From the NCBI GenBank assembly GCA_018713255.1, contig DVFL01000040.1, positions 124,001-188,000 of the forward strand: 64,000 nucleotides of DNA. The letters run 5' to 3'. Made by a program: the position numbers and the translations under genes. Below are positions 1 through 64,000 of the stretch, piece by piece (positions within the stretch are counted from its first letter, which is position 1; each line of letters starts with the position of its first letter). A model generated the notes under the pieces. It saw only the letters and a program-made list of their open reading frames with translations. It made no database searches and was not told where the DNA came from. The stretch comes from Candidatus Cottocaccamicrobium excrementipullorum. Lineage in GTDB: Bacteria; Bacillota; Clostridia; Lachnospirales; Lachnospiraceae.

Positions 1-468
1 CCGCCAGTTGCTGCACATGTATTCTGCCTGGTCTTTATCTGGAACGGAAAGGTCCAGGCGGATTAACGGCGCCTTTCCCTCCCGCACTTCGCAGTGCACT
101 ACATAGTCTTTATTGGTGGATTTATAAAAATCAGCAATTACTCCCACTTCATTTCGAAGGCGGATCTTATTTTCTTTCAGATATTCGTCCATATCCTGGA
201 TAATGGCAGGAGAAATCTTATCTACAAAGAAATCCAGCGTGTCCATTCCCTCCTGAGTAATTTCATACCGGGTGCTGTTGCGGATGGTTTCCATGCGGAT
301 CAGGCCGGCATCCAGCAGCTCGTTTAAGGCCTGCTGAAGTGTAAAATAGGTGGTATAATCATGCTCCAGGAAAAAATTGGAAAGCTGAGCGTTGGTTAAG
401 GGAAAATTTACCTGCTTCAGCATATAAAGATTCATTAATTTATACAGCGTCATTGGTTCTGATAACAT
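1..468 (-). CDS. DUF4364 family protein, partial (C-terminus off the left edge)
   Basis: The reverse strand is open for 156 codons from ATG at 468 to the window edge, beginning MLSEPMTLYKLMNLYMLKQ. The first ~80 residues look like a winged helix (YTTYFTLQQALNELLDAG, then a RMETIRNSTRYEIT wing), followed by a mixed domain. This fits the DUF4364 family of small Clostridia proteins, which resemble transcriptional regulators but have no assigned target. An AGGTGG ribosome site lies 6 nt before ATG 468; a second ATG at 474 sits directly on that site and is less likely. It is divergent from the DUF5717 operon and has its own promoter at 505-533. Family assignment is from memory of the sequence pattern. 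Confidence 0.8.
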   Translation of the reverse strand, partial: MLSEPMTLYKLMNLYMLKQVNFPLTNAQLSNFFLEHDYTTYFTLQQALNELLDAGLIRMETIRNSTRYEITQEGMDTLDFFVDKISPAIIQDMDEYLKENKIRLRNEVGVIADFYKSTNKDYVVHCEVREGKAPLIRLDLSVPDKDQAEYMCSNWR

Positions 469-504
469 AAGCATCCACCTGTTACATTCCTTTCTTTCCT
501 TACT

Positions 505-533
505 ATGATAACAACTTAACTCTTTTAAATCAA
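505..533 (-). promoter_or_regulatory. SigA-type promoter of the DUF4364 gene
   Basis: On the reverse strand, -35 TTGATT (533-528) is separated by 17 bp from -10 TATCAT (510-505). Transcription would start near 498, about 30 nt before the start codon at 468. Confidence 0.65.
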
Positions 534-585
534 GCAGAAATATGATAGAATAGGTTGATATCAGGGAGATTTTGGGTGACATAAG

Positions 586-3500
586 ATGAAAGAACGTATT
601 AATCGACTGGCCAGAGGGATTCTGGATATGGACACACCAAAGGTTCTGGTGGTCCCAGATAAATTAGAAGAAACGGTGCAGGCAGGCAAAACCCTGTCAG
701 GGGAGTTTCATGTCAACAGTGAAAACAGCCTTTATATTAAGGGCTTGGCTTACACCAACCATACCCGGGTGAAGATTGACAATCCTGCTTTCGGCGGGAT
801 GAGGAACCGGGTTTCTTATCAGATTGACGCTGGCCATTTAGAAAATGGAGATAAAATAGAAGGAGAGATTCTGCTGGTAACCAATGGAGGGGAGATTACG
901 CTCCCTTTTTGTTTCCTGGTTCAGCTGGGTGTCTCCGGAAAGACCCTGGCTGGTCTTAAGACCGCCGGGGATTTTGGCGATGCAGCCAGAGAAGATCTGG
1001 AGACTGCCCTTCGCCTGTTTGATTATCAGGATTTTGCCAAGGCGCCGTTTATGCAGGATATGCATATCCGTGCCCTTTATGATGGATTAAAAGGTCATGG
1101 AGACAGAGGAAATCAGCTGGAAGAATTTCTGGTGTCGTTAGGCGTAAAGGATCCGGTAAAGATATCTGTTTCCCAGGAAACAAAACGGTACGGTGTTTCA
1201 GAGGGGGAGACAGAGGATAGGATTGAAGTAAAGCGCAAGGGATGGGGCTATGTCTCTCTGGAAGTTCAGGCGGACGGTCCCTTTCTTGAGGTACCGAAAA
1301 AACATTTTGAAAGCGGGGATTTCCAGGAAGACATCTGTTCAATCCCTTATAAAATTCTGCCCCAAAGACTTCACCAGGGGAAAAATTTTGGATATATTCG
1401 ATTAGCTACGGCTAAGGAGACCATTACCATTCCTGTAGAGGCACAGGGTCCAGGGCCCGGAGCTGCCGCCAGATCACGGAGGCGGTTCCAAAAAGCAAGG
1501 GAGCAGTTTTTATCTCTTCGCCTGGATCTGGAGGCTGGTCTTTATGAGTTTAAGGCGCTCAGGGACCGGATGTTCAGAGAATTAGATGTGATGCGCAGCC
1601 AGCCTGAGGATAAAAATATGGCGGCGCTGTGGATGGCGGAGACGCTGATTTTCGATGGAAACCGGGAGCAGGCGGCTTTAGTGCTGGATGAGTGCAGAGA
1701 TGAGATTCTCATGTCCCGCAGAGATATGGTGGATTATTACTGCTTTTACCAGTATCTTCATCTGATGCTCCAGCCGAACATCAGCCAGAAGGAGTCTTTG
1801 ATTCGTCTGACCAGGAAATATTTGTCAGAAGGGACCCATCCGGGATTGTTCTTTATTCGCCTTAAGCTGGATCCATCTCTTCAAGAAGCGCCCCTTACGC
1901 TGTTTTCTGAGATGCGCACACTTTATGAGAATGGATTCCACAGTCCGTTCCTTTACGAGGCAGCCTGCAGGATGTTAAAGCAGCATCCTGAATTTTTAAA
2001 CCGGCCCGATGCATTTCTTCTTCAGGTTTTGCATTTCGGCAGCCGGAAAGGGCTTATTGATGAGGCCATGGCAGTCCGGGTGGCGGAAACGGCAGGGCTT
2101 GAACGGCATTACAGCCGTCTGTTTCACCGGATTTTATGTCAGCTTTATGACAGCTGGCCGAATAAAGAAATTCTGGCGGCGGTCTGCGGGATGATGATTA
2201 AAGGGGATCTGCGCCGCCCCCAGGATTTTTCCTGGTATGAGCGGGCCTTGGAGGAAGGCATCAGCCTGACCAGGCTTTATGAGTACTATCTGTACGCGCT
2301 GCCTGAGGATTACCACCACCTTCTTCCTAAGGAAGTACTCCTTTACTTTTCTTATGGACAGGCCTTGGATGAGCATTCTCGGTCAGTCTTGTACAAGAAT
2401 ATTTTGTTGTTTATGAATCCTTCTTCCCGGTTATATCAGTCTTATGAGCGGGATATGGAAGAGTTTGCCATGGATCAGCTGTTTAAATCCCGGATTGACA
2501 GCCGCCTGGCGGTGATTTATGATCATATGATTTTTAAGGAGATGGTTGATGAGCCGGTGGCAAAGGTTCTTCCAGCCATTCTCCGGTCCTATCGAATTTC
2601 CTGCAAAAGCCGGAAGATGAAGTATGTGATTATCCGTTATGAGGAATTGGAGAAGGAGGACGCTTATCTGCTGGCTGACGGAGTGGCTTACGTGCCCTTG
2701 TTTTCTTCTGCAGCGGTGATCCTTTTCCAGGACAGCTACGGAAATCGCTACAGTGATGTAAGCTTCTTGAAAACACCGGTTATGGACAAAGCAGATCTGG
2801 AACAGAAATGTTTTTCTGTATATCCGGCGCATCCCATGCTTTGTCTTGCCGCCTGCCGGAAGGCTGCAGCCAAGGAACAGCCAGAAGAAGAGGATGTTCA
2901 GCTGATGGAAAGAGCCATCAAGGAACTCCCCCTTCATGATCTTTACCGGAAGTATCTGCTGTCGGCGATTATCGGCTATTACCGCCGGCTGGCAGGGGAG
3001 GAGGAGTCTACTCAGTGCGAATGCAGTTATCTTTTGACGCTGGATATTCAGGCGATGACCCGGAAAGAGCGGCTTTTGGTTTGCGAGACGTTGATCAGCC
3101 AGAATTATCTGGAGGAAGCATATGGAATCTTGAAGGAATATGGATGCGAAGGAATGGATGTGGGGCGGCTGTTTAAGCTTTGTTCTAAAATGGTGCTGCA
3201 GCAGATGTTTGACCAGGATCCATTTCTTATGGGATTATCCTGCCAGGTATTTTCCCAGGGCAAGGCGGACAGCGTGATTTTGGATTATTTGTGTGAGCAT
3301 TATAACGGCGGTTCCGATTTTATGTATAAGCTGCTTACCCAGTCGGTTTCTGCCAGGGTGGAGACGTATGATTTGGAGGAACGGCTTCTGTGCCAGATGA
3401 TGTTTTCTGGCAAAACCGAACATTTGGATCAGACCTTCCTTCTCTACAGCAGCAGAAAACGGATGAGTGAGACGGTGGTGAAGGCTTACTTTACTGTGAA

Positions 3501-4152
3501 GTCCATTGGATATTTCCTGAAAGGCGAGACGGCAGACCAGAATGTGTTTGCCTATCTTGAGGCTACGGTGAATCGAATGGATGACATGGAAAAGGCACCG
3601 GTGATTTATCTGCTGGCGCTTACCCTTTATTACTCTCGCTGCCGGGAGCTTAAGGATGATCAGAAGGCTTTGTTAAAGAGGATGACAGACCTGCTGATCA
3701 GAGAAGGATTGATTTTCCCTTACACCAAGGAACTGGCGCGGTTTGTACCGGTGCCGCAGGATGTGATGGATAAAGCCATGATCTGCTACGAAGGAAATAA
3801 GGATGATCAGCTGGAGCTTAAGATTCGAATTCTTCCTGATGAGGAGGAGTTTCATGGGGAAGAGTTCCGGCGGGTATTCCAGGGGATTTTCGTGTGCAGC
3901 AAGGTGTTATTTGAGGGCGAGACCATGGAGTATCAGGTTTTCCTCCAGGATGGAGGGAAGCCCAGAATGGCAGCTCAGGGAAAAGTTTCTTGTCAGCTTT
4001 CTGCCCAGAATCTGAAGGAGAGCCGTTTTGCCAGTCTTAATGAGATGGGGCTCTGTCTTCAGATGAAGGAGGAAGACGGATTAAAGAAGTGTATGGAAGA
4101 GTATGTGATGCGGAATGCAGCTTTGGAAGAACTTTTTCCCTTAACCCGATGA
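586..4152 (+). CDS. DUF5717 family protein, large Ig-like plus helical-repeat protein
   Basis: A 1188-residue protein without signal peptide or membrane segment, so probably cytoplasmic. Residues ~17-113 and ~195-292 each look like a beta-sandwich of PapD/Ig type (pattern P-x-G-x-F-x-I-x-N, L-x-G, ending in a G-E-I-x-L-P-F strand). The rest, ~300-1070, is helix-rich with irregular repeats rich in Leu, Tyr and Arg, and a final ~100-residue beta-rich domain closes it. It matches the DUF5717 family of Lachnospiraceae; function unknown. It is the first gene of an operon with the DUF5716 and TPR genes (42-nt gap, then a 4-nt overlap), suggesting a physical complex. A GGTG ribosome site precedes ATG 586. 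Confidence 0.75.
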   Translation: MKERINRLARGILDMDTPKVLVVPDKLEETVQAGKTLSGEFHVNSENSLYIKGLAYTNHTRVKIDNPAFGGMRNRVSYQIDAGHLENGDKIEGEILLVTNGGEITLPFCFLVQLGVSGKTLAGLKTAGDFGDAAREDLETALRLFDYQDFAKAPFMQDMHIRALYDGLKGHGDRGNQLEEFLVSLGVKDPVKISVSQETKRYGVSEGETEDRIEVKRKGWGYVSLEVQADGPFLEVPKKHFESGDFQEDICSIPYKILPQRLHQGKNFGYIRLATAKETITIPVEAQGPGPGAAARSRRRFQKAREQFLSLRLDLEAGLYEFKALRDRMFRELDVMRSQPEDKNMAALWMAETLIFDGNREQAALVLDECRDEILMSRRDMVDYYCFYQYLHLMLQPNISQKESLIRLTRKYLSEGTHPGLFFIRLKLDPSLQEAPLTLFSEMRTLYENGFHSPFLYEAACRMLKQHPEFLNRPDAFLLQVLHFGSRKGLIDEAMAVRVAETAGLERHYSRLFHRILCQLYDSWPNKEILAAVCGMMIKGDLRRPQDFSWYERALEEGISLTRLYEYYLYALPEDYHHLLPKEVLLYFSYGQALDEHSRSVLYKNILLFMNPSSRLYQSYERDMEEFAMDQLFKSRIDSRLAVIYDHMIFKEMVDEPVAKVLPAILRSYRISCKSRKMKYVIIRYEELEKEDAYLLADGVAYVPLFSSAAVILFQDSYGNRYSDVSFLKTPVMDKADLEQKCFSVYPAHPMLCLAACRKAAAKEQPEEEDVQLMERAIKELPLHDLYRKYLLSAIIGYYRRLAGEEESTQCECSYLLTLDIQAMTRKERLLVCETLISQNYLEEAYGILKEYGCEGMDVGRLFKLCSKMVLQQMFDQDPFLMGLSCQVFSQGKADSVILDYLCEHYNGGSDFMYKLLTQSVSARVETYDLEERLLCQMMFSGKTEHLDQTFLLYSSRKRMSETVVKAYFTVKSIGYFLKGETADQNVFAYLEATVNRMDDMEKAPVIYLLALTLYYSRCRELKDDQKALLKRMTDLLIREGLIFPYTKELARFVPVPQDVMDKAMICYEGNKDDQLELKIRILPDEEEFHGEEFRRVFQGIFVCSKVLFEGETMEYQVFLQDGGKPRMAAQGKVSCQLSAQNLKESRFASLNEMGLCLQMKEEDGLKKCMEEYVMRNAALEELFPLTR

Positions 4153-4194
4153 ATATGCCGGGATGACAGACAGCAGAAGAGAAGGGGGACCTGA

Positions 4195-5418
4195 ATGGAT
4201 GGACTGTTGATTGGCCTGGATTTGTGCGATGATTACGGGCAGGTTAGCGTATACGGAAGGGACAATGTTTGGACGATTCCCGGAGTAATCTGCCGCGCAA
4301 AAAAGCAGGACCAGTGGTATATCGGAGATGAGGCTTACAGCGTAAATCTTTCTGGGGAAGGGGTTATGATTGAAAAACCCGCGTCCTTTGTCAGAAAAGA
4401 TAAATTAGCCGAGGCTGATGGGGAAAGCTTTGACGGCGTCAGGCTGATGGAGGAATATTTAAACGGAATTCTGAATTTGATCAAGAAGGAATGTGAGACG
4501 GACAAGGTGATCCAAATGGTGGTTGCTCTTCCCCATATGGACAGCAAGGTGATGGATTGCCTGCTCTACTGCGCAGATTTTTTGGGCATTCCCAGAAGCC
4601 GGTTTCATGTTATCAGCAGGGAGGAGAGTTTCCTTTATTATGTGCTGAGTCAGAAGAAGGAAATTTGGGCAGGACAGGTGGGGCTTTTTGATTTCTCCCA
4701 GAGAGGACTGCGTTATTTCGAGATGAAGGTGCAGCGGGGGCTGAAGCAGACCACTGTGCTTTCCGATTCAGAGGAATTGGAGGAAGGAATCAATCTGGAT
4801 ATGCTGGAATCTACTTCTGGGGCCAGACTTGCAGATAAGGCTTTATGTTCCTGCAGCGAGCGGCTTTTGGCAAAGAAAATGTTTTCTTCCATTCTTCTTA
4901 CTGGAAAAGGCTTTGAAAAGCCTTTCTGGGCTTCGGATTTTATGAAGGTCATTGGAAAACGGCGAAAAATATACAGCGAAACTGGATTGTTTGCCAGAGG
5001 AGCGGCCCGGAAAGCGGCGGATTGCCAGGAGGCAGAAACGGCCTTCCCCTATGTGATGATCTGTGAGGGACGGCTGAAATATACCATTTCCATGGAGGTA
5101 ATCCATGACGAAAAGCCGACCCAGCTGGTGATTGCTGCTTCTGGAGACAGCTGGTATGAAGCAAAAAGCACGCTGGATTTTATTTTGGATAATCAGGAGA
5201 AGCTGGTATTCCAGATTCAGCCTTTAGATTCCCGGAAAAAATATGATGTAACCATGAAGTTGGAAGGGCTGCCCAAGCGTCCGAACCGTACGACGCGGAT
5301 TCAGATGAAGGTAGGATTTCGGGATGAAAATACGATGGCAGTTGTGGTTGCAGACCGGGGATTTGGGGAGCTGTTTCCGGCTTCAGACATTGTCATACGC
5401 AGGGAGATCGCATTATGA
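4195..5418 (+). CDS. DUF5716 family protein, degenerate Hsp70/actin-fold
   Basis: A 407-residue protein. The N-terminus LIGLDLCDDYGQVSVY occupies the place of the Hsp70/actin phosphate-1 loop. Residues ~102-148 (VVALPHMDSKVMDCLLYCADF through ISREESFLYYVL) parallel the Hsp70 VPA-F-x-D...A-A-G-L...NEP-A-A-A-L segment. VGLFDFSQRG stands where phosphate-2 DLGGGT would be, and SSILLTGKGF followed by ARGAARKA parallels the adenosine motif. The Gly-rich loops are poorly kept, so ATP hydrolysis is doubtful. The C-terminal ~120 residues form a beta-rich domain comparable to a substrate-binding region. The family name is recalled; the Hsp70 relationship is my inference. It overlaps the next gene by 4 nt (ATGA). 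Confidence 0.72.
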   Translation: MDGLLIGLDLCDDYGQVSVYGRDNVWTIPGVICRAKKQDQWYIGDEAYSVNLSGEGVMIEKPASFVRKDKLAEADGESFDGVRLMEEYLNGILNLIKKECETDKVIQMVVALPHMDSKVMDCLLYCADFLGIPRSRFHVISREESFLYYVLSQKKEIWAGQVGLFDFSQRGLRYFEMKVQRGLKQTTVLSDSEELEEGINLDMLESTSGARLADKALCSCSERLLAKKMFSSILLTGKGFEKPFWASDFMKVIGKRRKIYSETGLFARGAARKAADCQEAETAFPYVMICEGRLKYTISMEVIHDEKPTQLVIAASGDSWYEAKSTLDFILDNQEKLVFQIQPLDSRKKYDVTMKLEGLPKRPNRTTRIQMKVGFRDENTMAVVVADRGFGELFPASDIVIRREIAL

Positions 5419-6230
5419 GTTTACTTTTATGCAGAATGGAGCCAGTGGCTCATCCGTTTGAGGTTCCGGAGCTGGGAGTACGTCTTTATTCCTCTCAGGA
5501 ACTTTGCTATGTGATTTATGAAAATCCGCTGCTGGTGATGGATGATTTTGTTGATGAACGTCTGATTCAGTTCATCCGTCAGGACCTGAATATGGAATTT
5601 CTGGCAGGAAAACTGGAAAACTGGAAGAAAAGCGGGGAGAATCCAGATAATCTTCTCCTTTTGATTTTGTCAGAGTGTCAGTATTACACCGGGGCTGAAG
5701 TCAGCCGTTACCGTCAGACGTTGATTCAGCTGAGGAAAAAGCATCCGGCTCAGCTGGAAAAGGACAGGGCGGATTATTTCTTTGAGAAAAAACAGTATCG
5801 GCGGGCGATTTCTCACTATGAAAAGCTTTTGGACAGAAAACGGGACAATGTGGTGGACGACCGCTTCCTGGGGCGGGTTTGGTGCTGTCTTGGGGCTTGC
5901 CAGGCCAGAATGTTCCAGTTTGAGAAAGCCTATAAAGCTTACGACCGGGCTGGCTTTTATGACAGCAAAAATCCGGAAATCCTGGAAAGAATCTATTCCC
6001 TTAAGGCCCTATATCCGCAGCTGCCTTTAAATGAACGTTATCAGACGCTGTTTAAGACAAGGGATGTAAAGCCTTGGGAGGAAAAGATTGAAGAAGCCAA
6101 GAAGAAAGGCCAGGAATCTCCAGGCGTGAAGGAAATTAACGCCTTGTTTATGAAGGACCCGGAAAAACGGCTGGAAGGCGCTGCTCGGTTAGTGAAGCAG
6201 TGGAAACAGGAGTATCGTTCCATGATGTAG
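5415..6230 (+). CDS. TPR-containing protein of the DUF5717/DUF5716 operon
   Basis: A 271-residue soluble protein starting at an ATGA overlap with the DUF5716 gene. Residues ~115-195 carry two TPR-like helical hairpins (ADYFFEKKQYRRAISHYEKLL and VWCCLGACQARMFQFEKAY), followed by a Lys/Glu-rich helical tail. No catalytic motif is visible. Translational coupling to DUF5716 suggests it works with it, perhaps as a co-chaperone-like adaptor; that role is inferred only from the TPR fold and the neighbouring Hsp70-like protein. Confidence 0.7.
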   Translation: MSLLLCRMEPVAHPFEVPELGVRLYSSQELCYVIYENPLLVMDDFVDERLIQFIRQDLNMEFLAGKLENWKKSGENPDNLLLLILSECQYYTGAEVSRYRQTLIQLRKKHPAQLEKDRADYFFEKKQYRRAISHYEKLLDRKRDNVVDDRFLGRVWCCLGACQARMFQFEKAYKAYDRAGFYDSKNPEILERIYSLKALYPQLPLNERYQTLFKTRDVKPWEEKIEEAKKKGQESPGVKEINALFMKDPEKRLEGAARLVKQWKQEYRSMM

Positions 6231-6244
6231 GCTGGAGGAGAAAA

Positions 6245-6763
6245 ATGAAATTTGTGTGCTGCCCTCAATGCGGGGCGAAATTGGAAAAACGGGAAATCGG
6301 GGACGAAGGTCTGGTGCCCTACTGCAGTTCCTGCGGCCGTCCATGGTTCGATATGCCCTATGCCTGTACCATTACTCTGGTAATCAATGAATATGATGAA
6401 GTGGCGCTGATCCGTCAGGGATATGTGTCGGATCAGTATTATGTATGTGTGGCAGGCTATGTTAAGTGCGGTGAGACGGCAGAAGAAACTGCCGCCAGAG
6501 AAGTGGAGGAGGAGCTGGGCCTTGTGCCGGAGTCTCTTCGTTATACCCGAAGTTATTATTTTGAAAAGAATGACATGCTGATGCTGGCGTTTGAGGCAAA
6601 AGTGAAAAAGGCAAGCTTTCATCTTTCCGGGGAAGTGGACCGGGCGGACTGGCTGACCTTTGAGGAAGCCCATGGAAAAATGCGGCCGGGAAGCATTGCC
6701 ATTCAGCTTTTAGAGAGATATTTTGCCGGCAAGAAAGCTCTGAATGAAGACGGTAAGGCATAA
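6245..6763 (+). CDS. Zinc-ribbon Nudix hydrolase, NudC-like
   Basis: A 172-residue protein. The N-terminus carries a zinc ribbon (Cys6-x2-Cys9 and Cys27-x2-Cys30), then a Nudix domain with the complete box G-x5-E-x7-R-E-x2-E-E-x-G (GYVKCGETAEETAAREVEEE, then LGL). This order is that of NudC-type NAD(H) diphosphatases, but the SQPWPFP-x-S specificity motif is replaced by SYYFEKNDMLML, so the substrate may not be NADH. Start ATG 6245 is chosen because GGAGGAG lies 4-10 nt upstream; an in-frame upstream extension to 6200 has no ribosome site and overlaps the TPR gene. Confidence 0.85.
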   Translation: MKFVCCPQCGAKLEKREIGDEGLVPYCSSCGRPWFDMPYACTITLVINEYDEVALIRQGYVSDQYYVCVAGYVKCGETAEETAAREVEEELGLVPESLRYTRSYYFEKNDMLMLAFEAKVKKASFHLSGEVDRADWLTFEEAHGKMRPGSIAIQLLERYFAGKKALNEDGKA

Positions 6764-6774
6764 GGAGGCGAGGG

Positions 6775-6948
6775 ATGGGAGAGTGTGACAGCTGCGTCTA
6801 TTATGTTTACGATGATGATTGGGAAGAGTACTTTTGTACAGCCAATCTGGATGAGGACGATTTAAGCCGTCTGCTGCAGAGCCGGCGCAATACCTGCCCT
6901 TATTACCGGCTGTATGATGAATATAAAACTGTTCGGAAACAAAATTAG
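6775..6948 (+). CDS. DUF6472 family small Cys-rich protein
   Basis: A 57-residue ORF, MGECDSCVYYVYDDDWEEYF... ending in CPYYRLYDEYKTVRKQN. Four cysteines (C4-x2-C7, C21 and C41) suggest one bound zinc. It matches the DUF6472 family of Clostridia, function unknown. An AAGGAGGCGAGGG ribosome site is directly upstream; it lies 11 nt after the Nudix gene and 17 nt before ybaK. Confidence 0.8.
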   Translation: MGECDSCVYYVYDDDWEEYFCTANLDEDDLSRLLQSRRNTCPYYRLYDEYKTVRKQN

Positions 6949-6965
6949 AAAAGGAGTGGATTCCA

Positions 6966-7445
6966 ATGTCTTTTGAGAAAGCCAAGGCATATTTAGAAGA
7001 AAAAGGAATGGGAGACAGGGTAAAAACTTTTGACGTGTCAAGCGCCACGGTAGAGCTGGCTGCAAAGGCCGTAGGCTGTGAACCGGAGCGAATTGCCAAA
7101 ACCCTGTCTTTTCTTGTGGGAGAAAAGGCGGTGCTGATTGTTGCTGCCGGTGACGCGAAGATTGATAATCACAAGTACAAAGAAACCTTCCACACCAAGG
7201 CGAAGATGCTGACGCCGGAACAGGTGACTGATTTAGTAGGCCATCAGATCGGCGGAGTCTGCCCATTTGGCGTAAACGATGGGGTGGAGGTGTATTTGGA
7301 TGAATCATTAAAACGGTTTGAAGTGGTTTATCCTGCCTGCGGAAGCGCAAACAGCGCGGTGGAGCTTACGGTTTCGGAGCTTGAAGCCTGTTCCGGGTTT
7401 ACCCGGTGGGTGGACGTCTGCAAGGGATGGCAGGAAAATGCTTGA
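6966..7445 (+). CDS. YbaK/EbsC family aminoacyl-tRNA deacylase
   Basis: A 159-residue protein of the YbaK/ProX superfamily, which hydrolyse misacylated tRNA (typically Cys- or Ala-tRNA-Pro). Family features are SSATVELAAKAVGCEPERIAKTL, the VLIVAAGDAKIDNHKYK strand-helix, and the G-G-V-C-P-F-G loop before a Y-L-D-E-S-L segment. The exact substrate cannot be told from sequence. A GGAG ribosome site precedes ATG 6966. The -35 element of the following T-box promoter overlaps its stop codon, marking the end of this operon. Confidence 0.85.
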   Translation: MSFEKAKAYLEEKGMGDRVKTFDVSSATVELAAKAVGCEPERIAKTLSFLVGEKAVLIVAAGDAKIDNHKYKETFHTKAKMLTPEQVTDLVGHQIGGVCPFGVNDGVEVYLDESLKRFEVVYPACGSANSAVELTVSELEACSGFTRWVDVCKGWQENA

Positions 7446-7470
7446 CAAACCAAAGAAAAGTCATTATGAT
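7442..7470 (+). promoter_or_regulatory. SigA-type promoter of the T-box/valS operon
   Basis: -35 TTGACA (7442-7447), 17-bp spacer, -10 TATGAT (7465-7470). It is near consensus and overlaps the ybaK stop codon. The start point would be near 7477. Confidence 0.85.
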
Positions 7471-7539
7471 TATGTAATATCTTCCACCCCCTGCCAGGCC
7501 GAAGAAGGCTGAGCGGCGGAAAGGAAGACATAGCGTAAA

Positions 7540-7830
7540 GGCGAAGAGGAAGAGGAGTATATTTAATGCTTCTGGCAGAGAGAACCGCTCACCGGCTGAA
7601 AAGCGGTTTCAGGCAGCTTAAATAGAAGGTAGCTTCTGAGCCCAGATTCTGAACCGGCGGCCGTTTGCAGCGGCAGGCTTTAATAGGAATCTGCGGGAAC
7701 GTCCCGTTACAGACGAAAGAGATTGCCAAAGAAGGCTGCTTTTTGAGAAAGGAAAAGCGCTGCTGCGGCAAATGAAGGTGGTACCGCGGTAATTCGCCCT
7801 TTGCATTGATCAGATGCAAAGGGTTTTTTT
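7540..7830 (+). promoter_or_regulatory. T-box leader, probable tRNA-Val sensor
   Basis: The conserved T-box AAGGTGGTACCGCGG lies at 7775-7789; the UGGU at 7779-7782 would pair with the ACCA end of uncharged tRNA-Val. Upstream, Stem I is recognisable: the loop E strand AGTA (7556-7559) opposite GAA (7625-7627), enclosed by TATTTAA pairing with TTAAATA. One base after GAA comes GTA (7629-7631), a valine codon in the specifier position, followed by a purine. The 3' end is the terminator at 7797-7830, whose 5' arm CCCTT can alternatively pair with AAGG of the T-box. Low Val-tRNA charging should therefore raise expression of the Gre factor and valS. Confidence 0.88.
7797..7830 (+). terminator. T-box attenuator terminator
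   Basis: Perfect 10-bp stem CCCTTTGCAT / ATGCAAAGGG with a 7-nt loop, followed by seven T (7824-7830). It is the off-state hairpin of the T-box leader. Confidence 0.9.
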
Positions 7831-7848
7831 ATTAGGGAGGTGAGATAA

Positions 7849-8352
7849 ATGCGGGAGCAGCTGACAGAGAGCGATGTGAAAAAGATTCAGGAGGAGATTG
7901 ATCACCGCAAGCTGGTCATCCGAAAAGAAGCCATTGAGGCGGTGAAGGAGGCAAGGGCCCAGGGAGATTTAAGCGAAAACTTTGAATACTACGCAGCGAA
8001 GAAATATAAAAACCAAAATGAAAGCCGGATTCGCTATCTGGAAAGGATGCTGCGCACGGCATCCATTGTTTCCGATGAATCCAAACCCGACGAAGTGGGA
8101 ATTAACAATACCGTGGAACTTTATTTTGAGGATGATGATGAGGTGGAAACCTACCGCCTGGTAACATCCATCCGGGGCAATTCCATGAAGGGATTAATCA
8201 GCATTGAATCCCCGCTGGGAAAGGCCATTAAAGGTCATAAAGAAGGGGACAGAGTCCATGTCCAGGTCAATGACAAGGCCGGTTATGATGTGCTGATCAA
8301 AAAAATCATAAAAACCCAGGATGACAGCAAAGATTCCATTCGTGGATTCTAG
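7849..8352 (+). CDS. GreA/GreB family transcription elongation factor
   Basis: A 167-residue protein with the Gre architecture: an N-terminal coiled-coil finger (1-75) carrying the tip acidic pair in GDLSENFEYYAAK (D40, E43), which in GreA stimulates RNA polymerase transcript cleavage, then an FKBP-like C-terminal domain with SPLGKAIKGHKEGD. Finger tip residues are intact, so cleavage stimulation is expected. It differs from canonical GreA (FEYYAAK instead of AEYDAAK, variable C-terminus) and is probably a paralogue. It sits between the valine T-box terminator and valS, 48 nt before valS, so it should respond to valine starvation. GGAGG ribosome site at 7836-7840. Confidence 0.85.
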   Translation: MREQLTESDVKKIQEEIDHRKLVIRKEAIEAVKEARAQGDLSENFEYYAAKKYKNQNESRIRYLERMLRTASIVSDESKPDEVGINNTVELYFEDDDEVETYRLVTSIRGNSMKGLISIESPLGKAIKGHKEGDRVHVQVNDKAGYDVLIKKIIKTQDDSKDSIRGF

Positions 8353-8400
8353 CGAGAAAACCATTAAACGGGAAAACATCAAAAATAAGGAGAAAGCGCC

Positions 8401-11040
8401 ATGAAGGAACTGGAAAAAACCTATAATCCGGCGGATATTGAAGACCGCCTCTATGAAAAATGGCTGAATAAAAAATATTTTCATGCCAAGGTAGACCGCA
8501 GCAAAAAGCCGTTTACCATTGTAATGCCGCCGCCAAATATTACCGGTCAGCTGCATATGGGGCATGCTTTGGATAATACCATGCAGGATATTCTGATTCG
8601 GTATAAGCGGATGCAGGGCTATGAGGCCCTGTGGCAGCCGGGAACAGATCATGCGGCTATTGCAACGGAAGTAAAGGTAATCAACAAGCTGAAAGAAGAA
8701 GGAATAAGTAAAGAGGACCTGGGGAGAGAAGGATTTCTGGAAAAATGCTGGGATTGGAAAAAAGAATATGGATCCCGGATTATTAAACAGCTTCACAAAT
8801 TAGGATCTTCCGCGGATTGGGATCGAGAGCGGTTTACCATGGACGAAGGCTGTTCCGAAGCAGTTCTCGAAGTTTTCTGTAAATTGTATGAAAAAGGCTA
8901 TATCTATAAAGGTTCCAGAATTATTAACTGGTGCCCTGTATGCCAGACCTCCATTTCTGATGCAGAGGTAGAGCATGTGGAGCAGGAGGGATTCTTCTGG
9001 CACATTAATTACCCTGTAGTAGGTGAGCCGGGCCGCTTTGTGGAGATTGCCACTACCAGGCCAGAGACTCTTTTAGGAGACACGGCAGTTGCTGTTAATC
9101 CTAATGATGACCGTTACAAAGATCTGGTAGGCAAAATGCTGAAGCTGCCTTTAACAGACCGGGAGATTCCGGTAATTGCAGATGAATATGTGGATATGGA
9201 ATTTGGAACTGGATGTGTAAAGATCACGCCGGCTCACGATCCTAACGACTTTGAGGTGGGAAAGCGTCATAATCTGGAGGAAATCGTGATTATGAACGAT
9301 GATGCTACCATTAACGTTCCAGGCCCTTATTTTGGCATGGACCGTTATGTGGCTAGAAAAGCTATGGTAGAAGATCTGGATAAGCAAGGCCTGCTGGTTA
9401 AGGTGGTTCCCCATGTTCATAGTGTAGGCACACATGACCGCTGCAAAACTACAGTAGAGCCTATGGTAAAGCAGCAGTGGTTTGTTAAAATGGATGAAAT
9501 GGCAAAACCCGCTATTGAAGCATTAAAAACAGGGCAGCTTAGGTTTGTTCCGGAAAGTTTTGGAAAGACCTATCTGCATTGGCTGGAGGGCATCAGGGAC
9601 TGGTGTATTTCCAGACAGCTGTGGTGGGGACATCGGATTCCTGCCTACTACTGCCAGGATTGCGGAGAGATCGTGGTAGCCAAAGAGATGCCGAAGACCT
9701 GTCCAAAATGCGGCAAGAGCCATTTTAAACAGGATGAGGATACTCTTGATACTTGGTTTTCTTCAGCTCTTTGGCCATTCTCTACTCTGGGATGGCCGAA
9801 AAAGACGGAGGAAATGGAGTATTTCTATCCGACAGATGTGCTGGTAACTGGCTATGATATTATCTTCTTTTGGGTAGTTCGCATGGTCTTCTCAGGTATT
9901 GAGCAGACGGGCAAGTGCCCCTTCCATACAGTATTGATTCATGGACTTGTACGGGATTCTCAGGGACGTAAGATGAGTAAGTCTCTGGGAAACGGCATTG
10001 ATCCTCTGGAAGTAATTGACAAGTACGGCGCGGATGCACTGAGGATGACGCTGATTACAGGAAATGCCCCGGGAAATGATATGCGGTTCTATTGGGAGAG
10101 AGTAGAAAACAGCCGGAATTTTGCCAATAAGGTTTGGAACGCTTCTCGATTTATTATGATGAATATCGAAAAGGCGCCGGAGGCAAAAGCAGAAATAGAA
10201 GATCTTACGCTGGCGGACAAATGGATTCTTTCTAAAGTGAATACACTGGCCAAAGATGTAACGGAAAATCTGGACAAGTATGAGCTGGGAATTGGACTTC
10301 AGAAAGTTTATGATTTTATTTGGGAAGAATTCTGCGACTGGTATATTGAGATGGTAAAGCCAAGACTTTATGATGACCAGGATACCACCAAGGCGGCTGC
10401 GATCTGGACCTTAAAGACCGTTTTGATTCAGGCGCTTAAGCTTCTCCATCCGTTTATGCCGTTTATTACGGAAGAAATCTTCTGTAATCTTCAGGATGAA
10501 GAAGAGTCCATTATGATCTCATCCTGGCCGGTATACCGCCAAGAGTGGAATTTTGCTCAGGAGGAGAAAGCGGTGGAAGCCATCAAGGAGGCTGTTCGGA
10601 GTATCCGTAATGTAAGAACTTCCATGAACGTTCCGCCCAGCAAAAAAGCAAAAGTATTTGTAGTGTCTGAAAATCAGGAGCTTCTGGATATTTTTGAACA
10701 CAGCAAATCCTTCTTTGCTTCCCTTGGCTATGCTAGTCAGGTTGTGCTCCAGAAGGATAAGACGGGGATTGCGGAGGATGCAGTGTCTGCAGTGATTCCT
10801 CAGGCGGCAATTTACATGCCTTTTGCAGAGCTGGTAGATATTGAAAAGGAGATCGCCCGGCTGAAAAACGAAGAAAAACGTTTGGCTGGGGAGCTGGCCA
10901 GGGTAAACGGCATGCTGGGCAATGAAAAATTTGTCAGCAAAGCTCCTGCCGCAAAGGTTGAAGAGGAAAAGGCAAAGAAGGAAAAATATACGCAGATGAT
11001 GGAACAAGTGAAAGCTCAGCTGGCCCATCTGGAAAAATAA
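8401..11040 (+). CDS. valS: Valyl-tRNA synthetase
   Basis: An 879-residue class I synthetase that charges tRNA-Val. The HIGH signature is HMGH (52-55) within PPPNITGQLHMGH, and the KMSKS loop is GRKMSKSLGNGIDP (~K524). The CP1 editing domain (ATTRPETLLGDTAVAV) and the C-terminal coiled coil (IEKEIARLKNEEKRLAGEL), which clamps tRNA-Val, are present. Length is normal. It is the second gene of the T-box operon, and a valine T-box agrees with this enzyme. A GGAG ribosome site precedes ATG 8401. A weak hairpin at about 11051-11079 follows the stop. Confidence 0.97.
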   Translation: MKELEKTYNPADIEDRLYEKWLNKKYFHAKVDRSKKPFTIVMPPPNITGQLHMGHALDNTMQDILIRYKRMQGYEALWQPGTDHAAIATEVKVINKLKEEGISKEDLGREGFLEKCWDWKKEYGSRIIKQLHKLGSSADWDRERFTMDEGCSEAVLEVFCKLYEKGYIYKGSRIINWCPVCQTSISDAEVEHVEQEGFFWHINYPVVGEPGRFVEIATTRPETLLGDTAVAVNPNDDRYKDLVGKMLKLPLTDREIPVIADEYVDMEFGTGCVKITPAHDPNDFEVGKRHNLEEIVIMNDDATINVPGPYFGMDRYVARKAMVEDLDKQGLLVKVVPHVHSVGTHDRCKTTVEPMVKQQWFVKMDEMAKPAIEALKTGQLRFVPESFGKTYLHWLEGIRDWCISRQLWWGHRIPAYYCQDCGEIVVAKEMPKTCPKCGKSHFKQDEDTLDTWFSSALWPFSTLGWPKKTEEMEYFYPTDVLVTGYDIIFFWVVRMVFSGIEQTGKCPFHTVLIHGLVRDSQGRKMSKSLGNGIDPLEVIDKYGADALRMTLITGNAPGNDMRFYWERVENSRNFANKVWNASRFIMMNIEKAPEAKAEIEDLTLADKWILSKVNTLAKDVTENLDKYELGIGLQKVYDFIWEEFCDWYIEMVKPRLYDDQDTTKAAAIWTLKTVLIQALKLLHPFMPFITEEIFCNLQDEEESIMISSWPVYRQEWNFAQEEKAVEAIKEAVRSIRNVRTSMNVPPSKKAKVFVVSENQELLDIFEHSKSFFASLGYASQVVLQKDKTGIAEDAVSAVIPQAAIYMPFAELVDIEKEIARLKNEEKRLAGELARVNGMLGNEKFVSKAPAAKVEEEKAKKEKYTQMMEQVKAQLAHLEK

Positions 11041-11094
11041 TAATCCTTAAGCAGCCGATGTCGGAAGCTGGCAGGTTTTTGGAGATGAATTTTA

Positions 11095-11122
11095 TTGAAA
11101 ATTCACCAGGAACCTTTATAAT
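11095..11122 (+). promoter_or_regulatory. SigA-type promoter of folC
   Basis: -35 TTGAAA (11095-11100), 16-bp spacer, -10 TATAAT (11117-11122), about 26 nt before the folC start codon. Confidence 0.7.
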
Positions 11123-11148
11123 AAAGGGTACGGGAAGGAAATAAAGGC

Positions 11149-12456
11149 ATGACGGCAGAAGAATATTTAAATCAAATTCCCATGTGGACCAGAAAGAAGA
11201 ATTCTCTTGTCCAGATCCGCAGATTTTTGGAGGAGATGGGGAATCCAGACAGATCCCTTTCTGTGATTCATGTTGCGGGGACCAATGGAAAAGGCTCGGT
11301 GTGCGCTTATCTGACCAGCGCCCTTTGCGAGGCGGGGTATCAGGTGGGAACCTTTACCTCGCCCCACCTGGTAGATATTCGGGAACGTTTTCTGCTGAAC
11401 GGGGTTAAGGTGGAGGAGGAGGAATTCGTCCGAAGCTTTAATCGGGTGAAAGACACTTGGCTGGTTCTCCAGGAAAAGGGAATGCATCATCCTACTTTCT
11501 TTGAATTCCTGTTTTATATGGCGGCCGATCTGTTTTCCCGGAATAAGGTTGATTTCTGGGTTATGGAAACGGGAATGGGGGGAAGGCTGGATACCACCAA
11601 TGTGGTGGAACATCCCCTTCTCACTGCGATCACCTCCATCAGCCTTGACCATACCCAATATCTGGGAAATACCATCAAGGAAATTGCAGGGGAAAAGGCC
11701 GGCATCATAAAAGAAGGAGTTCCTGTGGTTTATGCGGGAGAGAATCAAGAGTCTTCTGCCGTCATTCTGGAGCAGGCGGCCAAGCGCCATGCCCCGGCTT
11801 ATCCAGTCCGTTATGGAGAAACTTATGAACTGAAACGGGACGGCCAGGGAAAGTTGATTCTGCAAATGAAGGGGGACGAAGAGATTCATCTGCCCTTCGT
11901 GGCCCCGTATCAGGGAGAAAACGGAGGGATTGCCTGGACTGCCTTGAAGATTCTCATGGAAAGAGGGATCATTGCACCAGAGAAAAGGTCTCTTCTTCGC
12001 AGAGGAATGGAAAAAGCAAGCTGGCCAGGGAGAATGGAAGAAGTTTTGCCTGGGGTTTTTCTGGACGGCGCGCATAATCCAGGAGGAATCCAGGCATTCA
12101 TCAAGAGCGCTTCGGAAATTCTTTCCTTCAGGCAGGGAAAGGCTTATCTGCTCTTTGCTGCAGTTTCGGATAAAGACTACAAAGAGATGATTGCCAGTCT
12201 TTGTCAAGGTCTCCGTCCTGATTTTGCAGCGGCGGTTCGGATGCACAGCCCACGAGGCACAGGGGCCGAAGAATTGGCTGCCTGTTTTCAGGCTGACGGA
12301 TGCAGCGCTGGAGCATTTGATCAGGTGAGCGAAGCGCTGTCCTTCCTTCTTGAAAAAATGAGGGGCGGGGATTGTCTGTTCTGCGTAGGTTCGCTGTATT
12401 TGATCGGCGAAATTAAGGAGGAACTGGCGGTCTTAAAGCCCCAAAAAGCCCTTTAA
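11149..12456 (+). CDS. folC: Folylpolyglutamate synthase / dihydrofolate synthase
   Basis: A 435-residue Mur-ligase-type enzyme that adds glutamate to folates (and may make dihydrofolate from dihydropteroate). The P-loop is VAGTNGKGSV; TSPHLVDIRERF, the MGGRLDTTN ligand loop, SLDHTQYLGNT and GEKAGIIK are typical of FolC, and VFLDGAHNPGG is the C-domain substrate motif. Length fits the bifunctional family. GGAAGG lies upstream of ATG 11149. Confidence 0.95.
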   Translation: MTAEEYLNQIPMWTRKKNSLVQIRRFLEEMGNPDRSLSVIHVAGTNGKGSVCAYLTSALCEAGYQVGTFTSPHLVDIRERFLLNGVKVEEEEFVRSFNRVKDTWLVLQEKGMHHPTFFEFLFYMAADLFSRNKVDFWVMETGMGGRLDTTNVVEHPLLTAITSISLDHTQYLGNTIKEIAGEKAGIIKEGVPVVYAGENQESSAVILEQAAKRHAPAYPVRYGETYELKRDGQGKLILQMKGDEEIHLPFVAPYQGENGGIAWTALKILMERGIIAPEKRSLLRRGMEKASWPGRMEEVLPGVFLDGAHNPGGIQAFIKSASEILSFRQGKAYLLFAAVSDKDYKEMIASLCQGLRPDFAAAVRMHSPRGTGAEELAACFQADGCSAGAFDQVSEALSFLLEKMRGGDCLFCVGSLYLIGEIKEELAVLKPQKAL

Positions 12457-12488
12457 GGAATCAGAAACCGGCAGATAAGGAGGGGTTT

Positions 12489-12629
12489 ATGATTAACTTT
12501 GACGAGGAAATCGGGCGTTTTAAACCAAGTCTTGAAGTGGAAGAGGTGGAGGACGCCATCGTAAAAAGCGATTTGACGGATATGACCGACATCATGATGG
12601 AAATGATGAAGGAAATGAAGGAAGATTAA
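12489..12629 (+). CDS. Small acidic hypothetical protein (46 aa)
   Basis: The ORF MINFDEEIGRFKPSLEVEEV... ends in a Met-rich amphipathic helix (DIMMEMMKEMKED). GGAGGGG lies 4 nt before ATG 12489, and the stop is only 6 nt before the next gene, so it looks translated and co-transcribed. I do not recognise a family. It may be a partner peptide of the TPR membrane protein; that is guesswork from position. Confidence 0.6.
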   Translation: MINFDEEIGRFKPSLEVEEVEDAIVKSDLTDMTDIMMEMMKEMKED

Positions 12630-12635
12630 ATATCA

Positions 12636-13940
12636 ATGGATTATGTAAAGCGAAATCGACAGATTGCAAACAGTTATTACAATCTGGGATTAGAAAAGGC
12701 TCAGATCCGGGATCTGACTGGGGCGGTGGAATGTCTGAAAAAAAGCCTGCGGTTTGATAAATATCAAATGGATGCCCGCAATCTTCTGGGTCTGATTTTC
12801 TATGAGATGGGAGAGACGGCAGACGCTCTGGTGCAGTGGGTGATCAGCATGAATCTGCGTCCCACGGATAATCCGGCGGACCGGTATCTGGGGGAGATTC
12901 AGCGAAAGCCCGGCCAGTTGGAGCGGGAGGGGCAAACCATAAAAACCTACAATCAGGCGTTATGGCATGCCCAGAATGGAAATGAAGATCTGGCGGTGCT
13001 GCAGCTTGCCCGGGTGGTGGAGACAAATCCTCATTTTGTGAAAGCCCATATTCTTTTGGCTTTGATTTATATGGCCAGGGAAGATTATGTGAAGGCCGGA
13101 AAATCCCTTTACCGGGTGCTCCAGATTGACAAAAACAATCCCAAAGCCCAGTGGTACATGACTCTGGTAAAACAAAATACCGGCCGGGAAGAGGTGGAGA
13201 AAAAGAAGTTTAAGAATGCTTTTTCTCATCGAAAAATGGAGGATGACGACATCATAATCCCTCCGGAGTATAAAGAAAATACCGGATGGGGCAGTATTCT
13301 GCTGATTACTGCCGGGTTAGTGATCGGCATGATGGTGGTGTTTTTCCTGATTATGCCGGCAAGAACCAAGGCTTTGAATACGAAGCATAATCAGGAGCTC
13401 CTTTCTTACAGCCAGAATATCAGCGATTTGAATCAGCAGCTGGCGTCTCTCACCGAAGATTATGACCAGCTTAATGCCAGGGCAGAGGAGATGGAAAGTC
13501 AGCTTGCCACGGCGCAGGCGGATCAGCAGGCAGTGCTTGACCAATATCAGAGAGTGATCGGAATTCTTCAGGCGCTGGATCAGGAAGAGATGAACACGGC
13601 AGCTCAGCTTTATGCTGCCCTTGATCCATCGTTAATTACCGATGAAAGCGTAACTGCTGTTGTCAATCAAATTAATGGAATTATGGCGGAGGAAGGTTAT
13701 CCGGTGCTTGCGGAGCTTGGTACAGCAGCCTGGAACGGGGGAAATCTGGAAGAGGCTGTCTTATATTATGAGAAGAGCCTTCAGCTGTCGCCTGACAATA
13801 CAGAGGTGATGTACCTTCTGGGCAGAGTTTATCAGGAGCAGGGCAATACTGAACTGGCAAATCAGTATTTTACCACCATTATTGACCAGTATCCAGACAG
13901 CGAACAGGCGGAGCCGGCCAGAGAGGCAAGAGGATACTAG
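12636..13940 (+). CDS. TPR protein with single membrane anchor
   Basis: A 434-residue protein. N-terminal cytoplasmic TPRs occupy ~1-190 (NSYYNLGLEKAQIRDLTGAV; ARNLLGLIFYEMGETADALV; AHILLALIYMAREDYVKAG). One transmembrane helix lies at ~226-247 (ILLITAGLVIGMMVVFFLIM), then a coiled coil at ~255-310 and a C-terminal TPR pair (TAAWNGGNLEEAVLYYEKSL; LLGRVYQEQGNTELANQYF) that would lie outside the membrane. TPRs on both sides of the membrane suggest a scaffold. No enzyme motif. It directly precedes the sporulation genes but has its own terminator. Confidence 0.8.
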   Translation: MDYVKRNRQIANSYYNLGLEKAQIRDLTGAVECLKKSLRFDKYQMDARNLLGLIFYEMGETADALVQWVISMNLRPTDNPADRYLGEIQRKPGQLEREGQTIKTYNQALWHAQNGNEDLAVLQLARVVETNPHFVKAHILLALIYMAREDYVKAGKSLYRVLQIDKNNPKAQWYMTLVKQNTGREEVEKKKFKNAFSHRKMEDDDIIIPPEYKENTGWGSILLITAGLVIGMMVVFFLIMPARTKALNTKHNQELLSYSQNISDLNQQLASLTEDYDQLNARAEEMESQLATAQADQQAVLDQYQRVIGILQALDQEEMNTAAQLYAALDPSLITDESVTAVVNQINGIMAEEGYPVLAELGTAAWNGGNLEEAVLYYEKSLQLSPDNTEVMYLLGRVYQEQGNTELANQYFTTIIDQYPDSEQAEPAREARGY

Positions 13941-14000
13941 CTGCCAAGGCCTTTAGATCACATTTTATCTCACAATTTAACTGTAAACTCATATTAGATA

Positions 14001-14038
14001 GAACACGAAAGAGGAAATCCAATTTCGTGTTCTTTTTT
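14001..14038 (+). terminator. Rho-independent terminator after the TPR gene
   Basis: Perfect 10-bp stem GAACACGAAA / TTTCGTGTTC with a 12-nt loop and six T (14033-14038). Confidence 0.85.
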
Positions 14039-14042
14039 ATTG

Positions 14043-14085
14043 CGAAGTATCCAGCAAGACGCGCCGGTGACGGGTCTTGCCGGAT
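14043..14085 (+). repeat. Dispersed hairpin repeat, copy 1
   Basis: A 43-nt element matching 37 of 43 positions with 45139-45181. It folds as a hairpin: ATCC pairs with GGAT and GCAAGAC with GTCTTGC, around a 12-nt GC-rich loop (GCGCCGGTGACG). Like copy 2, it starts a few bases after a transcription terminator and precedes a + strand gene. Confidence 0.7.
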
Positions 14086-14172
14086 TGCCGCCGCTGTGCC
14101 TTGGGACATCAGGAAGGGTTGGTTTGGGCGGTCAGTTTTCAGCCGGCGGAGAAAAGAAAGGAGAGAATGAAA

Positions 14173-14514
14173 ATGAATGAGAACACATTTACTTATGAAC
14201 CAAGAGGGCAGGTTTTGGTGATTCATCTGCCAAAGGAACTTGATCATCACAACTGCAGAAATCTTCGGTATGAGACAGATCTGCTTCTGGCGGAGAATTA
14301 TATCACCAAGATTATTTTTGATTTCAGCCGGACGGAATTTATGGATTCTTCCGGCATCGGCGTGCTGCTTAACCGCTATAAACAAATGGCAGGAAGCGGC
14401 GGAAGCGTGGCCCTGTACGGAGCGGGGGCCCAGGTCAGGCGGATATTGTATGTAGGCGGGCTGGCCAGACTGGTGCCTTGTTTTGACACCAAGGAGGCGG
14501 CGCTTACATGCTAA
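14173..14514 (+). CDS. spoIIAA: Anti-sigma F factor antagonist SpoIIAA
   Basis: A 113-residue STAS-domain protein. The phosphorylation segment is EFMDSSGIGVLLNRYK, with Ser59 matching Ser58 of B. subtilis SpoIIAA. Unphosphorylated SpoIIAA captures SpoIIAB and frees sigma F in the forespore. KELDHHNCRNLRYE is another family segment. Start ATG 14173 lies 9 nt after AAAGGAG; ATG 14167, only 3 nt after it, is the alternative. It leads the spoIIAA-spoIIAB-sigF operon. No clear SigH-type promoter is seen in the 130 nt upstream. Confidence 0.93.
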   Translation: MNENTFTYEPRGQVLVIHLPKELDHHNCRNLRYETDLLLAENYITKIIFDFSRTEFMDSSGIGVLLNRYKQMAGSGGSVALYGAGAQVRRILYVGGLARLVPCFDTKEAALTC

Positions 14515-14559
14515 GCGCCTGGAAGAGGGAAGGAGAGGATTCTTGTGGAGGTTGAAGAA

Positions 14560-15012
14560 ATGGAAAAGCGGCAGGAGGCCGGGGCGGAGGAAGGGACAGA
14601 GACCTTTCAGATGGAGATGGACAGTCTTTCCCGAAATGAGGAGTTTGCCAGAGTGGTGGTGGCAGTGTTTATGAGCCGTCTGAATCCAACGCTGGAGGAG
14701 ATGGATGATGTGAAAACAGCTGTGTCAGAAGCGGTGACCAACGCTATTATACACGGCTATCGAAAGAAACCGGGCAAGGTTTACATTACCTGCTCAATTT
14801 CGGGCAGGGAACTGACGGTAACGGTGAGAGATGAAGGGGTGGGAATTGATAACTTAAAGAAAGCTATGGAGCCGATGTATACCACAGATAAGACAGGGGA
14901 ACGTTCTGGAATGGGCTTTTCATTTATGGAGGCTTTTATGGACCGGCTGGAGGTGGAATCCTGCCCGGGAAAGGGAACCACCGTCAGAATGAAGAAACGG
15001 ATAGGGGGCTGA
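14560..15012 (+). CDS. spoIIAB: Anti-sigma F factor SpoIIAB
   Basis: A 150-residue GHKL kinase that binds sigma F and phosphorylates SpoIIAA. The N-box is EAVTNAIIHGY, the G1 box RDEGVGI, and the G2 segment ERSGMGFSFMEAFMD is close to B. subtilis SpoIIAB. Start ATG 14560 is preferred because GGAGG ends 8 nt upstream; a GTG at 14545 lacks a ribosome site, and ATG 14611 would remove a short acidic extension absent in Bacillus. It ends 4 nt before sigF. Confidence 0.93.
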   Translation: MEKRQEAGAEEGTETFQMEMDSLSRNEEFARVVVAVFMSRLNPTLEEMDDVKTAVSEAVTNAIIHGYRKKPGKVYITCSISGRELTVTVRDEGVGIDNLKKAMEPMYTTDKTGERSGMGFSFMEAFMDRLEVESCPGKGTTVRMKKRIGG

Positions 15013-15016
15013 CTCC

Positions 15017-15736
15017 ATGGATGAGACCATGAATCTGATTCAACGGGCTCACGAAGGAGATAAAGCCGCCAGGGACCGGTTGGTTGTGGAGAATATGGGA
15101 CTGATCTGGAGCATTGTCCGCCGGTTTGAGCGAAGGGGAATCGAGACGGAGGATTTGTTCCAGATCGGCGCCATCGGATTAATGAAGGCAGTAGATCATT
15201 TTGATATAAGCCTTGGTCTTAAATTTTCTACCTATGCAGTTCCCATGATTACCGGGGAGATCAAACGGTTTTTGCGGGATGACGGAATGATCAAGGTAAG
15301 CCGTTCCCTGAAGGAGCTGGGAATTCGGGCAAATCAGGCAAGAAGCGAACTGGGGATCCAGCTGGGAAGGGAACCTACCATTGCAGAAATTGCAGAGCGC
15401 CTTGGGACAAGCTGTGAGCAGGTGGCCGCGTCCATGGAATCCACAGCGGAAGTAGAGTCTCTTTATCGGCCGGTAAAGGGAAATGAAGAGCCGGGAGCGC
15501 TGCTGATTGACCGGATTCCAGAGGAGAATAAGGATCAGGAAAAACTGCTGAATGCAATGACATTAAAAAAGCTGGTAACAGGGCTGGACTGCAGGGACAG
15601 GGAAATTATTCTGCGCCGGTATTTTGACAATCAGACGCAGAATCAGGTGGCTAGAGAGCTGAATATTTCTCAAGTGCAGGTATCCCGCCTGGAAAAAAAG
15701 ATTCTTCGTTCCATGCGGGAAAAACTTTTATCCTGA
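15017..15736 (+). CDS. sigF: RNA polymerase sporulation sigma factor SigF
   Basis: A 239-residue sigma-70 family factor directing early forespore transcription. Region 2 is present (DLFQIGAIGLMKAVDHFD; KFSTYAVPMITGEIKRFLRD), then region 3 (GREPTIAEIAERLGTS) and region 4 with the helix-turn-helix QNQVARELNISQVQVSRLEK. Position after spoIIAB and the IKVSRSLKELG segment support SigF rather than SigG. The operon continues the conserved order spoIIAA-spoIIAB-sigF-spoVA. Confidence 0.95.
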   Translation: MDETMNLIQRAHEGDKAARDRLVVENMGLIWSIVRRFERRGIETEDLFQIGAIGLMKAVDHFDISLGLKFSTYAVPMITGEIKRFLRDDGMIKVSRSLKELGIRANQARSELGIQLGREPTIAEIAERLGTSCEQVAASMESTAEVESLYRPVKGNEEPGALLIDRIPEENKDQEKLLNAMTLKKLVTGLDCRDREIILRRYFDNQTQNQVARELNISQVQVSRLEKKILRSMREKLLS

Positions 15737-15790
15737 TTTTTTTGGCATTGGTGTACAGGAGGGTGAAATTTCCCTGGATTTGAAGGCTGT

Positions 15791-15820
15791 GCATAGATCA
15801 AGCAAGAACGGGACATAATG
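15791..15820 (+). promoter_or_regulatory. SigF/SigG-type promoter of the spoVA operon
   Basis: GCATA (15791-15795), 15 nt, then GGACATAATG (15811-15820): this fits the SigF consensus GYATA-N15-GGNNANAHTR at every position. Read as SigG (GHATR-N18-CATNNTA) it fits except the last base (CATAATG). Transcription would start near 15827, which rules out the ATG at 15818 as the start of the first gene. Confidence 0.7.
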
Positions 15821-15850
15821 AGTACTGCAAAAATACTTGGAGGTAAGGAT

Positions 15851-16006
15851 ATGAATTCTCTGAAAATCATTTTAGGCATCCTGGCGCTTCTTCTATCCCT
15901 GGCTCTTATGGGCGCTTTAATCTGGATTACCATGTTCGGAATTCCTCAAAACGCCATGGAGGGAGGAACCTTGGTTTGGGAAAGTTTCAGGGAGGCGGAA
16001 AATTGA
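15851..16006 (+). CDS. Small single-span membrane protein at head of spoVA operon
   Basis: A 51-residue protein with one hydrophobic helix (IILGILALLLSLALMGALIW) and a short acidic tail. GGAGGTAAGG lies 3-12 nt before ATG 15851. Its TGA stop overlaps the TTG start of spoVAA (sequence TTGA), indicating translational coupling. I do not recognise a named family; its place behind a SigF/SigG-like promoter makes a forespore membrane role likely. Confidence 0.65.
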   Translation: MNSLKIILGILALLLSLALMGALIWITMFGIPQNAMEGGTLVWESFREAEN

Positions 16007-16644
16007 ACAAAGAGGAGAATTCAACGCAGGTCTATTTAAAAGTAAATTCCATCACTCAGGTTCATCACAAGGAGATTCTTTTAAAAGATGTCGCTTCTCT
16101 TTTCTGCAGCGACCAAAAGATCCTTGAGCGGTGTCAGTCCCTCCCTATTTTCAAGGTCAAGGACAATAAGGAAAAACGGTATGTGCAAGACGTAATGCCC
16201 ATTATTCAGAAAATAACCCAGCTGGGACAAGGCATCCAGGTGGTGAATCTGGGAGAAACGGATTTTATTCTGGATTATCGTCCTTTGGCTCCGCCGAAAT
16301 TGTTCTGGCAGTGGATGAAAACGATTTTCGTCTGCATCGTCTGTTTTTTTGGAGCGGCCTTTGCCATTATGACGTTTAATAACGATGTGGATGTGCCGGC
16401 GCTTTTTTCTGATTTGTACCAGCTGGTGACAGGGAAAGAATCCAGCGGTTTTACGATTTTGGAAGCTTCCTACTCTTTTGGGCTTTCTGCAGGGATTATA
16501 GTATTTTTCAATCACTTTGCGAAATGGAAGCTGAATGCAGATCCCACGCCGTTGGAGGTGGAAATGCGGACTTATGAGGAGGATATCAGCAGGACCTTAA
16601 TTGAAAATGCCGGAAGAAAGGAGACGGAAGTGGATGTTCATTAG
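16003..16644 (+). CDS. spoVAA: Stage V sporulation protein AA
   Basis: A 213-residue membrane protein of the forespore channel that moves dipicolinic acid. The N-terminal ~95 residues form a soluble domain (VYLKVNSITQVHHKEILLKDVASLF), then two membrane segments (~106-127, FVCIVCFFGAAFAIM; ~155-178, YSFGLSAGIIVFFNHFAKW). Start is TTG at 16003, set by GGAGG ending 7 nt upstream and by overlap with the preceding stop. The next gene starts inside its last codons. Confidence 0.85.
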   Translation: MNKEENSTQVYLKVNSITQVHHKEILLKDVASLFCSDQKILERCQSLPIFKVKDNKEKRYVQDVMPIIQKITQLGQGIQVVNLGETDFILDYRPLAPPKLFWQWMKTIFVCIVCFFGAAFAIMTFNNDVDVPALFSDLYQLVTGKESSGFTILEASYSFGLSAGIIVFFNHFAKWKLNADPTPLEVEMRTYEEDISRTLIENAGRKETEVDVH

Positions 16645-17077
16645 GGGGGAATCCTTTTTTCTTGCACTGTCCGGTTTTGCCTCCGGCGGCGTAATCGCCG
16701 CAGGGGTGTTTGCTTTTTTGGCGGTTATCGGGGTATTTCCCAGGCTGATTGGAAAAACTGGAACTCGAAAACATGTGATGCTGTATGAGACGGCAATTAT
16801 CGTGGGAGGAATATGGGGAAACATTGTGAGTTTGTATTCCCCTCCTTTTTTTCTCCCGGGATGGATGGGGCTGCTGTTTTTGCTGACGGCAGGACTGGCG
16901 GCAGGCATTTTCGTGGGATGCCTGGTAATGTCTCTGGCGGAAACTCTCAATGCCCTTCCTGTTTTTACCAGAAGAATTCATTTGGCGGTGGGGTTTCCCT
17001 ATGTAATCTTGGCGGTGGCTTTAGGAAAGCTTGCTGGTTCCTTGATTTATTTCCTGCAGGGAGTCGGGAGTGCATAG
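16634..17077 (+). CDS. spoVAB: Stage V sporulation protein AB
   Basis: A 147-residue polytopic protein with four to five hydrophobic segments (FFLALSGFASGGVIAAGVFA; LLFLLTAGLAAGIFVGCLVM; VILAVALGKLAGSLIYFL). The segment AETLNALPVFTRRIHL is typical of SpoVAB. Start ATG 16634 is preceded by GGAG and overlaps the spoVAA end by 11 nt. It acts with SpoVAA in spore uptake of dipicolinate. Confidence 0.85.
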   Translation: MFIRGESFFLALSGFASGGVIAAGVFAFLAVIGVFPRLIGKTGTRKHVMLYETAIIVGGIWGNIVSLYSPPFFLPGWMGLLFLLTAGLAAGIFVGCLVMSLAETLNALPVFTRRIHLAVGFPYVILAVALGKLAGSLIYFLQGVGSA

Positions 17078-17157
17078 ACTGCGTCTGCGCTCTGCTGTGA
17101 GAAAGAAACAGCCTGCCTAAAGTGCGGAAGCGGAAAAATGAAGAAAGAAGGACGACA

Positions 17158-17610
17158 ATGGAAATTAATAAAAATGCTTATGATGCTTATGTAAAAGAGG
17201 TTACTCCAGTGAATCGTCTTTGGCCTGATGTGGGAAAAGCCTTTCTTACAGGGGGACTGATCTGTACTTTGGCCCAGGGGCTGATGAACTGGCTGACAGG
17301 TCCCATGGGTCAGGAGAAGGAGGCGGCTTCGGCCTGGATGCTTATCCTGCTGATCGGCTTAAGCATTTTGTTAACGGGCTTTGGCCTTTATCCCAAACTG
17401 GTGAAGTTTGGGGGCGCCGGAGCTCTGGTGCCCATTACCGGTTTTGCTAATTCTGTGGTTTCGCCGGCGATTGAATACAAGGCGGAAGGCCATGTGTTCG
17501 GAGTAGGATGCAAGATTTTTACCATTGCCGGGCCGGTAATCTTGTTTGGGGTTGTAACCAGCTGGGGCTTAGGATTGATTTGGTGGATTGGCAGGGTGAT
17601 GGGAAGTTAG
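17158..17610 (+). CDS. spoVAC: Stage V sporulation protein AC
   Basis: A 150-residue membrane protein of the SpoVAC/SpoVAEB family. AYDAYVKEVTPVNRLWPDVGKAFLTGGLICTL opens it, and four membrane helices follow, with YPKLVKFGGAGALVPITGFAN as the family hallmark. B. subtilis SpoVAC behaves as a mechanosensitive channel releasing dipicolinate at germination. Start ATG 17158 is chosen at the conserved MEINKNAYDAY; a purine-rich GAAAGAAGGAC precedes it. Confidence 0.92.
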   Translation: MEINKNAYDAYVKEVTPVNRLWPDVGKAFLTGGLICTLAQGLMNWLTGPMGQEKEAASAWMLILLIGLSILLTGFGLYPKLVKFGGAGALVPITGFANSVVSPAIEYKAEGHVFGVGCKIFTIAGPVILFGVVTSWGLGLIWWIGRVMGS

Positions 17611-17639
17611 AACATGCCGGCAGGGAAAGGAGAGAAAGC

Positions 17640-18698
17640 ATGCAGAAAGGAAAAGCCAGCATACAGTTTGAGTGTCCGCCTTGGATTACAGCCGCCGGCT
17701 CCATTGCTGGGAAAAAAGAAGGAGAAGGTCCTCTGGGCGCTCTTTTTGATCGAACAAAAGAAGATGACCGTATGGGAAAGGATAACTGGGAAGAGGCAGA
17801 AAGCTATCTGCAGAAAGAGGCTGCCGGTTTAGCGATGAAAAAAGCCGGTCTTTCCCCGCAGGATATTCGGTATCTTTTTGGCGGCGATCTGTTAGGTCAG
17901 CTGATTGCCACTTCTTTTGGCCTGATGGAGTTTGAAATTCCTTTGTTCGGCTTGTATGGAGCCTGTTCTACAATGGGCGAGGCCATGAGCCTGGCGGCGA
18001 TGACGGTGGGGGGAGGATTTGCAGACCGGTGCATCGCCCTGGCCTCCAGTCATTTCGCCACAGCGGAAAAGCAATTCCGTTTTCCTCTGGGATATGGAAA
18101 TCAAAGACCGTATTCTGCGACTTGGACGGCCACTGGATGCGGAGCCGTGGTGATTGAGAAGGAGAAGGCGGCAGGCGGTAAAACAAAAGGGGAGAAAATG
18201 GCGAAAATCACAGGAATTACCACAGGGAAAATTGTGGATTTCGGATTGAAGGATTCCATGAATATGGGAGCAGCCATGGCCCCGGCGGCTTTTCATACCA
18301 TTTGGCAGAATTTCCAGGATTTTGGCTGGGATCAGGATCATTTTGACCGGATCATTACAGGGGATCTGGGAACTGTGGGGCAGAAGATTCTTCTGGATCT
18401 TCTGCGGAAGGAAGGATACGATCTGCGGCAGCAGCATATGGACTGCGGCATCGAACTTTACGATGGGATGAAGCAGGATACTCACGCCGGCGGAAGCGGA
18501 TGCGGATGTTCAGCCATAACCTTATGCGCTATGATTCTTCCTAAATTAAAAACAGGAGAGTGGAAACGGGTGCTTTTCGTTCCCACTGGGGCGCTGTTGT
18601 CCACCGTAAGTTTTAATGAGGGACGAAGCGTTCCCGGCATTGCCCATGGAGTGATTCTGGAGCATATTGAGGAGGAGAAAAGGGAATGGAATACGTAA
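17640..18698 (+). CDS. spoVAD: Stage V sporulation protein AD
   Basis: A 352-residue thiolase-fold protein that binds dipicolinic acid directly in B. subtilis. Recognisable segments are FECPPWITAAGSIAGKKEGEGPLG, LFGLYGACSTMGEAMSLAAM and TGDLGTVG, and the C-terminal HAGGSGCGCSAI with FVPTGALLS. Start ATG 17640 has AAAGGAGAG about 6 nt upstream; a longer frame back to 17508 overlaps spoVAC and lacks a start signal. Its end overlaps spoVAE by 13 nt. Confidence 0.95.
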   Translation: MQKGKASIQFECPPWITAAGSIAGKKEGEGPLGALFDRTKEDDRMGKDNWEEAESYLQKEAAGLAMKKAGLSPQDIRYLFGGDLLGQLIATSFGLMEFEIPLFGLYGACSTMGEAMSLAAMTVGGGFADRCIALASSHFATAEKQFRFPLGYGNQRPYSATWTATGCGAVVIEKEKAAGGKTKGEKMAKITGITTGKIVDFGLKDSMNMGAAMAPAAFHTIWQNFQDFGWDQDHFDRIITGDLGTVGQKILLDLLRKEGYDLRQQHMDCGIELYDGMKQDTHAGGSGCGCSAITLCAMILPKLKTGEWKRVLFVPTGALLSTVSFNEGRSVPGIAHGVILEHIEEEKREWNT

Positions 18699-19042
18699 AG
18701 GCGTTTCTCGTAGGAGGAGTGATCTGCGGGCTGGTGCAGATTCTTCTGGACCGGACAAAATTAATGCCGGGAAGAGTGATGGTCCTTCTGGTGGTATCTG
18801 GGTGTATATTAGGCGCCCTTGGGATTTACCCGCCTTTCCTGGAATGGGCAGGAGCAGGGGCGGCGGTGCCTCTGTTAGGATTTGGAAATACCTTGTGGAA
18901 AGGGGTAAAAGAAGCAATGGAGACAGAGGGACTTCTCGGCATTTTCAAAGGGGGACTGACGGCAAGCTCTGCTGGAATCGGAGCAGCTTTGGTATTTGGA
19001 TATATCGGAGCCCTGCTGTTTAAGCCGAAAATGAAAGAATAG
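18686..19042 (+). CDS. spoVAE: Stage V sporulation protein AE (SpoVAEB type)
   Basis: A 118-residue membrane protein homologous to SpoVAC, with helices at ~5-23, 30-50 and 95-113 and the family segment YPPFLEWAGAGAAVPLLGFGNTL. It is the last gene of the operon; no spoVAF follows. It overlaps spoVAD by 13 nt. Confidence 0.9.
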   Translation: MEYVKAFLVGGVICGLVQILLDRTKLMPGRVMVLLVVSGCILGALGIYPPFLEWAGAGAAVPLLGFGNTLWKGVKEAMETEGLLGIFKGGLTASSAGIGAALVFGYIGALLFKPKMKE

Positions 19043-19050
19043 AAATAAAA

Positions 19051-19119
19051 GCTGGAGAGACGACAGATAAGGCAGGACTCTGCCTGTTGGCTGTGAATCT
19101 GTCGTCTCTCCAGCCTTTT
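19051..19119 (+). terminator. Terminator of the spoVA operon
   Basis: Perfect 18-bp inverted repeat at 19051-19068 and 19097-19114 (GCTGGAGAGACGACAGAT and its complement), with a smaller GGCAG/CTGCC hairpin in the loop. Only a short T tract (CTTTTG) follows. Confidence 0.75.
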
Positions 19120-19181
19120 GCTTTACAGGAGCAGAGGAAGGCTTCCTGTAAAATGCGTGAGAGTGATTTGAAAGCAATTAA

Positions 19182-19212
19182 AGCATAAACCATGGAGTTA
19201 CTCCAGGGTCAA
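19182..19212 (-). promoter_or_regulatory. MerR-type promoter/operator pointing left
   Basis: On the reverse strand -35 TTGACC (19212-19207), a 19-bp spacer and -10 TATGCT (19187-19182). The spacer contains the perfect dyad TGGAGT-A-ACTCCA. A long 19-bp spacer with a central dyad is the mark of MerR-activated promoters. No gene is present downstream on this strand. Confidence 0.65.
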
Positions 19213-19295
19213 GATGGCAAAATCTGTCAGATTTCTTACGGCCAGGAAAGAAAAATTAATAAACTTTACATTGTCTGACGTTCTCCTTACTTCTC

Positions 19296-19326
19296 TTGAC
19301 CTTGGAGCAGGTCCATGGTTTACTGT
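19296..19326 (+). promoter_or_regulatory. MerR-type promoter/operator of the cell-wall-binding gene
   Basis: -35 TTGACC (19296-19301), 19-bp spacer, -10 TACTGT (19321-19326). The spacer carries an imperfect dyad ACCTTGGA / TCCATGGT. It matches the leftward copy at 25 of 29 positions as an inverted repeat. A MerR-family gene lies 1.66 kb downstream. Confidence 0.65.
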
Positions 19327-19420
19327 TTACGGCAGGTCAGGGAGAGAAACTCTGGCAGGACCTGAAGGCCAGAAAGCACAGGTCCTAATTGAGGAATGAC
19401 TCGAAAGGAGAATGAAAAAA

Positions 19421-20821
19421 ATGAGCAACAGAAAGAGAATGCTGCCCCAGATTTTTACCGCGGCGGCAATTATGGCCGGAGCGGCCGCCATGCCTGCCTT
19501 TGCAGCTTCAGGCTGGCAGATGGAAGGAGATCAGTGGGTTTATCTGGACAGCCATGGAGACCGGGTGACAGATTCCTGGAAAAAGAGCGCTTCATCTAAT
19601 TGGTTTTATCTGGATGAAGACGGTTATATGGCGGTGAACCGTCTCATTGAGGATGACGATGATTATTATTATGTGAATGAAGACGGCGCCATGGTGAAAA
19701 ATGAGTGGCGAAAGCTGGAAGATGACAGCGATGATGATGCGTATACAGATGGAACCTGCTGGTATTATTTCGGCAGCAGCGGAAAGGCTGAAAAAAACGA
19801 TAAAGGCCGGGCGCGTTTAACCACCATTAACGGCAAGAAATACGCCTTCAGTGATACAGGAAAAATGCTTTACGGCTGGATTGATGAGGAAGGTTCCATG
19901 ATCACTGATGAAGACGACTGGGATTCCGGCCTCCTTTATTGCGGAACCGAGGATGATGGAGCGGCGGCAGTCTCTCAGTGGCTTCTGCTTGATGTGGACG
20001 ATCCAGAGGCAGATGACGATGCAGACGGATACTGGTTCTATTTCGGAACCAACGGAAAGAAAACCATGGATTCCACCAAGACCATTAACGGAAGAAAGTA
20101 TCAGTTTGACGAGCGGGGAGTAGCTCAGTTTAAGTGGTATACAGCATCTTCCTCCAATGCATCTGCAAGTGAATTCAAGTATTACAACACCCCGGATCAG
20201 TGCTGGCTGGCAGAGGGCTGGATCCAGACCGTTCCCCCGGAGGACGTGGATCCAAAAGGATACAACGATGACGAAGTATACTGGTTCTATGCAGACAAGA
20301 AAGGCGAATTGGTGGTAAGCCAGATTAAGACCATCGATCATTACAAGTACGGGTTTAATGAAAAGGGAGAAATGCTTGAAGGCCTTTATGCGCTGACCTT
20401 TGATGAGGACAACAATATTGTTGATTATGAAGAAATCAAGGAACTGTCCGATCTTCCTGGCGAGGAGGAAGAAGTTGAGGTATACTACTTCGGCAACAGC
20501 CCGAAGGACGGCGTCATGGCCACCAAGAAGAAAGTGAACGTAGAGCTGGAGGATGATGAGTACGAGTTCGGATTCCGTTCCAATGGCAAGGCCCTTAATG
20601 GTATTTCTGACGGCGCGATTTACATTCACGGCTATAAGCTGAAGGCGGACGCTGATCTGAAATACGAAGAAGTATCCTACGGCGGGGAATCCTATCTGGT
20701 GAATTCTTCCGGAGCCATTCAGAAGAACAAGAAAAACATAAAAGACAATGATGACAATTATTACTGCACCGATTCCAAAGGAATTGTTACTTACAGAGGA
20801 AGCGAGAAGCAGAGCAGCTGA
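19421..20821 (+). CDS. Secreted acidic protein with cell-wall/choline-binding repeats
   Basis: A 466-residue protein. A signal peptide (MSNRKRMLPQ...AAAMPAFA, cut near residue 29) is followed by tandem W/Y-rich repeats of the cell-wall-binding type (WQMEGDQWVYLDSHGD; NWFYLDEDGYMAV; YYYVNEDGAMVKNEW; KYAFSDTGKMLYGW), spread over the whole protein. It is strongly acidic, with Asp/Glu runs between repeats. No catalytic domain is visible, so it is probably a surface-attached structural or adhesive protein. Start ATG 19421 lies 10 nt after AAAGGAG; ATG 19412 is only 1 nt from it. A MerR-type promoter lies 95 nt upstream and a merR gene downstream. Confidence 0.8.
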   Translation: MSNRKRMLPQIFTAAAIMAGAAAMPAFAASGWQMEGDQWVYLDSHGDRVTDSWKKSASSNWFYLDEDGYMAVNRLIEDDDDYYYVNEDGAMVKNEWRKLEDDSDDDAYTDGTCWYYFGSSGKAEKNDKGRARLTTINGKKYAFSDTGKMLYGWIDEEGSMITDEDDWDSGLLYCGTEDDGAAAVSQWLLLDVDDPEADDDADGYWFYFGTNGKKTMDSTKTINGRKYQFDERGVAQFKWYTASSSNASASEFKYYNTPDQCWLAEGWIQTVPPEDVDPKGYNDDEVYWFYADKKGELVVSQIKTIDHYKYGFNEKGEMLEGLYALTFDEDNNIVDYEEIKELSDLPGEEEEVEVYYFGNSPKDGVMATKKKVNVELEDDEYEFGFRSNGKALNGISDGAIYIHGYKLKADADLKYEEVSYGGESYLVNSSGAIQKNKKNIKDNDDNYYCTDSKGIVTYRGSEKQSS

Positions 20822-20861
20822 CTTTAAGAAAGTTAACGCTGCAAAGGGAGTCATCCATAAA

Positions 20862-20899
20862 CAACCGAAGGGCCCTTCGTTTCAGGCGCCCTTCGGTTG
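20862..20899 (+). terminator. Hairpin after the cell-wall-binding gene
   Basis: Perfect 12-bp stem CAACCGAAGGGC / GCCCTTCGGTTG with a 14-nt loop. There is no proper T tract, so termination would be weak. Confidence 0.5.
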
Positions 20900-20927
20900 T
20901 TGCGCGGAAATCTTCAGGCGAGACTGC

Positions 20928-20963
20928 TGTTATATGGAGACTTTGTGTTATATGGAGACTTTG
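20928..20963 (+). repeat. 18-bp perfect tandem duplication in the merR leader
   Basis: TGTTATATGGAGACTTTG occurs twice head to tail (20928-20945 and 20946-20963), 22 nt before the merR start codon. Each copy carries an ATG; the resulting small frame (20934-21011) overlaps the merR start out of frame. Confidence 0.85.
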
Positions 20964-20985
20964 GGGAAGGAGAGGAAAAGCAGGC

Positions 20986-21789
20986 ATGGGAAAAGAATAT
21001 TCCATTGGTGAAACGGCTGCGCTGCTGAATATCAGCAGAGACGCACTGCGGTTCTATGAAAAAAAGAAACTGGTAATGCCCAGAAAGAGAGAAAATGGAT
21101 ACCGGTACTATACGGAAGCAGATATTCGGATTCTTCTTGATTTGATCTGCTGGAGAAAAGCCCAGTGGAGTATTGAGGATATCCGTTCGATGTATGATGA
21201 AGGCGGCCCTGCTTATATGGGTGATTTGCTGACTGTGCGGATTGAGGAAGAGAAGAAAAGAATCCAGGAGCATAAAATGATGCTGAGAAAGCTTTATGTT
21301 CTTCAATATGCAGGGAAAAAGATTACCGAGGGATTAAATCAATACCGCATTTGTTCAATTCCCAGGACGTATATTCTCTCAGAAATGGTGGACACTTACG
21401 ATGAAGTCAGGGAACTGTGGTTTGCCAAAGCAAAGAACCCAGGGATGGAGCATTGCGTCCTTCACGAACAGTATACAGTGGAAGAGGGAGCATTAACCTA
21501 CAAATGTTACCTTGCTCTTGAGGAATATCCGGTGAAAAAGCTGAAACTGGATGAGGTGGCTTCCCAATCCTCATGGTTTCAGTTTGCGCAGTGTGTGAAT
21601 ATCATCTATGAAGCCGAAAGCGATCAGGTAGACTGGGCAGCGATAGAGGCTATGAAACGCTGGGCCGCAGAGCGGGGAGTCTGTCTTACCGGAGAAATTC
21701 ATGGTCATTACCTGTGGAACAACCAGCGGAGAGGAGAATTTTTAAAGTCTTATATCCAGCTTTATATGCCGGTAAAAATTTCAAAATGA
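20986..21789 (+). CDS. MerR family transcriptional regulator with effector-binding domain
   Basis: A 267-residue regulator. Residues 1-70 form the MerR winged helix-turn-helix (YSIGETAALLNISRDALRFY, EKKKLVMPRKRENGYRYY), residues ~75-115 the dimerisation coiled coil, and ~120-265 a GyrI-like effector-binding domain. No metal-binding Cys pair is present near the coiled coil end, so an organic ligand is more likely than a metal. Two operators of MerR type lie 1.66 kb upstream. A GGAGAGG ribosome site precedes ATG 20986. Confidence 0.88.
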   Translation: MGKEYSIGETAALLNISRDALRFYEKKKLVMPRKRENGYRYYTEADIRILLDLICWRKAQWSIEDIRSMYDEGGPAYMGDLLTVRIEEEKKRIQEHKMMLRKLYVLQYAGKKITEGLNQYRICSIPRTYILSEMVDTYDEVRELWFAKAKNPGMEHCVLHEQYTVEEGALTYKCYLALEEYPVKKLKLDEVASQSSWFQFAQCVNIIYEAESDQVDWAAIEAMKRWAAERGVCLTGEIHGHYLWNNQRRGEFLKSYIQLYMPVKISK

Positions 21790-21792
21790 GGC

Positions 21793-21820
21793 TTGATTAA
21801 TTCGAATTGTGTGGTATAAT
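21793..21820 (+). promoter_or_regulatory. Promoter of tRNA-Gly
   Basis: -35 TTGATT (21793-21798), 16 bp, -10 TATAAT (21815-21820), 13 nt before the tRNA. Confidence 0.75.
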
Positions 21821-21832
21821 AGATTCTGGTTC

Positions 21833-21903
21833 GCAGATGTAGTTCATCGGTAGAACACCAGCTTCCCAAGCTGGGGAGGCGGGTTCGATTCCCGTCATCT
21901 GCT
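21833..21903 (+). tRNA. tRNA-Gly (anticodon CCC)
   Basis: 71-nt cloverleaf: acceptor GCAGATG/CATCTGC, anticodon stem CCAGC/GCTGG with loop TTCCCAA (anticodon CCC at 21865-21867), T arm GCGGG-TTCGATT-CCCGT, discriminator T, as usual for glycine tRNA in Firmicutes. CCA is not encoded. Confidence 0.95.
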
Positions 21904-21964
21904 TTGAAGGCCTTGATTTTAGGGGGCTTTTTGAGAGTCGGTTCATCATGGCAGCTGTTTTGCT

Positions 21965-22004
21965 CAGCCGTTCACTGCTGAAAGTAGTGGGCGGCTGTTT
22001 TTTT
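21965..22004 (+). terminator. Terminator downstream of tRNA-Gly
   Basis: Stem CAGCCG..CACT / AGTG..CGGCTG with two small mismatched bases, followed by seven T (21998-22004). Confidence 0.75.
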
Positions 22005-22061
22005 GCATATGGGAGAACGCAGCGTTAAGGGTGAAGCTTCTTGTAAAATCAAAGACCGAAC

Positions 22062-22090
22062 TTGCAAACTTTTCAAATTTGTGCTTAAAT
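22062..22090 (+). promoter_or_regulatory. Promoter of the type IIA topoisomerase operon
   Basis: -35 TTGCAA (22062-22067), 17 bp, -10 TTAAAT (22085-22090), 30 nt before the first start codon. Confidence 0.5.
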
Positions 22091-22119
22091 AGGAAGGATA
22101 ACGCACATATGGAGGTTGA

Positions 22120-24039
22120 ATGATGGCGAAAGCACAATATAATGCAGACAGTATTACCGTTCTGGAAGGTCTGGAGGCGGTGCGCAAGCGTCCCGGCATG
22201 TATATTGGAAGTGTGGGGACCAAGGGGCTGAATCATCTGATTTACGAGATCGTGGACAATTCCGTGGATGAGCACCTGGCCGGTTTCTGCAGTCAGATCT
22301 GGGTGCGCCTGGAGGCAGACGGTTCTTGTACCGTCCGGGACAATGGACGAGGAATTCCCGTTGAGCTTCACAAAAAAGGCGTGTCGGCAGAGCGGGTAGT
22401 ATTATCTACCCTTCATGCAGGCGGGAAATTTGATCATGAAGCATATAAAACCAGCGGCGGTCTTCACGGCGTCGGTTCATCTGTGGTGAATGCCTTGTCA
22501 GAGCGTCTGGAAATCAAGATTGCATCTAACGGATACCTTTACCGGGACGCTTATGAACGAGGGGTTCCGGTGGTTGAACTGAAAGACGGTCTTCTGCCGG
22601 TTTTAGGAAAGACGAAGGAGACCGGCACGGAAATTAATTTTCTTCCGGACGGCGAGATTTTTGAACGGACACGGTTTAAGGCCGATTGGCTGAAAAGCCG
22701 TCTTCACGAGACGGCATATTTAAATCCTAATCTGGTTATCCATTATGAAAACTGCAGGCCGGGAGAGGAAGAGACCATCGACTACCATGAGCCGGAGGGC
22801 ATTGTGGCTTATGTTAAGGAACTGAACAAGGGCAAAACGCCGATTCATGATCCTATCTATATTAAAGGGACGGCAGATAAAATCGAGGTAGAGGCCGCCA
22901 TTCAGTTTGTGGATACTTTTGAAGAAAATGTGCTGGGGTTCTGCAATAACATATTTACCCAGGAAGGCGGCACTCATTTGGCCGGCTTTAAAACCCGGTT
23001 TACGAATATGATCAACACTTATGCCAAAGAACTGGGCATCTTAAAGGACAGCGCTAAGTTTACTGGAGCAGATACCCGGAGCGGCATGACGGCTGTGGTG
23101 GCCATCAAGCACCCTGATCCGATTTTTGAGGGTCAGACTAAGACAAAGCTGGCAAGTGCTGATGCAGCTAAGGCGGTAAATACGGTGACAGGAGACGAGC
23201 TGCAGAGGTATTTTGACCGGAATTTAGAGGTGCTGAAAAATGTGATCGCCTGTGCAGAAAAGTCGGCGAAAATCAGGAAAGCGGAGGAAAAAGCGAAGAC
23301 GAATATGCTGACCAAGTCAAAGTTTTCCTTTGACAGCAACGGGAAGCTGGCTAATTGCGAGTGCCGCGATCCGGAGAAATGCGAGATTTTTATTGTGGAG
23401 GGCGATTCTGCCGGAGGGTCCGCTAAATCTGCAAGGAATCGTCAATACCAGGCGATTCTGCCGATCAGAGGAAAGATCCTTAACGTAGAAAAGGCTTCCA
23501 TGGATAAGGTGCTGGCAAATGCGGAGATTAAAACCATGATCAATTCTTTTGGATGTGGATTCTCGGAAGGATACGGGAATGATTTTGACATTTCCAAGCT
23601 CAGATACGATAAGATCATTCTCATGACTGATGCAGATGTGGATGGAAGCCACATCGATACGCTTCTTCTTACTTTCCTTTACCGGTTTATGCCGGAACTG
23701 ATCACCCAGGGTCATGTATATATTGCGATGCCCCCCTTATTTAAAGTGGTGCCGAAAAAAGGAAATGAGCAGTATCTGTATGATGAGAAAGAACTGGAGC
23801 GGTACCGGAAGACTCACACAGGAGAATTTACTCTGCAGCGGTATAAAGGTCTTGGCGAGATGGACCCGGATCAGCTGTGGGAGACCACATTGGATCCGGA
23901 GCGCCGTGTGCTGAAGCGGGTAGAAATCGAGGACGGCCGCATGGCGTCGGAGATTACAGAAATGCTTATGGGCAGCGAGGTAGGACCAAGGCGGCAGTTC
24001 ATCTACGATCATGCCGATGAAGCGGAAATTGACGCTTAA
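22120..24039 (+). CDS. parE: Type IIA topoisomerase subunit B, ParE-like
   Basis: A 639-residue ATPase subunit. The GHKL ATP site is at the N-terminus (EIVDNSVDEHLAG, RDNGRGIPV, GGLHGVGSSVVNALS), then the transducer domain with QTKTKLASAD and the TOPRIM domain with EGDSAGGSAKSARNRQYQAI and the metal-binding DADVDGSHI. Together with the next gene it forms an A2B2 enzyme that decatenates or supercoils DNA. ParE rather than GyrB is inferred from the partner, which lacks a GyrA box, and from the absence of dnaA/recF neighbours. GGAGG precedes ATG 22120; ATG 22123 is equally possible. Confidence 0.85.
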   Translation: MMAKAQYNADSITVLEGLEAVRKRPGMYIGSVGTKGLNHLIYEIVDNSVDEHLAGFCSQIWVRLEADGSCTVRDNGRGIPVELHKKGVSAERVVLSTLHAGGKFDHEAYKTSGGLHGVGSSVVNALSERLEIKIASNGYLYRDAYERGVPVVELKDGLLPVLGKTKETGTEINFLPDGEIFERTRFKADWLKSRLHETAYLNPNLVIHYENCRPGEEETIDYHEPEGIVAYVKELNKGKTPIHDPIYIKGTADKIEVEAAIQFVDTFEENVLGFCNNIFTQEGGTHLAGFKTRFTNMINTYAKELGILKDSAKFTGADTRSGMTAVVAIKHPDPIFEGQTKTKLASADAAKAVNTVTGDELQRYFDRNLEVLKNVIACAEKSAKIRKAEEKAKTNMLTKSKFSFDSNGKLANCECRDPEKCEIFIVEGDSAGGSAKSARNRQYQAILPIRGKILNVEKASMDKVLANAEIKTMINSFGCGFSEGYGNDFDISKLRYDKIILMTDADVDGSHIDTLLLTFLYRFMPELITQGHVYIAMPPLFKVVPKKGNEQYLYDEKELERYRKTHTGEFTLQRYKGLGEMDPDQLWETTLDPERRVLKRVEIEDGRMASEITEMLMGSEVGPRRQFIYDHADEAEIDA

Positions 24040-24075
24040 GGGTTGAAGCGGATAAAAGAAGGGAAACAATAATTT

Positions 24076-26310
24076 ATGGCAGAAAAAATCATTACTACAG
24101 AATATTCTGAGGAGATGCAGCGCAGCTACATGAATTATTCCATGAGCGTAATTACCGCCCGGGCGATTCCAGACGCCAGAGACGGATTAAAACCGGTTCA
24201 GCGCCGGGTGCTTTACGATATGGGAGAGCTGCGGATTAACCATGATAAGCCTCACCGGAAATCCGCCCGTATTGTGGGCGATACCATGGGTAAGTATCAT
24301 CCCCATGGAGACAGTTCGATTTATGAAACTCTGGTAGTGCTTTCTCAGGATTTTAAAAAAGGAATGCCTTTGGTAGACGGCCATGGAAATTTTGGTTCTA
24401 TTGAGGGAGACGGGGCAGCTGCCATGCGTTATACAGAGGCCAGGCTGAAAAAGTTTACAGAAGAAGTATTTTTAAAGGACTTGGACAAAACGGTAAATTT
24501 TGTGCCCAACTATGATGAGACGGAAAAGGAGCCGGAGGTTCTTCCTGTCCGGGTGCCTAACCTTCTGGTCAACGGGGCAGATGGAATCGCTGTTGGAATG
24601 AGTACCAGCATTCCGCCTCATAATTTAGGGGAGGTGGTGGATGCTGCCCAGGCCTTTATCCGAAACCCGGAGATTTCTACTGAGGAACTGATGCAGCTGA
24701 TGCCTGGGCCGGATTTCCCTACCGGAGGCATTATTGCCAATAAAAGCGGGCTGAAAGAAATTTATGAAACCGGAGTGGGTAAAATTAAGCTCCGCGGCCG
24801 GTTTGAGGTGGAGCTGGGAAAACGGCGGGCAGATAAGGACAAGCTGGTGATTACCCAGATTCCTTATACAATGATCGGCGCGGGAATCAATAAATTTTTA
24901 ATGGATATCGCTGATCTGGTGGAAAGCAAAAAGCTTCCTGACGTGGTGGATATTTCGAATCAGTCCAACAAAGAGGGAATCCGCATTGTGCTGGAACTGA
25001 AGAAGGATGCGGATATTGACCGGATCATGAATATCTTGTATAAGAAGACGAAACTGGAGGATACCTTTGGCGTGAATATGCTGGCCATTGCAGGAGGACG
25101 GCCGGAATGTCTGAACTTGAAGGGGATTCTCAGATATTTCCTGGATTTCCAGCATGAAAACGCGACCAAGAAATACGAAGCTCTGCTGGCTAAGGAACTG
25201 GAAAAAAAGGAAATCCAGGAAGGACTGATTCAGGCCTGCGATGTGATTGATGTGATTATTGCAGTGCTCAGAGGATCAAAAAACCTTAAGGACGCAAAAG
25301 CTTGTCTGGTAAACGGCGATATTTCCCGGATTCAATTTAGAACTCCAGGATTTGAGGAAGCAGCCAGCAAGTTATGCTTTACAGAACGGCAGGCGTCGGC
25401 GATTCTGGAAATGCGGCTGTATAAATTAATCGGCCTGGAAATTCTTGCCCTGGAAAAAGAGCATAAAGAAACGCTGAAAAAAATACGAGAGTACGAAAAG
25501 ATTTTAAAAAGCCGAGAAACCATGGATCAGGTAATCATTCAGGATCTGGAAAACATTAAGCAGGAGTTCGCCATTCCCCGGCGGACTAAGATTGAGGACG
25601 GAAAAGAGGCCGTCTATATTGAAGAGGCTCCGGCGGCAGCGCCGGCGGTGTTCGTGATGGACCGGTTCGGCTATTGCAAGCTTCTGGATCAGAATCTTTA
25701 TGAGAGAAGCAGAGAAACGGTGGACAGCGAGTATGTCTGGGTAGTGCCTACTATGACCACAGGCCGGATCTGTCTGTTTACTGACACGGGGACGCTCCAT
25801 CAGATTAAAGCTGCGGACATTCCACTGGGAAAACTTAAGGACAGAGGAACGCCGGCAGACAATCTCAGCCGTTTTGACGGCAGCCGTGAACGGGTTGTTC
25901 AGATTTTTGATGCAGAGTGGATGAAGGATAAGACTTTGCTGTTTGCAACCAAAATGGCCCTGGTGAAGCAGGTGCCTTCTTCTGAATTTGAGACAAATAA
26001 TCGTACAGTAGCTGGAACGAAGCTTCAGGAAGGGGATCAGCTGCTGAGCGTAACCCCGGTGAAGGATCAGCAGGATGTGGTTCTTCAGACAGGGGAAGGG
26101 ATTTTCCTCAGATTTCCGCTGGAGGAGATTCCGGCGATGAAGAAAGCGTCTAAAGGTGTTCGGGGCATTCGCTTGGCGGAAGGAGATTTTCTGGAAGCAT
26201 TATACCTTATCGGTCAGGATCCGGTAATCCGCTATAAAGAAAAAGAGGTGCATTTAAACCGTCTGAAAGCAGGGCACAGGGACGGAAAGGGTACAAAAAT
26301 GCGGCGTTAA
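24076..26310 (+). CDS. parC: Type IIA topoisomerase subunit A, ParC-like
   Basis: A 744-residue cleavage-reunion subunit. Catalytic Tyr119 lies in [10 protein letters not shown]. The quinolone-contact helix reads [13 protein letters not shown], with the wild-type Ser and acidic residue of ParC. The C-terminal domain (from ~515) has degenerate beta-pinwheel blades ([17 protein letters not shown]) but no GyrA box; at the equivalent site only KDRGTP is seen. Shorter than typical GyrA and without that box, it is best called topoisomerase IV subunit A. It follows parE after 36 nt. Confidence 0.82.
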
Positions 26311-26384
26311 TCCCTGTGAGAAAGAGAAATGGAGTTTGCGTGTACGTATTAGGCAAACAAATGTAGTTTTGTGACGAATAGGTA

Positions 26385-26413
26385 TTGCTTTTTTTCGGTA
26401 TTTGTTATAGGAT
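26385..26413 (+). promoter_or_regulatory. Possible promoter of asd
   Basis: -35 TTGCTT (26385-26390), 17 bp, -10 TAGGAT (26408-26413). Moderate match only; about 80 nt before the gene. Confidence 0.4.
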
Positions 26414-26492
26414 AGGTTCAATGTCACGCTAAATCTCCCCCACAGGAAACGGCGGACCAGAATATATGGAAAACAAAGAGGAGAGTACAGTT

Positions 26493-27578
26493 ATGGAAAA
26501 GAAGTTAAGAGTCGGCGTTCTCGGCGCTACCGGAATGGTAGGGCAGCGGTTTATCGCTCTTTTGGAAAATCATCCCTGGTATGAGGTGACTGCACTGGCA
26601 GCCAGCCCGCGCTCCGCAGGAAAAACTTATGAGGAAGCAGTAGGCGGACGCTGGAAAATGACCACTCCCATGCCTGAATCAGTTAAAAATATGGTAGTGA
26701 TGAATGTCAATGAGGTTGAGCAGGTGGCATCTTGTGTTGACTTTGTATTCAGCGCCGTAGATATGACAAAGGAAGAGATCAAGGCCATAGAGGAAGCATA
26801 TGCAAAGACGGAGACGCCGGTGGTTTCCAACAACAGCGCGCATCGCTGGACTCCTGATGTTCCTATGGTAGTGCCGGAAATTAACCCGGAGCATTTTAAG
26901 GTGATTGAATTCCAGAAAAAGCGTCTGGGCACCACCAGAGGGTTTGTTGCAGTAAAGCCAAACTGTTCCATTCAAAGCTACGCGCCTGTTTTAACTGCCT
27001 GGAAGGAGTTTGAGCCTTATGAGGTGGTGGCTACCACTTATCAGGCAATTTCCGGAGCAGGAAAGACGTTTAAGGATTGGCCGGAGATGGAAGGAAACAT
27101 TATTCCTTATATCGGCGGCGAGGAAGAAAAGAGTGAACAAGAGCCTTTAAGAATCTGGGGCAAGATTGAAAACGGCGTAATCGTAAAAGCCAGCGAGCCT
27201 AAGATTACCTGCCAGTGCGTTCGTGTTCCTGTCCTGAACGGGCATACGGCCGCTGTCTTTGTAAAATTCAGAAAGAAAGCCACCAAGGAAGAGCTGATTG
27301 AAAAGCTGGTTTCCTTCAAGGGCCTTCCCCAGGAATTAAAGCTTCCCAGCGCTCCTGCTCAGTTTATTCAGTATTTAGAGGAAGATAATCGTCCTCAGGT
27401 TACTCTGGATGTGGATTTTGAGAAGGGAATGGGAATTTCGGTAGGCCGGCTTCGTGAAGATTCCATTTATGACTGGAAGTTCATCGGTCTTTCTCACAAT
27501 ACCGTTCGGGGCGCAGCCGGCGGAGCATTGTTATGTGCTGAGCTTCTTACTGCTCAGGGCTATATTTCTGCAAAATAA
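26493..27578 (+). CDS. asd: Aspartate-semialdehyde dehydrogenase
   Basis: A 361-residue NADP-dependent enzyme reducing aspartyl phosphate to the semialdehyde for lysine, threonine, methionine and diaminopimelate. The Rossmann motif is GVLGATGMVGQRF. The active-site Cys is in VAVKPNCSIQSY, and the catalytic His region is NGHTAAVFVKF. Its length and PNCSIQ signature match the archaeal/fungal-like branch rather than the E. coli type. Start ATG 26493 follows AGAGGAGAG by about 9 nt; an in-frame ATG at 26466 has no ribosome site. Confidence 0.93.
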   Translation: MEKKLRVGVLGATGMVGQRFIALLENHPWYEVTALAASPRSAGKTYEEAVGGRWKMTTPMPESVKNMVVMNVNEVEQVASCVDFVFSAVDMTKEEIKAIEEAYAKTETPVVSNNSAHRWTPDVPMVVPEINPEHFKVIEFQKKRLGTTRGFVAVKPNCSIQSYAPVLTAWKEFEPYEVVATTYQAISGAGKTFKDWPEMEGNIIPYIGGEEEKSEQEPLRIWGKIENGVIVKASEPKITCQCVRVPVLNGHTAAVFVKFRKKATKEELIEKLVSFKGLPQELKLPSAPAQFIQYLEEDNRPQVTLDVDFEKGMGISVGRLREDSIYDWKFIGLSHNTVRGAAGGALLCAELLTAQGYISAK

Positions 27579-27596
27579 AATGATGAGAGAATTCAA

Positions 27597-27634
27597 AAGG
27601 GGCGCCGCAGCTCAGGCTGCGGAAGCCTCTTTTT
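27597..27634 (+). terminator. Terminator of asd
   Basis: Stem CCGCAG / CTGCGG extended by flanking GGC/GCC pairs, followed by five T (27630-27634). Confidence 0.8.
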
Positions 27635-27661
27635 GCTGATGAACCTTTCACAAAAATAGGA

Positions 27662-27690
27662 TTGCCAGTCTCTCCCATTTGCGATATAAT
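27662..27690 (+). promoter_or_regulatory. SigA-type promoter of galM
   Basis: -35 TTGCCA (27662-27667), 17 bp, -10 TATAAT (27685-27690). Start point near 27697, 50 nt before the start codon. Confidence 0.8.
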
Positions 27691-27746
27691 TTTGGGGAAG
27701 TAAAATGTTTCGCACCGGCGAAATGATAACCAGGAGGATAATGCGA

Positions 27747-28805
27747 ATGGCAATTAACGTAGAACGCCTGGGGGAGACCCCAGAAGGAAAACAGGTGGAT
27801 CTCTACACCCTGACCAATGAAAACGGAGTAAGCGCCTCCTTTACCAATCTGGGGGGAACCTGGGTTTCTATGATGGTTCCGGATAAGACAGGCCAGATGG
27901 CGGATGTGCTTCTGGGCTATGACACGGCAGAAAATCTGATGAAAAATCCCCCTCACTTCGGCGCGATTATCGGAAGAAACGCGAACCGTATCGCCAATGC
28001 TGAGTTTACCTTAAATGGACGCCGCTATTTGCTTGCAGCGAATAATGGTCCCAATAACCTGCACAGCGGCCCCAATCTGTACCATACTCGGATCTGGGAG
28101 GTGGAGCTGGAGGAGAGCGGCAGCGGAAGCAGGATCTCCTTTTCTTTGTTCAGCCCTAATATGGACCAGGGATATCCGGGCAACGCTCATATTACAGTCA
28201 GCTATACGCTGATGCCGGATAATGGAGTGGACATTTTTTATCATATGGTCTGCGATGAAGATACGGTGGCGAATTTTACCAATCATGCGTATTTTAATCT
28301 CCGGGGGCAAAACAGCGGCTCGATTCTGGATCATCAGGTATGGATTGACGCCGATTATTTTACTCCGGCGGATAAGACTTCGATTCCGTTAGGAGAGCTG
28401 GTTTCTGTAAAGGGGACTCCCATGGACTTTACGGAGATGAAGCCGGTGGGACGAGATATTGATGCGGATTATGACCAGCTGAAGATGGCTGGGGGATATG
28501 ACCATAACTGGGTGTTAAATCATAAGCCGGGAGAGCTTAGTCTCTGTGCCAAGGCCTGGGATCCGCAATCTGGAAGGCTGATGGAAGTGTACACAGATCT
28601 TCCGGGAATGCAGTTTTATACGGCGAATTCGCTGAAGCCGGAACCGGCAGGAAAGGGCGGAGCCCTTTACGGTCCCCGTCATGGATACTGTTTTGAGACG
28701 CAGTATTACCCAGATGCTATTAACAAGCCTCAGTTCCCTTCACCGGTTTTAAAGGCTGGAGAGGAGTATGCAACTCATACCGTGTATAAGTTTACATGGG
28801 AATAA
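27747..28805 (+). CDS. galM: Aldose 1-epimerase (galactose mutarotase)
   Basis: A 352-residue beta-sandwich enzyme interconverting anomers of aldoses. Family segments are GAIIGRNANRIANAEFTLNG, NLHSGPNLYHTRIWEVE, the catalytic His in FTNHAYFNLRG, and the C-terminal FETQYYPDAINKP with the catalytic Glu. Start ATG 27747 is 9 nt after AGGAGG; ATG 27741 is too close to it. It has its own promoter and no sugar-operon neighbours. Confidence 0.93.
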   Translation: MAINVERLGETPEGKQVDLYTLTNENGVSASFTNLGGTWVSMMVPDKTGQMADVLLGYDTAENLMKNPPHFGAIIGRNANRIANAEFTLNGRRYLLAANNGPNNLHSGPNLYHTRIWEVELEESGSGSRISFSLFSPNMDQGYPGNAHITVSYTLMPDNGVDIFYHMVCDEDTVANFTNHAYFNLRGQNSGSILDHQVWIDADYFTPADKTSIPLGELVSVKGTPMDFTEMKPVGRDIDADYDQLKMAGGYDHNWVLNHKPGELSLCAKAWDPQSGRLMEVYTDLPGMQFYTANSLKPEPAGKGGALYGPRHGYCFETQYYPDAINKPQFPSPVLKAGEEYATHTVYKFTWE

Positions 28806-28846
28806 TTGGATTTATCCCGGAATTACAGCATAAAGTGAGTGTGTGA

Positions 28847-30922
28847 ATGTCGAAATCGTTATTTATTGCAGAGAAACCGAGCGTGGCCCAGCAGTTTGCC
28901 GATGCGCTGAAGATCAAAGGGCGGAGAGGAGACGGGTTTCTGGAGTCAGAAAATACGGTGATCACCTGGTGCGTAGGCCATTTGGTTACCATGAGCTATC
29001 CAGAGGCGTACAACCCGGCGCTTAAGCGCTGGAGTCTCAGCACCCTGCCGTTTTTGCCTAAGGAATTTAAATATCAGGTCATCGACAGTGTGGCGAAGCA
29101 GTATAAGATTGTAGCGGGGCTTTTAACCCGGCCGGATGTGGAAACGATTTACGTCTGTACGGACTCCGGGCGGGAGGGAGAATATATTTATCGCCTGGTA
29201 GCCCAGATGGCCGGAGTAAAGGGAAAGGTTCAAAAGCGGGTGTGGATCGATTCCCAGACAGAGGAAGAAATTCTCAGAGGTATTCGGGAGGCGAAGGATC
29301 TCTCTGCATATGACAATCTGGGCGCTTCTGCTTATTTAAGGGCGAAGGAAGATTACCTCATGGGAATTAATTTTTCTCGTGTGCTTACCTTGAAATACGG
29401 TCCGGTACTGTCTGCATATTTAAAAACAAAATCCACGGTGATTTCTGCAGGCCGCGTGATGACCTGCGTGCTGGGCATGGCCGTCCGCCGAGAGCGGGAG
29501 ATCCGGCAGTTTGTGAAAACGCCCTTTTATCGGGTAGTCGCTTCTTTTAAGCTGGGTGAATTTATCTTTACAGGAGAATGGAAAGCGGTGCCTGGCTCTC
29601 GGTATTTTGGAACTCCTGCGCTCTATAAAGAAAACGGGTTTAAGGAAAAAAGACAGGCCCAGGAACTCATCGATTTTCTCCAGGCTCAGAAGCCGCAAGA
29701 GGCTCTTCTGGTCAAGAAGGAGACGAAAAAGGAGACGAAGAATCCGCCTTTGCTTTACAATTTGGCGGAGCTTCAGAATGATTGTTCCAAATTGTTTAAA
29801 ATCAGCCCTGACCAGACGCTTCAGGTGGTTCAGGAATTATATGAGAAGAAATTAGTTACTTATCCCAGAACGGATGCCAGAGTTCTTTCCACTGCTGTGG
29901 CAAAGGAAATTGGACGAAACATCGGAGGGCTGAAGGCGTATAGCCCCATTGCTTCTTTGGCCCAGGAAGTACTGGCCGCAGACAGTTGGAAAACTATCGC
30001 CAAAAGCCGTTATGTGAATGACAAGCAGATCACAGATCATTACGCCATTATTCCCACCGGCCAGGGACTTGGGGCGCTGTCTGGGGTAAAGCCTCTGGGA
30101 CAAAAGGTTTATCAGCTGATCTGCCGCCGGTTCTTAAGCATTTTTTATCCTCCTGCCAGGTATGAAAAGCATACGCTTGAACTGGAGCGGGAGAAGGAAC
30201 ATTTTTTTGCATCTTTTAAAGTTTTAACAGAACCGGGATATTTAAAGGCAGCTGACATAAACTATGGAAAGAAGGAAGAGCATTCTTCTGAAGCGGCGGA
30301 GGAGGAACAAAAGGAGTCCCAGGACAAAGACGGGGATCAGGAAAACCGAAAGGATGTGGAGAATCCGGCCTTTTTGGCATTGTTAAAGAATTTGAAAAAA
30401 GGACAGGTTCTTCCAATAGAGGGGTTTTCCATCAAGGAAGGAGAAACTTCTCCTCCTAAACGCTATACGTCAGGCTCTATGATACTGGCTATGGAAAATG
30501 CAGGCCAGCTGATTGAGGACGAGGAATTGCGGGCGCAGATCAAAGGAAGCGGAATCGGCACCAGCGCAACCCGGGCGGAAATTTTAAAGAAGCTGTTTCA
30601 TATTCAGTACCTTGCGCTGAATCACAAGACTCAAGTAATCACCCCCACTTTATTAGGGGAATTGATTTATGAGGTGGTAAACGCGTCCATCCGCCAGCTT
30701 TTGAATCCTGAACTGACTGCCAGCTGGGAAAAGGGACTGACTTATGTAGCAGAAGGAAGCATTACTTCCGATGAATATATGGAAAAGCTGAATCGTTTTG
30801 TGGCAGGCCGAACCTTGGCTGTGATTCAGTTAAATAATCGTGAATATCTGCGGGCGAATTTTGATTCGGCGGCAGTATACTATAAAAAGAAAGACAGAAA
30901 CAAGGAGAATGAAAAAATATGA
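28847..30922 (+). CDS. topB: DNA topoisomerase III (type IA)
   Basis: A 691-residue enzyme relaxing or decatenating DNA through single-strand passage. The TOPRIM domain holds IAEKPSVAQQFADAL and the acidic DSGREGEYIY. The active-site tyrosine is in LVTYPRTDARVL (~Tyr339), and SAGRVMTCVLGMAV matches the usual VGRVQTP element. No C-terminal zinc fingers are seen, as in other TopB proteins. Its stop overlaps the next gene by 4 nt. Confidence 0.93.
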   Translation: MSKSLFIAEKPSVAQQFADALKIKGRRGDGFLESENTVITWCVGHLVTMSYPEAYNPALKRWSLSTLPFLPKEFKYQVIDSVAKQYKIVAGLLTRPDVETIYVCTDSGREGEYIYRLVAQMAGVKGKVQKRVWIDSQTEEEILRGIREAKDLSAYDNLGASAYLRAKEDYLMGINFSRVLTLKYGPVLSAYLKTKSTVISAGRVMTCVLGMAVRREREIRQFVKTPFYRVVASFKLGEFIFTGEWKAVPGSRYFGTPALYKENGFKEKRQAQELIDFLQAQKPQEALLVKKETKKETKNPPLLYNLAELQNDCSKLFKISPDQTLQVVQELYEKKLVTYPRTDARVLSTAVAKEIGRNIGGLKAYSPIASLAQEVLAADSWKTIAKSRYVNDKQITDHYAIIPTGQGLGALSGVKPLGQKVYQLICRRFLSIFYPPARYEKHTLELEREKEHFFASFKVLTEPGYLKAADINYGKKEEHSSEAAEEEQKESQDKDGDQENRKDVENPAFLALLKNLKKGQVLPIEGFSIKEGETSPPKRYTSGSMILAMENAGQLIEDEELRAQIKGSGIGTSATRAEILKKLFHIQYLALNHKTQVITPTLLGELIYEVVNASIRQLLNPELTASWEKGLTYVAEGSITSDEYMEKLNRFVAGRTLAVIQLNNREYLRANFDSAAVYYKKKDRNKENEKI

Positions 30923-31602
30923 TGAAGCAGGAAGAAATGAAAAACACGGAACTTTTTGATCTGGAACAGACCATTGCAGCCCGTCTTTTCGGTATGTACA
31001 CCTATCCATGGGAGGCAGTTGCCCATATCGGCAAATGCATTACTTCTATCGGCAAGCATCTTCCAGAAGAAGAGTATCAGAGGCTGGGAAAGAATATTTG
31101 GATCCACCGCAGCGCAAGACTGGCCCGTTCCGTGCTGATGACCGGTCCTGCCATTATCTGTGCTAATGCAGAAATTCGTCATGGCGCTTTCCTGAGAGGA
31201 AACACCATTATCGGTGAAGGGGCAGTGGTAGGAAATTCCTGTGAACTGAAGAATGTGATTCTGTTTAACGGCGTTCAGGTTCCTCATTTTAACTATGTAG
31301 GCGATTCAATTCTTGGCTACAAGGCGCATCTTGGAGCTGGAGCAGTAACCTCCAATGTAAAGAGCGATAAGACTCTGGTAAAGATTCATGCAGCGGATGG
31401 AGAGATTGAGACTGGATTAAAGAAGGCAGGCGCTTTCCTTGGAGACGGCGTGGAAGTAGGATGCAACTCCGTGCTGAATCCTGGCACGGTAGTAGGAAGA
31501 AATACGAATATTTATCCTCTTTCCAGTGTAAGAGGCTGCATTGCCCCAAACTCCATTTATAAGAGCCAGGACAATATTGTAGAGAAAGAAGAACGGGAGT
31601 AA
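30919..31602 (+). CDS. Left-handed beta-helix (GlmU C-domain-like) protein
   Basis: A 227-residue protein with an N-terminal helical region and hexapeptide repeats from ~60 onward (NIWIHRSARLARSVLMTGPA; IICANAEIRHGAFLRGNTII; GEGAVVGNSCELKNVILFNG). This is the fold of the GlmU acetyltransferase domain and related sugar-nucleotide acyltransferases. The segment VPHFNYVGDSILGYKAHLGAG is like GlmU. No pyrophosphorylase domain is attached, so it may act as a stand-alone acyltransferase. ATGATG at 30919 overlaps the topB stop. Confidence 0.75.
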   Translation: MMKQEEMKNTELFDLEQTIAARLFGMYTYPWEAVAHIGKCITSIGKHLPEEEYQRLGKNIWIHRSARLARSVLMTGPAIICANAEIRHGAFLRGNTIIGEGAVVGNSCELKNVILFNGVQVPHFNYVGDSILGYKAHLGAGAVTSNVKSDKTLVKIHAADGEIETGLKKAGAFLGDGVEVGCNSVLNPGTVVGRNTNIYPLSSVRGCIAPNSIYKSQDNIVEKEERE

Positions 31603-31628
31603 GCCGGCAGAAGAGTCTGCAGGACAAT

Positions 31629-31674
31629 AAAAATACGGGCATCAGGAAGCTTGTTTCCTGATGCCCGTATTTTT
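31629..31674. terminator. Bidirectional terminator between the beta-helix gene and upp
   Basis: Perfect 20-bp inverted repeat (31629-31648 and 31655-31674) with core TACGGGCATCAGGAA, A tract on the left and T tract on the right, so it can work on both strands. Its right edge overlaps the upp stop codon by 2 nt. Confidence 0.92.
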
Positions 31675-32305
31675 ATTTTGTGCCGAAAATCCGGTCTCCG
31701 GCATCCCCCAGACCGGGACAAATATATGCGTCGCGGTTAAGGCAGCGGTCAAGATGACCGATGTAAATCTGAATATCTGGATGGGCCTGCTTAAGACGGT
31801 TCAGTCCTTCCGGGGCGGCAATAATGGACATGAATTTGATCCGCTTTCCCCCGTGTTTTTTGATAAAATCCACTGCCGCAACTGCTGAACCTCCAGTAGC
31901 CAGCATAGGATCCGTGACCAGAATGGTCCGTTCTTCAATGGGGCTTGGAAGCTTGCAGTAATACTCGTGGGGTTCATGGGTTACCTCATCCCGATAAAGA
32001 CCAATATGGCCTACCTTAGCGCTGGGAACCAAGGCCAGGATGCCGTTTACCATTCCCAGGCCTGCCCGGAGAATGGGCACCACAGCCAGCTTCCGCCCGG
32101 TAATCATTGGAGTCATGCAGGTTTCAATCGGTGTGGTTACTTCCACATATTTTAAGGGCAGATCTCTCAAGGCTTCATAGCCCATGAGCATGGCGATCTC
32201 TTCAACCAGAGCCCGGAATTCGTTGGTTCCTGTCTCCTTTTTTCGAAGAAGAGAGATTTTGTGCTGAATCAGGGGATGGTCAAAAATAACAATCTGTTCT
32301 GTCAT
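31673..32305 (-). CDS. upp: Uracil phosphoribosyltransferase
   Basis: A 210-residue enzyme converting uracil and PRPP to UMP (pyrimidine salvage). The PRPP loop is [12 protein letters not shown]. The uracil-binding C-terminus is [17 protein letters not shown], and [13 protein letters not shown] is also diagnostic. It reads leftward as the second gene after the lipoprotein gene (20-nt gap) and ends in the bidirectional terminator. Confidence 0.97.
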
Positions 32306-32325
32306 TGCTTTTATCCTTTCATCTT

Positions 32326-33159
32326 TTACTTTGTTTCCGGCGTAAACTGTACAATGGCATAATCTCCCAGAACATGGGATACGGGGATGGAGAAATAGAT
32401 CACTCCCTGCTTTTCATAGCTGAAGGACGAAGGCCAGAACGTTTCCGCATCAAAGGGGAAATCGGCATGTTCAAAAATATCGGTGTAATAATCAATGTCC
32501 ATGGTCTTGCGCTCTTCTAAGAGTGCTTCCAGATTCTCCTGACTTACTCCCTCAAACTGTACGTCATCACTGAGCACATAGCCGGCCATGGTATAGGGAT
32601 CGGTAAAATCGCTGAATCCCATATCCTTGCAGGAAGCCAGATCTACAGTATTTGTATAAAATTGATTAACCGGATGGGCTGCCGCTTCCTGGCTGGCATA
32701 ACCGGTATAGACGGCAGTGATCCGTTTCTGGCTGATGGAAGGCACCTGGCATTGAATCTGGATGGTGCAGCCTCCGGATTCGGTATCCCATGCCTTTAAG
32801 ATGGCCAGCGCGTTGTCTTTTAACAGCTGATTGACGGATCCTTGTGCATCTTCATTGTTCATTCCGGACAACACTGGATATTGGATAGAAATCGTTTCTC
32901 CCTCTGTGTAGGTTTCAAGATGAAAAGAAATCGCCTGATTGTCAGCTTCTGCACTGCTGGTTTCAGCCGGCTGAGATGAGGACTCCTCAGGGGATGAACT
33001 GGTTTCCGGGGCCATAGTTTCCGCCGCCGTAGTGTGGATCGTGGACAGGTCGATTTTATCCGGGGTTTCCGAGCTTGAGCAGGCCACAGCAAAGATTACA
33101 CCAGCAAGGACCAGTGCAGCCAGGGCTGTGCCAATAATAAGATTGCGGTTCTTCATCAT
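32326..33159 (-). CDS. Putative lipoprotein with DUF3298/DUF4163-like domain
   Basis: A 277-residue exported protein. A signal helix ([20 protein letters not shown]) ends at Cys, giving a weak lipobox AVAC. A Ser/Thr/Glu-rich linker follows, then from ~75 a PdaC/RsiV-like domain ([19 protein letters not shown] ... [12 protein letters not shown]), which in relatives binds peptidoglycan or senses lysozyme. Start ATG 33159 lies 6 nt after AGAGGTG; a GTG nine bases earlier overlaps that site. It precedes upp without an obvious functional link. Confidence 0.75.
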
Positions 33160-33220
33160 TTCAGTCACCTCTTTCGTATGAGTAAAAAATCCTCCAAAAA
33201 AGTAAAGATCATTTTTCTAA

Positions 33221-33249
33221 AGTATAGCATATTCCGTGGAAAAAGAAAA
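33221..33249 (-). promoter_or_regulatory. Probable promoter of the lipoprotein-upp operon
   Basis: Reverse strand extended -10 TGCTATACT with TATACT at 33226-33221. The -35 region 17 bp upstream reads TTTCTT, which is weak. Confidence 0.5.
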
Positions 33250-33272
33250 CGCGAAAAAAATAAAGTAAAAAT

Positions 33273-33305
33273 TAGTTGACACTAACTCACGCCTGTGATA
33301 TGATA
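33273..33305 (+). promoter_or_regulatory. Promoter with palindromic operator of the feo operon
   Basis: -35 TTGACA (33277-33282), 17 bp, -10 TATGAT (33300-33305). The -35 lies inside the perfect dyad TTAGT-TGAC-ACTAA (33273-33286). TTAG...CTAA half-sites resemble DtxR/IdeR-type operators more than the Fur box. A repressor bound here would block polymerase, so iron-dependent repression is inferred. Confidence 0.75.
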
Positions 33306-33386
33306 CCCAGGTAGAGGGAGTTATCCCAGACTAACTTAACGCCCGCATCTGGAAACAGAGATGAGCATAAATGAAAGGAGCGGTAC

Positions 33387-33599
33387 ATGATGCCTTTGAC
33401 AATGGCGAAAACAGGAGAATCTAATTCGATCAAGCGGATTGGCGGAAAAGAAGAAGTCCGCAGATTCCTGGAAAGCCTTGGATTTGTAATCGGCGGACAG
33501 GTAACGGTGATTTCAGAAATCGGCGGCAATGTGATTGTAAACGTGAAGGAATCACGGGTGGCAATCAGCCGTGAGATGGCAAATAAAATTTATGTATGA
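33387..33599 (+). CDS. feoA: FeoA domain protein (first copy)
   Basis: A 70-residue SH3-like FeoA protein: IKRIGGKEEVRRFLESLGFV, then GGQVTVISEIGGNVIVNVKE and an RVAISREMANKIYV end, the standard FeoA strand order. FeoA modulates the FeoB ferrous-iron transporter in the cytoplasm. AAAGGAG precedes ATGATG at 33387. It is the first of two feoA genes. Confidence 0.88.
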   Translation: MMPLTMAKTGESNSIKRIGGKEEVRRFLESLGFVIGGQVTVISEIGGNVIVNVKESRVAISREMANKIYV

Positions 33600-33612
33600 A
33601 GGAGATTCTGGC

Positions 33613-33834
33613 ATGGAAACATTAAAAGATGTGAACTGCGGCAATACCGTAAAAGTGGTAAAGCTTCACGGTGAAGGAGCTGTGAGACGCCGTATCATGG
33701 ATATGGGAATTACAAAAGGAACAGAAATCTATGTGAGAAAAGTGGCCCCTCTGGGAGATCCAGTGGAAGTAACGGTAAGAGGTTATGAACTTTCCCTGCG
33801 CAAGGAAGATGCGCAGATGATCGAAGTACAGTAG
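33613..33834 (+). CDS. feoA: FeoA domain protein (second copy)
   Basis: A 73-residue FeoA protein: LKDVNCGNTVKVVKLHGEGA, RRRIMDMGITKGTEI, and the C-terminal VTVRGYELSLRKEDAQMIEV typical of classic FeoA. It is closer to canonical FeoA than the first copy. Start ATG 33613 follows AAGGAG; the longer frame to 33571 overlaps the first copy and lacks a ribosome site. Confidence 0.92.
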   Translation: METLKDVNCGNTVKVVKLHGEGAVRRRIMDMGITKGTEIYVRKVAPLGDPVEVTVRGYELSLRKEDAQMIEVQ

Positions 33835-33887
33835 GGCGCTGGAACTGTTCCAAGCAGTTCAGGTTGTTCAATCAGGAGGATAAGAAA

Positions 33888-36062
33888 ATGTCAATGAAAA
33901 TTGCACTAGCCGGGAATCCGAACAGCGGAAAAACCACTCTGTTCAATGCACTTACCGGTTCTAACCAGTTTGTAGGCAACTGGCCAGGCGTAACGGTTGA
34001 AAAGAAGGAAGGAAAATTAAAGGGACATAAAGATGTTGTGATTATGGACCTTCCGGGAATTTATTCCCTGTCTCCCTATACCTTGGAGGAAGTGGTTGCT
34101 AGGAATTATCTGATTACCCAGCGTCCGGATGCCATCCTAAACATAGTAGACGGAACCAACCTGGAAAGAAACTTATATCTCACCACGCAGCTGATGGAGT
34201 TGGGAATTCCTGTGGTGATGGCGGTAAATATGATGGATATTGTAGCTAAAAACGGCGACAAGATCAACATCAGAAAGCTGTCCGCCGATATAGGCTGCGA
34301 AGTGGTTGAGATTTCCGCATTAAAAGGCAGCGGAATTATGGAAGCGGCAGAAAAGGCAATTTCTGCAGCGAAGAAGGGAACAGGAAATGCTCCTGTTCAT
34401 CATTTCTCCAAGGAAGTAGAAAGCTGTCTGGAGGAAATTGAAAGCTACCTGGATGGTTCAGTTCCGGAATCCCAGAAACGGTTCTATGCGATTAAGCTGT
34501 TTGAGCGGGACGATAAAATTCAGGGAACGCTGCAGACGGTTCCTGATGTGGAGCGCCTGATCAAAGGATTGGAAGAGTCCATGGACGATGATTCGGAAAG
34601 CATTATTACCAATGAACGGTATACATATATTGCATCGATCATTAAAGACTGCTACACTAAAGCTGGGAAAGGCCGGTTAAGCACATCAGATAAAATTGAC
34701 CGGATTGTTACCAACCGGTGGGCTGCACTGCCTATTTTCGCGGTTATTATGTGGGTAGTTTACTATGTGTCTGTCACAACTGTTGGCACCTGGGCTACGG
34801 ATTGGGCCAACGACGGCGTGTTCGGCGATGGATGGTCCTTCTTTGGCCTTCAGGTTCCCGGCATCCCGGCTTTGGTTGGAAGCGCTCTGGAAGCAGTTCA
34901 CTGTGCAGACTGGCTGTCTGGATTGATTCTGGATGGTATTGTGGCCGGCGTAGGTGCTGTGCTGGGATTTGTGCCTCAGATGCTGGTGCTGTTTATTTTC
35001 CTGGCATTCCTGGAATCCTGCGGATATATGGCGAGAGTTGCTTTTATCATGGACCGTATTTTCCGTAAGTTTGGACTTTCTGGAAAATCCTTTATCCCGA
35101 TGCTGATCGGAACTGGCTGCGGCGTTCCTGGAGTTATGGCTTCCCGTACTATTGAAAATGACCGCGACCGGAAGATGACCATTATGACCACCACCTTTAT
35201 TCCTTGCGGTGCGAAGCTTCCTATTATTGCATTAATTGCAGGTGCGATTTTTAACGGTGCTTCTTGGGTGGCGCCAAGCGCTTACTTTGTGGGAATTGCG
35301 GCAATTATTTGTTCTGGCATTATTTTAAAGAAAACCAAAATGTTTGAAGGCGACCCTGCTCCCTTTGTCATGGAGCTCCCGGCTTACCATATGCCTACTG
35401 TGGGAAATGTTTTAAGAAGCATGTGGGAAAGAGGCTGGTCTTTCATCAAGAAGGCGGGAACGGTAATTCTTCTTTCCACCATTTTTGTATGGTTTACTTC
35501 CAGCTTTGGCTTTGTAGACGGGCAGTTCGGCATGGTAGAAGATTTGTCTGACGGTATTCTGGCCAGCATTGGCAGGGGAATTGCCTGGATTTTCACTCCT
35601 CTTGGATGGGGAAATTGGAGAGCGACAGTTGCGGCAATCACTGGTTTGGTAGCAAAAGAGAATGTGGTAGGTACCTTTGGAATTCTTTATGGCATGGCTG
35701 AGGTTGCCGAGGATGGCGCAGAGATTTGGGGCGATCTTGCGGCAAACTTTACTGCTATTAGCGCATACTCCTTCCTGGTATTCAACCTGCTGTGCGCTCC
35801 CTGCTTCGCAGCCATGGGTGCGATTAAGCGAGAGATGAACAATGCAAAATGGTTCTGGTTTGCCATTGGCTATCAGTGTGGTTTTGCTTATGTTGTATCC
35901 CTGTGCATTTATCAGTTAGGCACTTTCCTTACCGGAGGAGGATTTGGAATCGGAACAGCTGCGGCAATTCTTCTGGTAATTGGATTTATTTATCTGCTGG
36001 TTCGCCCGGCAAAGAGAGGCGGCGGAGAGCGGCTGGAAATGAAAGGTCTGGCAAAGATCTGA
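33888..36062 (+). CDS. feoB: Ferrous iron transporter FeoB
   Basis: A 724-residue membrane transporter. The N-terminal G domain has G1 GNPNSGKTTLF, G3 DLPGIYSL and G4 NMMD, followed by the helical GDI-like region. Two Gate motifs follow in the membrane domain (IGTGCGVPGVMASRTI with its Cys, and FIPCGAKLP), then about eight to ten helices. It imports Fe(II) under anaerobic conditions. AGGAGGAT lies 7 nt before ATG 33888; an upstream in-frame ATG at 33864 precedes that site and is rejected. Confidence 0.96.
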   Translation: MSMKIALAGNPNSGKTTLFNALTGSNQFVGNWPGVTVEKKEGKLKGHKDVVIMDLPGIYSLSPYTLEEVVARNYLITQRPDAILNIVDGTNLERNLYLTTQLMELGIPVVMAVNMMDIVAKNGDKINIRKLSADIGCEVVEISALKGSGIMEAAEKAISAAKKGTGNAPVHHFSKEVESCLEEIESYLDGSVPESQKRFYAIKLFERDDKIQGTLQTVPDVERLIKGLEESMDDDSESIITNERYTYIASIIKDCYTKAGKGRLSTSDKIDRIVTNRWAALPIFAVIMWVVYYVSVTTVGTWATDWANDGVFGDGWSFFGLQVPGIPALVGSALEAVHCADWLSGLILDGIVAGVGAVLGFVPQMLVLFIFLAFLESCGYMARVAFIMDRIFRKFGLSGKSFIPMLIGTGCGVPGVMASRTIENDRDRKMTIMTTTFIPCGAKLPIIALIAGAIFNGASWVAPSAYFVGIAAIICSGIILKKTKMFEGDPAPFVMELPAYHMPTVGNVLRSMWERGWSFIKKAGTVILLSTIFVWFTSSFGFVDGQFGMVEDLSDGILASIGRGIAWIFTPLGWGNWRATVAAITGLVAKENVVGTFGILYGMAEVAEDGAEIWGDLAANFTAISAYSFLVFNLLCAPCFAAMGAIKREMNNAKWFWFAIGYQCGFAYVVSLCIYQLGTFLTGGGFGIGTAAAILLVIGFIYLLVRPAKRGGGERLEMKGLAKI

Positions 36063-36089
36063 TAAAGCAGTTTTTGGAGGTGAATCGTC

Positions 36090-36266
36090 ATGATGTGGCT
36101 CATAAGCAATTTAGGAACCATAATACCCGGCGCTGTGGTAGCAGCTGTTGCTGCGCTGGCAGCCCGGAGTATCTGGAAAGATAAAAAAGCGGGAAAAGGC
36201 TGCAGCGGATGCTGCGGCAGCTGCAAGGGTTCCTGCAGTATGGGCGGCCACAAGCATTCTGTCTGA
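36090..36266 (+). CDS. FeoB-associated Cys-rich membrane protein
   Basis: A 58-residue protein: an N-terminal membrane helix (LGTIIPGAVVAAVAALAA), then a basic stretch and the Cys cluster CSGCCGSCKGSC, and HKH at the end. Such peptides regularly follow feoB in Firmicutes and replace FeoC. They may deliver or hold iron at the pore. GGAGGTG precedes ATGATG at 36090. Confidence 0.88.
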   Translation: MMWLISNLGTIIPGAVVAAVAALAARSIWKDKKAGKGCSGCCGSCKGSCSMGGHKHSV

Positions 36267-36341
36267 TTCCTGGTACGGCTTAAGGTTAACAGGAACCTGC
36301 AGGCTGAGGGGCGGCAGAGGATAAGAAAGGAGGCATTGCCT

Positions 36342-36614
36342 ATGTGGCAGAAAGAGCAGGTGATTCGCGAGTTGAAGCGCCGGGGGAAAAGGATGACAAA
36401 GCAGAGGCTGCTTCTTTTGGATATTATTCTGGATGGGCGGTACAGCTGTGGGAAGGAAATTTACTACGATGCAATTAAGGTAGACCCAACCATCGGTCTG
36501 GCTACTGTTTATCGGATGCTTGCCACACTGGAGGAAATCGGCATTGTCAGCCGGTGCTATCAGTGCAGCCTGGAACAGGATTCCTGCGTGTTTGAAAACG
36601 CGGAAGCTGGCTGA
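36342..36614 (+). CDS. Short Fur-family protein (DNA-binding domain only)
   Basis: A 90-residue protein with the Fur winged-helix domain: RGKRMTKQRLLLLDIILDG, CGKEIYYDAIKVDPTIGLATVYRML, LEEIGIVSR. A normal Fur continues ~60 residues with a dimerisation domain and His/Asp metal sites. Here the frame stops after CYQCSLEQDSCVFENAEAG, and no Fur C-terminus is found in any frame in the next 100 nt, so this is a natural short form rather than a frameshift. Cys residues near the end (C-x2-C...C) could bind metal. Start ATG 36342 is 8 nt after AAAGGAGG. Confidence 0.78.
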   Translation: MWQKEQVIRELKRRGKRMTKQRLLLLDIILDGRYSCGKEIYYDAIKVDPTIGLATVYRMLATLEEIGIVSRCYQCSLEQDSCVFENAEAG

Positions 36615-36660
36615 AGAGAAGCTGGTCCTGAAAATCACCGTCAAGCTCCATAAGAATATT

Positions 36661-36704
36661 AAAAAGGAACTGATTCTTAAAAAAAGAGATTCAGTTCCTT
36701 TTTT
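36661..36704 (+). terminator. Terminator of the feo operon
   Basis: Stem GGAACTGA / TCAGTTCC with flanking A and T tracts (AAAAA at 36661, TTTTTT at 36699-36704) and a 17-nt loop. Confidence 0.85.
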
Positions 36705-36734
36705 GCTTTTGGGAGAAAATGGCGAAAAGAAGGC

Positions 36735-36763
36735 TTGGCAGAAAAGGAAAAAGCCGATATAAT
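36735..36763 (+). promoter_or_regulatory. SigA-type promoter of acyP
   Basis: -35 TTGGCA (36735-36740), 17 bp, -10 TATAAT (36758-36763). Confidence 0.8.
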
Positions 36764-36813
36764 AAAAGAAGAAAGCTGTAAAGGCAGATAAGGGACAAAC
36801 AGGAGGAAAGAAA

Positions 36814-37080
36814 ATGGTAAGAAAGCATTACCGTTTTCACGGCCGGGTTCAAGGAGTAGGATTTCGGTATAAGGCCATGTATCTGGCCAGAGGGCTGGGC
36901 CTTACAGGCTGGGTAGAAAATCAGTGGGACGGTACAGTGGAGATGGAGGTTCAAGGCAAACCGGAGACGATTGAACGTCTCCTTTCCAGACTGCAGGAGG
37001 ATCGGTATATTTCCATTGCCCAGATTGAGGAGTCAGACCGGCCTCTGGAAAAAGAGCGCTCATTTCAGGTGAAAGGATAG
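36814..37080 (+). CDS. acyP: Acylphosphatase
   Basis: An 88-residue enzyme hydrolysing acyl phosphates such as acetyl phosphate or carbamoyl phosphate. The two catalytic residues are present: Arg19 in [10 protein letters not shown] and Asn36 in [12 protein letters not shown]. It is monocistronic with its own promoter and an AGGAGG ribosome site. Confidence 0.95.
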
Positions 37081-37153
37081 CGTCAGCGTTCAGGAAGAGC
37101 AGAGCAAAGAAACGGCGGTTAGAGTTTTTTTTTCATAGTTTTGGAAAATCTGC

Positions 37154-37182
37154 TTGCCAAATTCCGGAGAATATGATATCAT
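37154..37182 (+). promoter_or_regulatory. Promoter of tRNA-Leu
   Basis: -35 TTGCCA (37154-37159), 17 bp, -10 TATCAT (37177-37182), 31 nt before the mature tRNA. Confidence 0.75.
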
Positions 37183-37213
37183 AAGAGCGTTGTGTTAAGC
37201 AGCGCATTAGAAT

Positions 37214-37296
37214 GCCGGCTTGTCGGAATGGCAGACGAGGTGGACTCAAAATCCATTGATGGCGACATCGTGCGGGTTCAAGTCCCGCAGCCGGCA
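37214..37296 (+). tRNA. tRNA-Leu (anticodon CAA)
   Basis: 83-nt class II tRNA: acceptor GCCGGCT/AGCCGGC, anticodon loop CTCAAAA (CAA at 37247-37249), long variable arm TGATG-GCGA-CATCG, T arm GCGGG-TTCAAGT-CCCGC, discriminator A. CCA is not encoded. Confidence 0.95.
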
Positions 37297-37317
37297 CTCC
37301 TTGGCAGGGGCAAAGGG

Positions 37318-37365
37318 CCGCCGAATCTTTGAAATAATTTAAGATTCGGCGGTCTTTTCTTTTTG
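37318..37365 (+). terminator. Terminator of tRNA-Leu
   Basis: Perfect 12-bp stem CCGCCGAATCTT / AAGATTCGGCGG with an 11-nt loop, followed by TCTTTTCTTTTT. Confidence 0.88.
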
Positions 37366-37401
37366 CGGCAGGGGGATGGATGAAGGGGAAAAGGAAAAAG
37401 A

Positions 37402-37430
37402 TTGTACCCGGTATTCTTTTGGTGTATGAT
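37402..37430 (+). promoter_or_regulatory. SigA-type promoter of the zinc-finger/polA operon
   Basis: -35 TTGTAC (37402-37407), 17 bp, -10 TATGAT (37425-37430). Start near 37437 excludes the longer frame from 37380. Confidence 0.75.
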
Positions 37431-37457
37431 AGAGAAAATAAGGACAGGGGTGAGAAA

Positions 37458-37796
37458 ATGGATTGTCGGGAGGCGCAGAGACTGGTGATGCCTTATATCC
37501 AGGATGATCTGACTCCAGAAGAACTGGAAGGTTTTTTAGAACATGTGGAATCCTGCCCAGACTGCCGGGAGGAGCTGGAGATCTATTTTACAGTGGCCTT
37601 AGGCCTTCGGCAGCTGGATGAGGGATCTGGCAGCTACAATATCAAGGGAGAGCTGGAGGCTGCCTTGGAGGAATCCAGGCGTCAAGTACGGTTTCGCAGG
37701 ATGGTAAAGGTGAGCTGTTATGCGGTAAATACTCTGGCTGGTCTGGGACTGTTGACGACCTTTCTTTTGCAGCTGAGAATCTGGATCATTCCCTGA
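37458..37796 (+). CDS. Anti-sigma-factor-like zinc-finger membrane protein
   Basis: A 112-residue protein. The N-terminal zf-HC2/ZAS-type zinc finger has Cys3 (MDCREAQRLVMPYIQDD) and H29-x3-C33-x2-C36 (HVESCPDC). A helical linker and one C-terminal membrane helix (AVNTLAGLGLLTTFLLQLRIW) follow. ZAS proteins usually hold an ECF sigma factor at the membrane, but no sigma gene is adjacent; the next gene is polA, 15 nt on. GGGGTGAG precedes ATG 37458. Confidence 0.75.
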   Translation: MDCREAQRLVMPYIQDDLTPEELEGFLEHVESCPDCREELEIYFTVALGLRQLDEGSGSYNIKGELEAALEESRRQVRFRRMVKVSCYAVNTLAGLGLLTTFLLQLRIWIIP

Positions 37797-37811
37797 CAGA
37801 AAGGATGGAAA

Positions 37812-40490
37812 ATGGAAAAACTGGTATTAATTGACGGACACAGTATCTTAAACCGCGCTTTTTATGGAGTCCCGGATTTAACAAATTCAGAAGGGCTTCA
37901 TACGAACGCGGTTTATGGTTTTTTAAATATTATGTTTAAGATCCTGGATGAAGAAAAGGCGGATCATCTGGCAGTTGCCTTCGATTTAAAAGAGCCTACC
38001 TTTCGCCATAAAATGTATGATCAGTACAAGGGCACCAGGAAGCCGATGCCCCAGGAGCTTCATGAACAGGTTCCTCTGATGAAAGAGGTGCTTAAGGCCA
38101 TGAATATTCCTATTCTCACGCTGGCTGGGTTTGAGGCAGATGATATTTTGGGAACGGTGGCAAAACGAAGCCAGGCGGCAGGAATTGAGGTTTCTGTAAT
38201 CTCCGGGGACCGAGATCTTCTTCAGCTGGCAGATGAACGGATTAAAATTCGGATTCCTAAAACCAGCCGGGGCACTACGGAAATCCATGACTATTATCCG
38301 GAGGATGTGAAACGGGAGTATCAGGTAACTCCTGCAGAATTTATTGAGGTAAAAGCCTTGATGGGAGACGCCTCTGACAATATTCCGGGAGTGCCGTCCA
38401 TCGGAGAAAAAACGGCCATTGCGATTATTTCTCTTTACGGTTCCATCGAGAATGCTTATGCACATTTGGAAGAAATTAAGCCTCCCAGAGCAAAGAAGGC
38501 TTTGGAGGAGCATTACGATATGGCGCAGATGAGCAAGGAACTGGCGACCATCTGTACAGACTGTCCCATTGAATTTTCCTATGAAGAGGCAAAAATTGAT
38601 AACCTTTATACTCCTGAAGTGTATCAGCTGATGAAGCGTTTAGAATTTAAATCCATTCTCTCACGATTCAGCCAGGAGGCTATGGGCCATTCCCGGCTGG
38701 AAGACGGATTTGTCTTTACCAGTGATCAGGAGACGGCGGAAAAATGGCTGAAAGAAGCGAAGTCGATCCTTGCTGAAAAAGAAGATCATCGCCATTGCAT
38801 TGGCCTGCAGCTGATTGCAGGGGGAAAAAAGGGAGAGGATCGAGAGGTGAAAGGCCTTTCTCTTTCCCTGGATGAAGAAAGAACCGTCTGCATTCTGACA
38901 GGCAGGATCTCTGGAGACTGGCTGATCAAACAGGCAAAAGATTTGATTTCCTGTGCTGAACTGCCGAGACTCTGGGTGCCGGATTTAAAAAAGATTCTTC
39001 CCTGGCTTAACCTAGAGGACGATGCCGCGGTGTTGGATGCAGGGGTGGCGGCCTACTTGCTGAATCCATTGAAAGATTCCTACGATTACGATGATCTTGC
39101 CAGAGATTATTTAGGATTAACGCTTCCTTCTGAAAAGGATCTTTTGGGGAAACGAAAGGTGGAAGATGCCCTTTTTGATGAGGAAAATCAGGGGCGGATC
39201 TGTGCCTGCTATATGGCTTTCGCTTCAGGAAGAGCGGCGGAAGCCTTAGAAGAACAATTAAAAGAAACCGGCATGTGGAAGCTTTTTCTTGAGGTGGAAA
39301 TGCCGCTGATTTACAGTCTTTATCATATGGAATCGGCGGGGATTAAAGTAAAGCCTCAGGCCTTGGCGGAGTACAGCAAAAGGCTGAAGGTACAGATTGA
39401 GCAGCTGGAAAAAGAAATTTATGCGGATTGTGGAGAAAGCTTTAACATCAATTCTCCGAAGCAGCTGGGAGAAATTCTGTTCGGGAAGATGAAGCTGAAA
39501 GGCGGAAAGAAAACGAAAACCGGATACTCTACTGCCGCAGATGTTCTGGAAAAACTGGCGCCCCAGGTTCCGGTGGTGCAGAAAATTCTGGATTACCGGC
39601 AGCTGACTAAACTGAACTCCACTTATGCAGAGGGACTGGCTGCTTATATCGGTCCGGATGAGCGGATACATGGCACGTTTAACCAGACCATTACAGCCAC
39701 TGGAAGAATCAGCAGCACAGAACCAAATCTTCAGAATATTCCCGTGCGGATGGAGCTGGGGCGGGAGATTCGAAAAGTATTCGTTCCAGAAGATGGTTAT
39801 ATCTTTGTGGATGCAGATTATTCCCAGATCGAGCTGAGGATTTTGGCGTCTATGTCTGGGGATGAACGGCTGATTCAGGCCTATAATTCTGCGGAGGATA
39901 TCCATGCAATTACGGCTTCTCAGGTGTTTCACGTTCCTCTTTCTCAGGTGACGCCGCAGCAGAGGCGGGACGCCAAGGCGGTGAACTTCGGGATTGTTTA
40001 TGGAATCAGCGCCTTTGGATTGGGAGAAGGCTTAAGTGTTTCCCGAAAGGAAGCCCAGGCGTACATTGATCAGTATTTTGAAACTTATCCTGGGGTAAAA
40101 GAATTTCTGGAAAATCTGGTTGCCGAGGCAAAGGAAAAGGGATATGTTGCCACGCTTTACGGCAGACGGCGTCCTATCCCCGAACTGAAATCTGGGAACT
40201 TTATGCAGAGATCTTTCGGGGAGCGGGCGGCAATGAATTCTCCGATTCAGGGAACGGCGGCAGATATTATGAAAATTGCCATGATCGGCGTGGACAGGGA
40301 GCTACGGCGAAGAGGGCTGCGTTCCAGAATTGTTTTACAGATTCACGATGAACTGCTGATTGAAACCTGGGAGCCGGAAAAGGAAGAAGTGAAAGCTGTG
40401 CTGGAAGATAAAATGAAGCACGCTTCTCATCTTAAGGTTGCTCTGGAGGTGGAAGCAAAAGAGGGCGATTCCTGGTTCGCTGCCAAGTAG
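37812..40490 (+). CDS. polA: DNA polymerase I
   Basis: An 892-residue polymerase for repair and Okazaki fragment processing. The 5'-nuclease domain (1-~290) has VAFDLKEPTFRHKMYDQYKG, GFEADDILGT and VKALMGDASDNIPGVPSIGEKTA. The central 3'-5' exonuclease-like domain lacks the catalytic D-x-E, so proofreading is lost as in Bacillus enzymes. The polymerase domain has motif A DADYSQIELRILA (~667), the O-helix RRDAKAVNFGIVYGIS and motif C QIHDELLIE (~843). Confidence 0.97.
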   Translation: MEKLVLIDGHSILNRAFYGVPDLTNSEGLHTNAVYGFLNIMFKILDEEKADHLAVAFDLKEPTFRHKMYDQYKGTRKPMPQELHEQVPLMKEVLKAMNIPILTLAGFEADDILGTVAKRSQAAGIEVSVISGDRDLLQLADERIKIRIPKTSRGTTEIHDYYPEDVKREYQVTPAEFIEVKALMGDASDNIPGVPSIGEKTAIAIISLYGSIENAYAHLEEIKPPRAKKALEEHYDMAQMSKELATICTDCPIEFSYEEAKIDNLYTPEVYQLMKRLEFKSILSRFSQEAMGHSRLEDGFVFTSDQETAEKWLKEAKSILAEKEDHRHCIGLQLIAGGKKGEDREVKGLSLSLDEERTVCILTGRISGDWLIKQAKDLISCAELPRLWVPDLKKILPWLNLEDDAAVLDAGVAAYLLNPLKDSYDYDDLARDYLGLTLPSEKDLLGKRKVEDALFDEENQGRICACYMAFASGRAAEALEEQLKETGMWKLFLEVEMPLIYSLYHMESAGIKVKPQALAEYSKRLKVQIEQLEKEIYADCGESFNINSPKQLGEILFGKMKLKGGKKTKTGYSTAADVLEKLAPQVPVVQKILDYRQLTKLNSTYAEGLAAYIGPDERIHGTFNQTITATGRISSTEPNLQNIPVRMELGREIRKVFVPEDGYIFVDADYSQIELRILASMSGDERLIQAYNSAEDIHAITASQVFHVPLSQVTPQQRRDAKAVNFGIVYGISAFGLGEGLSVSRKEAQAYIDQYFETYPGVKEFLENLVAEAKEKGYVATLYGRRRPIPELKSGNFMQRSFGERAAMNSPIQGTAADIMKIAMIGVDRELRRRGLRSRIVLQIHDELLIETWEPEKEEVKAVLEDKMKHASHLKVALEVEAKEGDSWFAAK

Positions 40491-40520
40491 GTTAAGAAGG
40501 GGAAGGCAGGAGGCGTAAAG

Positions 40521-40805
40521 GTGCTGGAGAGAAAAGGGTTCATGCCCATCAATTATTTAAAAAAAGAAAGCTACACCGGGAGCTATAAGGGCATGCGTTT
40601 TAAAATGGTAAAGGCTCAGGACGATCAGGGGGAAGAAGAAAAAACTGTCCTCAGAGTGTATCACTGGCCGGAGCCTTATGGGTTTGATGCCACCAAGGAG
40701 GAGCTTAAAACCAGCAGAGATTTTTCTTTCGACGAGGAAGGAATTCAGGCCGGCATAGACTGGCTGAATGAAGCTTACGAAAAACAGTATGAGAAAAGAG
40801 ATTAG
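40521..40805 (+). CDS. Conserved hypothetical protein (94 aa)
   Basis: A GTG-initiated ORF (AGGAGG ends 7 nt upstream at 40513) of 94 residues: INYLKKESYTGSYKGMRFKM, then TVLRVYHWPEPYGFDATKEE and DEEGIQAGIDWLNEAYEKQY. No membrane segment or known catalytic motif. It looks like a small alpha/beta domain. It lies between polA and mpg with short gaps, so it is probably co-transcribed; function unknown. Confidence 0.7.
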   Translation: MLERKGFMPINYLKKESYTGSYKGMRFKMVKAQDDQGEEEKTVLRVYHWPEPYGFDATKEELKTSRDFSFDEEGIQAGIDWLNEAYEKQYEKRD

Positions 40806-40815
40806 GAGCGGCAGC

Positions 40816-41334
40816 ATGAGACTGAATGAAGCATTTTATCATAGGGATTGTCTGCAGGTTGCCCCTGATTTAGTTGGAAAAATGCTGGTTCGCCGTTTGG
40901 AGGACGGCAGCCAGATTCGCCTGAGAATTTCGGAAACAGAAGCCTACCGAGGCGAAGAGGATACCGCATGTCATGCCCATAAAGGGAAAACCAACCGAAC
41001 AAAAGTGCTTTATGGGGAGCCTGGACAGATTTATGTGTATTTATGCTACGGGATTCACTGGCTTTTAAATGTGGTTACCGGAGAGCTTGGACTTCCTCAG
41101 GGCGTGCTGATCAGGGCATGCACGGAGGCGGATGGCCCGGGAAAGCTGACGAAAAAGCTGAAGGTGGATAAGACGCTGAACGATACTTCTATTTTAACCA
41201 GTCCGTGGCTTTGGATAGAGGATGACGGAAAGCATTATCAGGTGATTCCAGATACCAGAGTGGGAATCGGGTATGCCAGCGAGGAAGATCAAAAGCGGCT
41301 GTGGCGGTTTAAACTGGGAGGAGAGATAAAATGA
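40816..41334 (+). CDS. 3-methyladenine DNA glycosylase (AAG/MPG family)
   Basis: A 172-residue monofunctional glycosylase removing alkylated or deaminated purines. RISETEAYRGEEDTACHAH carries the catalytic Glu, then TNRTKVLYGEPGQIYVYLCYG with the intercalating Tyr and YGIHWLLNVVT, and VLIRACTE. It is slightly short at the C-terminus for the family. Start ATG 40816 is preceded by AGGAG; the longer frame overlaps the previous gene. It overlaps coaE by 4 nt. Confidence 0.92.
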   Translation: MRLNEAFYHRDCLQVAPDLVGKMLVRRLEDGSQIRLRISETEAYRGEEDTACHAHKGKTNRTKVLYGEPGQIYVYLCYGIHWLLNVVTGELGLPQGVLIRACTEADGPGKLTKKLKVDKTLNDTSILTSPWLWIEDDGKHYQVIPDTRVGIGYASEEDQKRLWRFKLGGEIK

Positions 41335-41924
41335 TCGTCATCGGAATTACAGGAGGAGTGGGAGCGGGAAAGAGCCAGATTTTGGATTGGCTGAAACAAC
41401 GGTGGAAAGTGCCGTTCATCCGGACGGATGATACGGCCAAAAAGCTCATGGAGCCTGGACAGGAAGGCTACCGCCAAGTGATCCAGGTTTTTGGGAAGAG
41501 CATTGTTAATCCTGATGAATCGATCTGCCGGCCGGCTTTGGCCAAATTGATTTTTCAGAACGAGGAAGCAAGAAATCAGGTAAACCAGATCACCCATCCT
41601 TTGGTGTGGAATCGGGTAAAAGAAGAACTGGAGGATTTGGCTTCTCAAGGCTGCCGGGCAGCAGCGGTTGAATCTGCGGTGTTTGATACCAGCGGCGCCG
41701 CCCTCTGCGGCCAGATCTGGTATGTATACGCGCCGGAAGAAGTAAGGATTCAAAGACTAAAAAAAGACAGAGGATACTCTCAGGAGCGTTGTCTGTCCAT
41801 GATCTCCAGTCAGAATACCGACCAGCAGTTCAGGGATATCAGCAGTCAGATCATAGACAACGGCGGTTCCTGGGAACAGACGAAGAAGCAGCTGGATCAG
41901 ATGATGCAGAATATTTTGGCTTAA
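41331..41924 (+). CDS. coaE: Dephospho-CoA kinase
   Basis: A 197-residue P-loop kinase for the last step of coenzyme A synthesis. Walker A is GGVGAGKS; RTDDTAKKLMEPGQEGY, the conserved HPLVWNRVKEEL and the lid LKKDRGYSQERCLSMISSQ follow. It is translationally coupled to mpg through ATGA. polA-mpg-coaE order resembles the polA-mutM-coaE cluster of other Firmicutes, with AAG replacing MutM. Confidence 0.93.
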   Translation: MIVIGITGGVGAGKSQILDWLKQRWKVPFIRTDDTAKKLMEPGQEGYRQVIQVFGKSIVNPDESICRPALAKLIFQNEEARNQVNQITHPLVWNRVKEELEDLASQGCRAAAVESAVFDTSGAALCGQIWYVYAPEEVRIQRLKKDRGYSQERCLSMISSQNTDQQFRDISSQIIDNGGSWEQTKKQLDQMMQNILA

Positions 41925-41988
41925 CATAAAAAGGAAAGGTGAAAATATTCTGAAAATTTAAAAGATAAAAAGTTTTTTTCAAAAACTA

Positions 41989-42022
41989 TTGACAAAGTTC
42001 AAAAAATATGGTATTTTATAAT
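41989..42022 (+). promoter_or_regulatory. Promoter of the pseudoknot-array RNA
   Basis: -35 TTGACA (41989-41994) with -10 TATTTT at 17 bp (42012-42017). A perfect TATAAT lies 5 bp further on (42017-42022; 22-bp spacing). The 45 nt upstream is rich in A and T tracts, like an UP element. Confidence 0.7.
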
Positions 42023-42023
42023 C

Positions 42024-42409
42024 ACAATAAAACTCATTAAGACATGTGGATAAAGAAAGTCTTAAAACTCAATGATAAGAGGATAAATTATCAGAATTAC
42101 TCAAGAACAAGAGGATAAAAAGTTCAGCCAAGAACCGAAAAGGTTCCCACAATGACAAGTGGTAAAAAAGTCAGACCACAATGATAAGTGGTAAAAAAAT
42201 CAAACCTCAATGATCAGAGGAAAAAAGATCAGCTCAATGGCAAGAGCATAAAAAGCCAAACCTCCCGGATAAGAGGAAAAAAGATCTGGAACACCTCAAC
42301 AGGAAAGAGGAAAAAAATCCTGAAAACTGGTCGTTGAGCAAGACCAGAAAAAAAATAAAGGGATGCTCAAAAAGGGATAGCTTCCAGAAATGGAAGCTAT
42401 CTTTTTTTT
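42024..42409 (+). ncRNA. Unrecognised structured RNA: tandem array of about ten H-type pseudoknots
   Basis: About 386 nt, A-rich and without a plausible ORF. Each unit has P1 (3-6 bp), a short AA loop, the 5' strand of P2, AA, the 3' strand of P1, an A-rich loop of ~6 nt, then the 3' strand of P2. Units with P1 and P2: 42033-42065 (CTCAT/ATGTGG with one bulge; TAAGAC/GTCTTA); 42068-42093 (CTC/GAG; TGATAA/TTATCA); 42100-42125 (CTC/GAG; GAAC/GTTC); 42147-42173 (CCAC/GTGG; TGAC/GTCA); 42176-42202 (CCAC/GTGG; TGAT/ATCA); 42205-42231 (CCTC/GAGG; TGATC/GATCA); 42232-42258 (GCTC/GAGC; TGGC/GCCA); 42261-42289 (CCTC/GAGG; CCGGAT/ATCTGG); 42294-42322 (CCTC/GAGG; CAGGA/TCCTG); 42327-42370 (CTGGTC/GACCAG; TTGAGCA/TGCTCAA). 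A plain hairpin GAACC/GGTTC (42132-42146) sits between units 3 and 4. A terminator closes it. Function unknown. Confidence 0.88.
42376..42409 (+). terminator. Terminator of the pseudoknot-array RNA
   Basis: Perfect 11-bp stem GATAGCTTCCA / TGGAAGCTATC with a GAAA tetraloop and eight T (42402-42409). Confidence 0.95.
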
Positions 42410-42414
42410 CGCTA

Positions 42415-42443
42415 TTGAATTCTGGCGGGTTTTATATTACAAT
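42415..42443 (+). promoter_or_regulatory. Promoter of the MBL hydrolase gene
   Basis: -35 TTGAAT (42415-42420), 17 bp, -10 TACAAT (42438-42443). The ~95-nt leader contains a hairpin CTGCCT / AGGCAG (42499-42519). Confidence 0.65.
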
Positions 42444-42545
42444 CTATCCTAGCGTTGGTGTAGAGGGAGAATGTACGCCTTGAGACACCGATGTCGGACT
42501 GCCTGAACGCTGAAGGCAGGAATAGAGAAGAAAAGAGAGACCAGG

Positions 42546-43343
42546 ATGAGATTAGTCAGCATTGCAAGCGGCAGCAGCGGAAACTGCATTTATGTGGGTT
42601 CTGAACGGACTCATGTACTGATTGATGCCGGCATCAGCAATAAGAGAATTGAGCAGGGATTGAATGAAATTGGATTAAAGGCAGGAGAGCTTGACGGGAT
42701 CTTGATTACCCACGAGCACTCAGATCATATTAAAGGACTTGGCGTCCTGGCCAGAAAGCATAAGATTCCCATCTATTCTACGGCAGAAACCCTGGAGGAA
42801 ATCGCAGCCAAGGCTTCTTTGGGGCAGTATCCTAAAGAACTTTTTCGGCCCATTCTTCCAGATGTGGATTTTGTTGTTGGAGATCTGGAGATCAAACCTT
42901 TTCGAATTGATCATGATGCGGCGAATCCGGTGGCCTATCGGGTGCAGAATGGACGGAAATCTGTGGCGGTGGCCACAGATATGGGACATTATGACCAGTA
43001 TATTGTGAATCATCTGCAGGGACTGGATGCTTTGCTGCTGGAGTCCAATCATGATGTACGCATGCTGGAAACAGGTCCGTACCCTTATTATTTGAAACGA
43101 AGAATTTTGGGAGATCATGGACATTTGTCCAACGAGACCTGCGGAAGGCTGTTAAATTGTATTCTTCACGATAATCTGAAAAAAATTTTGCTTGGACATT
43201 TGAGCAAGGAAAATAATTATGAAGAGCTGGCGTATGAGACGGTCCGTCTTGAAATTACCCAGGGCGAGACGCCTTACCAGGCAGGAGATTTTTCCATTGC
43301 GGTAGCAGGACGAGATCGTATGTCAGAAATTATCACCGTGTAA
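42546..43343 (+). CDS. MBL-fold hydrolase, WalJ/YycJ type
   Basis: A 265-residue metallo-beta-lactamase-fold protein. The metal motif is THEHSDH (His56, His58, Asp60, His61) with later ligands in FRIDHDAANP, ATDMGHY and LLGHLSKENN. The opening SIASGSSGNCIYV and the segment LLESNHDVRMLETGPYPYYLKRRI are typical of WalJ, a putative nuclease linked to cell-wall and DNA-replication control in Firmicutes. The walRK genes are not nearby. Confidence 0.85.
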   Translation: MRLVSIASGSSGNCIYVGSERTHVLIDAGISNKRIEQGLNEIGLKAGELDGILITHEHSDHIKGLGVLARKHKIPIYSTAETLEEIAAKASLGQYPKELFRPILPDVDFVVGDLEIKPFRIDHDAANPVAYRVQNGRKSVAVATDMGHYDQYIVNHLQGLDALLLESNHDVRMLETGPYPYYLKRRILGDHGHLSNETCGRLLNCILHDNLKKILLGHLSKENNYEELAYETVRLEITQGETPYQAGDFSIAVAGRDRMSEIITV

Positions 43344-43376
43344 AATGTAAAAAATACCAGAACAGGAGAACAGATT

Positions 43377-43646
43377 ATGAAAATTATTATTACGGTAGTA
43401 GGAAAAGACACAGTGGGAATTATTGCCAGAGTTTGTACTTATCTGGCGGAGAAGCAGGTAAACATTCTGGACATTTCCCAGACGATTGTTCAGGGGTATT
43501 TTAACATGATGATGATCGCAGATATGTCTGCATCCCCGGAATCTTTTGAAGAATTGTCCGGAGGGCTGGAGCAGGCAGGAGAAGAGATCGGCGTTAAGAT
43601 CAAATGCCAGAGAGAAGAAATCTTTACTAAGATGCATCGGATTTGA
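43377..43646 (+). CDS. ACT domain protein, UPF0237 family
   Basis: An 89-residue protein made of one ACT domain (VVGKDTVGIIARVCTYLAEK, VNILDISQTIVQGYFNMMM), a small-molecule-binding fold usually sensing amino acids. UPF0237 genes regularly stand next to UPF0210 genes, as here, and a role as sensor subunit is likely but unproven. GGAG lies upstream of ATG 43377. Confidence 0.9.
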   Translation: MKIIITVVGKDTVGIIARVCTYLAEKQVNILDISQTIVQGYFNMMMIADMSASPESFEELSGGLEQAGEEIGVKIKCQREEIFTKMHRI

Positions 43647-43691
43647 TGGAAACAGAAACAGCGGAAAACAGGAGAAAAGGCGGAATAATCC

Positions 43692-45056
43692 ATGATTAAT
43701 ATTTACGAAGTAAACGAAACCAATAATATGATCGAGCATGAAAATCTGGATGTGCGGACCATTACCCTGGGAATCAGTCTGATGGATTGCATCGATTCAG
43801 ATCTTGACCAGGTGAATGAGAAGGTTTACGAGAAGATTACCCGGGTGGCGAAAGATCTTGTGGCTACAGGAGAAGCCATTGAAAAGGATTTTGGAATTCC
43901 CATTGTGAATAAGCGGATTTCTGTAACCCCTATTGCTTTGATTGGCGGTTCGGCATGCCGCTGTCCGGAAGATTTTGTTTCCCTGGCCAGAACTCTGGAC
44001 CGGGCGGCAAAGGAAGTGGGCGTGAATTTTATCGGAGGATATTCTGCTCTGGTGAGCAAGGGCATGACGAAAGCGGACGAGAATTTAATTCGTTCTATTC
44101 CTCAGGCTCTGGCAGAAACTGAGCGGGTATGCAGTTCTGTTAACGTCGGTTCAACGAAAACGGGATTGAATATGGACGGCGTCAAATTGATGGGCCAGAT
44201 TGTAAGGGAAACCGCGGAAGCGACAAAGGAGGCAGATTCTCTGGGGTGTGCCAAGCTGGTGGTATTCTGCAATGCTCCTGATGATAATCCTTTTATGGCC
44301 GGAGCGTTTCATGGCGTTACCGAGGCGGATGCGGTAATTAACGTAGGAGTCAGCGGTCCCGGCGTGGTGAAGGTGGCTCTGGAAAAGGTGCGGGGCGAGA
44401 ATTTTGAAGTGCTTTGCGAAACCATAAAAAAGACCGCTTTTAAGATTACCAGAGTAGGTCAGCTGGTTGCGCAGGAGGCTTCCAGCCGGATGGGAATTCC
44501 TTTCGGCATCATTGACCTGTCTTTGGCGCCTACGCCGGCGGTGGGAGACAGCGTGGCGGAAATTCTTCAGGAAATCGGACTGGAGCGGGTAGGAGCCCCT
44601 GGAACCACAGCGGCCTTGGCCTTGTTAAATGATCAGGTAAAAAAGGGCGGAGTGATGGCTTCGTCTTACGTAGGCGGGTTAAGCGGAGCGTTTATTCCGG
44701 TAAGTGAGGATCAGGGAATGATTGATGCCGTAAATGCTGGAGCGCTGACCATAGAAAAGCTGGAGGCTATGACCTGTGTCTGCTCGGTAGGGTTGGATAT
44801 GATTGCCGTACCAGGGGATACAAGTGCTTCTACGATTGCAGGCATTATCGCGGATGAGGCGGCGATCGGCATGGTAAATCAGAAAACTACGGCGGTGCGC
44901 ATTATTCCGGTTATTGGAAAAGGCGTGGGAGAAACCGTGGAGTTCGGCGGACTTTTAGGATATGCGCCGGTGATGCCGGTTAATTCTTTCTCCTGCGAAA
45001 AATTTGTTTCCCGGGGCGGAAGAATTCCTGCTCCTATTCACAGTTTTAAAAATTAG
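43692..45056 (+). CDS. PFL family protein, UPF0210
   Basis: A 454-residue protein of the UPF0210 family, which has a pyruvate-formate-lyase-like barrel fold. Family segments are [70 protein letters not shown] and [23 protein letters not shown]. No glycyl radical motif is seen, so it is not a PFL enzyme proper. It pairs with the ACT protein 45 nt upstream; its biochemical role is not established. Confidence 0.92.
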
Positions 45057-45097
45057 CAGCCGGGATCGATTAGAAGATAGTGTGGAAATCAGAGGAG

Positions 45098-45133
45098 ACG
45101 GGCCGGGGGAAGAAATTCCCACGGCCCGTGTTT
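45098..45133 (+). terminator. Terminator of the UPF0210 operon
   Basis: Stem ACGGGCC / GGCCCGT extended by GGGAA/TTCCC around a GAAA loop, followed by GTTTAATT; the T tract is short. Confidence 0.7.
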
Positions 45134-45138
45134 AATTA

Positions 45139-45181
45139 CGGAGTATCCAGCATGGCGCGCCAGTGACGCGTCTTGTCGGAT
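45139..45181 (+). repeat. Dispersed hairpin repeat, copy 2
   Basis: A 43-nt element identical to 14043-14085 at 37 positions. ATCC/GGAT is kept and the inner stem mostly holds, with G-T wobbles and one mismatch. It lies 6 nt after a terminator and 27 nt before the next start codon, the same context as copy 1. Confidence 0.7.
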
Positions 45182-45207
45182 TTTTCAGGATTAAGGAGGA
45201 AATTGGA

Positions 45208-45849
45208 ATGAAGCTGTATTTAATACGCCATGGGCGGCAGTCCAGTAAGCTCTGTAATGTTGATGTAGATCTTTGCCAGGAGGGGTTTCAGCAGGCCGCC
45301 CTTTTGGGACAGCGTCTGGCCGGAGAAGGAATTCAGGTAGTGTTTTCCAGCAGTCTGATCAGAGCCGTACAGACTGCTCAGGCAGCGAATCTTTATTGGA
45401 ATGTGGAGCATTATATGTACCCTGAATTAAATGAGATTTCTTTTGGGGAAATGGAAGGATTAAGCGATAAGGAAATTGCCATTCGCTTTGCAGACTTTAA
45501 ACAGGAACAGGCCAAGATGGAGTACGACATCCCTTATCCAGGAGGAGAAAGTGCCGGAGATGTGGTACGGAGAGTGCTTCCTGTTTTCCGGCAGATTCAG
45601 GAGATGGGGTATGAGAAAGCGGCCATTATCACCCATGGGGGAGTAATCCGCAGCATGACGGCCCATTACCTGGGAATGGATATGGCAAAGTGGCGGACTT
45701 TGGGCACCAGCTTGGAAAACTGCAGCATTACAGAGTTTGATTACTCACCGTCTATGAGAAGGTTTACCTTGGAGCGCTTTAATGATTATGCGCATCTGGA
45801 ACCATATCCTCAGCTGCTTCGCAGTGCATGGGTAGATGCAGAAAATTGA
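45208..45849 (+). CDS. Histidine phosphatase family protein
   Basis: A 213-residue phosphatase of the phosphoglycerate-mutase-like superfamily. The nucleophilic His is in LYLIRHGRQSSKL, the second arginine in SSSLIRAVQTAQA, the acid Glu in ELNEISFGEMEGL, and the second His in AIITHGGVIRSM. The substrate cannot be told. Start ATG 45208 follows AAGGAGGAAATT. It overlaps no gene; the methyltransferase follows after 19 nt. Confidence 0.9.
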   Translation: MKLYLIRHGRQSSKLCNVDVDLCQEGFQQAALLGQRLAGEGIQVVFSSSLIRAVQTAQAANLYWNVEHYMYPELNEISFGEMEGLSDKEIAIRFADFKQEQAKMEYDIPYPGGESAGDVVRRVLPVFRQIQEMGYEKAAIITHGGVIRSMTAHYLGMDMAKWRTLGTSLENCSITEFDYSPSMRRFTLERFNDYAHLEPYPQLLRSAWVDAEN

Positions 45850-45868
45850 ACTGGGAGAAGGAAAAAGG

Positions 45869-47056
45869 ATGGAAGAAAAGGATCGTTTGCGGCTGAAAAA
45901 GCTGTTTGAAGAATATTTGGAGGAATCGCTGATTCAGATTACCTTTGGAAATCCGGTGGACAGGGAAAAGACGTCAAAGGCCAGAGTCAGGCCTTTTCTC
46001 CAGGGGAAAAACCTGCAGTTTCAGCTGGAGCGGTTTGTGGGGCCTCAGGCTTTTCACCGAAATATGAGCAGGGAAGAGGGGGCGGACAGCCTTCCGATTT
46101 TGTTGGAAGAAGAATTTCGCCAGTGTCAGATCCAGTCTGAAAGGGGATGGGCCCAGGTGCTGGTAAGCCGGAAGGGAACTGTCACAATAAAAGAAAAAAA
46201 GGCGCCGGCAAAACTTGCTTCTCCGGGAAAGCCTTCCGGCCGCCTTTTGTCCCACAATCGGAAAAAGCATTACGTGCTGGAGGAGGGTGTCCCTGTGCCG
46301 TTCCTGGTAGATCTTGGGGTGATGACTCCGGAAGGAAGGGTAGTTAATGCGCGGTATGACAAATTCCGCCAGATCAACCGCTTCCTGGAATTTATCGAGG
46401 ATGTGCTTCCTCAGCTGTCCAAAGACAGGGAAAACACCATCATAGATTTTGGCTGCGGGAAATCTTACTTGACCTTTGCCATGTACTATTATCTCAAGGT
46501 CCTCAAGGGGTATTCTGTAAAAATTGTGGGGCTGGATCTAAAGGAAGAGGTGATTCGGCATTGCAGTCAGCTGGCGGAAAAATACGGATATGACTCCTTA
46601 ACGTTTTTGTGCGGTGATATCGCTTCCTATCAGGGCGTGAGTCAGGTAGACATGGTCGTGACTCTTCATGCCTGTGACACCGCAACGGATTATGCCCTGG
46701 CTAAGGCTGTGGAGTGGAAGGCTTCCGTGATTTTGTCAGTGCCCTGCTGTCAGCATGAGTGGAATAAGCAGATGAAAAATCAGCTGATGGAACCGGTGCT
46801 GAAGTATGGTTTGCTGAAAGAGCGGATTGCAGCTTTGTATACAGATGGAATTCGTGCGGAGCTGTTGGAGCATGCCGGATACCGGACGCAGATTCTGGAA
46901 TTTATTGATATGGAGCACACGCCGAAAAATATTTTGATCCGAGGGGTGCGCCAGGGCGGCAAACGGGATAATGAGGAAGAGATTCGCAGAATCCTGGAGT
47001 TCTGGCAGGTGAATCCTGTGCTGGCAAGAATTCTTCTGGATCATGAACCATCCTAG
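45869..47056 (+). CDS. Class I SAM-dependent methyltransferase (Methyltransf_32-like)
   Basis: A 395-residue protein. The N-terminal ~150 residues form an uncharacterised domain (SLIQITFGNPVDREKTSKAR). The Rossmann methyltransferase domain from ~180 has motif I IIDFGCGKSYLTFAMYYYL, the acidic loop VGLDLKEEVIRHC and VVTLHACDTATDYAL followed by SVPCCQHEWN. The latter segment is typical of the Methyltransf_32 group, some of which modify RNA or proteins. The target is unknown. Start ATG 45869 is preferred over 45836 (which overlaps the phosphatase) because GGGAGAAGG lies upstream. Confidence 0.82.
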   Translation: MEEKDRLRLKKLFEEYLEESLIQITFGNPVDREKTSKARVRPFLQGKNLQFQLERFVGPQAFHRNMSREEGADSLPILLEEEFRQCQIQSERGWAQVLVSRKGTVTIKEKKAPAKLASPGKPSGRLLSHNRKKHYVLEEGVPVPFLVDLGVMTPEGRVVNARYDKFRQINRFLEFIEDVLPQLSKDRENTIIDFGCGKSYLTFAMYYYLKVLKGYSVKIVGLDLKEEVIRHCSQLAEKYGYDSLTFLCGDIASYQGVSQVDMVVTLHACDTATDYALAKAVEWKASVILSVPCCQHEWNKQMKNQLMEPVLKYGLLKERIAALYTDGIRAELLEHAGYRTQILEFIDMEHTPKNILIRGVRQGGKRDNEEEIRRILEFWQVNPVLARILLDHEPS

Positions 47057-47092
47057 GAGAAAGATCATTTCATAATGTTAAGAATTTTTTGG

Positions 47093-47121
47093 TTGATTTC
47101 AGAAAACTTTCCCGCTATAAT
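47093..47121 (+). promoter_or_regulatory. SigA-type promoter of the BI-1 gene
   Basis: -35 TTGATT (47093-47098), 17 bp, -10 TATAAT (47116-47121). Confidence 0.8.
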
Positions 47122-47153
47122 AAAGAAGAAAACAGAGAAAAGGAGGTTTTCTT

Positions 47154-47870
47154 ATGAATGAAAATTGGATGAATCAGGCGTATCCAAAGGAGACGTCATA
47201 TTCCGCACCGTCCATTTCCTTGAACGCTTATACGGCGAAAACATTCGGATGGATGTTTGCAGGATTGATGACGACTTTTGCTGTAGCCGTTTCTGGATAC
47301 ATGACCGGATGGATTACGTATGTTACGTACGTTCCTTACTGGTATTTTCTGCTGCTGATTGCAGAGGTGGCCACAGTTGCTTTCTTAAGCGCTAGAGTGC
47401 GGTCGATGAGTGTGAATACGGCCAGAGGCCTGTTCTTTCTTTATTCCGCATTAAACGGCGTGGTATTCTCCCTGTATTTTTTGATGTTTGACCTGGCCAG
47501 CATGGTGCTGGTGTTTGGAGCTACAGCCCTGTTTTTTGGGGTGATGGCCGTGATGGGCAGGCTGATGAATCTGGATTTCAGCCGCATTCGTCCGTTTATG
47601 ACAGGGGGATTGATTTTCCTGGTGGTATTCTGGCTGCTTGCAATGTTTATTAATTTAAGTCAGTTTGAACTGATTGCCTGCACGCTGGGAATTTTCTTGT
47701 TCTTAGGATTTACGGCTTATGATACCCATAAGATTAAGGAGTTTTATGCTGTGTACAGCCAGGATGAGCAGATGCTGAACAAGGCATCAATTATTTCTGC
47801 TCTGGAACTGTACCTGGATTTTATTAACTTGTTTGTATATCTTCTTCAGGTTCTGGGAAAGAAAGATTAA
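47154..47870 (+). CDS. Bax inhibitor-1/YccA family membrane protein
   Basis: A 238-residue protein with seven hydrophobic helices beginning at ~27 (FGWMFAGLMTTFAVAVSGYM). The family signature lies in GIFLFLGFTAYDTHKIKEFY with the conserved Asp, and the C-terminal SALELYLDFINLFVYLLQVL is typical. Homologues such as YetJ are pH-dependent calcium leak channels. AAGGAGG precedes ATG 47154. Monocistronic. Confidence 0.92.
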   Translation: MNENWMNQAYPKETSYSAPSISLNAYTAKTFGWMFAGLMTTFAVAVSGYMTGWITYVTYVPYWYFLLLIAEVATVAFLSARVRSMSVNTARGLFFLYSALNGVVFSLYFLMFDLASMVLVFGATALFFGVMAVMGRLMNLDFSRIRPFMTGGLIFLVVFWLLAMFINLSQFELIACTLGIFLFLGFTAYDTHKIKEFYAVYSQDEQMLNKASIISALELYLDFINLFVYLLQVLGKKD

Positions 47871-47896
47871 GTTAGTTATTTTTAGTTTAGAACATG

Positions 47897-47935
47897 CAGC
47901 CGGCTGCTGGTCAGAGAATGACCAGAGGCCGGCTG
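47897..47935. terminator. Convergent terminator between BI-1 gene and tmcAL
   Basis: Perfect interrupted stem CAGCCGGC-CTGGTCA / TGACCAG-GCCGGCTG with only a short T tract. Its right half overlaps the last codons of tmcAL on the other strand. Confidence 0.75.
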
Positions 47936-49167
47936 TATTCATTTGGAAGAGAAATTCCGTGTTTTTGAAAGACTAAAGCATGATAAAGATGGGAAGCGTA
48001 GATCTCCTGTTCCCAGATTAAGGCAGATGTGCCTTCTAATTGGCTGGAAGCTTTAGCCGCTTTGGTAATCAGAGGAAGCTGGCTGTTTTCTTTGATTTTT
48101 CTAAGGAGAGGAGCCGCATCCCTGCGAAATCCAAGAACTCTGGCATAGGAGGGATAACCTTCCCGACGAAATTGAGCCATATGGCTGGCCTTGTGATTGA
48201 GCATCAGGTGAAGGAGACAGCGGCTGACCCGGGTGTACGTATACTGGCGGGTTTTCAGGGACTGAATCCTCTGGGTAAAGGTTTGCGGCTGGGAAGCCAT
48301 GGCGGAAAGGCGCCGGGCCAATTCTTCCGAAAAATCAGTAAATTCGGTCAGAACCTCATTCTTTAAGAGGACAGTAAGCAGCTGATAGTTTAACAGCAGG
48401 GAGCAGTCGTCTGGGAAGAGGGGATAAAAACTGTTCTCCTGATAAAAAGAGCGGAGGTTTTCTGGAAGATGACTGAAAAAACGTTCCTGAACATGGAACC
48501 CTGAGGTGGAGTTCATCATCGTCTTCCGAATGGCAGAGGCGGAGGCGTAGTGACAAGGATCTTCTGACAGAGAAGAATCATGATAGCCGGAGCCTTTTCT
48601 CTGAATGGTAATGGGTTCAATGGAGCTGGAAAATCGGGATAATGCTTTTAAGTATTCAATTCCAAGGAGGTTATTGGAAGACAAGGCTGCCTTCAGGGCG
48701 GCGGAAGAAAGACCGCAGCGTTCCAGGGCCAGACTTCTGGCTTGGGGGAAGGTGAGTCCCTGGCGCAGCGCCTCTTTTAAGGCTTGGGAAAAAGCGGGAG
48801 ATTCTGATGAGAGAATTTCGGAAGCCTCTTTTAAAGGGATCAGGCTGCCCTCTTCGCTTCCAAAGGAGAGATAATCCACAACGCCCAAACGGTGGAGAAG
48901 AGAGACGGCTCCTGAAGCAAAATCCTCTGCACTGGCGGAGGCATAAGGAACCGGGAGTTCCAGCACAAGGTCTGCACCGCACAGAAGAGCCATTCGGGTC
49001 CGCACTGATTTCTCAAAAATTGCAGGTTCTCCCCGCTGGACAAAATTTCCGCTCATCACCACCAAAATATAGTTGGCGCCGGTTAAGCGTCTGGTTTCTT
49101 GAATTTGATATTCGTGTCCTTTGTGAAACGGGTTATATTCAGCGATAACAGCAGCTGTTTTATTCAT
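47911..49167 (-). CDS. tmcAL: tRNA(Met) cytidine acetate ligase (YlbM family)
   Basis: A 418-residue nucleotidyltransferase-like enzyme that makes N4-acetylcytidine at the wobble base of elongator tRNA-Met using acetate and ATP. The N-terminus AAVIAEYNPFHKGHEYQIQ carries the H-x-G-H motif, with VVMSGNFVQRGEPAIFEK and LVLELPVPYASASAEDFA. The start is ATG 49167, preceded by GGAGG; an upstream extension of the frame lacks a start signal. Reads opposite to its neighbours. Confidence 0.92.
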   Translation of the reverse strand: MNKTAAVIAEYNPFHKGHEYQIQETRRLTGANYILVVMSGNFVQRGEPAIFEKSVRTRMALLCGADLVLELPVPYASASAEDFASGAVSLLHRLGVVDYLSFGSEEGSLIPLKEASEILSSESPAFSQALKEALRQGLTFPQARSLALERCGLSSAALKAALSSNNLLGIEYLKALSRFSSSIEPITIQRKGSGYHDSSLSEDPCHYASASAIRKTMMNSTSGFHVQERFFSHLPENLRSFYQENSFYPLFPDDCSLLLNYQLLTVLLKNEVLTEFTDFSEELARRLSAMASQPQTFTQRIQSLKTRQYTYTRVSRCLLHLMLNHKASHMAQFRREGYPSYARVLGFRRDAAPLLRKIKENSQLPLITKAAKASSQLEGTSALIWEQEIYASHLYHALVFQKHGISLPNEYSRPLVIL

Positions 49168-49231
49168 ATCAATCCTCCTGCAAATTGGATTTTTGCAGCG
49201 GTTTTTCTGCCGCCTTAAATTGCTGCATTTT

Positions 49232-49260
49232 ATTATAAACGCCGGAAATTGTGCCGTAAA
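49232..49260 (-). promoter_or_regulatory. Promoter of tmcAL
   Basis: Reverse strand -35 TTTACG (49260-49255), 17 bp, -10 TATAAT (49237-49232). Confidence 0.65.
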
Positions 49261-49324
49261 GACCGAGGATGAAAAAAATGGGCTAATGTTTTGTAAAAAA
49301 TGCAAATTTCATGTTGGACAAGGG

Positions 49325-49353
49325 TTGAAAATCTATCAGAAAACACCTAAAAT
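49325..49353 (+). promoter_or_regulatory. Promoter of pduL-ackA
   Basis: -35 TTGAAA (49325-49330), 17 bp, -10 TAAAAT (49348-49353), about 60 nt before pduL. Confidence 0.7.
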
Positions 49354-49412
49354 AGAAGAAGAATCCAACGAATGGTTGGCCTGATTTTATAGAATAGGAG
49401 AGAGTGAGAGTT

Positions 49413-49982
49413 ATGAAATTTTTAGTAGAAACCTCTGCACGTCACGTGCATGTTACTCAGGAACATCTGGAGATTCTGTTTGGCAAGGGTTACGAATTAA
49501 CAAAAAAGAAAGATCTTTCTCAGCCTGGTCAGTTTGCCTGTGAGGAAAGAGTTACTGTAGTAGGACCGAAGAAGGAGCTGAAGAACGTATCCATTTTAGG
49601 ACCGGTACGTAAAGCGACTCAGGTTGAGCTGTCCTTAACAGACGCTCGTTCCATTGGTGTTGCTGCACCTGTTCGGGAGTCCGGCGATATTGCAGGAAGC
49701 GCTGGATGTAAGCTGATCGGCCCGGCTGGAGAAGTTGATCTGACCGAGGGTGTTATCGCTGCAAAGCGTCACATCCATGCTACCACTGCTGATGCAGAGC
49801 AGTTAGGGGTTAAGAACGGCGATATTGTATCAGTAAAGATTGATACCGACGGCAGAAGTCTGATTTTCGGCGATGTGGTAGTTCGGGTAAGCGACAGCTA
49901 TGCTCTGGCTATGCATATTGATACCGATGAGTCTAATGCAGCAGGCTGCGGCAGAGAGCAGTACGGCGAGATCGTTAAGTAA
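49413..49982 (+). CDS. pduL: Phosphate propanoyltransferase/acetyltransferase PduL
   Basis: A 189-residue enzyme exchanging CoA for phosphate on acetyl- or propanoyl-CoA. The zinc-binding motifs of the PduL fold are visible: SARHVHVTQEHL and AAKRHIHATTADAEQLGVKNGD. FACEERVTVVGPKK and ILGPVRKATQVE are also family segments. There is no microcompartment-targeting N-terminal extension. ackA follows after 24 nt, so it supplies acetyl phosphate for acetate and ATP formation. Start ATG 49413 is the conserved start; a GTG at 49404 is nearer to AGGAG. Confidence 0.92.
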   Translation: MKFLVETSARHVHVTQEHLEILFGKGYELTKKKDLSQPGQFACEERVTVVGPKKELKNVSILGPVRKATQVELSLTDARSIGVAAPVRESGDIAGSAGCKLIGPAGEVDLTEGVIAAKRHIHATTADAEQLGVKNGDIVSVKIDTDGRSLIFGDVVVRVSDSYALAMHIDTDESNAAGCGREQYGEIVK

Positions 49983-50006
49983 TTAGCCCTGAAGGAGAAA
50001 GAAAGA

Positions 50007-51206
50007 ATGAAGATTTTAGTAATCAACTGCGGAAGCTCTTCCTTAAAGTATCAGTTAATTGATATGGATCATGAAACGGTAATTGCCAAGGGCCTCTGCG
50101 AGCGTATCGGCATTGCCGGATCCAAGCTGACCCATACACCTGCCGGTAAGGACAAAGTAGTCGTAGAAAAAGATATGCCTAACCATAAGGTGGCGATTCA
50201 GCTGGTAATGGATGCGCTGCAGGATCCCAATCATGGTGTGATCAAGAGCACGGATGAGATTTCTGCAATCGGACATCGTGTCCTTCACGGCGGTATGAAG
50301 TTCTACAAGTCTACAGTAGTAACTGAAGAAGTAAAGCAGGTAATCCGTGAATGTTTCGACCTGGGTCCTCTGCACAATCCAGCTAACCTGATGGGAATTG
50401 AGGCTTGTGAGGCAGCAATGCCAGGAAAGCCCAATGTAGCGGTATTTGATACTGCTTTCGGTATGTCCATGCCGGAAAAGGCGTATAAGTATGCAATCCC
50501 TGAGGAATACTTTGAGAAGTACAGCATCCGTCGTTACGGCTTCCACGGAACCAGCCATATGTTCGTATCTGGCGAGGCCATTAAGTTCGGCAACCTGGAT
50601 CCGGAGAAGGCAAAGGTAATCGTATGCCATCTGGGAAATGGCGCCAGCGTATCTGCTTCCATTGGCGGCAAGTGCGTTGATACTTCCATGGGTCTTACCC
50701 CACTTGAGGGTCTGATCATGGGTACCAGAAGCGGCGATATTGATCCGGCTGTTCTCCAGTTTATCATGAACAAGGAAGGCATTGATATTAACGAGATGCT
50801 GACCATCTTAAACAAGAAGTCCGGCGTGCTGGGAATGTCTGGCGGTGTATCCAGCGATTTCCGTGATATTGAGACGGCAGCGAAAGAGGGCAATCACCTG
50901 GCAGAGGTTGCTTTGGAAGCATTCTTCTATCGGGTTACCAAATACATCGGCGCTTATACTGCAGCTATGAACGGGGTAGATGCCATCGCATTTACCGCCG
51001 GCGTAGGCGAGAACGATAAAAACGCCCGGAAGAAGATTTGTGAGAATCTTGCGTTTATGGGAGTTAAGATCGATGACGAGGCTAATGATGTAAGAGGCGA
51101 GAGAAGAGTTATTTCTGCTCCCGATTCTGCCGTTAAGGTAATGCTGATTCCGACTAACGAAGAGCTGGCCATTGCAAGAGACACGTTGGCATTGGTTCAC
51201 GAATAA
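50007..51206 (+). CDS. ackA: Acetate kinase
   Basis: A 399-residue ASKHA-fold kinase forming acetate and ATP from acetyl phosphate. The N-terminal NCGSSSLKYQLID, catalytic HRVLHGG and FDTAFG, RYGFHGTSH, and the phosphate loop HLGNGASVSA are all present, with TAGVGEND near the end. Forms an operon with pduL and ends before a terminator. Confidence 0.98.
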   Translation: MKILVINCGSSSLKYQLIDMDHETVIAKGLCERIGIAGSKLTHTPAGKDKVVVEKDMPNHKVAIQLVMDALQDPNHGVIKSTDEISAIGHRVLHGGMKFYKSTVVTEEVKQVIRECFDLGPLHNPANLMGIEACEAAMPGKPNVAVFDTAFGMSMPEKAYKYAIPEEYFEKYSIRRYGFHGTSHMFVSGEAIKFGNLDPEKAKVIVCHLGNGASVSASIGGKCVDTSMGLTPLEGLIMGTRSGDIDPAVLQFIMNKEGIDINEMLTILNKKSGVLGMSGGVSSDFRDIETAAKEGNHLAEVALEAFFYRVTKYIGAYTAAMNGVDAIAFTAGVGENDKNARKKICENLAFMGVKIDDEANDVRGERRVISAPDSAVKVMLIPTNEELAIARDTLALVHE

Positions 51207-51226
51207 AGAAAACGAGATCAGGTAAG

Positions 51227-51269
51227 CTGCCGGAGAAGGGACCTTCGGGAAACTTCTTCGGCAGTCTTT
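51227..51269 (+). terminator. Terminator of pduL-ackA
   Basis: 12-bp stem CTGCCGGAGAAG / CTTCTTCGGCAG (one G-T pair), 14-nt loop, then TCTTT. Confidence 0.8.
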
Positions 51270-51307
51270 GTATGAGGAAATGAATGCCAAATTATTTGAA
51301 AATTTGG

Positions 51308-51336
51308 TTGACAAAGCGGACACCTCTATGTATAAT
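51308..51336 (+). promoter_or_regulatory. Consensus SigA promoter of DUF177-rpmF
   Basis: -35 TTGACA (51308-51313), 17 bp, -10 TATAAT (51331-51336): perfect in both hexamers and spacing, as expected for a ribosomal protein operon. Confidence 0.93.
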
Positions 51337-51365
51337 ATTGAAGGTGCGTATTAGGAGTATATAAT

Positions 51366-51893
51366 ATGCAGATAAACTTAACAGAGTTGTTTTCCTGCCA
51401 GGGAAAAGTGAAAACCTATACCCAGAATCTTGAGATGGAGCGATTTCATTGTCCTAACGGAGAGTATGAAATTGCAGAAAAAGAGCCTGTGGAGCTGACC
51501 ATCACCCATGTGGGAGATAAGAAAATGGAGGTCAGAGGCGAGGCGAAGCTTACTTTGCTTATGCCCTGTGACCGCTGTTTGACTCCGGTGAAAGTGCCTT
51601 TTTCTCTGTCAATAGAAGAAGAGCTGGATATGAACCAGAGCCATGAGGATCGGGTAGAAGCGTTGGACGAACAACCCTATGTAAGCGGTTATAATCTGGA
51701 TGTGGATCAACTGGTTGCCAATGAACTGATGGTGAATCTTCCCATGAAAGTTTTGTGCCGTGAGGACTGCAAAGGTCTCTGCCGAAAATGCGGTAAGAAT
51801 CTGAATGAAGGTCCCTGCGGATGCGATGACCAGGTGCCAGATCCAAGAATGTCCGTTATCCAGGATATTTTTAAACAGTTTAAGGAGGTGTGA
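51366..51893 (+). CDS. DUF177/YceD family protein
   Basis: A 175-residue protein that regularly precedes rpmF and is needed for 23S rRNA accumulation in plants and some bacteria. Segments are GEAKLTLLMPCDRCLTPVKVP and, near the C-terminus, four cysteines in CREDCKGLCRKCGKNLNEGP plus CGCDD, probably a zinc site. It ends 3 nt before rpmF. Confidence 0.9.
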   Translation: MQINLTELFSCQGKVKTYTQNLEMERFHCPNGEYEIAEKEPVELTITHVGDKKMEVRGEAKLTLLMPCDRCLTPVKVPFSLSIEEELDMNQSHEDRVEALDEQPYVSGYNLDVDQLVANELMVNLPMKVLCREDCKGLCRKCGKNLNEGPCGCDDQVPDPRMSVIQDIFKQFKEV

Positions 51894-51896
51894 ACC

Positions 51897-52079
51897 ATGT
51901 CTATCTGTCCGAAGAATAAATCCTCTAAGGCGAGAAGAGACAGCCGCAGAGCGAACTGGAAGATGAGTGCTCCCAACCTGGTAAAGTGCTCTAAGTGCGG
52001 CGCCCTGATGATGCCTCACAGAGTATGCAAGGCCTGCGGAAGCTACAATAAGAGAGAGATCGTTAAGGTGGAGGATTAA
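51897..52079 (+). CDS. rpmF: 50S ribosomal protein L32
   Basis: A 60-residue L32: CPKNKSSKARRDSRRANWKM then the zinc ribbon CSKCGALMMPHRVCKACG with four Cys (zinc-binding form), and GSYNKREIVKVED. TAAGGAGGTG is an excellent ribosome site. plsX and fab genes, usual downstream neighbours, are absent; two terminators follow. Confidence 0.97.
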   Translation: MSICPKNKSSKARRDSRRANWKMSAPNLVKCSKCGALMMPHRVCKACGSYNKREIVKVED

Positions 52080-52099
52080 TTTTCACTTCATCTAGGAAA

Positions 52100-52133
52100 G
52101 ACCGGTGGTGTTGATGAGACGCTGCCGGTTTTT
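52100..52133 (+). terminator. Terminator 1 after rpmF
   Basis: 11-bp stem ACCGGTGGTGT / ACGCTGCCGGT with wobble pairs, overlapping a run of eight T (52126-52133 region). Confidence 0.8.
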
Positions 52134-52158
52134 TATTACAGATAATCTGTTGATTATG

Positions 52159-52186
52159 GCCGTGTCAAGGTTGACACGGCTTTTTT
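52159..52186 (+). terminator. Terminator 2 after rpmF
   Basis: Perfect 10-bp inverted repeat GCCGTGTCAA / TTGACACGGC with only GG between the arms, so the innermost pairs open as loop, then six T (52181-52186). Confidence 0.82.
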
Positions 52187-52278
52187 GTTGAGTTGGAAGA
52201 GTAGGAGATAGCAGCCTTTAAAATTATCAAATAAAAGGTGAAAATATGATAAAAAAACAAACAAAATGATATGTTGTA

Positions 52279-52307
52279 TTGACACGTGAGACAAAAGCGA
52301 TTATGAT
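52279..52307 (+). promoter_or_regulatory. SigA-type promoter of the pectin-oligosaccharide locus
   Basis: -35 TTGACA (52279-52284), 17 bp, -10 TATGAT (52302-52307). Start near 52314, 36 nt before the first gene. I see no cre-like or other operator. Confidence 0.82.
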
Positions 52308-52349
52308 ATAAAGAAATTTGTTCTGGATACCACAGCAGGAGGAGACGCA

Positions 52350-53495
52350 ATGGGGAATTTTGGAAAACTTACAGCGTATTTAGAGGAGATCAGTCAAGGT
52401 CCAGTGGCAGGATGTGCCTGTTTAGTGTATCAGGGAGAGCAGGAAGTGTACCGCCGCTATGCAGGACGAAAGACGACAGAGGGTGGAGAAGCATTGGAGA
52501 ATAATACTCTTTATCGCCTGTATTCTTTGACAAAACTTGCCACAGCGGCAGCGGTATTGCAGCTTAAGGAGCAGAAGAAGCTGAGACTGGAGGATTCAGT
52601 GGAAACCTTTCTGCCGGAATGGAAAGGGAAGGGCATCAGTATCCGCCATTTGCTGACAATGCAGTCGGGACTCAGCTATCCTTATGACACGGAAAAAGCC
52701 GCCGGGGTGTGCAAAGTCATTAATGAATTCCGAAATACTCATTCGCGTTATGCCACCAGGGAATATGCGGCCATGCTGGCACAAACTCCACTTATGTTTC
52801 GCCCAGGCACGGATTTTGTTTACGGTACCAGCTATGATGTGCTGGCGGCGGTGATTGAGGAGGTTTCGGGTCAAACTTTCGGCGAGTATCTTCAGGCACA
52901 TCTTTTTGCCCCGCTGCATATGGATAATACCATGTTTAAGATCTGCCGGGAGAAAGACTGGGATCGGTTGGCCGGTATTTATTCCAGAAATGAAAAGACT
53001 GGAGAATTTTACCGGAGATGGGAGAAGGATGAAGCCTATCGCCCGGATTTTCCTTTTGAGGAAGGTGGCGGCGGCCTTTTATCAACGATAGATGATGAGA
53101 TGCGGCTGGCGCTTATGTTTCAGAGAAACGGCAGAAACGCGGAGGGAAAGGCGGTTTTATCGGAAGAGAGCGTAGCGCTGATATCCCAAAACGCTTTGGA
53201 TACGGAAAAGAAAAGGATGAGCTTTGCAGAGCGTTTTTTTGAGCTGTCGGAGGAGAATGAGCAGATTTGTGATTACGGATATGGCATGGGGGTGCGGGTG
53301 CGTATTCGAGACGGTCAGTTCCCCGATGCGCCGGCGGGTGAGTTCGGCTGGTATGGAATGTCGGGAAGTTATGTGCTGATTGATCGGAAAAATCAGATCA
53401 CGGCAGTATATATGCAGCAGATGATTCCGGGAATGGAAAAGCAGATCCACCCTGTGCTGCGCAGGAAAATCTATGAGGGACTGTATGAAAATTAA
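52350..53495 (+). CDS. Serine hydrolase, class C beta-lactamase-like
   Basis: A 381-residue protein of the beta-lactamase/esterase fold. The nucleophile motif S-x-x-K is SLTK (Ser59, Lys62). The second-motif Tyr is ~158 in VYGTSYDVLAAVIEE, where the usual Y-x-N Asn is Thr. The third motif is GWYGMSGSYVLID rather than H/K-T-G. No signal peptide is present, so it is cytoplasmic and probably an esterase, perhaps removing acyl groups from imported pectin fragments; that is inference from context. Start ATG 52350 follows AGGAGGAG. Confidence 0.82.
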   Translation: MGNFGKLTAYLEEISQGPVAGCACLVYQGEQEVYRRYAGRKTTEGGEALENNTLYRLYSLTKLATAAAVLQLKEQKKLRLEDSVETFLPEWKGKGISIRHLLTMQSGLSYPYDTEKAAGVCKVINEFRNTHSRYATREYAAMLAQTPLMFRPGTDFVYGTSYDVLAAVIEEVSGQTFGEYLQAHLFAPLHMDNTMFKICREKDWDRLAGIYSRNEKTGEFYRRWEKDEAYRPDFPFEEGGGGLLSTIDDEMRLALMFQRNGRNAEGKAVLSEESVALISQNALDTEKKRMSFAERFFELSEENEQICDYGYGMGVRVRIRDGQFPDAPAGEFGWYGMSGSYVLIDRKNQITAVYMQQMIPGMEKQIHPVLRRKIYEGLYEN

Positions 53496-55350
53496 AGAAT
53501 CGATAGGCCGGGAAATTATTGCGCTGATTGTAACGGTAATGGCAGTGATGTTTTTCTTGAGCCTTTTAATGATTAAACGAATTGAATACACTTATCAAAA
53601 TTACGTCTATGATACAAAAACTGATTTACTGAATAGTTCCATCCACAGTGTGGAGTCCGAGCTGGAAAAAATCGAGAATACCACCTATCGTATTTTAACT
53701 GATTCTGATGTGCAGAGAGAGATTTCCTTGTGGCTGGAAGCAGAAGAACGGTTGCAAGAATTGGGAGATAAGCCTGGTACAAGCAAGGAGCGGTTGGAGA
53801 ACCAGAAGCAGAAGGCGGACAGCATGCGTCAGCTGATTCAGAAAGTGGATCCGGTTATCACGGCAGATCAGAGCCTGGTGACCGGATTTTTTATCTCGCC
53901 GGATGGATATCGTTACAATGGCTATGGAGGCGGCGCACTGCAGATTCCCTTGAGCCTTCAGGAGGAGATCGAGAAAAGAGCCAAAGAACAGGACGGCGAC
54001 TTGGTGTACCTGGTTTGCTGGCAGAAGAATGGTGTTTTGCAGATGGGATATCCCGGACAGCGGGAGGAGAATGCGCAGACAAGATTGGTTTTAGCCCGGA
54101 CAATGCGGGAGAAAAAAAGCCTGACCCTGGCCCATGGAGGAACGCTGATTTTAGTACTTGATCCTGCACGGCTGTCCAACGGCTATACGACCGCTTCTCA
54201 TAAATTGCTGATTGAGGACCCGGAACAGGGAGTGATTTTTACTACCCTCCTTCAGGCGGAGGAACAGGATTTTTTGGCGTGGGAGCATAATCCCGAAAAT
54301 ATAAAAGACAGCCGGTATCAGATCCTTTTTTTGAATAATGAGAAATATTTTGTGACAAAGCTGGTTTCGTCTGATCAGCATTGGGATTATTATAGTATTT
54401 CCTCCTATGAAGAGCTGTTTGGTCTTCTGGACAAAGCGGATGTGATCTATATTGTGCTTTTTGTGGGGATGACAATACTGCTATGTGGTGCAGCAGTACA
54501 TTTTTCTATGTATTTGGTTCATCCTATTGTAGAGCTGTCCGGGAAAATGCGTTCTATCCGCAACAGCAGTCAGATTCCTCATGATCTGCGGACGGTTCTG
54601 CCTGCCGAAGGGGAACTGCGTCCGCGAGAGGATGAAATTGGTGAGCTGCAGAAGCAGTTTTATGAGATGGTAAAGGAATTAGACCAGCTGATTCATGAAA
54701 ACTATGAACAGAAAATTTATCTTCAGCAGGCACAGCTTTCCGCCCTTAGAACCCAGTTGAATCCTCATTTTCTTTACAATACTCTGGATTTGATCCGTTG
54801 GCTGGCTGCTTCTCAGCGCAGCAATCAGATTCCTGGTGTGGTGCGGGCTCTGGGGGATATTTTGCGTTTGACAATGAACAGCAAACAGAACAAAATCACC
54901 ATCGGAGAAGAGGTAGATTACCTGCGAGGATATTTGTCCATTCAAAAGATTCGTTTCGGGGACCGGCTGAACATGCGAATGGAGATTCCAGAGGAGCTGA
55001 TGGAATACAGTATACCGGCGTTCAGCCTTCAGCCCTTGGTGGAGAATTCGGTAAATTACGCGATGGAGCAGATGATACAGCCTTGCTTTATTACAGTTTC
55101 TATCCAGGACCAGGGGGAGAATTTAATGTGTGCAGTGACAGATAACGGTCCTGGCATGGAAGCGGGGATTTTGGAAAAGCTTAAAGATGGCAGCAGGAAG
55201 CCCAAAGGAAACGGAATCGGCCTTCGAAATTTAGATGACCGGTTAAAAAGTTTATATGGGCCGGAATATGGAATCCTGATTGAGAAGGCGGAAGGAGGGG
55301 GAACAAAAATCCGCTTTCGGATCAGAAAGGAGCGGCAGCATCAGGAATGA
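53485..55350 (+). CDS. Sensor histidine kinase, YesM type
   Basis: A 621-residue membrane kinase. Helix 1 (~7-29, IIALIVTVMAVMFFLSLLM), a ~280-residue extracellular sensor region, helix 2 (~314-338, VIYIVLFVGMTILLCGAAV), HAMP, then the His_kinase domain with phosphoacceptor His428 in LRTQLNPHFLYNTLDLIRW and an HATPase domain (QPLVENSVNYAM, DNGPGM, GNGIGLRNLDDRL). It belongs to the LytS/YesM group that senses oligosaccharides. ATG 53485 overlaps the end of the hydrolase gene. It phosphorylates the next gene's product. Confidence 0.93.
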   Translation: MKIKESIGREIIALIVTVMAVMFFLSLLMIKRIEYTYQNYVYDTKTDLLNSSIHSVESELEKIENTTYRILTDSDVQREISLWLEAEERLQELGDKPGTSKERLENQKQKADSMRQLIQKVDPVITADQSLVTGFFISPDGYRYNGYGGGALQIPLSLQEEIEKRAKEQDGDLVYLVCWQKNGVLQMGYPGQREENAQTRLVLARTMREKKSLTLAHGGTLILVLDPARLSNGYTTASHKLLIEDPEQGVIFTTLLQAEEQDFLAWEHNPENIKDSRYQILFLNNEKYFVTKLVSSDQHWDYYSISSYEELFGLLDKADVIYIVLFVGMTILLCGAAVHFSMYLVHPIVELSGKMRSIRNSSQIPHDLRTVLPAEGELRPREDEIGELQKQFYEMVKELDQLIHENYEQKIYLQQAQLSALRTQLNPHFLYNTLDLIRWLAASQRSNQIPGVVRALGDILRLTMNSKQNKITIGEEVDYLRGYLSIQKIRFGDRLNMRMEIPEELMEYSIPAFSLQPLVENSVNYAMEQMIQPCFITVSIQDQGENLMCAVTDNGPGMEAGILEKLKDGSRKPKGNGIGLRNLDDRLKSLYGPEYGILIEKAEGGGTKIRFRIRKERQHQE

Positions 55351-56108
55351 GAAAATTAAGCGTGATTATTGTAGATGATGAAATGATTGTCCGGAAAGGA
55401 ATCCGCGACTGTTTGGATTGGGAAATGTATGGGTTTGAGATTAAGGGTCTGTTTGACACTTCTTTGCAGGCCCTGGAATACTTAAAGACAGAGAAAATCG
55501 ATATTGTGATTACGGACATCCGAATGCCCATGATGGACGGTCTTGAGCTGGTACGGGAGAGCAGGGAAGCAAAAGTTGAATCTCATTTTATTATTCTGTC
55601 AGGATATGATCAGTTTGCCTATGCCCAGAAAGCAATTCGGTATGGTGTGGAGGGATATCTTCTGAAGCCGATTAAGGAGGAGGAACTTCTGGAGATATTG
55701 GAGACGATTAAAAAGAAGTATTTTAAAGATGACGCGTTTGAGGCAAAGACAAATTTGATTTTGAACCGGCAGAAATATTCCAAGACTGTGCGCGAGCTTG
55801 TGGATTATGTAGACCGGAATCTGGATCAAGAGGAATTATCCTTAAAATATATGGCGGATAATGTTTTATTTATGAACAGCGGATATCTGTCAAAATTGTT
55901 TGTGAAGGAAACAGGATATAAATTTTCCACATTTTTGATGATCAAGCGCATGGAACGAGCACTGCAGCTTTTCCGCAATCAAGAGGGAATTACTGTGTAT
56001 GAAGTGGCAGAACAAAGCGGATTTGGGAAAAACCCCCAATACTTCAGTACAGTGTTTAAAAAATATTACGGCATGCCGCCTTCGGATTATATGGAGATTC
56101 AAGATTGA
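55347..56108 (+). CDS. Response regulator with AraC-type DNA-binding domain, YesN type
   Basis: A 253-residue regulator. The receiver domain has acidic DDE at 10-12, phospho-Asp57 in IVITDIRMPMMDG, and Lys in GYLLKPIKEEE. The C-terminal AraC domain has two helix-turn-helix units (LSLKYMADNVLFMNSGYLSK; YEVAEQSGFGKNPQYFSTVF) and the KYYGMPPSDY end. It overlaps the kinase gene by 4 nt. The likely target is the promoter of the transporter genes just downstream, where 21-bp-spaced direct repeats occur. Confidence 0.93.
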   Translation: MRKLSVIIVDDEMIVRKGIRDCLDWEMYGFEIKGLFDTSLQALEYLKTEKIDIVITDIRMPMMDGLELVRESREAKVESHFIILSGYDQFAYAQKAIRYGVEGYLLKPIKEEELLEILETIKKKYFKDDAFEAKTNLILNRQKYSKTVRELVDYVDRNLDQEELSLKYMADNVLFMNSGYLSKLFVKETGYKFSTFLMIKRMERALQLFRNQEGITVYEVAEQSGFGKNPQYFSTVFKKYYGMPPSDYMEIQD

Positions 56109-56113
56109 AAATT

Positions 56114-56141
56114 AAGGTCATTGTAAAATGACCTTTTTTTT
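56114..56141 (+). terminator. Terminator after the two-component genes
   Basis: 8-bp stem AAGGTCAT / ATGACCTT with loop TGTAAA and a run of T to 56141. It separates regulator and transporter transcription. Confidence 0.8.
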
Positions 56142-56174
56142 GCACCTTTTTTTAAACATTCAGCACCTTTTTTT
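56142..56174 (+). promoter_or_regulatory. Direct repeats, candidate AraC-type regulator site
   Basis: GCACCTTTTTTT occurs at 56142-56153 and 56163-56174, 21 bp apart (two helical turns), the classic spacing of AraC-family half-sites. They lie just upstream of the -35 region of the binding-protein gene. Confidence 0.55.
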
Positions 56175-56177
56175 GAA

Positions 56178-56206
56178 TGTAAATCCATTTTAAAAATTAT
56201 TATAAT
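56178..56206 (+). promoter_or_regulatory. Activator-dependent promoter of the ABC transporter
   Basis: -10 TATAAT (56201-56206) with a poor -35 TGTAAA (56178-56183) at 17 bp. A good -10 with weak -35 fits activation by the upstream-bound regulator. Confidence 0.5.
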
Positions 56207-56252
56207 CAAATCATCCAAAAAAAATAAGTTTAACAAAGGGAGGTTAATCATT

Positions 56253-57617
56253 ATGACGAGACCATTGGCGGTACTTACAGCTGCCTGTATGGCAGCGACT
56301 TTGCTGGCTGGCTGTGGATCTTCTTCACAGCAGGAAACCACAGCGGCATCCACCACAGCAGGAGGACAGTCATCTGGAGAATCTGCAGCTACCACCGCAG
56401 CGGACAGCGGTTCTGGGGAGAATGTGGAACTGCGGGTAGCCTGGTGGGGCAATCAGCAGAGAACGGACGACACCATAGCTGTCTTTGATCAATTTGGAGC
56501 AGAAAACAATGTGACCTTTAGCTATGAGTACAACAGCTATGACAGCTATTGGGAGACACTGGCTACTCAGTCAGTAGGAAATAATATGCCTGATATTATT
56601 CAGCAGGTAACAGACCAGTTCGCCGGATATATTAACAATGGGCTGCTGGTGGACTTGACGCCTTATGTAGAGAACGGCTCTCTGGATTTATCTGATTGTG
56701 ATGAAGCATACATTTCTGGCGGACGATATAATGGGGGCTTATACGGCGTTTCTCTTGGTACTAATGTAATGACGATTATTTATAATCCCGCCTTGTTTGA
56801 AGCGGCCGGTGTAGAAACTCCAAGTCCTGACTGGACTTGGTCCGATTTTGTGGCTACTGCCAGAGAAATCTATGAAAAGACTGGCGTACAGACGGAGAAT
56901 GTGGCGTTAGGAATGCCAAGATACCTGCTTGAACCCATGATTCGTTCCAAAGGACAGTCTTTGTATTCTGAGGATGGCCTGGGATTTGGTTTTGATGATG
57001 AGACCAAGGCGGAGATTGTTTCAGTGATCCAGGACTGCTATGATTTGGTACAGGAAGGGGTTTTTGTAGATCCTGAAGAACAGCTGCTGTGGCAGGACAA
57101 TTCTGAGCGGGCGCTCTGTAAGGGAGAGGCAGCCATGGGTATGAACTGGAGCAGTGTGTTCAGCAATTTCTGCAACTATTATGATCTGGATCTGGAGATG
57201 GCAAATCAGCCGCTGTTTGATGATGCTACCACACAGGGAATGTATCTGAGACCGGCACAGTTCTTCTCTGTTACTAAGGACTGTGAGAATCCTGAGATGG
57301 CGGCAAAGGCTATCAGCTATTTTGTTAATGATTCCAGCGCGAATCAGATTTTAGGCGGTGAGAGAGGTATCCCGGCGGTGACCAGTATCCGTGAGGAGCT
57401 GCGTGAGAGCGCCAGCGAGACAGATAAGAAAGTATATGATTTCCTGGATTCTGTTATTGAATACTGTAGAGATGCAGATCCGGCAGAACCCTCCACTTCC
57501 AGACAGAGCGTGGAAGTGCTCAACAATAATGTAACAGAAGTAATGTATGGCCAGATGACTGCACAGGAGTGCATTGACAGCTGGATGGATCAGTCCCTGG
57601 AAATTCTGGCAAAATAA
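56253..57617 (+). CDS. ABC transporter sugar-binding lipoprotein
   Basis: A 454-residue family 1 extracellular solute-binding protein. The signal ends in a lipobox TLLAGC (Cys21), then a Ser/Thr-rich linker and the binding fold (VELRVAWWGNQQRTDDTIAV; DIIQQVTDQFAGYINNGLLV). By similarity of the locus to B. subtilis yesOPQ/lplABC it should bind pectin-derived oligosaccharides. GGGAGG lies upstream of ATG 56253. It is followed by a hairpin that may set its higher expression over the permeases. Confidence 0.92.
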   Translation: MTRPLAVLTAACMAATLLAGCGSSSQQETTAASTTAGGQSSGESAATTAADSGSGENVELRVAWWGNQQRTDDTIAVFDQFGAENNVTFSYEYNSYDSYWETLATQSVGNNMPDIIQQVTDQFAGYINNGLLVDLTPYVENGSLDLSDCDEAYISGGRYNGGLYGVSLGTNVMTIIYNPALFEAAGVETPSPDWTWSDFVATAREIYEKTGVQTENVALGMPRYLLEPMIRSKGQSLYSEDGLGFGFDDETKAEIVSVIQDCYDLVQEGVFVDPEEQLLWQDNSERALCKGEAAMGMNWSSVFSNFCNYYDLDLEMANQPLFDDATTQGMYLRPAQFFSVTKDCENPEMAAKAISYFVNDSSANQILGGERGIPAVTSIREELRESASETDKKVYDFLDSVIEYCRDADPAEPSTSRQSVEVLNNNVTEVMYGQMTAQECIDSWMDQSLEILAK

Positions 57618-57624
57618 AAGAGAG

Positions 57625-57654
57625 GCAGATCTAAGAGGTATCTCTTAGATCTGC
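57625..57654 (+). other. mRNA hairpin between binding-protein and permease genes
   Basis: Perfect 13-bp stem GCAGATCTAAGAG / CTCTTAGATCTGC with GTAT loop, and no T tract. It probably stabilises the upstream message end or dampens read-through rather than terminating. Confidence 0.75.
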
Positions 57655-57692
57655 AAATGACTGGAACATGTGCGGAGAGGAGAACGAAGCGT

Positions 57693-58664
57693 ATGGGCAG
57701 AAAGAAAAGCGATGCCTTCAGCAGATTTATCTACAGCAACAACACAACGGGGTACTTTTTTATTTTGCCCTGGCTCATAGGATTTCTGGCATTTACTTTG
57801 GTGCCTTTTATCATGTCCTTTGTGTTGTCTTTTACAAACTATAATATTTTATCACCAAACACGAAATTTGTAGGACTGGACAATTATATTAAGCTGTTTA
57901 CTAATGATCAGCTATTCTTGAAATCCTTAGAGGTTACCTTTAAATTTGCTTTTATTTCTGTCCCGCTCCGCCTGATCTTCGCTTTGTTTGTGGCAATGAT
58001 ATTGAACCGAAAATCAAAAGCCATAGGGATTTATCGGGTGGTTTACTATCTGCCGTCGATTATCGGCGGCAGCGTAGCGGTTTCAGTGATGTGGCGGAAC
58101 TTGTTTGCCAAAGATGGCGTGGTCAACGGGCTGCTGCAGCTCATTGGGATTAACAGCCAGCTTAATTGGTTATCCAATACAAAGACGGCGCTGTTTACTT
58201 TAATTCTTCTTTATGTGTGGCAGTTTGGTTCATCTATGCTGATTTTTTTGTCGGGACTTAAGCAGATTTCCCCTACATATTATGAGGCAGCGGAGATGGA
58301 CGGCGCAGGCAAAGTAAGGCAGTTCTTTTCCATTACGCTTCCGCTTTTAAGCCCCATTATTTTGTTTAACCTGGTAATGCAGATTATTAATGGATTTATG
58401 GTATTCACTCAGGCGCAGATTATTACTGACGGCGGTCCTGTAAATGAGACGCTGGTGTATGTACTGTACTTATACCGGCAGAGCTTTAAGTACTACGAAA
58501 TGGGGTACGGATCCGCCATGGCCTGGATTCTCCTGGTGATTGTGGGATGTTTCACGGCGCTGGTGTTTAAGTCTTCCAATCAGTGGGTGTTCTATGAGAA
58601 CAACGCCAGACAGGATGAGCCGAACAAGAAGAAAAAAGGAAAGAAAGGAGCGGGACAGGCATGA
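57693..58664 (+). CDS. ABC sugar transporter permease (MalF/LplB type)
   Basis: A 323-residue permease with six membrane helices (first FFILPWLIGFLAFTLVPFIM). The EAA loop that contacts the ATPase is YYEAAEMDGAGKVRQFFSIT, followed by LPLLSPIILFN. A basic Lys-rich tail ends it. Start ATG 57693 follows GAGAGGAG; an in-frame ATG at 57657 directly follows the upstream hairpin and has no ribosome site. No ATPase gene is in the locus, so a shared MsmX-type ATPase is expected elsewhere. It overlaps the next gene by 4 nt. Confidence 0.93.
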   Translation: MGRKKSDAFSRFIYSNNTTGYFFILPWLIGFLAFTLVPFIMSFVLSFTNYNILSPNTKFVGLDNYIKLFTNDQLFLKSLEVTFKFAFISVPLRLIFALFVAMILNRKSKAIGIYRVVYYLPSIIGGSVAVSVMWRNLFAKDGVVNGLLQLIGINSQLNWLSNTKTALFTLILLYVWQFGSSMLIFLSGLKQISPTYYEAAEMDGAGKVRQFFSITLPLLSPIILFNLVMQIINGFMVFTQAQIITDGGPVNETLVYVLYLYRQSFKYYEMGYGSAMAWILLVIVGCFTALVFKSSNQWVFYENNARQDEPNKKKKGKKGAGQA

Positions 58665-59536
58665 TATCATCCAAGAGAAAGTTTTCTGTAGGAATGCGTA
58701 CCAGAAGAAAACTGGACACGGTGATTTTCCACGTGGTGGTAGGCGGCATTGCTATTTTCATGATTTATCCTCTGGTGTGGATGCTGTTAAGTTCTTTTAA
58801 ACCCACGGACAAAGTAATGACAACAGTAACCCAGCTGATTCCTGATGTGTGGACGATTCAGAATTACATTACAGGATGGAAAGGATTTGGCGGGATCACC
58901 TTTGCAACTTTCTTCAAAAATTCCTTGATCATTACCATTCTTTCTACGATAGGAGCGGTGCTTTCCTCCACCATGGTGGCTTATGGATTTGCCAGGATTA
59001 ATTTCCGCTTTAAAAGAGCGTTGTTTTTCTGCATGATCATTACCATGATGCTGCCGGGACAGGTAATCATGATCCCTCAGTATATTATTTTCAATAAATT
59101 GGGATGGGTAAATACCATGCTTCCTATTGTGGTTCCCTCCTGGTTTGCCAAAGCCTTTTTTATCTTTATGATTATGCAGTTTATTGAGGGAATTCCTAAA
59201 GATTTAGATGAAGCAGCTCTTATGGATGGCTGCAGTAATTATACGATTTTTGCCTCAATTATTGTTCCACTGGTGCGGCCGGCTATGGTTACCTGCGCTA
59301 TCTTCGAATTTTACTGGAAGTGGGACGATTATATGAGTTCACTGCTTTATTTAAATACTCCGAAAAATTATACGGTATCAATTGCTTTGAAAAATTTTAC
59401 TGACCCTATGAGTTCTTCAGATTTTGGCGCTATGTTCGCCATGTGTGTGCTGTCATTGCTGCCTGTAATCATTATTTTCCTTCTGCTGCAGAAGTATATT
59501 GTAGAAGGTGTGGCTGCGTCAGGAATCAAGGGATAG
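58661..59536 (+). CDS. ABC sugar transporter permease (MalG/YesQ type)
   Basis: A 291-residue permease with six helices, beginning MISSKRKFSVGMRTRRKLDT and the first helix VVVGGIAIFMIYPLVWMLLS. The EAA loop is LDEAALMDGCSNYTIFASII, then VPLVRPA. It pairs with the preceding permease. The C-terminal QKYIVEGVAASGIKG is the usual end of this subfamily. Confidence 0.93.
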   Translation: MISSKRKFSVGMRTRRKLDTVIFHVVVGGIAIFMIYPLVWMLLSSFKPTDKVMTTVTQLIPDVWTIQNYITGWKGFGGITFATFFKNSLIITILSTIGAVLSSTMVAYGFARINFRFKRALFFCMIITMMLPGQVIMIPQYIIFNKLGWVNTMLPIVVPSWFAKAFFIFMIMQFIEGIPKDLDEAALMDGCSNYTIFASIIVPLVRPAMVTCAIFEFYWKWDDYMSSLLYLNTPKNYTVSIALKNFTDPMSSSDFGAMFAMCVLSLLPVIIIFLLLQKYIVEGVAASGIKG

Positions 59537-59548
59537 GAGAAGCGTGCT

Positions 59549-61615
59549 ATGAGAGACATTGTGTTGTTCCAGGATGATTTTAAGGATTTTGCCATAGGGG
59601 AATTTCCGTATGACAAGGATCACTCCGCTGCAGGAGAGTATCATTATGTAACGGAGGAAGGTTACGCAGGAGAATGGAAGGATCAGGTATGCAATTATAC
59701 ATACAACGGGCATGGTCCTTCCTGGATCATTACCGAGGAAGACGGCAGACACTATATGGAGTCTTGCCGGATTGAAAAGAACAAACCTCATCGTATATTT
59801 CCTACGCTGCAGACAGGAAATGTACAATGGAAAGATTATAATGCTAGTGTTTGCCTGCGGCGGCTGTCCACGAAAGGAATGGCCGGTCTGGCCTTTTGCA
59901 TGAATGACAGTATAGATACACTGGTATTTTCTCTGGAAGGAAAGACGGAGGCCAGACTTTCCTACCGTCACAAAGAGGACGTAATGGTGCTTCAGTCGGT
60001 GCCCTATGTAAGCGAGTGTGATCATTTCCATCAGCTTCAGGTGTCCTGCAGGGGAACACTTGTAGAATGCTATTTGGATGGAGAAAAAGTGTTGGAAGCA
60101 GAGACGCCGTTAGTGTCCAGAGGAGGGAAAATCGGGATTACTGCGGATTGTCCTACTCAGTTTACGGATGTTAACGTTACGGTAGATCAGGAGACAGCGG
60201 CACAGATTAAGGCGGATATAGAAGCCAGGAAGGCAGAGGAGAGAAGTCTTCAGGGGAAATATCCTTCTATGAAGCTATATAAGAAACTGGATCTGAAGAA
60301 TTTTGGCTCCAGCCGTCAGATCCGTTTTGGTCACCTTACAGGAACCAAGGAGTGGTTTGCAGTATTTCCTCAGGCCCAGAAACGGGTGGACCGGGACGCT
60401 TATGCTCATATCAGCTGCCTGACTGCTGTGAGCCTTGCCACAGGAGAGATCCTTTGGCAGAGAGGAACGCCCTCTGAAAATGCCAAACATCTGGGAAAAA
60501 TCAGCGCAGATCTTCCGTTGCATGTGTATGACATTGACGGTGATGGGGTGGATGAGGTAATTACTGCCCGGAATTTCCAAATCTTAATTTTGGACGGCGC
60601 TACGGGCAAGGTAAAAAAATCTGCTATGACGCCTTATGCAGATGATGATGATCAGACAGTAATCGGAGCGCCTTACGGCATTTACGCGTTTGATCGGATT
60701 AACCCGGACGGCATTCGGATTGCAAATTTCAGGGGACTTTCCCGTCCTTCTGATATTTTGATTAAAGATCGGTACTGCCGCGTTTATGCTTTGGATTCGG
60801 ATCTTCAGGTGATGTGGAAGTACAAAAGTCCTAAAAATACAGGTCATTATCCTATGGCAGTAGATATTAATGGAGACGGTCACGATGAGCTGTTATGCGG
60901 CTACACTCTGTTAGACTGCCACGGAATTCCTTTGTGGACTTACCCCATCGAAAATGATCATACCGATGAGATTGTAGCAGGAAAATTTATGGCTGGCAGT
61001 GATAAGGGGTATTTCGCCTGTGTGTCCGGCACACAAGGTTTTTTTATTGGAGATTTTCAGGGGCATATTGTAAAGCGAGATTATATAGGACATGCTCAGC
61101 GAGTAAGCGTAGCCAATTATTGCCCGGAGAGAGAGGGATATGAAATTGCAGTATCCAACTTCTGGGGACATCAGGGAGTGCTGTATTTTTACGACTGCTT
61201 CGGCAATCAGCTGTGGGAGCAGGAGAATGAGATGAACGGCAATATTCTGGCGCCAGTAAATTGGCTTGGAAATGGACAAGATTTTATTCTGACAAATGCA
61301 GATGCTCAGAAGGGCGGGCTGCTGGATGGAAGCGGCCGTCGTGTGGTGGCGTTTCCTGATGATGGTCATCCGGTGATGTGCTGCGAGGCCATTGATTTAT
61401 GCGGTGATGATCGGGATGAGCTGGTAGTATGGGATTATAATGCTTTGTGGATATACACACAGGAGGATGGAGAAAGGGAAACGAGTTATCATCCTGTGAA
61501 ATATCCGTTTTATAATGCATCCAACTATCGAGGAGAGTATTCCTTTCCCGATGCCAGTTTCATTACGTTTTGCGAGTTACCCTTGGAAGATGGAGAGAAG
61601 CAGAAATCAAAATAG
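59549..61615 (+). CDS. Cytoplasmic FG-GAP/PL11-like propeller protein with lectin-like N-domain
   Basis: A 688-residue protein without signal peptide. Residues ~1-215 resemble a concanavalin-like sandwich (FQDDFKDFAIGEFPYD; AGLAFCMNDSIDTLVFSLEG). From ~240 a beta-propeller follows with calcium-binding D-x-D-G-D-G loops: DIDGDGVDEV (~328), DINGDGHDEL (~438) and the degenerate CGDDRDELV (~616). Such loops occur in rhamnogalacturonan lyases of PL11. Its place between the permeases and an alpha-galacturonidase supports action on imported rhamnogalacturonan oligosaccharides, but catalytic residues cannot be assigned, so lyase activity is inferred. Confidence 0.7.
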   Translation: MRDIVLFQDDFKDFAIGEFPYDKDHSAAGEYHYVTEEGYAGEWKDQVCNYTYNGHGPSWIITEEDGRHYMESCRIEKNKPHRIFPTLQTGNVQWKDYNASVCLRRLSTKGMAGLAFCMNDSIDTLVFSLEGKTEARLSYRHKEDVMVLQSVPYVSECDHFHQLQVSCRGTLVECYLDGEKVLEAETPLVSRGGKIGITADCPTQFTDVNVTVDQETAAQIKADIEARKAEERSLQGKYPSMKLYKKLDLKNFGSSRQIRFGHLTGTKEWFAVFPQAQKRVDRDAYAHISCLTAVSLATGEILWQRGTPSENAKHLGKISADLPLHVYDIDGDGVDEVITARNFQILILDGATGKVKKSAMTPYADDDDQTVIGAPYGIYAFDRINPDGIRIANFRGLSRPSDILIKDRYCRVYALDSDLQVMWKYKSPKNTGHYPMAVDINGDGHDELLCGYTLLDCHGIPLWTYPIENDHTDEIVAGKFMAGSDKGYFACVSGTQGFFIGDFQGHIVKRDYIGHAQRVSVANYCPEREGYEIAVSNFWGHQGVLYFYDCFGNQLWEQENEMNGNILAPVNWLGNGQDFILTNADAQKGGLLDGSGRRVVAFPDDGHPVMCCEAIDLCGDDRDELVVWDYNALWIYTQEDGERETSYHPVKYPFYNASNYRGEYSFPDASFITFCELPLEDGEKQKSK

Positions 61616-61719
61616 GCTCTTGAGCGAAAATCAAAGAAAGGGCAGTGTCAGCGGAAGCTGCTGGCCAGACGGGCCAAAAAGGAAAACGATAACAGTCTTA
61701 AGTGGAGGAGAATAAAACA

Positions 61720-63129
61720 ATGAGATATGTTAAGGAAGACGGAACTTGTAAGGATTTGACAATCGCTTATATCGGCGGTGGAAGCCATGCGTGGGCTTGG
61801 GTTTTTATGACGGATCTGGCCAAGGAAACCCAAATCAGCGGAACGGTGAGATTGTACGACATTAATCAGAAGGCGGCAGATGAGAACAAAGCCATAGGGG
61901 ATCGGTTGTTTGCTAGAGATGATGTGAAGGGCGACTGGAAATTTGAGGTGAGTTCTGGATTGGATGAGGCGCTGAAGGGTGCAGATTTTGTGGTAATCTC
62001 CATTCTGCCCGGCACATTTGACGAGATGGCGGTAGATGTTCATGCACCAGAGCGGTATGGAATTTATCAGTCTGTAGGAGATACTGCAGGTCCCGGCGGG
62101 TTAATGCGGGCACTGCGTACTATTCCTATGTATGTAGAGTTTGCGGAGGCGATCCGCCGCTGCTGTCCTGACGCGTGGGTAATCAATTATACGAATCCCA
62201 TGACGCTGTGTGTAAAAACTTTGTATCGTGTATTCCCGCAGATTAAAGCTTTTGGATGCTGCCATGAGGTGTTTGGAACACAGAAGGTCCTTCGAGATAT
62301 CTGTCAGCTGGAAACAGGGATCCAAGGGATTGAGAAAGACGAAATCATTGTAAATGTTATGGGAATTAATCATTTTACCTGGTTTACCAAAGCATCCTAC
62401 AAGGGACTGGACTTGTTCCCCATCTACAAGAAATTTATTGATGCTCACTTTGAAGAAGGATACGATGATCCTGACCGGAACTGGATGAACGGTACATTTA
62501 ACTGCGCCCACCGAGTAAAATTTGATTTGTTTCGGCGCTATGGCGCCATTGCGGCAGCTGGGGACCGCCATCTGGCGGAGTTCATGCCTGGAAATGAGTA
62601 TTTGAAAGATCCAGAGACGGTAAGACAGTGGAAATTTGCTCTGACTCCTGTCTCTTGGAGGAAAGAACGGCAGGCTGCAAAAAATCAGGAAGCAGACGAA
62701 CTGGCTTCCGGGAAAAAACAGCTGGAATTAAAGGACACTGGAGAGGAAGGGGTTCAGCTGATTAAGGCGCTCTGCGGTCTGCACCGAATGGTGAGCAATG
62801 TGAATATCCCCAATGCTTCTGGTCAGATCCGCAATCTTCCCAAAGACGAAGTGGTGGAGACCAATGCAGTCTTTTCCAGAGATTCCATAGCAGCAATGGA
62901 TGCTGGGGAGATGCCAGAGGATATTCGTCATCTGACTATGCCTCATGTAGAGAATCATGAGCTGATTCTGGATGCGGCGATTCATTGTGATTTTGAGAAG
63001 GCTTACCAGGCATTTATGCAGGACCCTCTGGTAAAGGGCAGAATTTCCGCAGAAGAGGGAAGAGAGCTTTTAACAGAAATGATCCGCGGCACCTCTGCTT
63101 ATCTGCCGGAGGCATGGAAGGAAATTTAA
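61720..63129 (+). CDS. Alpha-galacturonidase, GH4 family, LplD-like
   Basis: A 469-residue NAD and metal-dependent GH4 glycosidase. The NAD loop is IAYIGGGSHAW, followed by ISILPGTFDEMAVDVHAPER, YGIYQSVGDTAGPGGLMRAL, INYTNPMTLC, the metal-ligand Cys in FGCCHEVFGTQ and His in GINHFTWFTKASY, and GDRHLAEFMPG. The resemblance to B. subtilis LplD, which releases galacturonate from alpha-galacturonides, is close throughout. Start ATG 61720 follows GGAGGAG; a GTG at 61702 precedes that site. It is the last gene of the sugar operon. Confidence 0.92.
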   Translation: MRYVKEDGTCKDLTIAYIGGGSHAWAWVFMTDLAKETQISGTVRLYDINQKAADENKAIGDRLFARDDVKGDWKFEVSSGLDEALKGADFVVISILPGTFDEMAVDVHAPERYGIYQSVGDTAGPGGLMRALRTIPMYVEFAEAIRRCCPDAWVINYTNPMTLCVKTLYRVFPQIKAFGCCHEVFGTQKVLRDICQLETGIQGIEKDEIIVNVMGINHFTWFTKASYKGLDLFPIYKKFIDAHFEEGYDDPDRNWMNGTFNCAHRVKFDLFRRYGAIAAAGDRHLAEFMPGNEYLKDPETVRQWKFALTPVSWRKERQAAKNQEADELASGKKQLELKDTGEEGVQLIKALCGLHRMVSNVNIPNASGQIRNLPKDEVVETNAVFSRDSIAAMDAGEMPEDIRHLTMPHVENHELILDAAIHCDFEKAYQAFMQDPLVKGRISAEEGRELLTEMIRGTSAYLPEAWKEI

Positions 63130-63265
63130 CATGATCTAGATAAAAAGGCTGTCCTGAAGTTTGTTATGCTCTCTTTATCCATGGAATGGGACGAGTCTTT
63201 CGGAAGGTATTTGAAAAAACATAATGCAATGGATGAAAATGGAGAGAAATGAAGCAGAATAGGAC

Positions 63266-63292
63266 AAGGGCAGGAGAAATTTTCCTGCCCTT
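63266..63292. terminator. Convergent terminator of the sugar operon and M20 gene
   Basis: Perfect 10-bp stem AAGGGCAGGA / TCCTGCCCTT with a 7-nt loop, followed by ATT. Its right edge overlaps the stop codon of the M20 gene on the reverse strand. Confidence 0.75.
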
Positions 63293-64000
63293 ATTCGTGT
63301 AGATTCAAGCGATTATGTACCAGCTCTTCCAAGATAGCAGCGCCTTTTGGAAGAGCTTCTGGATTAAAGGACATGTCTTTGTGATGAAGGCCAGGAAAGG
63401 CGTTGGCTCCCAGCCCAAGATAAACCGTTTTGCAGTGGGGGAGGAGCTGATGATAGAAATGGAAGTCTTCTCCGCCAGGAGTGTCTAGGGAGAGAAGGAC
63501 GTTTTGCTCTCCTAAGACAGAGGAAGCCGCTTCATAAGCAGAATGAATCAGCTGGTCATCGTATTCAGCGGCGGGAACTCCTTTAGTTGAGTCGATTTGG
63601 AACCTTGTCTGGAAAGCCTTGGAGACATTAACGATGACGCGGTAAATTTTGCCTTTGAGTTCTTCCATGGTTTTATTGTTCTGACAGCGGATGTCCAGAG
63701 TAAATTCCGCCTGATCAGGAATCAGGTTTTCTGCCGGGCCGCCTCCCATGAAACGAGTTACTTTGCAGGAATGGCTGACCCGGGGATCTGCATGGAGGGC
63801 ATAGATGGCCTGGATCATGGAAATTGCAGCTTCGATGGCGTTGATTCCTTGTTGGGGACGAGCACCGTGGGCGCTGACGCCTTGTATCTTTACCCGATAC
63901 TGGCAGGATGCGGCATGACGCAAAGCGCAGACAGCCTGCCCAAGCTGTAATTCTTCTTTCGGACGGATATGAATGCCGATCATTTCATCAGTCTGGTTAA
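63291..64000 (-). CDS. M20 family amidohydrolase/peptidase, partial (N-terminus off the right edge)
   Basis: 235 residues of the C-terminal part are visible; the frame stays open to the edge, so the Met at 63983 is not the true start. The dimerisation domain shows VKIQGVSAHGARPQQGINAI and FMGGGPAENLIPDQAEFTLD. The C-terminal catalytic part has SLDTPGGEDFHFYHQLLP and the metal-ligand His in FPGLHHKDMSFN. This is the pattern of amidohydrolases acting on N-acyl amino acids or p-aminobenzoyl-glutamate. The N-terminal metal ligands lie outside the window. Confidence 0.88.
   Translation of the reverse strand, partial: NQTDEMIGIHIRPKEELQLGQAVCALRHAASCQYRVKIQGVSAHGARPQQGINAIEAAISMIQAIYALHADPRVSHSCKVTRFMGGGPAENLIPDQAEFTLDIRCQNNKTMEELKGKIYRVIVNVSKAFQTRFQIDSTKGVPAAEYDDQLIHSAYEAASSVLGEQNVLLSLDTPGGEDFHFYHQLLPHCKTVYLGLGANAFPGLHHKDMSFNPEALPKGAAILEELVHNRLNLHE

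Follow-up and report, generated by a model that had tools for sequence, protein, structure and literature searches.

A candidate stand-alone RNA built of about ten H-type pseudoknots between coaE and a walJ-like gene in part of one Lachnospiraceae genus

What kind of element is a row of about ten small pseudoknots lying between two protein-coding genes of a Lachnospiraceae bacterium, and what might it do? The question is raised by a 64,000-nt stretch of the genome of Candidatus Cottocaccamicrobium excrementipullorum (here the window), in which an original prediction, made from the letters alone, described a noncoding RNA of about ten consecutive H-type pseudoknots sharing one layout and differing in their stem sequences. 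Put simply, this bacterium of a gut type would share with some close relatives a small RNA of some ten pseudoknots, and these are kept while their letters change.

The intergenic gap is arranged in the order coaE, CodY-box-like site, promoter, ten pseudoknot units, terminator, and walJ-like gene. Pfam identifies CoaE in the upstream neighbour (41331-41924) and a metallo-beta-lactamase fold in the downstream one (42546-43343), which we take to be of the walJ kind and name accordingly. The elements between both genes are read on the plus strand. Unit 1, the conserved 5' unit (42033-42064), combines the first stem P1 CTCAT/ATGTG, with one mismatch, and the second stem P2 TAAGAC/GTCTTA. It is followed by unit 2 (42067-42093; P1 CTC/GAG, P2 TGATAA/TTATCA) and unit 3 (42099-42125; P1 CTC/GAG, P2 GAAC/GTTC). 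Between units 3 and 4, a segment at 42126-42146, seen in the sequence and in the nested fold, forms the plain hairpin GAACC-GAAAA-GGTTC and is perhaps a decayed unit. The row continues with unit 4 (42147-42173; P1 CCAC/GTGG, P2 TGAC/GTCA), unit 5 (42175-42202; P1 ACCAC/GTGGT, P2 TGAT/ATCA), unit 6 (42205-42231; P1 CCTC/GAGG, P2 TGATC/GATCA), unit 7 (42232-42258; P1 GCTC/GAGC, P2 TGGC/GCCA), unit 8 (42261-42289; P1 CCTC/GAGG, P2 CCGGAT/ATCTGG), and unit 9 (42294-42322; P1 CCTC/GAGG, P2 CAGGA/TCCTG). It is closed by the conserved 3' unit, unit 10 (42327-42370; P1 CTGGTC/GACCAG, P2 TTGAGCA/TGCTCAA), which has a long A-rich third loop.

Chaining of pseudoknots along this region returned ten units followed by the terminator, so that the ten consecutive pseudoknots stand at 42033-42370, where they had first been described, as does their division into nine regular units and an irregular first one. 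The optimal chain replaces unit 3 by a competing pairing at 42122-42145; unit 3 is nonetheless present. The first unit is indeed less perfect, owing to a U-U mismatch in its P1 in the window; the four relatives carrying the array read ATGAG instead, and those of G002 and G005 are mismatched differently, one step inside. The chain scores 71.0, against a mean of 6.9 (sd 4.2, maximum 22.7) in 1000 dinucleotide shuffles. Since stretches scored elsewhere in the 64 kb average 26.6 and reach 64.3 without being arrays, presumably an effect of their higher G+C, the raw score alone does not discriminate. Both the composition-matched shuffles and a scanner for A-rich loops do separate the array from the background: with the P1 sequence left free and a third loop of at least 70% A, the scanner finds at least three units per 200 nt in array loci only, and at most two per 200 nt in the fetched non-array loci (3.49 Mb, both strands counted). 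The nested structure also beats the shuffles (z -2.6 to -3.9), which means that part of the signal consists of plain hairpins. We regard the pseudoknot array as near certain as a structure, and any function assigned to it as putative.

The own genome holds a single copy of the array. Among the 11 genomes of the genus, DNA matches were found in five, namely the window genome, G001, G002, G004, and G005, with 10, 14, 11, 9, and 9 chained units, respectively, and in all five the array lies between coaE and walJ. The same five are matched by a dimer covariance model, R1, built from 18 hand-picked unit pairs of these very arrays, which match it by construction. The coaE-walJ gap of G003, G007, G008, G009, and G010 is without the array, the two gene matches being 26-222 nt apart, and there is none at the coaE-walJ position of G029, from another genus. 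In G006, the contigs C15 and C64 (L241 and L023) both end inside the gap, one just upstream of the promoter position and the other downstream of the terminator position; the upstream CodY-like box remains, promoter and array are not seen, and R1 has no match in this genome. These contig breaks look as if a repeated or mobile element occupied the array position. A tree of walJ DNA, weakly supported, places the array-less G008 among the array genomes, and may agree with either one gain or a gain plus a loss.

Covariation inside one molecule, as originally read in the window, also holds between molecules, among the orthologous units of the five genomes, and the pairing of P1 and P2, on which the prediction hung, is kept for both stems in the homologous loci. 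The P1 pattern detects 49 units in the five genomes, all of which were examined for P2 (a 50th match of the pattern lies in the terminator region). A P2 of at least 4 bp is present in 43 of the 49, against 32% (sd 6, maximum 51%) when the 3' parts were permuted within each genome 1000 times. Two G005 units have no P2 whatsoever and four other units keep just 3 bp, so that not every unit is under strict selection. At the G005 locus L003, read on the reverse strand, two adjacent ACAC/GTGT units retain P1 and the A-rich loop and have lost P2, an apparent decay intermediate.

As the inner pairs of P1 served to find the units, they are no independent test. The outer pair, on which the pattern set no condition, is standard in 24 of 34 distinct units, with changes on both sides in 13, a count that rests on the 35 selected units of alignment A1. 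Of the 49 units, this alignment leaves aside four that come first in their array, three that nearly duplicate included ones, and seven whose spacing is irregular or whose P2 is short or lost; its 87% pairing is flattered by the choice of units, and the fair count is the one over all 49. Across the five genomes, units 1, 6, 7, 9, and 10 provide 244 cells, of which 92.2% pair; column shuffles give 88.3%, and none of the 500 came as high. Both-side changes occur in 9 of 50 pairs of the orthologous units, a number reached by 0 of 500 shuffles; for further pair types, 34 of the 500 shuffles do as well. When the partner is shifted by 1-3 columns, pairing falls to 27-43%. The P2 pairs of unit 1 are all invariant in the five genomes; gaps in two of these limit the reading of the outermost pair to three.

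The individual unit follows the consensus N C W C - A A - N R R Y - A A - G W G N - A W A A A A N - R Y Y N, that is, a 4-bp P1 of the form N-C-W-C/G-W-G-N, a P2 of about 4 bp with an almost free sequence, and an A-rich third loop of about 7 nt. Among 53 chained units, P1 has 4 bp in 31, the first loop (L1) 2 nt in 32, P2 4 bp in 25, the second loop (L2) 2 nt in 27, and the third (L3) 6-8 nt in 35. Successive chained units are separated by a median of 3 nt, and 13 of the 48 linkers measure 0-1 nt; in the three linkers of 21-28 nt, the chain passed over a unit or hairpin. Tandem Repeats Finder sees units 70-82% alike with a period of 29 nt, and stem energies make them individually weak. The C-G pairs at P1 positions 2 and 4 are present in 32 of 34 units each, partly through unit selection, and in all 35 units with an 8-nt loop the final A of L2 is invariant, as are two A's of L3. 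In ToxI, the antitoxin RNA of a type III toxin-antitoxin system, stem S1 has 4 bp and conserved middle G-C pairs, against which A19 and A20 are placed (PMC8860590), and in CptI an A-rich loop lies in the minor groove (PMC4627078). By analogy, the invariant A's of the array would sit where an A-minor pseudoknot needs them, forming a triplex in the minor groove of P1.

The array looks like an independent RNA gene with its own promoter and terminator. A promoter scan places a strong promoter, TTGACA-17-TATTTT with a TG before the -10, at 41989-42017, and a promoter is found in five of five array genomes, reading TTGACA-17-TATCTT by eye in the four relatives. An intrinsic terminator with an 11-bp stem and T8 is read from the sequence at 42376-42409; the scan for terminators listed this stem on the opposite strand only. 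A separate promoter-like site belonging to the walJ-like gene follows at 42415-42443, also from the promoter scan. These three elements point to a separate RNA gene, as does the fact that the array RNA stays 71-81% identical in the matched stretches while the CoaE proteins are 58-62% identical to that of the window. A role as a cis leader of walJ is unlikely, given the intervening terminator and the separate walJ site, the like of which recurs, by eye, in the array-less G008, G009, and G010. Protein coding is disfavoured by the 29-nt period of the units, which is not a multiple of 3.

Upstream of the promoter, a CodY-box-like site, AATATTCTGAAAATT (41944-41958), lies 89 nt before unit 1 and has one mismatch to AATTTTCWGAAAATT, the CodY consensus. 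It is the best of five sites with at most two mismatches in the window, where 0.67 would be expected, the other four having two mismatches each. The box is matched at 13-14 of its 15 positions in G002, G004, G005, and G006, and is not clear in G001. All 11 genomes of the genus encode CodY itself. Thus, transcription of the array may answer to the nutrient state through CodY.

No relative was found outside the genus, in searches that are biased towards sequence. A DNA search of 299 family genomes returned four weak matches beyond the genus, all of them chance matches in unrelated sequence. R1 gave four weak matches beyond the genus in 397 family genomes, none with an array, and matched the own genome only among 392 genomes of the order and 398 of the phylum; these large runs scored the best 14 of 275 to 2551 candidates per genome, among those listed. 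Since R1 leans on the letters of P1 and L3, arrays with other letters could be missed. Exact pattern scans of genome contigs (at least 117 stretches) and of viral contigs (60 stretches, and 32 in a further scan for a CAC variant) turned up, among the matches listed, arrays only in L081 and L167, which are those of G002 and G005. Phages and plasmids gave one weak chance match each (E 0.4 and 0.3). This narrow distribution, in one genus, would be possible for a dispensable or recent gene.

The array fits none of the catalogued RNA families, as had been suspected: it has no Rfam 15 match at the gathering threshold and no credible weak one, and searches blind to pseudoknots would see short hairpins only. 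Weak matches with an E of up to 10 number 16, all far below gathering, the lowest E being 0.076, and 14 of them overlap the terminator. In open-access literature on rows of pseudoknots, on type III systems, and on the discovery of structured RNAs, no bacterial stand-alone pseudoknot array came up by title and abstract; among the papers listed on rows of pseudoknots were viral cases, tmRNA, CptIN, and work on pseudoknot prediction and on mRNAs. Short rows of pseudoknots in one RNA are a feature of the upstream pseudoknot domain in the tobamovirus 3' UTR and of the aphthovirus 5' UTR, but these belong to viral genomes and have few units, and we know of no sequence relation between them and the array. 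CsrB/RsmZ-type sponge RNAs are multivalent and variable in copy number, as the array is, and consist of simple hairpins with a fixed GGA motif; in the array, in contrast, GGA is retained neither from unit to unit nor from species to species. A CsrA sponge is rejected on that account, as GGA occurs in some units only and many units of G001, G004, and G005 read GAGTATAAAA. An Hfq-bound sponge RNA is rejected as well, Hfq (PF17209) being without trace in 11 of 11 genus genomes, with controls positive in 5 of 14. The suggestion of a ribosome sponge gains no support, since the Shine-Dalgarno-like GAGG is not conserved among the units or among the species, which also speaks against a mimic of that motif. 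The tmRNA shares with the array its similar length and the presence of several pseudoknots in one bacterial RNA, including small tandem pseudoknots pk4a/4b in some Cyanobacteria (PMC1168896). However, ARAGORN found no tmRNA here, that is, neither a tRNA-like domain nor a tag frame.

How could such a string act? Our preferred reading, tentative and close to an even call, is that of a stand-alone RNA, multivalent in its binding, which would titrate a protein specific for the A-minor pseudoknot shape. Because the stem letters are free, the shape and the positions of the A's are fixed, and the copies are many and variable in number, repeated recognition of the shape by a protein would be the natural candidate, making the RNA a sponge or decoy. 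The string, ~350-390 nt long with its ten short H-type pseudoknots, would display many copies of one shape rather than of one sequence, and the platform would titrate an RNA-binding protein or an endoribonuclease. The diversified stems would keep adjacent units from mispairing or recombining away. In the way it acts, it would come closest to the antitoxin RNAs of type III systems, with the difference that it would act in trans and has no toxin partner next to it. With somewhat more reserve, we propose that the array stands for a new class of bacterial RNA, a stand-alone string of at least ten shape-identical, sequence-diversified pseudoknots that would serve a pseudoknot-reading protein as a decoy, multivalent and blind to sequence. 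Such an RNA may have descended from type III antitoxins with the loss of the toxin, or may be a form of them that works as a general antidote.

A single array unit is built much like ToxI or CptI. The type III RNAs (ToxI, CptI, AbiQ antiQ) also consist of tandem small H-type pseudoknots with a 4-bp first stem, set the A's of a long loop against that stem, and have a terminator after the repeats; unlike them, with their reported 2 to 5.6 repeats, the array has ~9-14 diversified units. Its closest rival reading would therefore be an orphan, trans-acting type III (ToxIN/CptIN-like) antitoxin, whose cut units each block a ToxN-like RNase encoded elsewhere or on mobile elements, which we consider unlikely. 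It gains from a ToxI of the same genus, L249 in G010, whose unit dimensions are close to those of the array (P1 4, L1 2, P2 4, L2 0, L3 7), and from ToxN (PF13958), which exceeds the cut-off in three of the 11 genomes of the genus (and stays below it in G007); the four ToxN proteins tested match AbiQ in PADLOC. Moreover, in the array-bearing G004, a ToxN/AbiQ-type gene lies behind three pseudoknot units whose linkers are alike and whose stems differ (L248, in G004:C78 upstream of 41936), which makes diversified units compatible with a type III RNA. L248 goes unreported by Tandem Repeats Finder, and repeat-based searches would thus miss this antitoxin. Further ToxN/AbiQ loci are L247 and L251 of G008, with two units and about one, respectively, by eye.

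Against this, there is no toxin gene beside the array, where Pfam gives CoaE upstream and the metallo-beta-lactamase downstream, and PF13958 is found in just one of the five array genomes, with none in G000 (a count covering PF13958 toxins in assemblies 84-97% complete). The linkers are very short, some of 0 nt, and do not provide the single-stranded overhangs that flank each pseudoknot in type III RNAs; according to the ToxI study, a core without such overhangs shows no ToxN binding (PMC8860590). Two A's also separate P2 from the 3' strand of P1, where L249 has none. L249 holds 3.1 copies of a 37-nt repeat that are 98% alike, against the 70-82% of the array units, a difference that weighs softly, as the L248 units are diversified. 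A type III antitoxin as usually defined is thus rejected, by the missing downstream toxin, the single PF13958-bearing array genome, and the very short linkers. It may nevertheless work like such an antitoxin, given the ToxI-like size of its units and the diversified units of L248.

The decoy reading also has to be weighed against a structural or nuclease-blocking RNA, in which the string protects or carries the conserved 5' and 3' units as the active parts. Conservation across the five genomes is among the highest in the first and last units, and the middle ones vary in number and sequence, as this would have it; but the geometry and the fixed A positions that the middle units keep through many changes would then go unexplained, and we hold it to be quite unlikely. 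A sensor of a ligand, ion, or temperature, in which many weak pseudoknots fold cooperatively, would make sense of the weakness of the single units, and their outline resembles that of the preQ1-I aptamer, a small H-type pseudoknot with an A-rich third loop. Unlike this aptamer, the array is tandem and has no ligand-pocket loop, and neither preQ1-I nor any other riboswitch appears among the covariance-model matches up to E 10. Its invariant letters are limited to the P1 C-G pairs and the A's, which are possibly structural, and no cis gene is evident, with a terminator and the separate walJ promoter-like site coming next, all of which makes a sensor improbable. Lastly, a selfish or neutral repeat, a functionless product of tandem duplication, is very improbable: it would suit the restriction to one genus, the varying unit number, and the absence from the gap of five genus genomes, but not the compensatory changes, the conserved promoter and end units, or an RNA that remains alignable at 71-81% identity despite 58-62% in CoaE.

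If real as an RNA, the array offers about 50 natural variants of one minimal pseudoknot, from which the needs of the fold could be learned. It makes testable whether bacteria titrate a protein with arrays of one RNA shape instead of one sequence, and is of interest for the origin of type III antitoxins and the possible loss of their toxin. As to the rest of the window, a T-box leader at 7535-7804 scores above the Rfam gathering threshold, and beside walJ, at 43377-45056, an ACT-domain protein is followed by a DUF711 protein according to Pfam.
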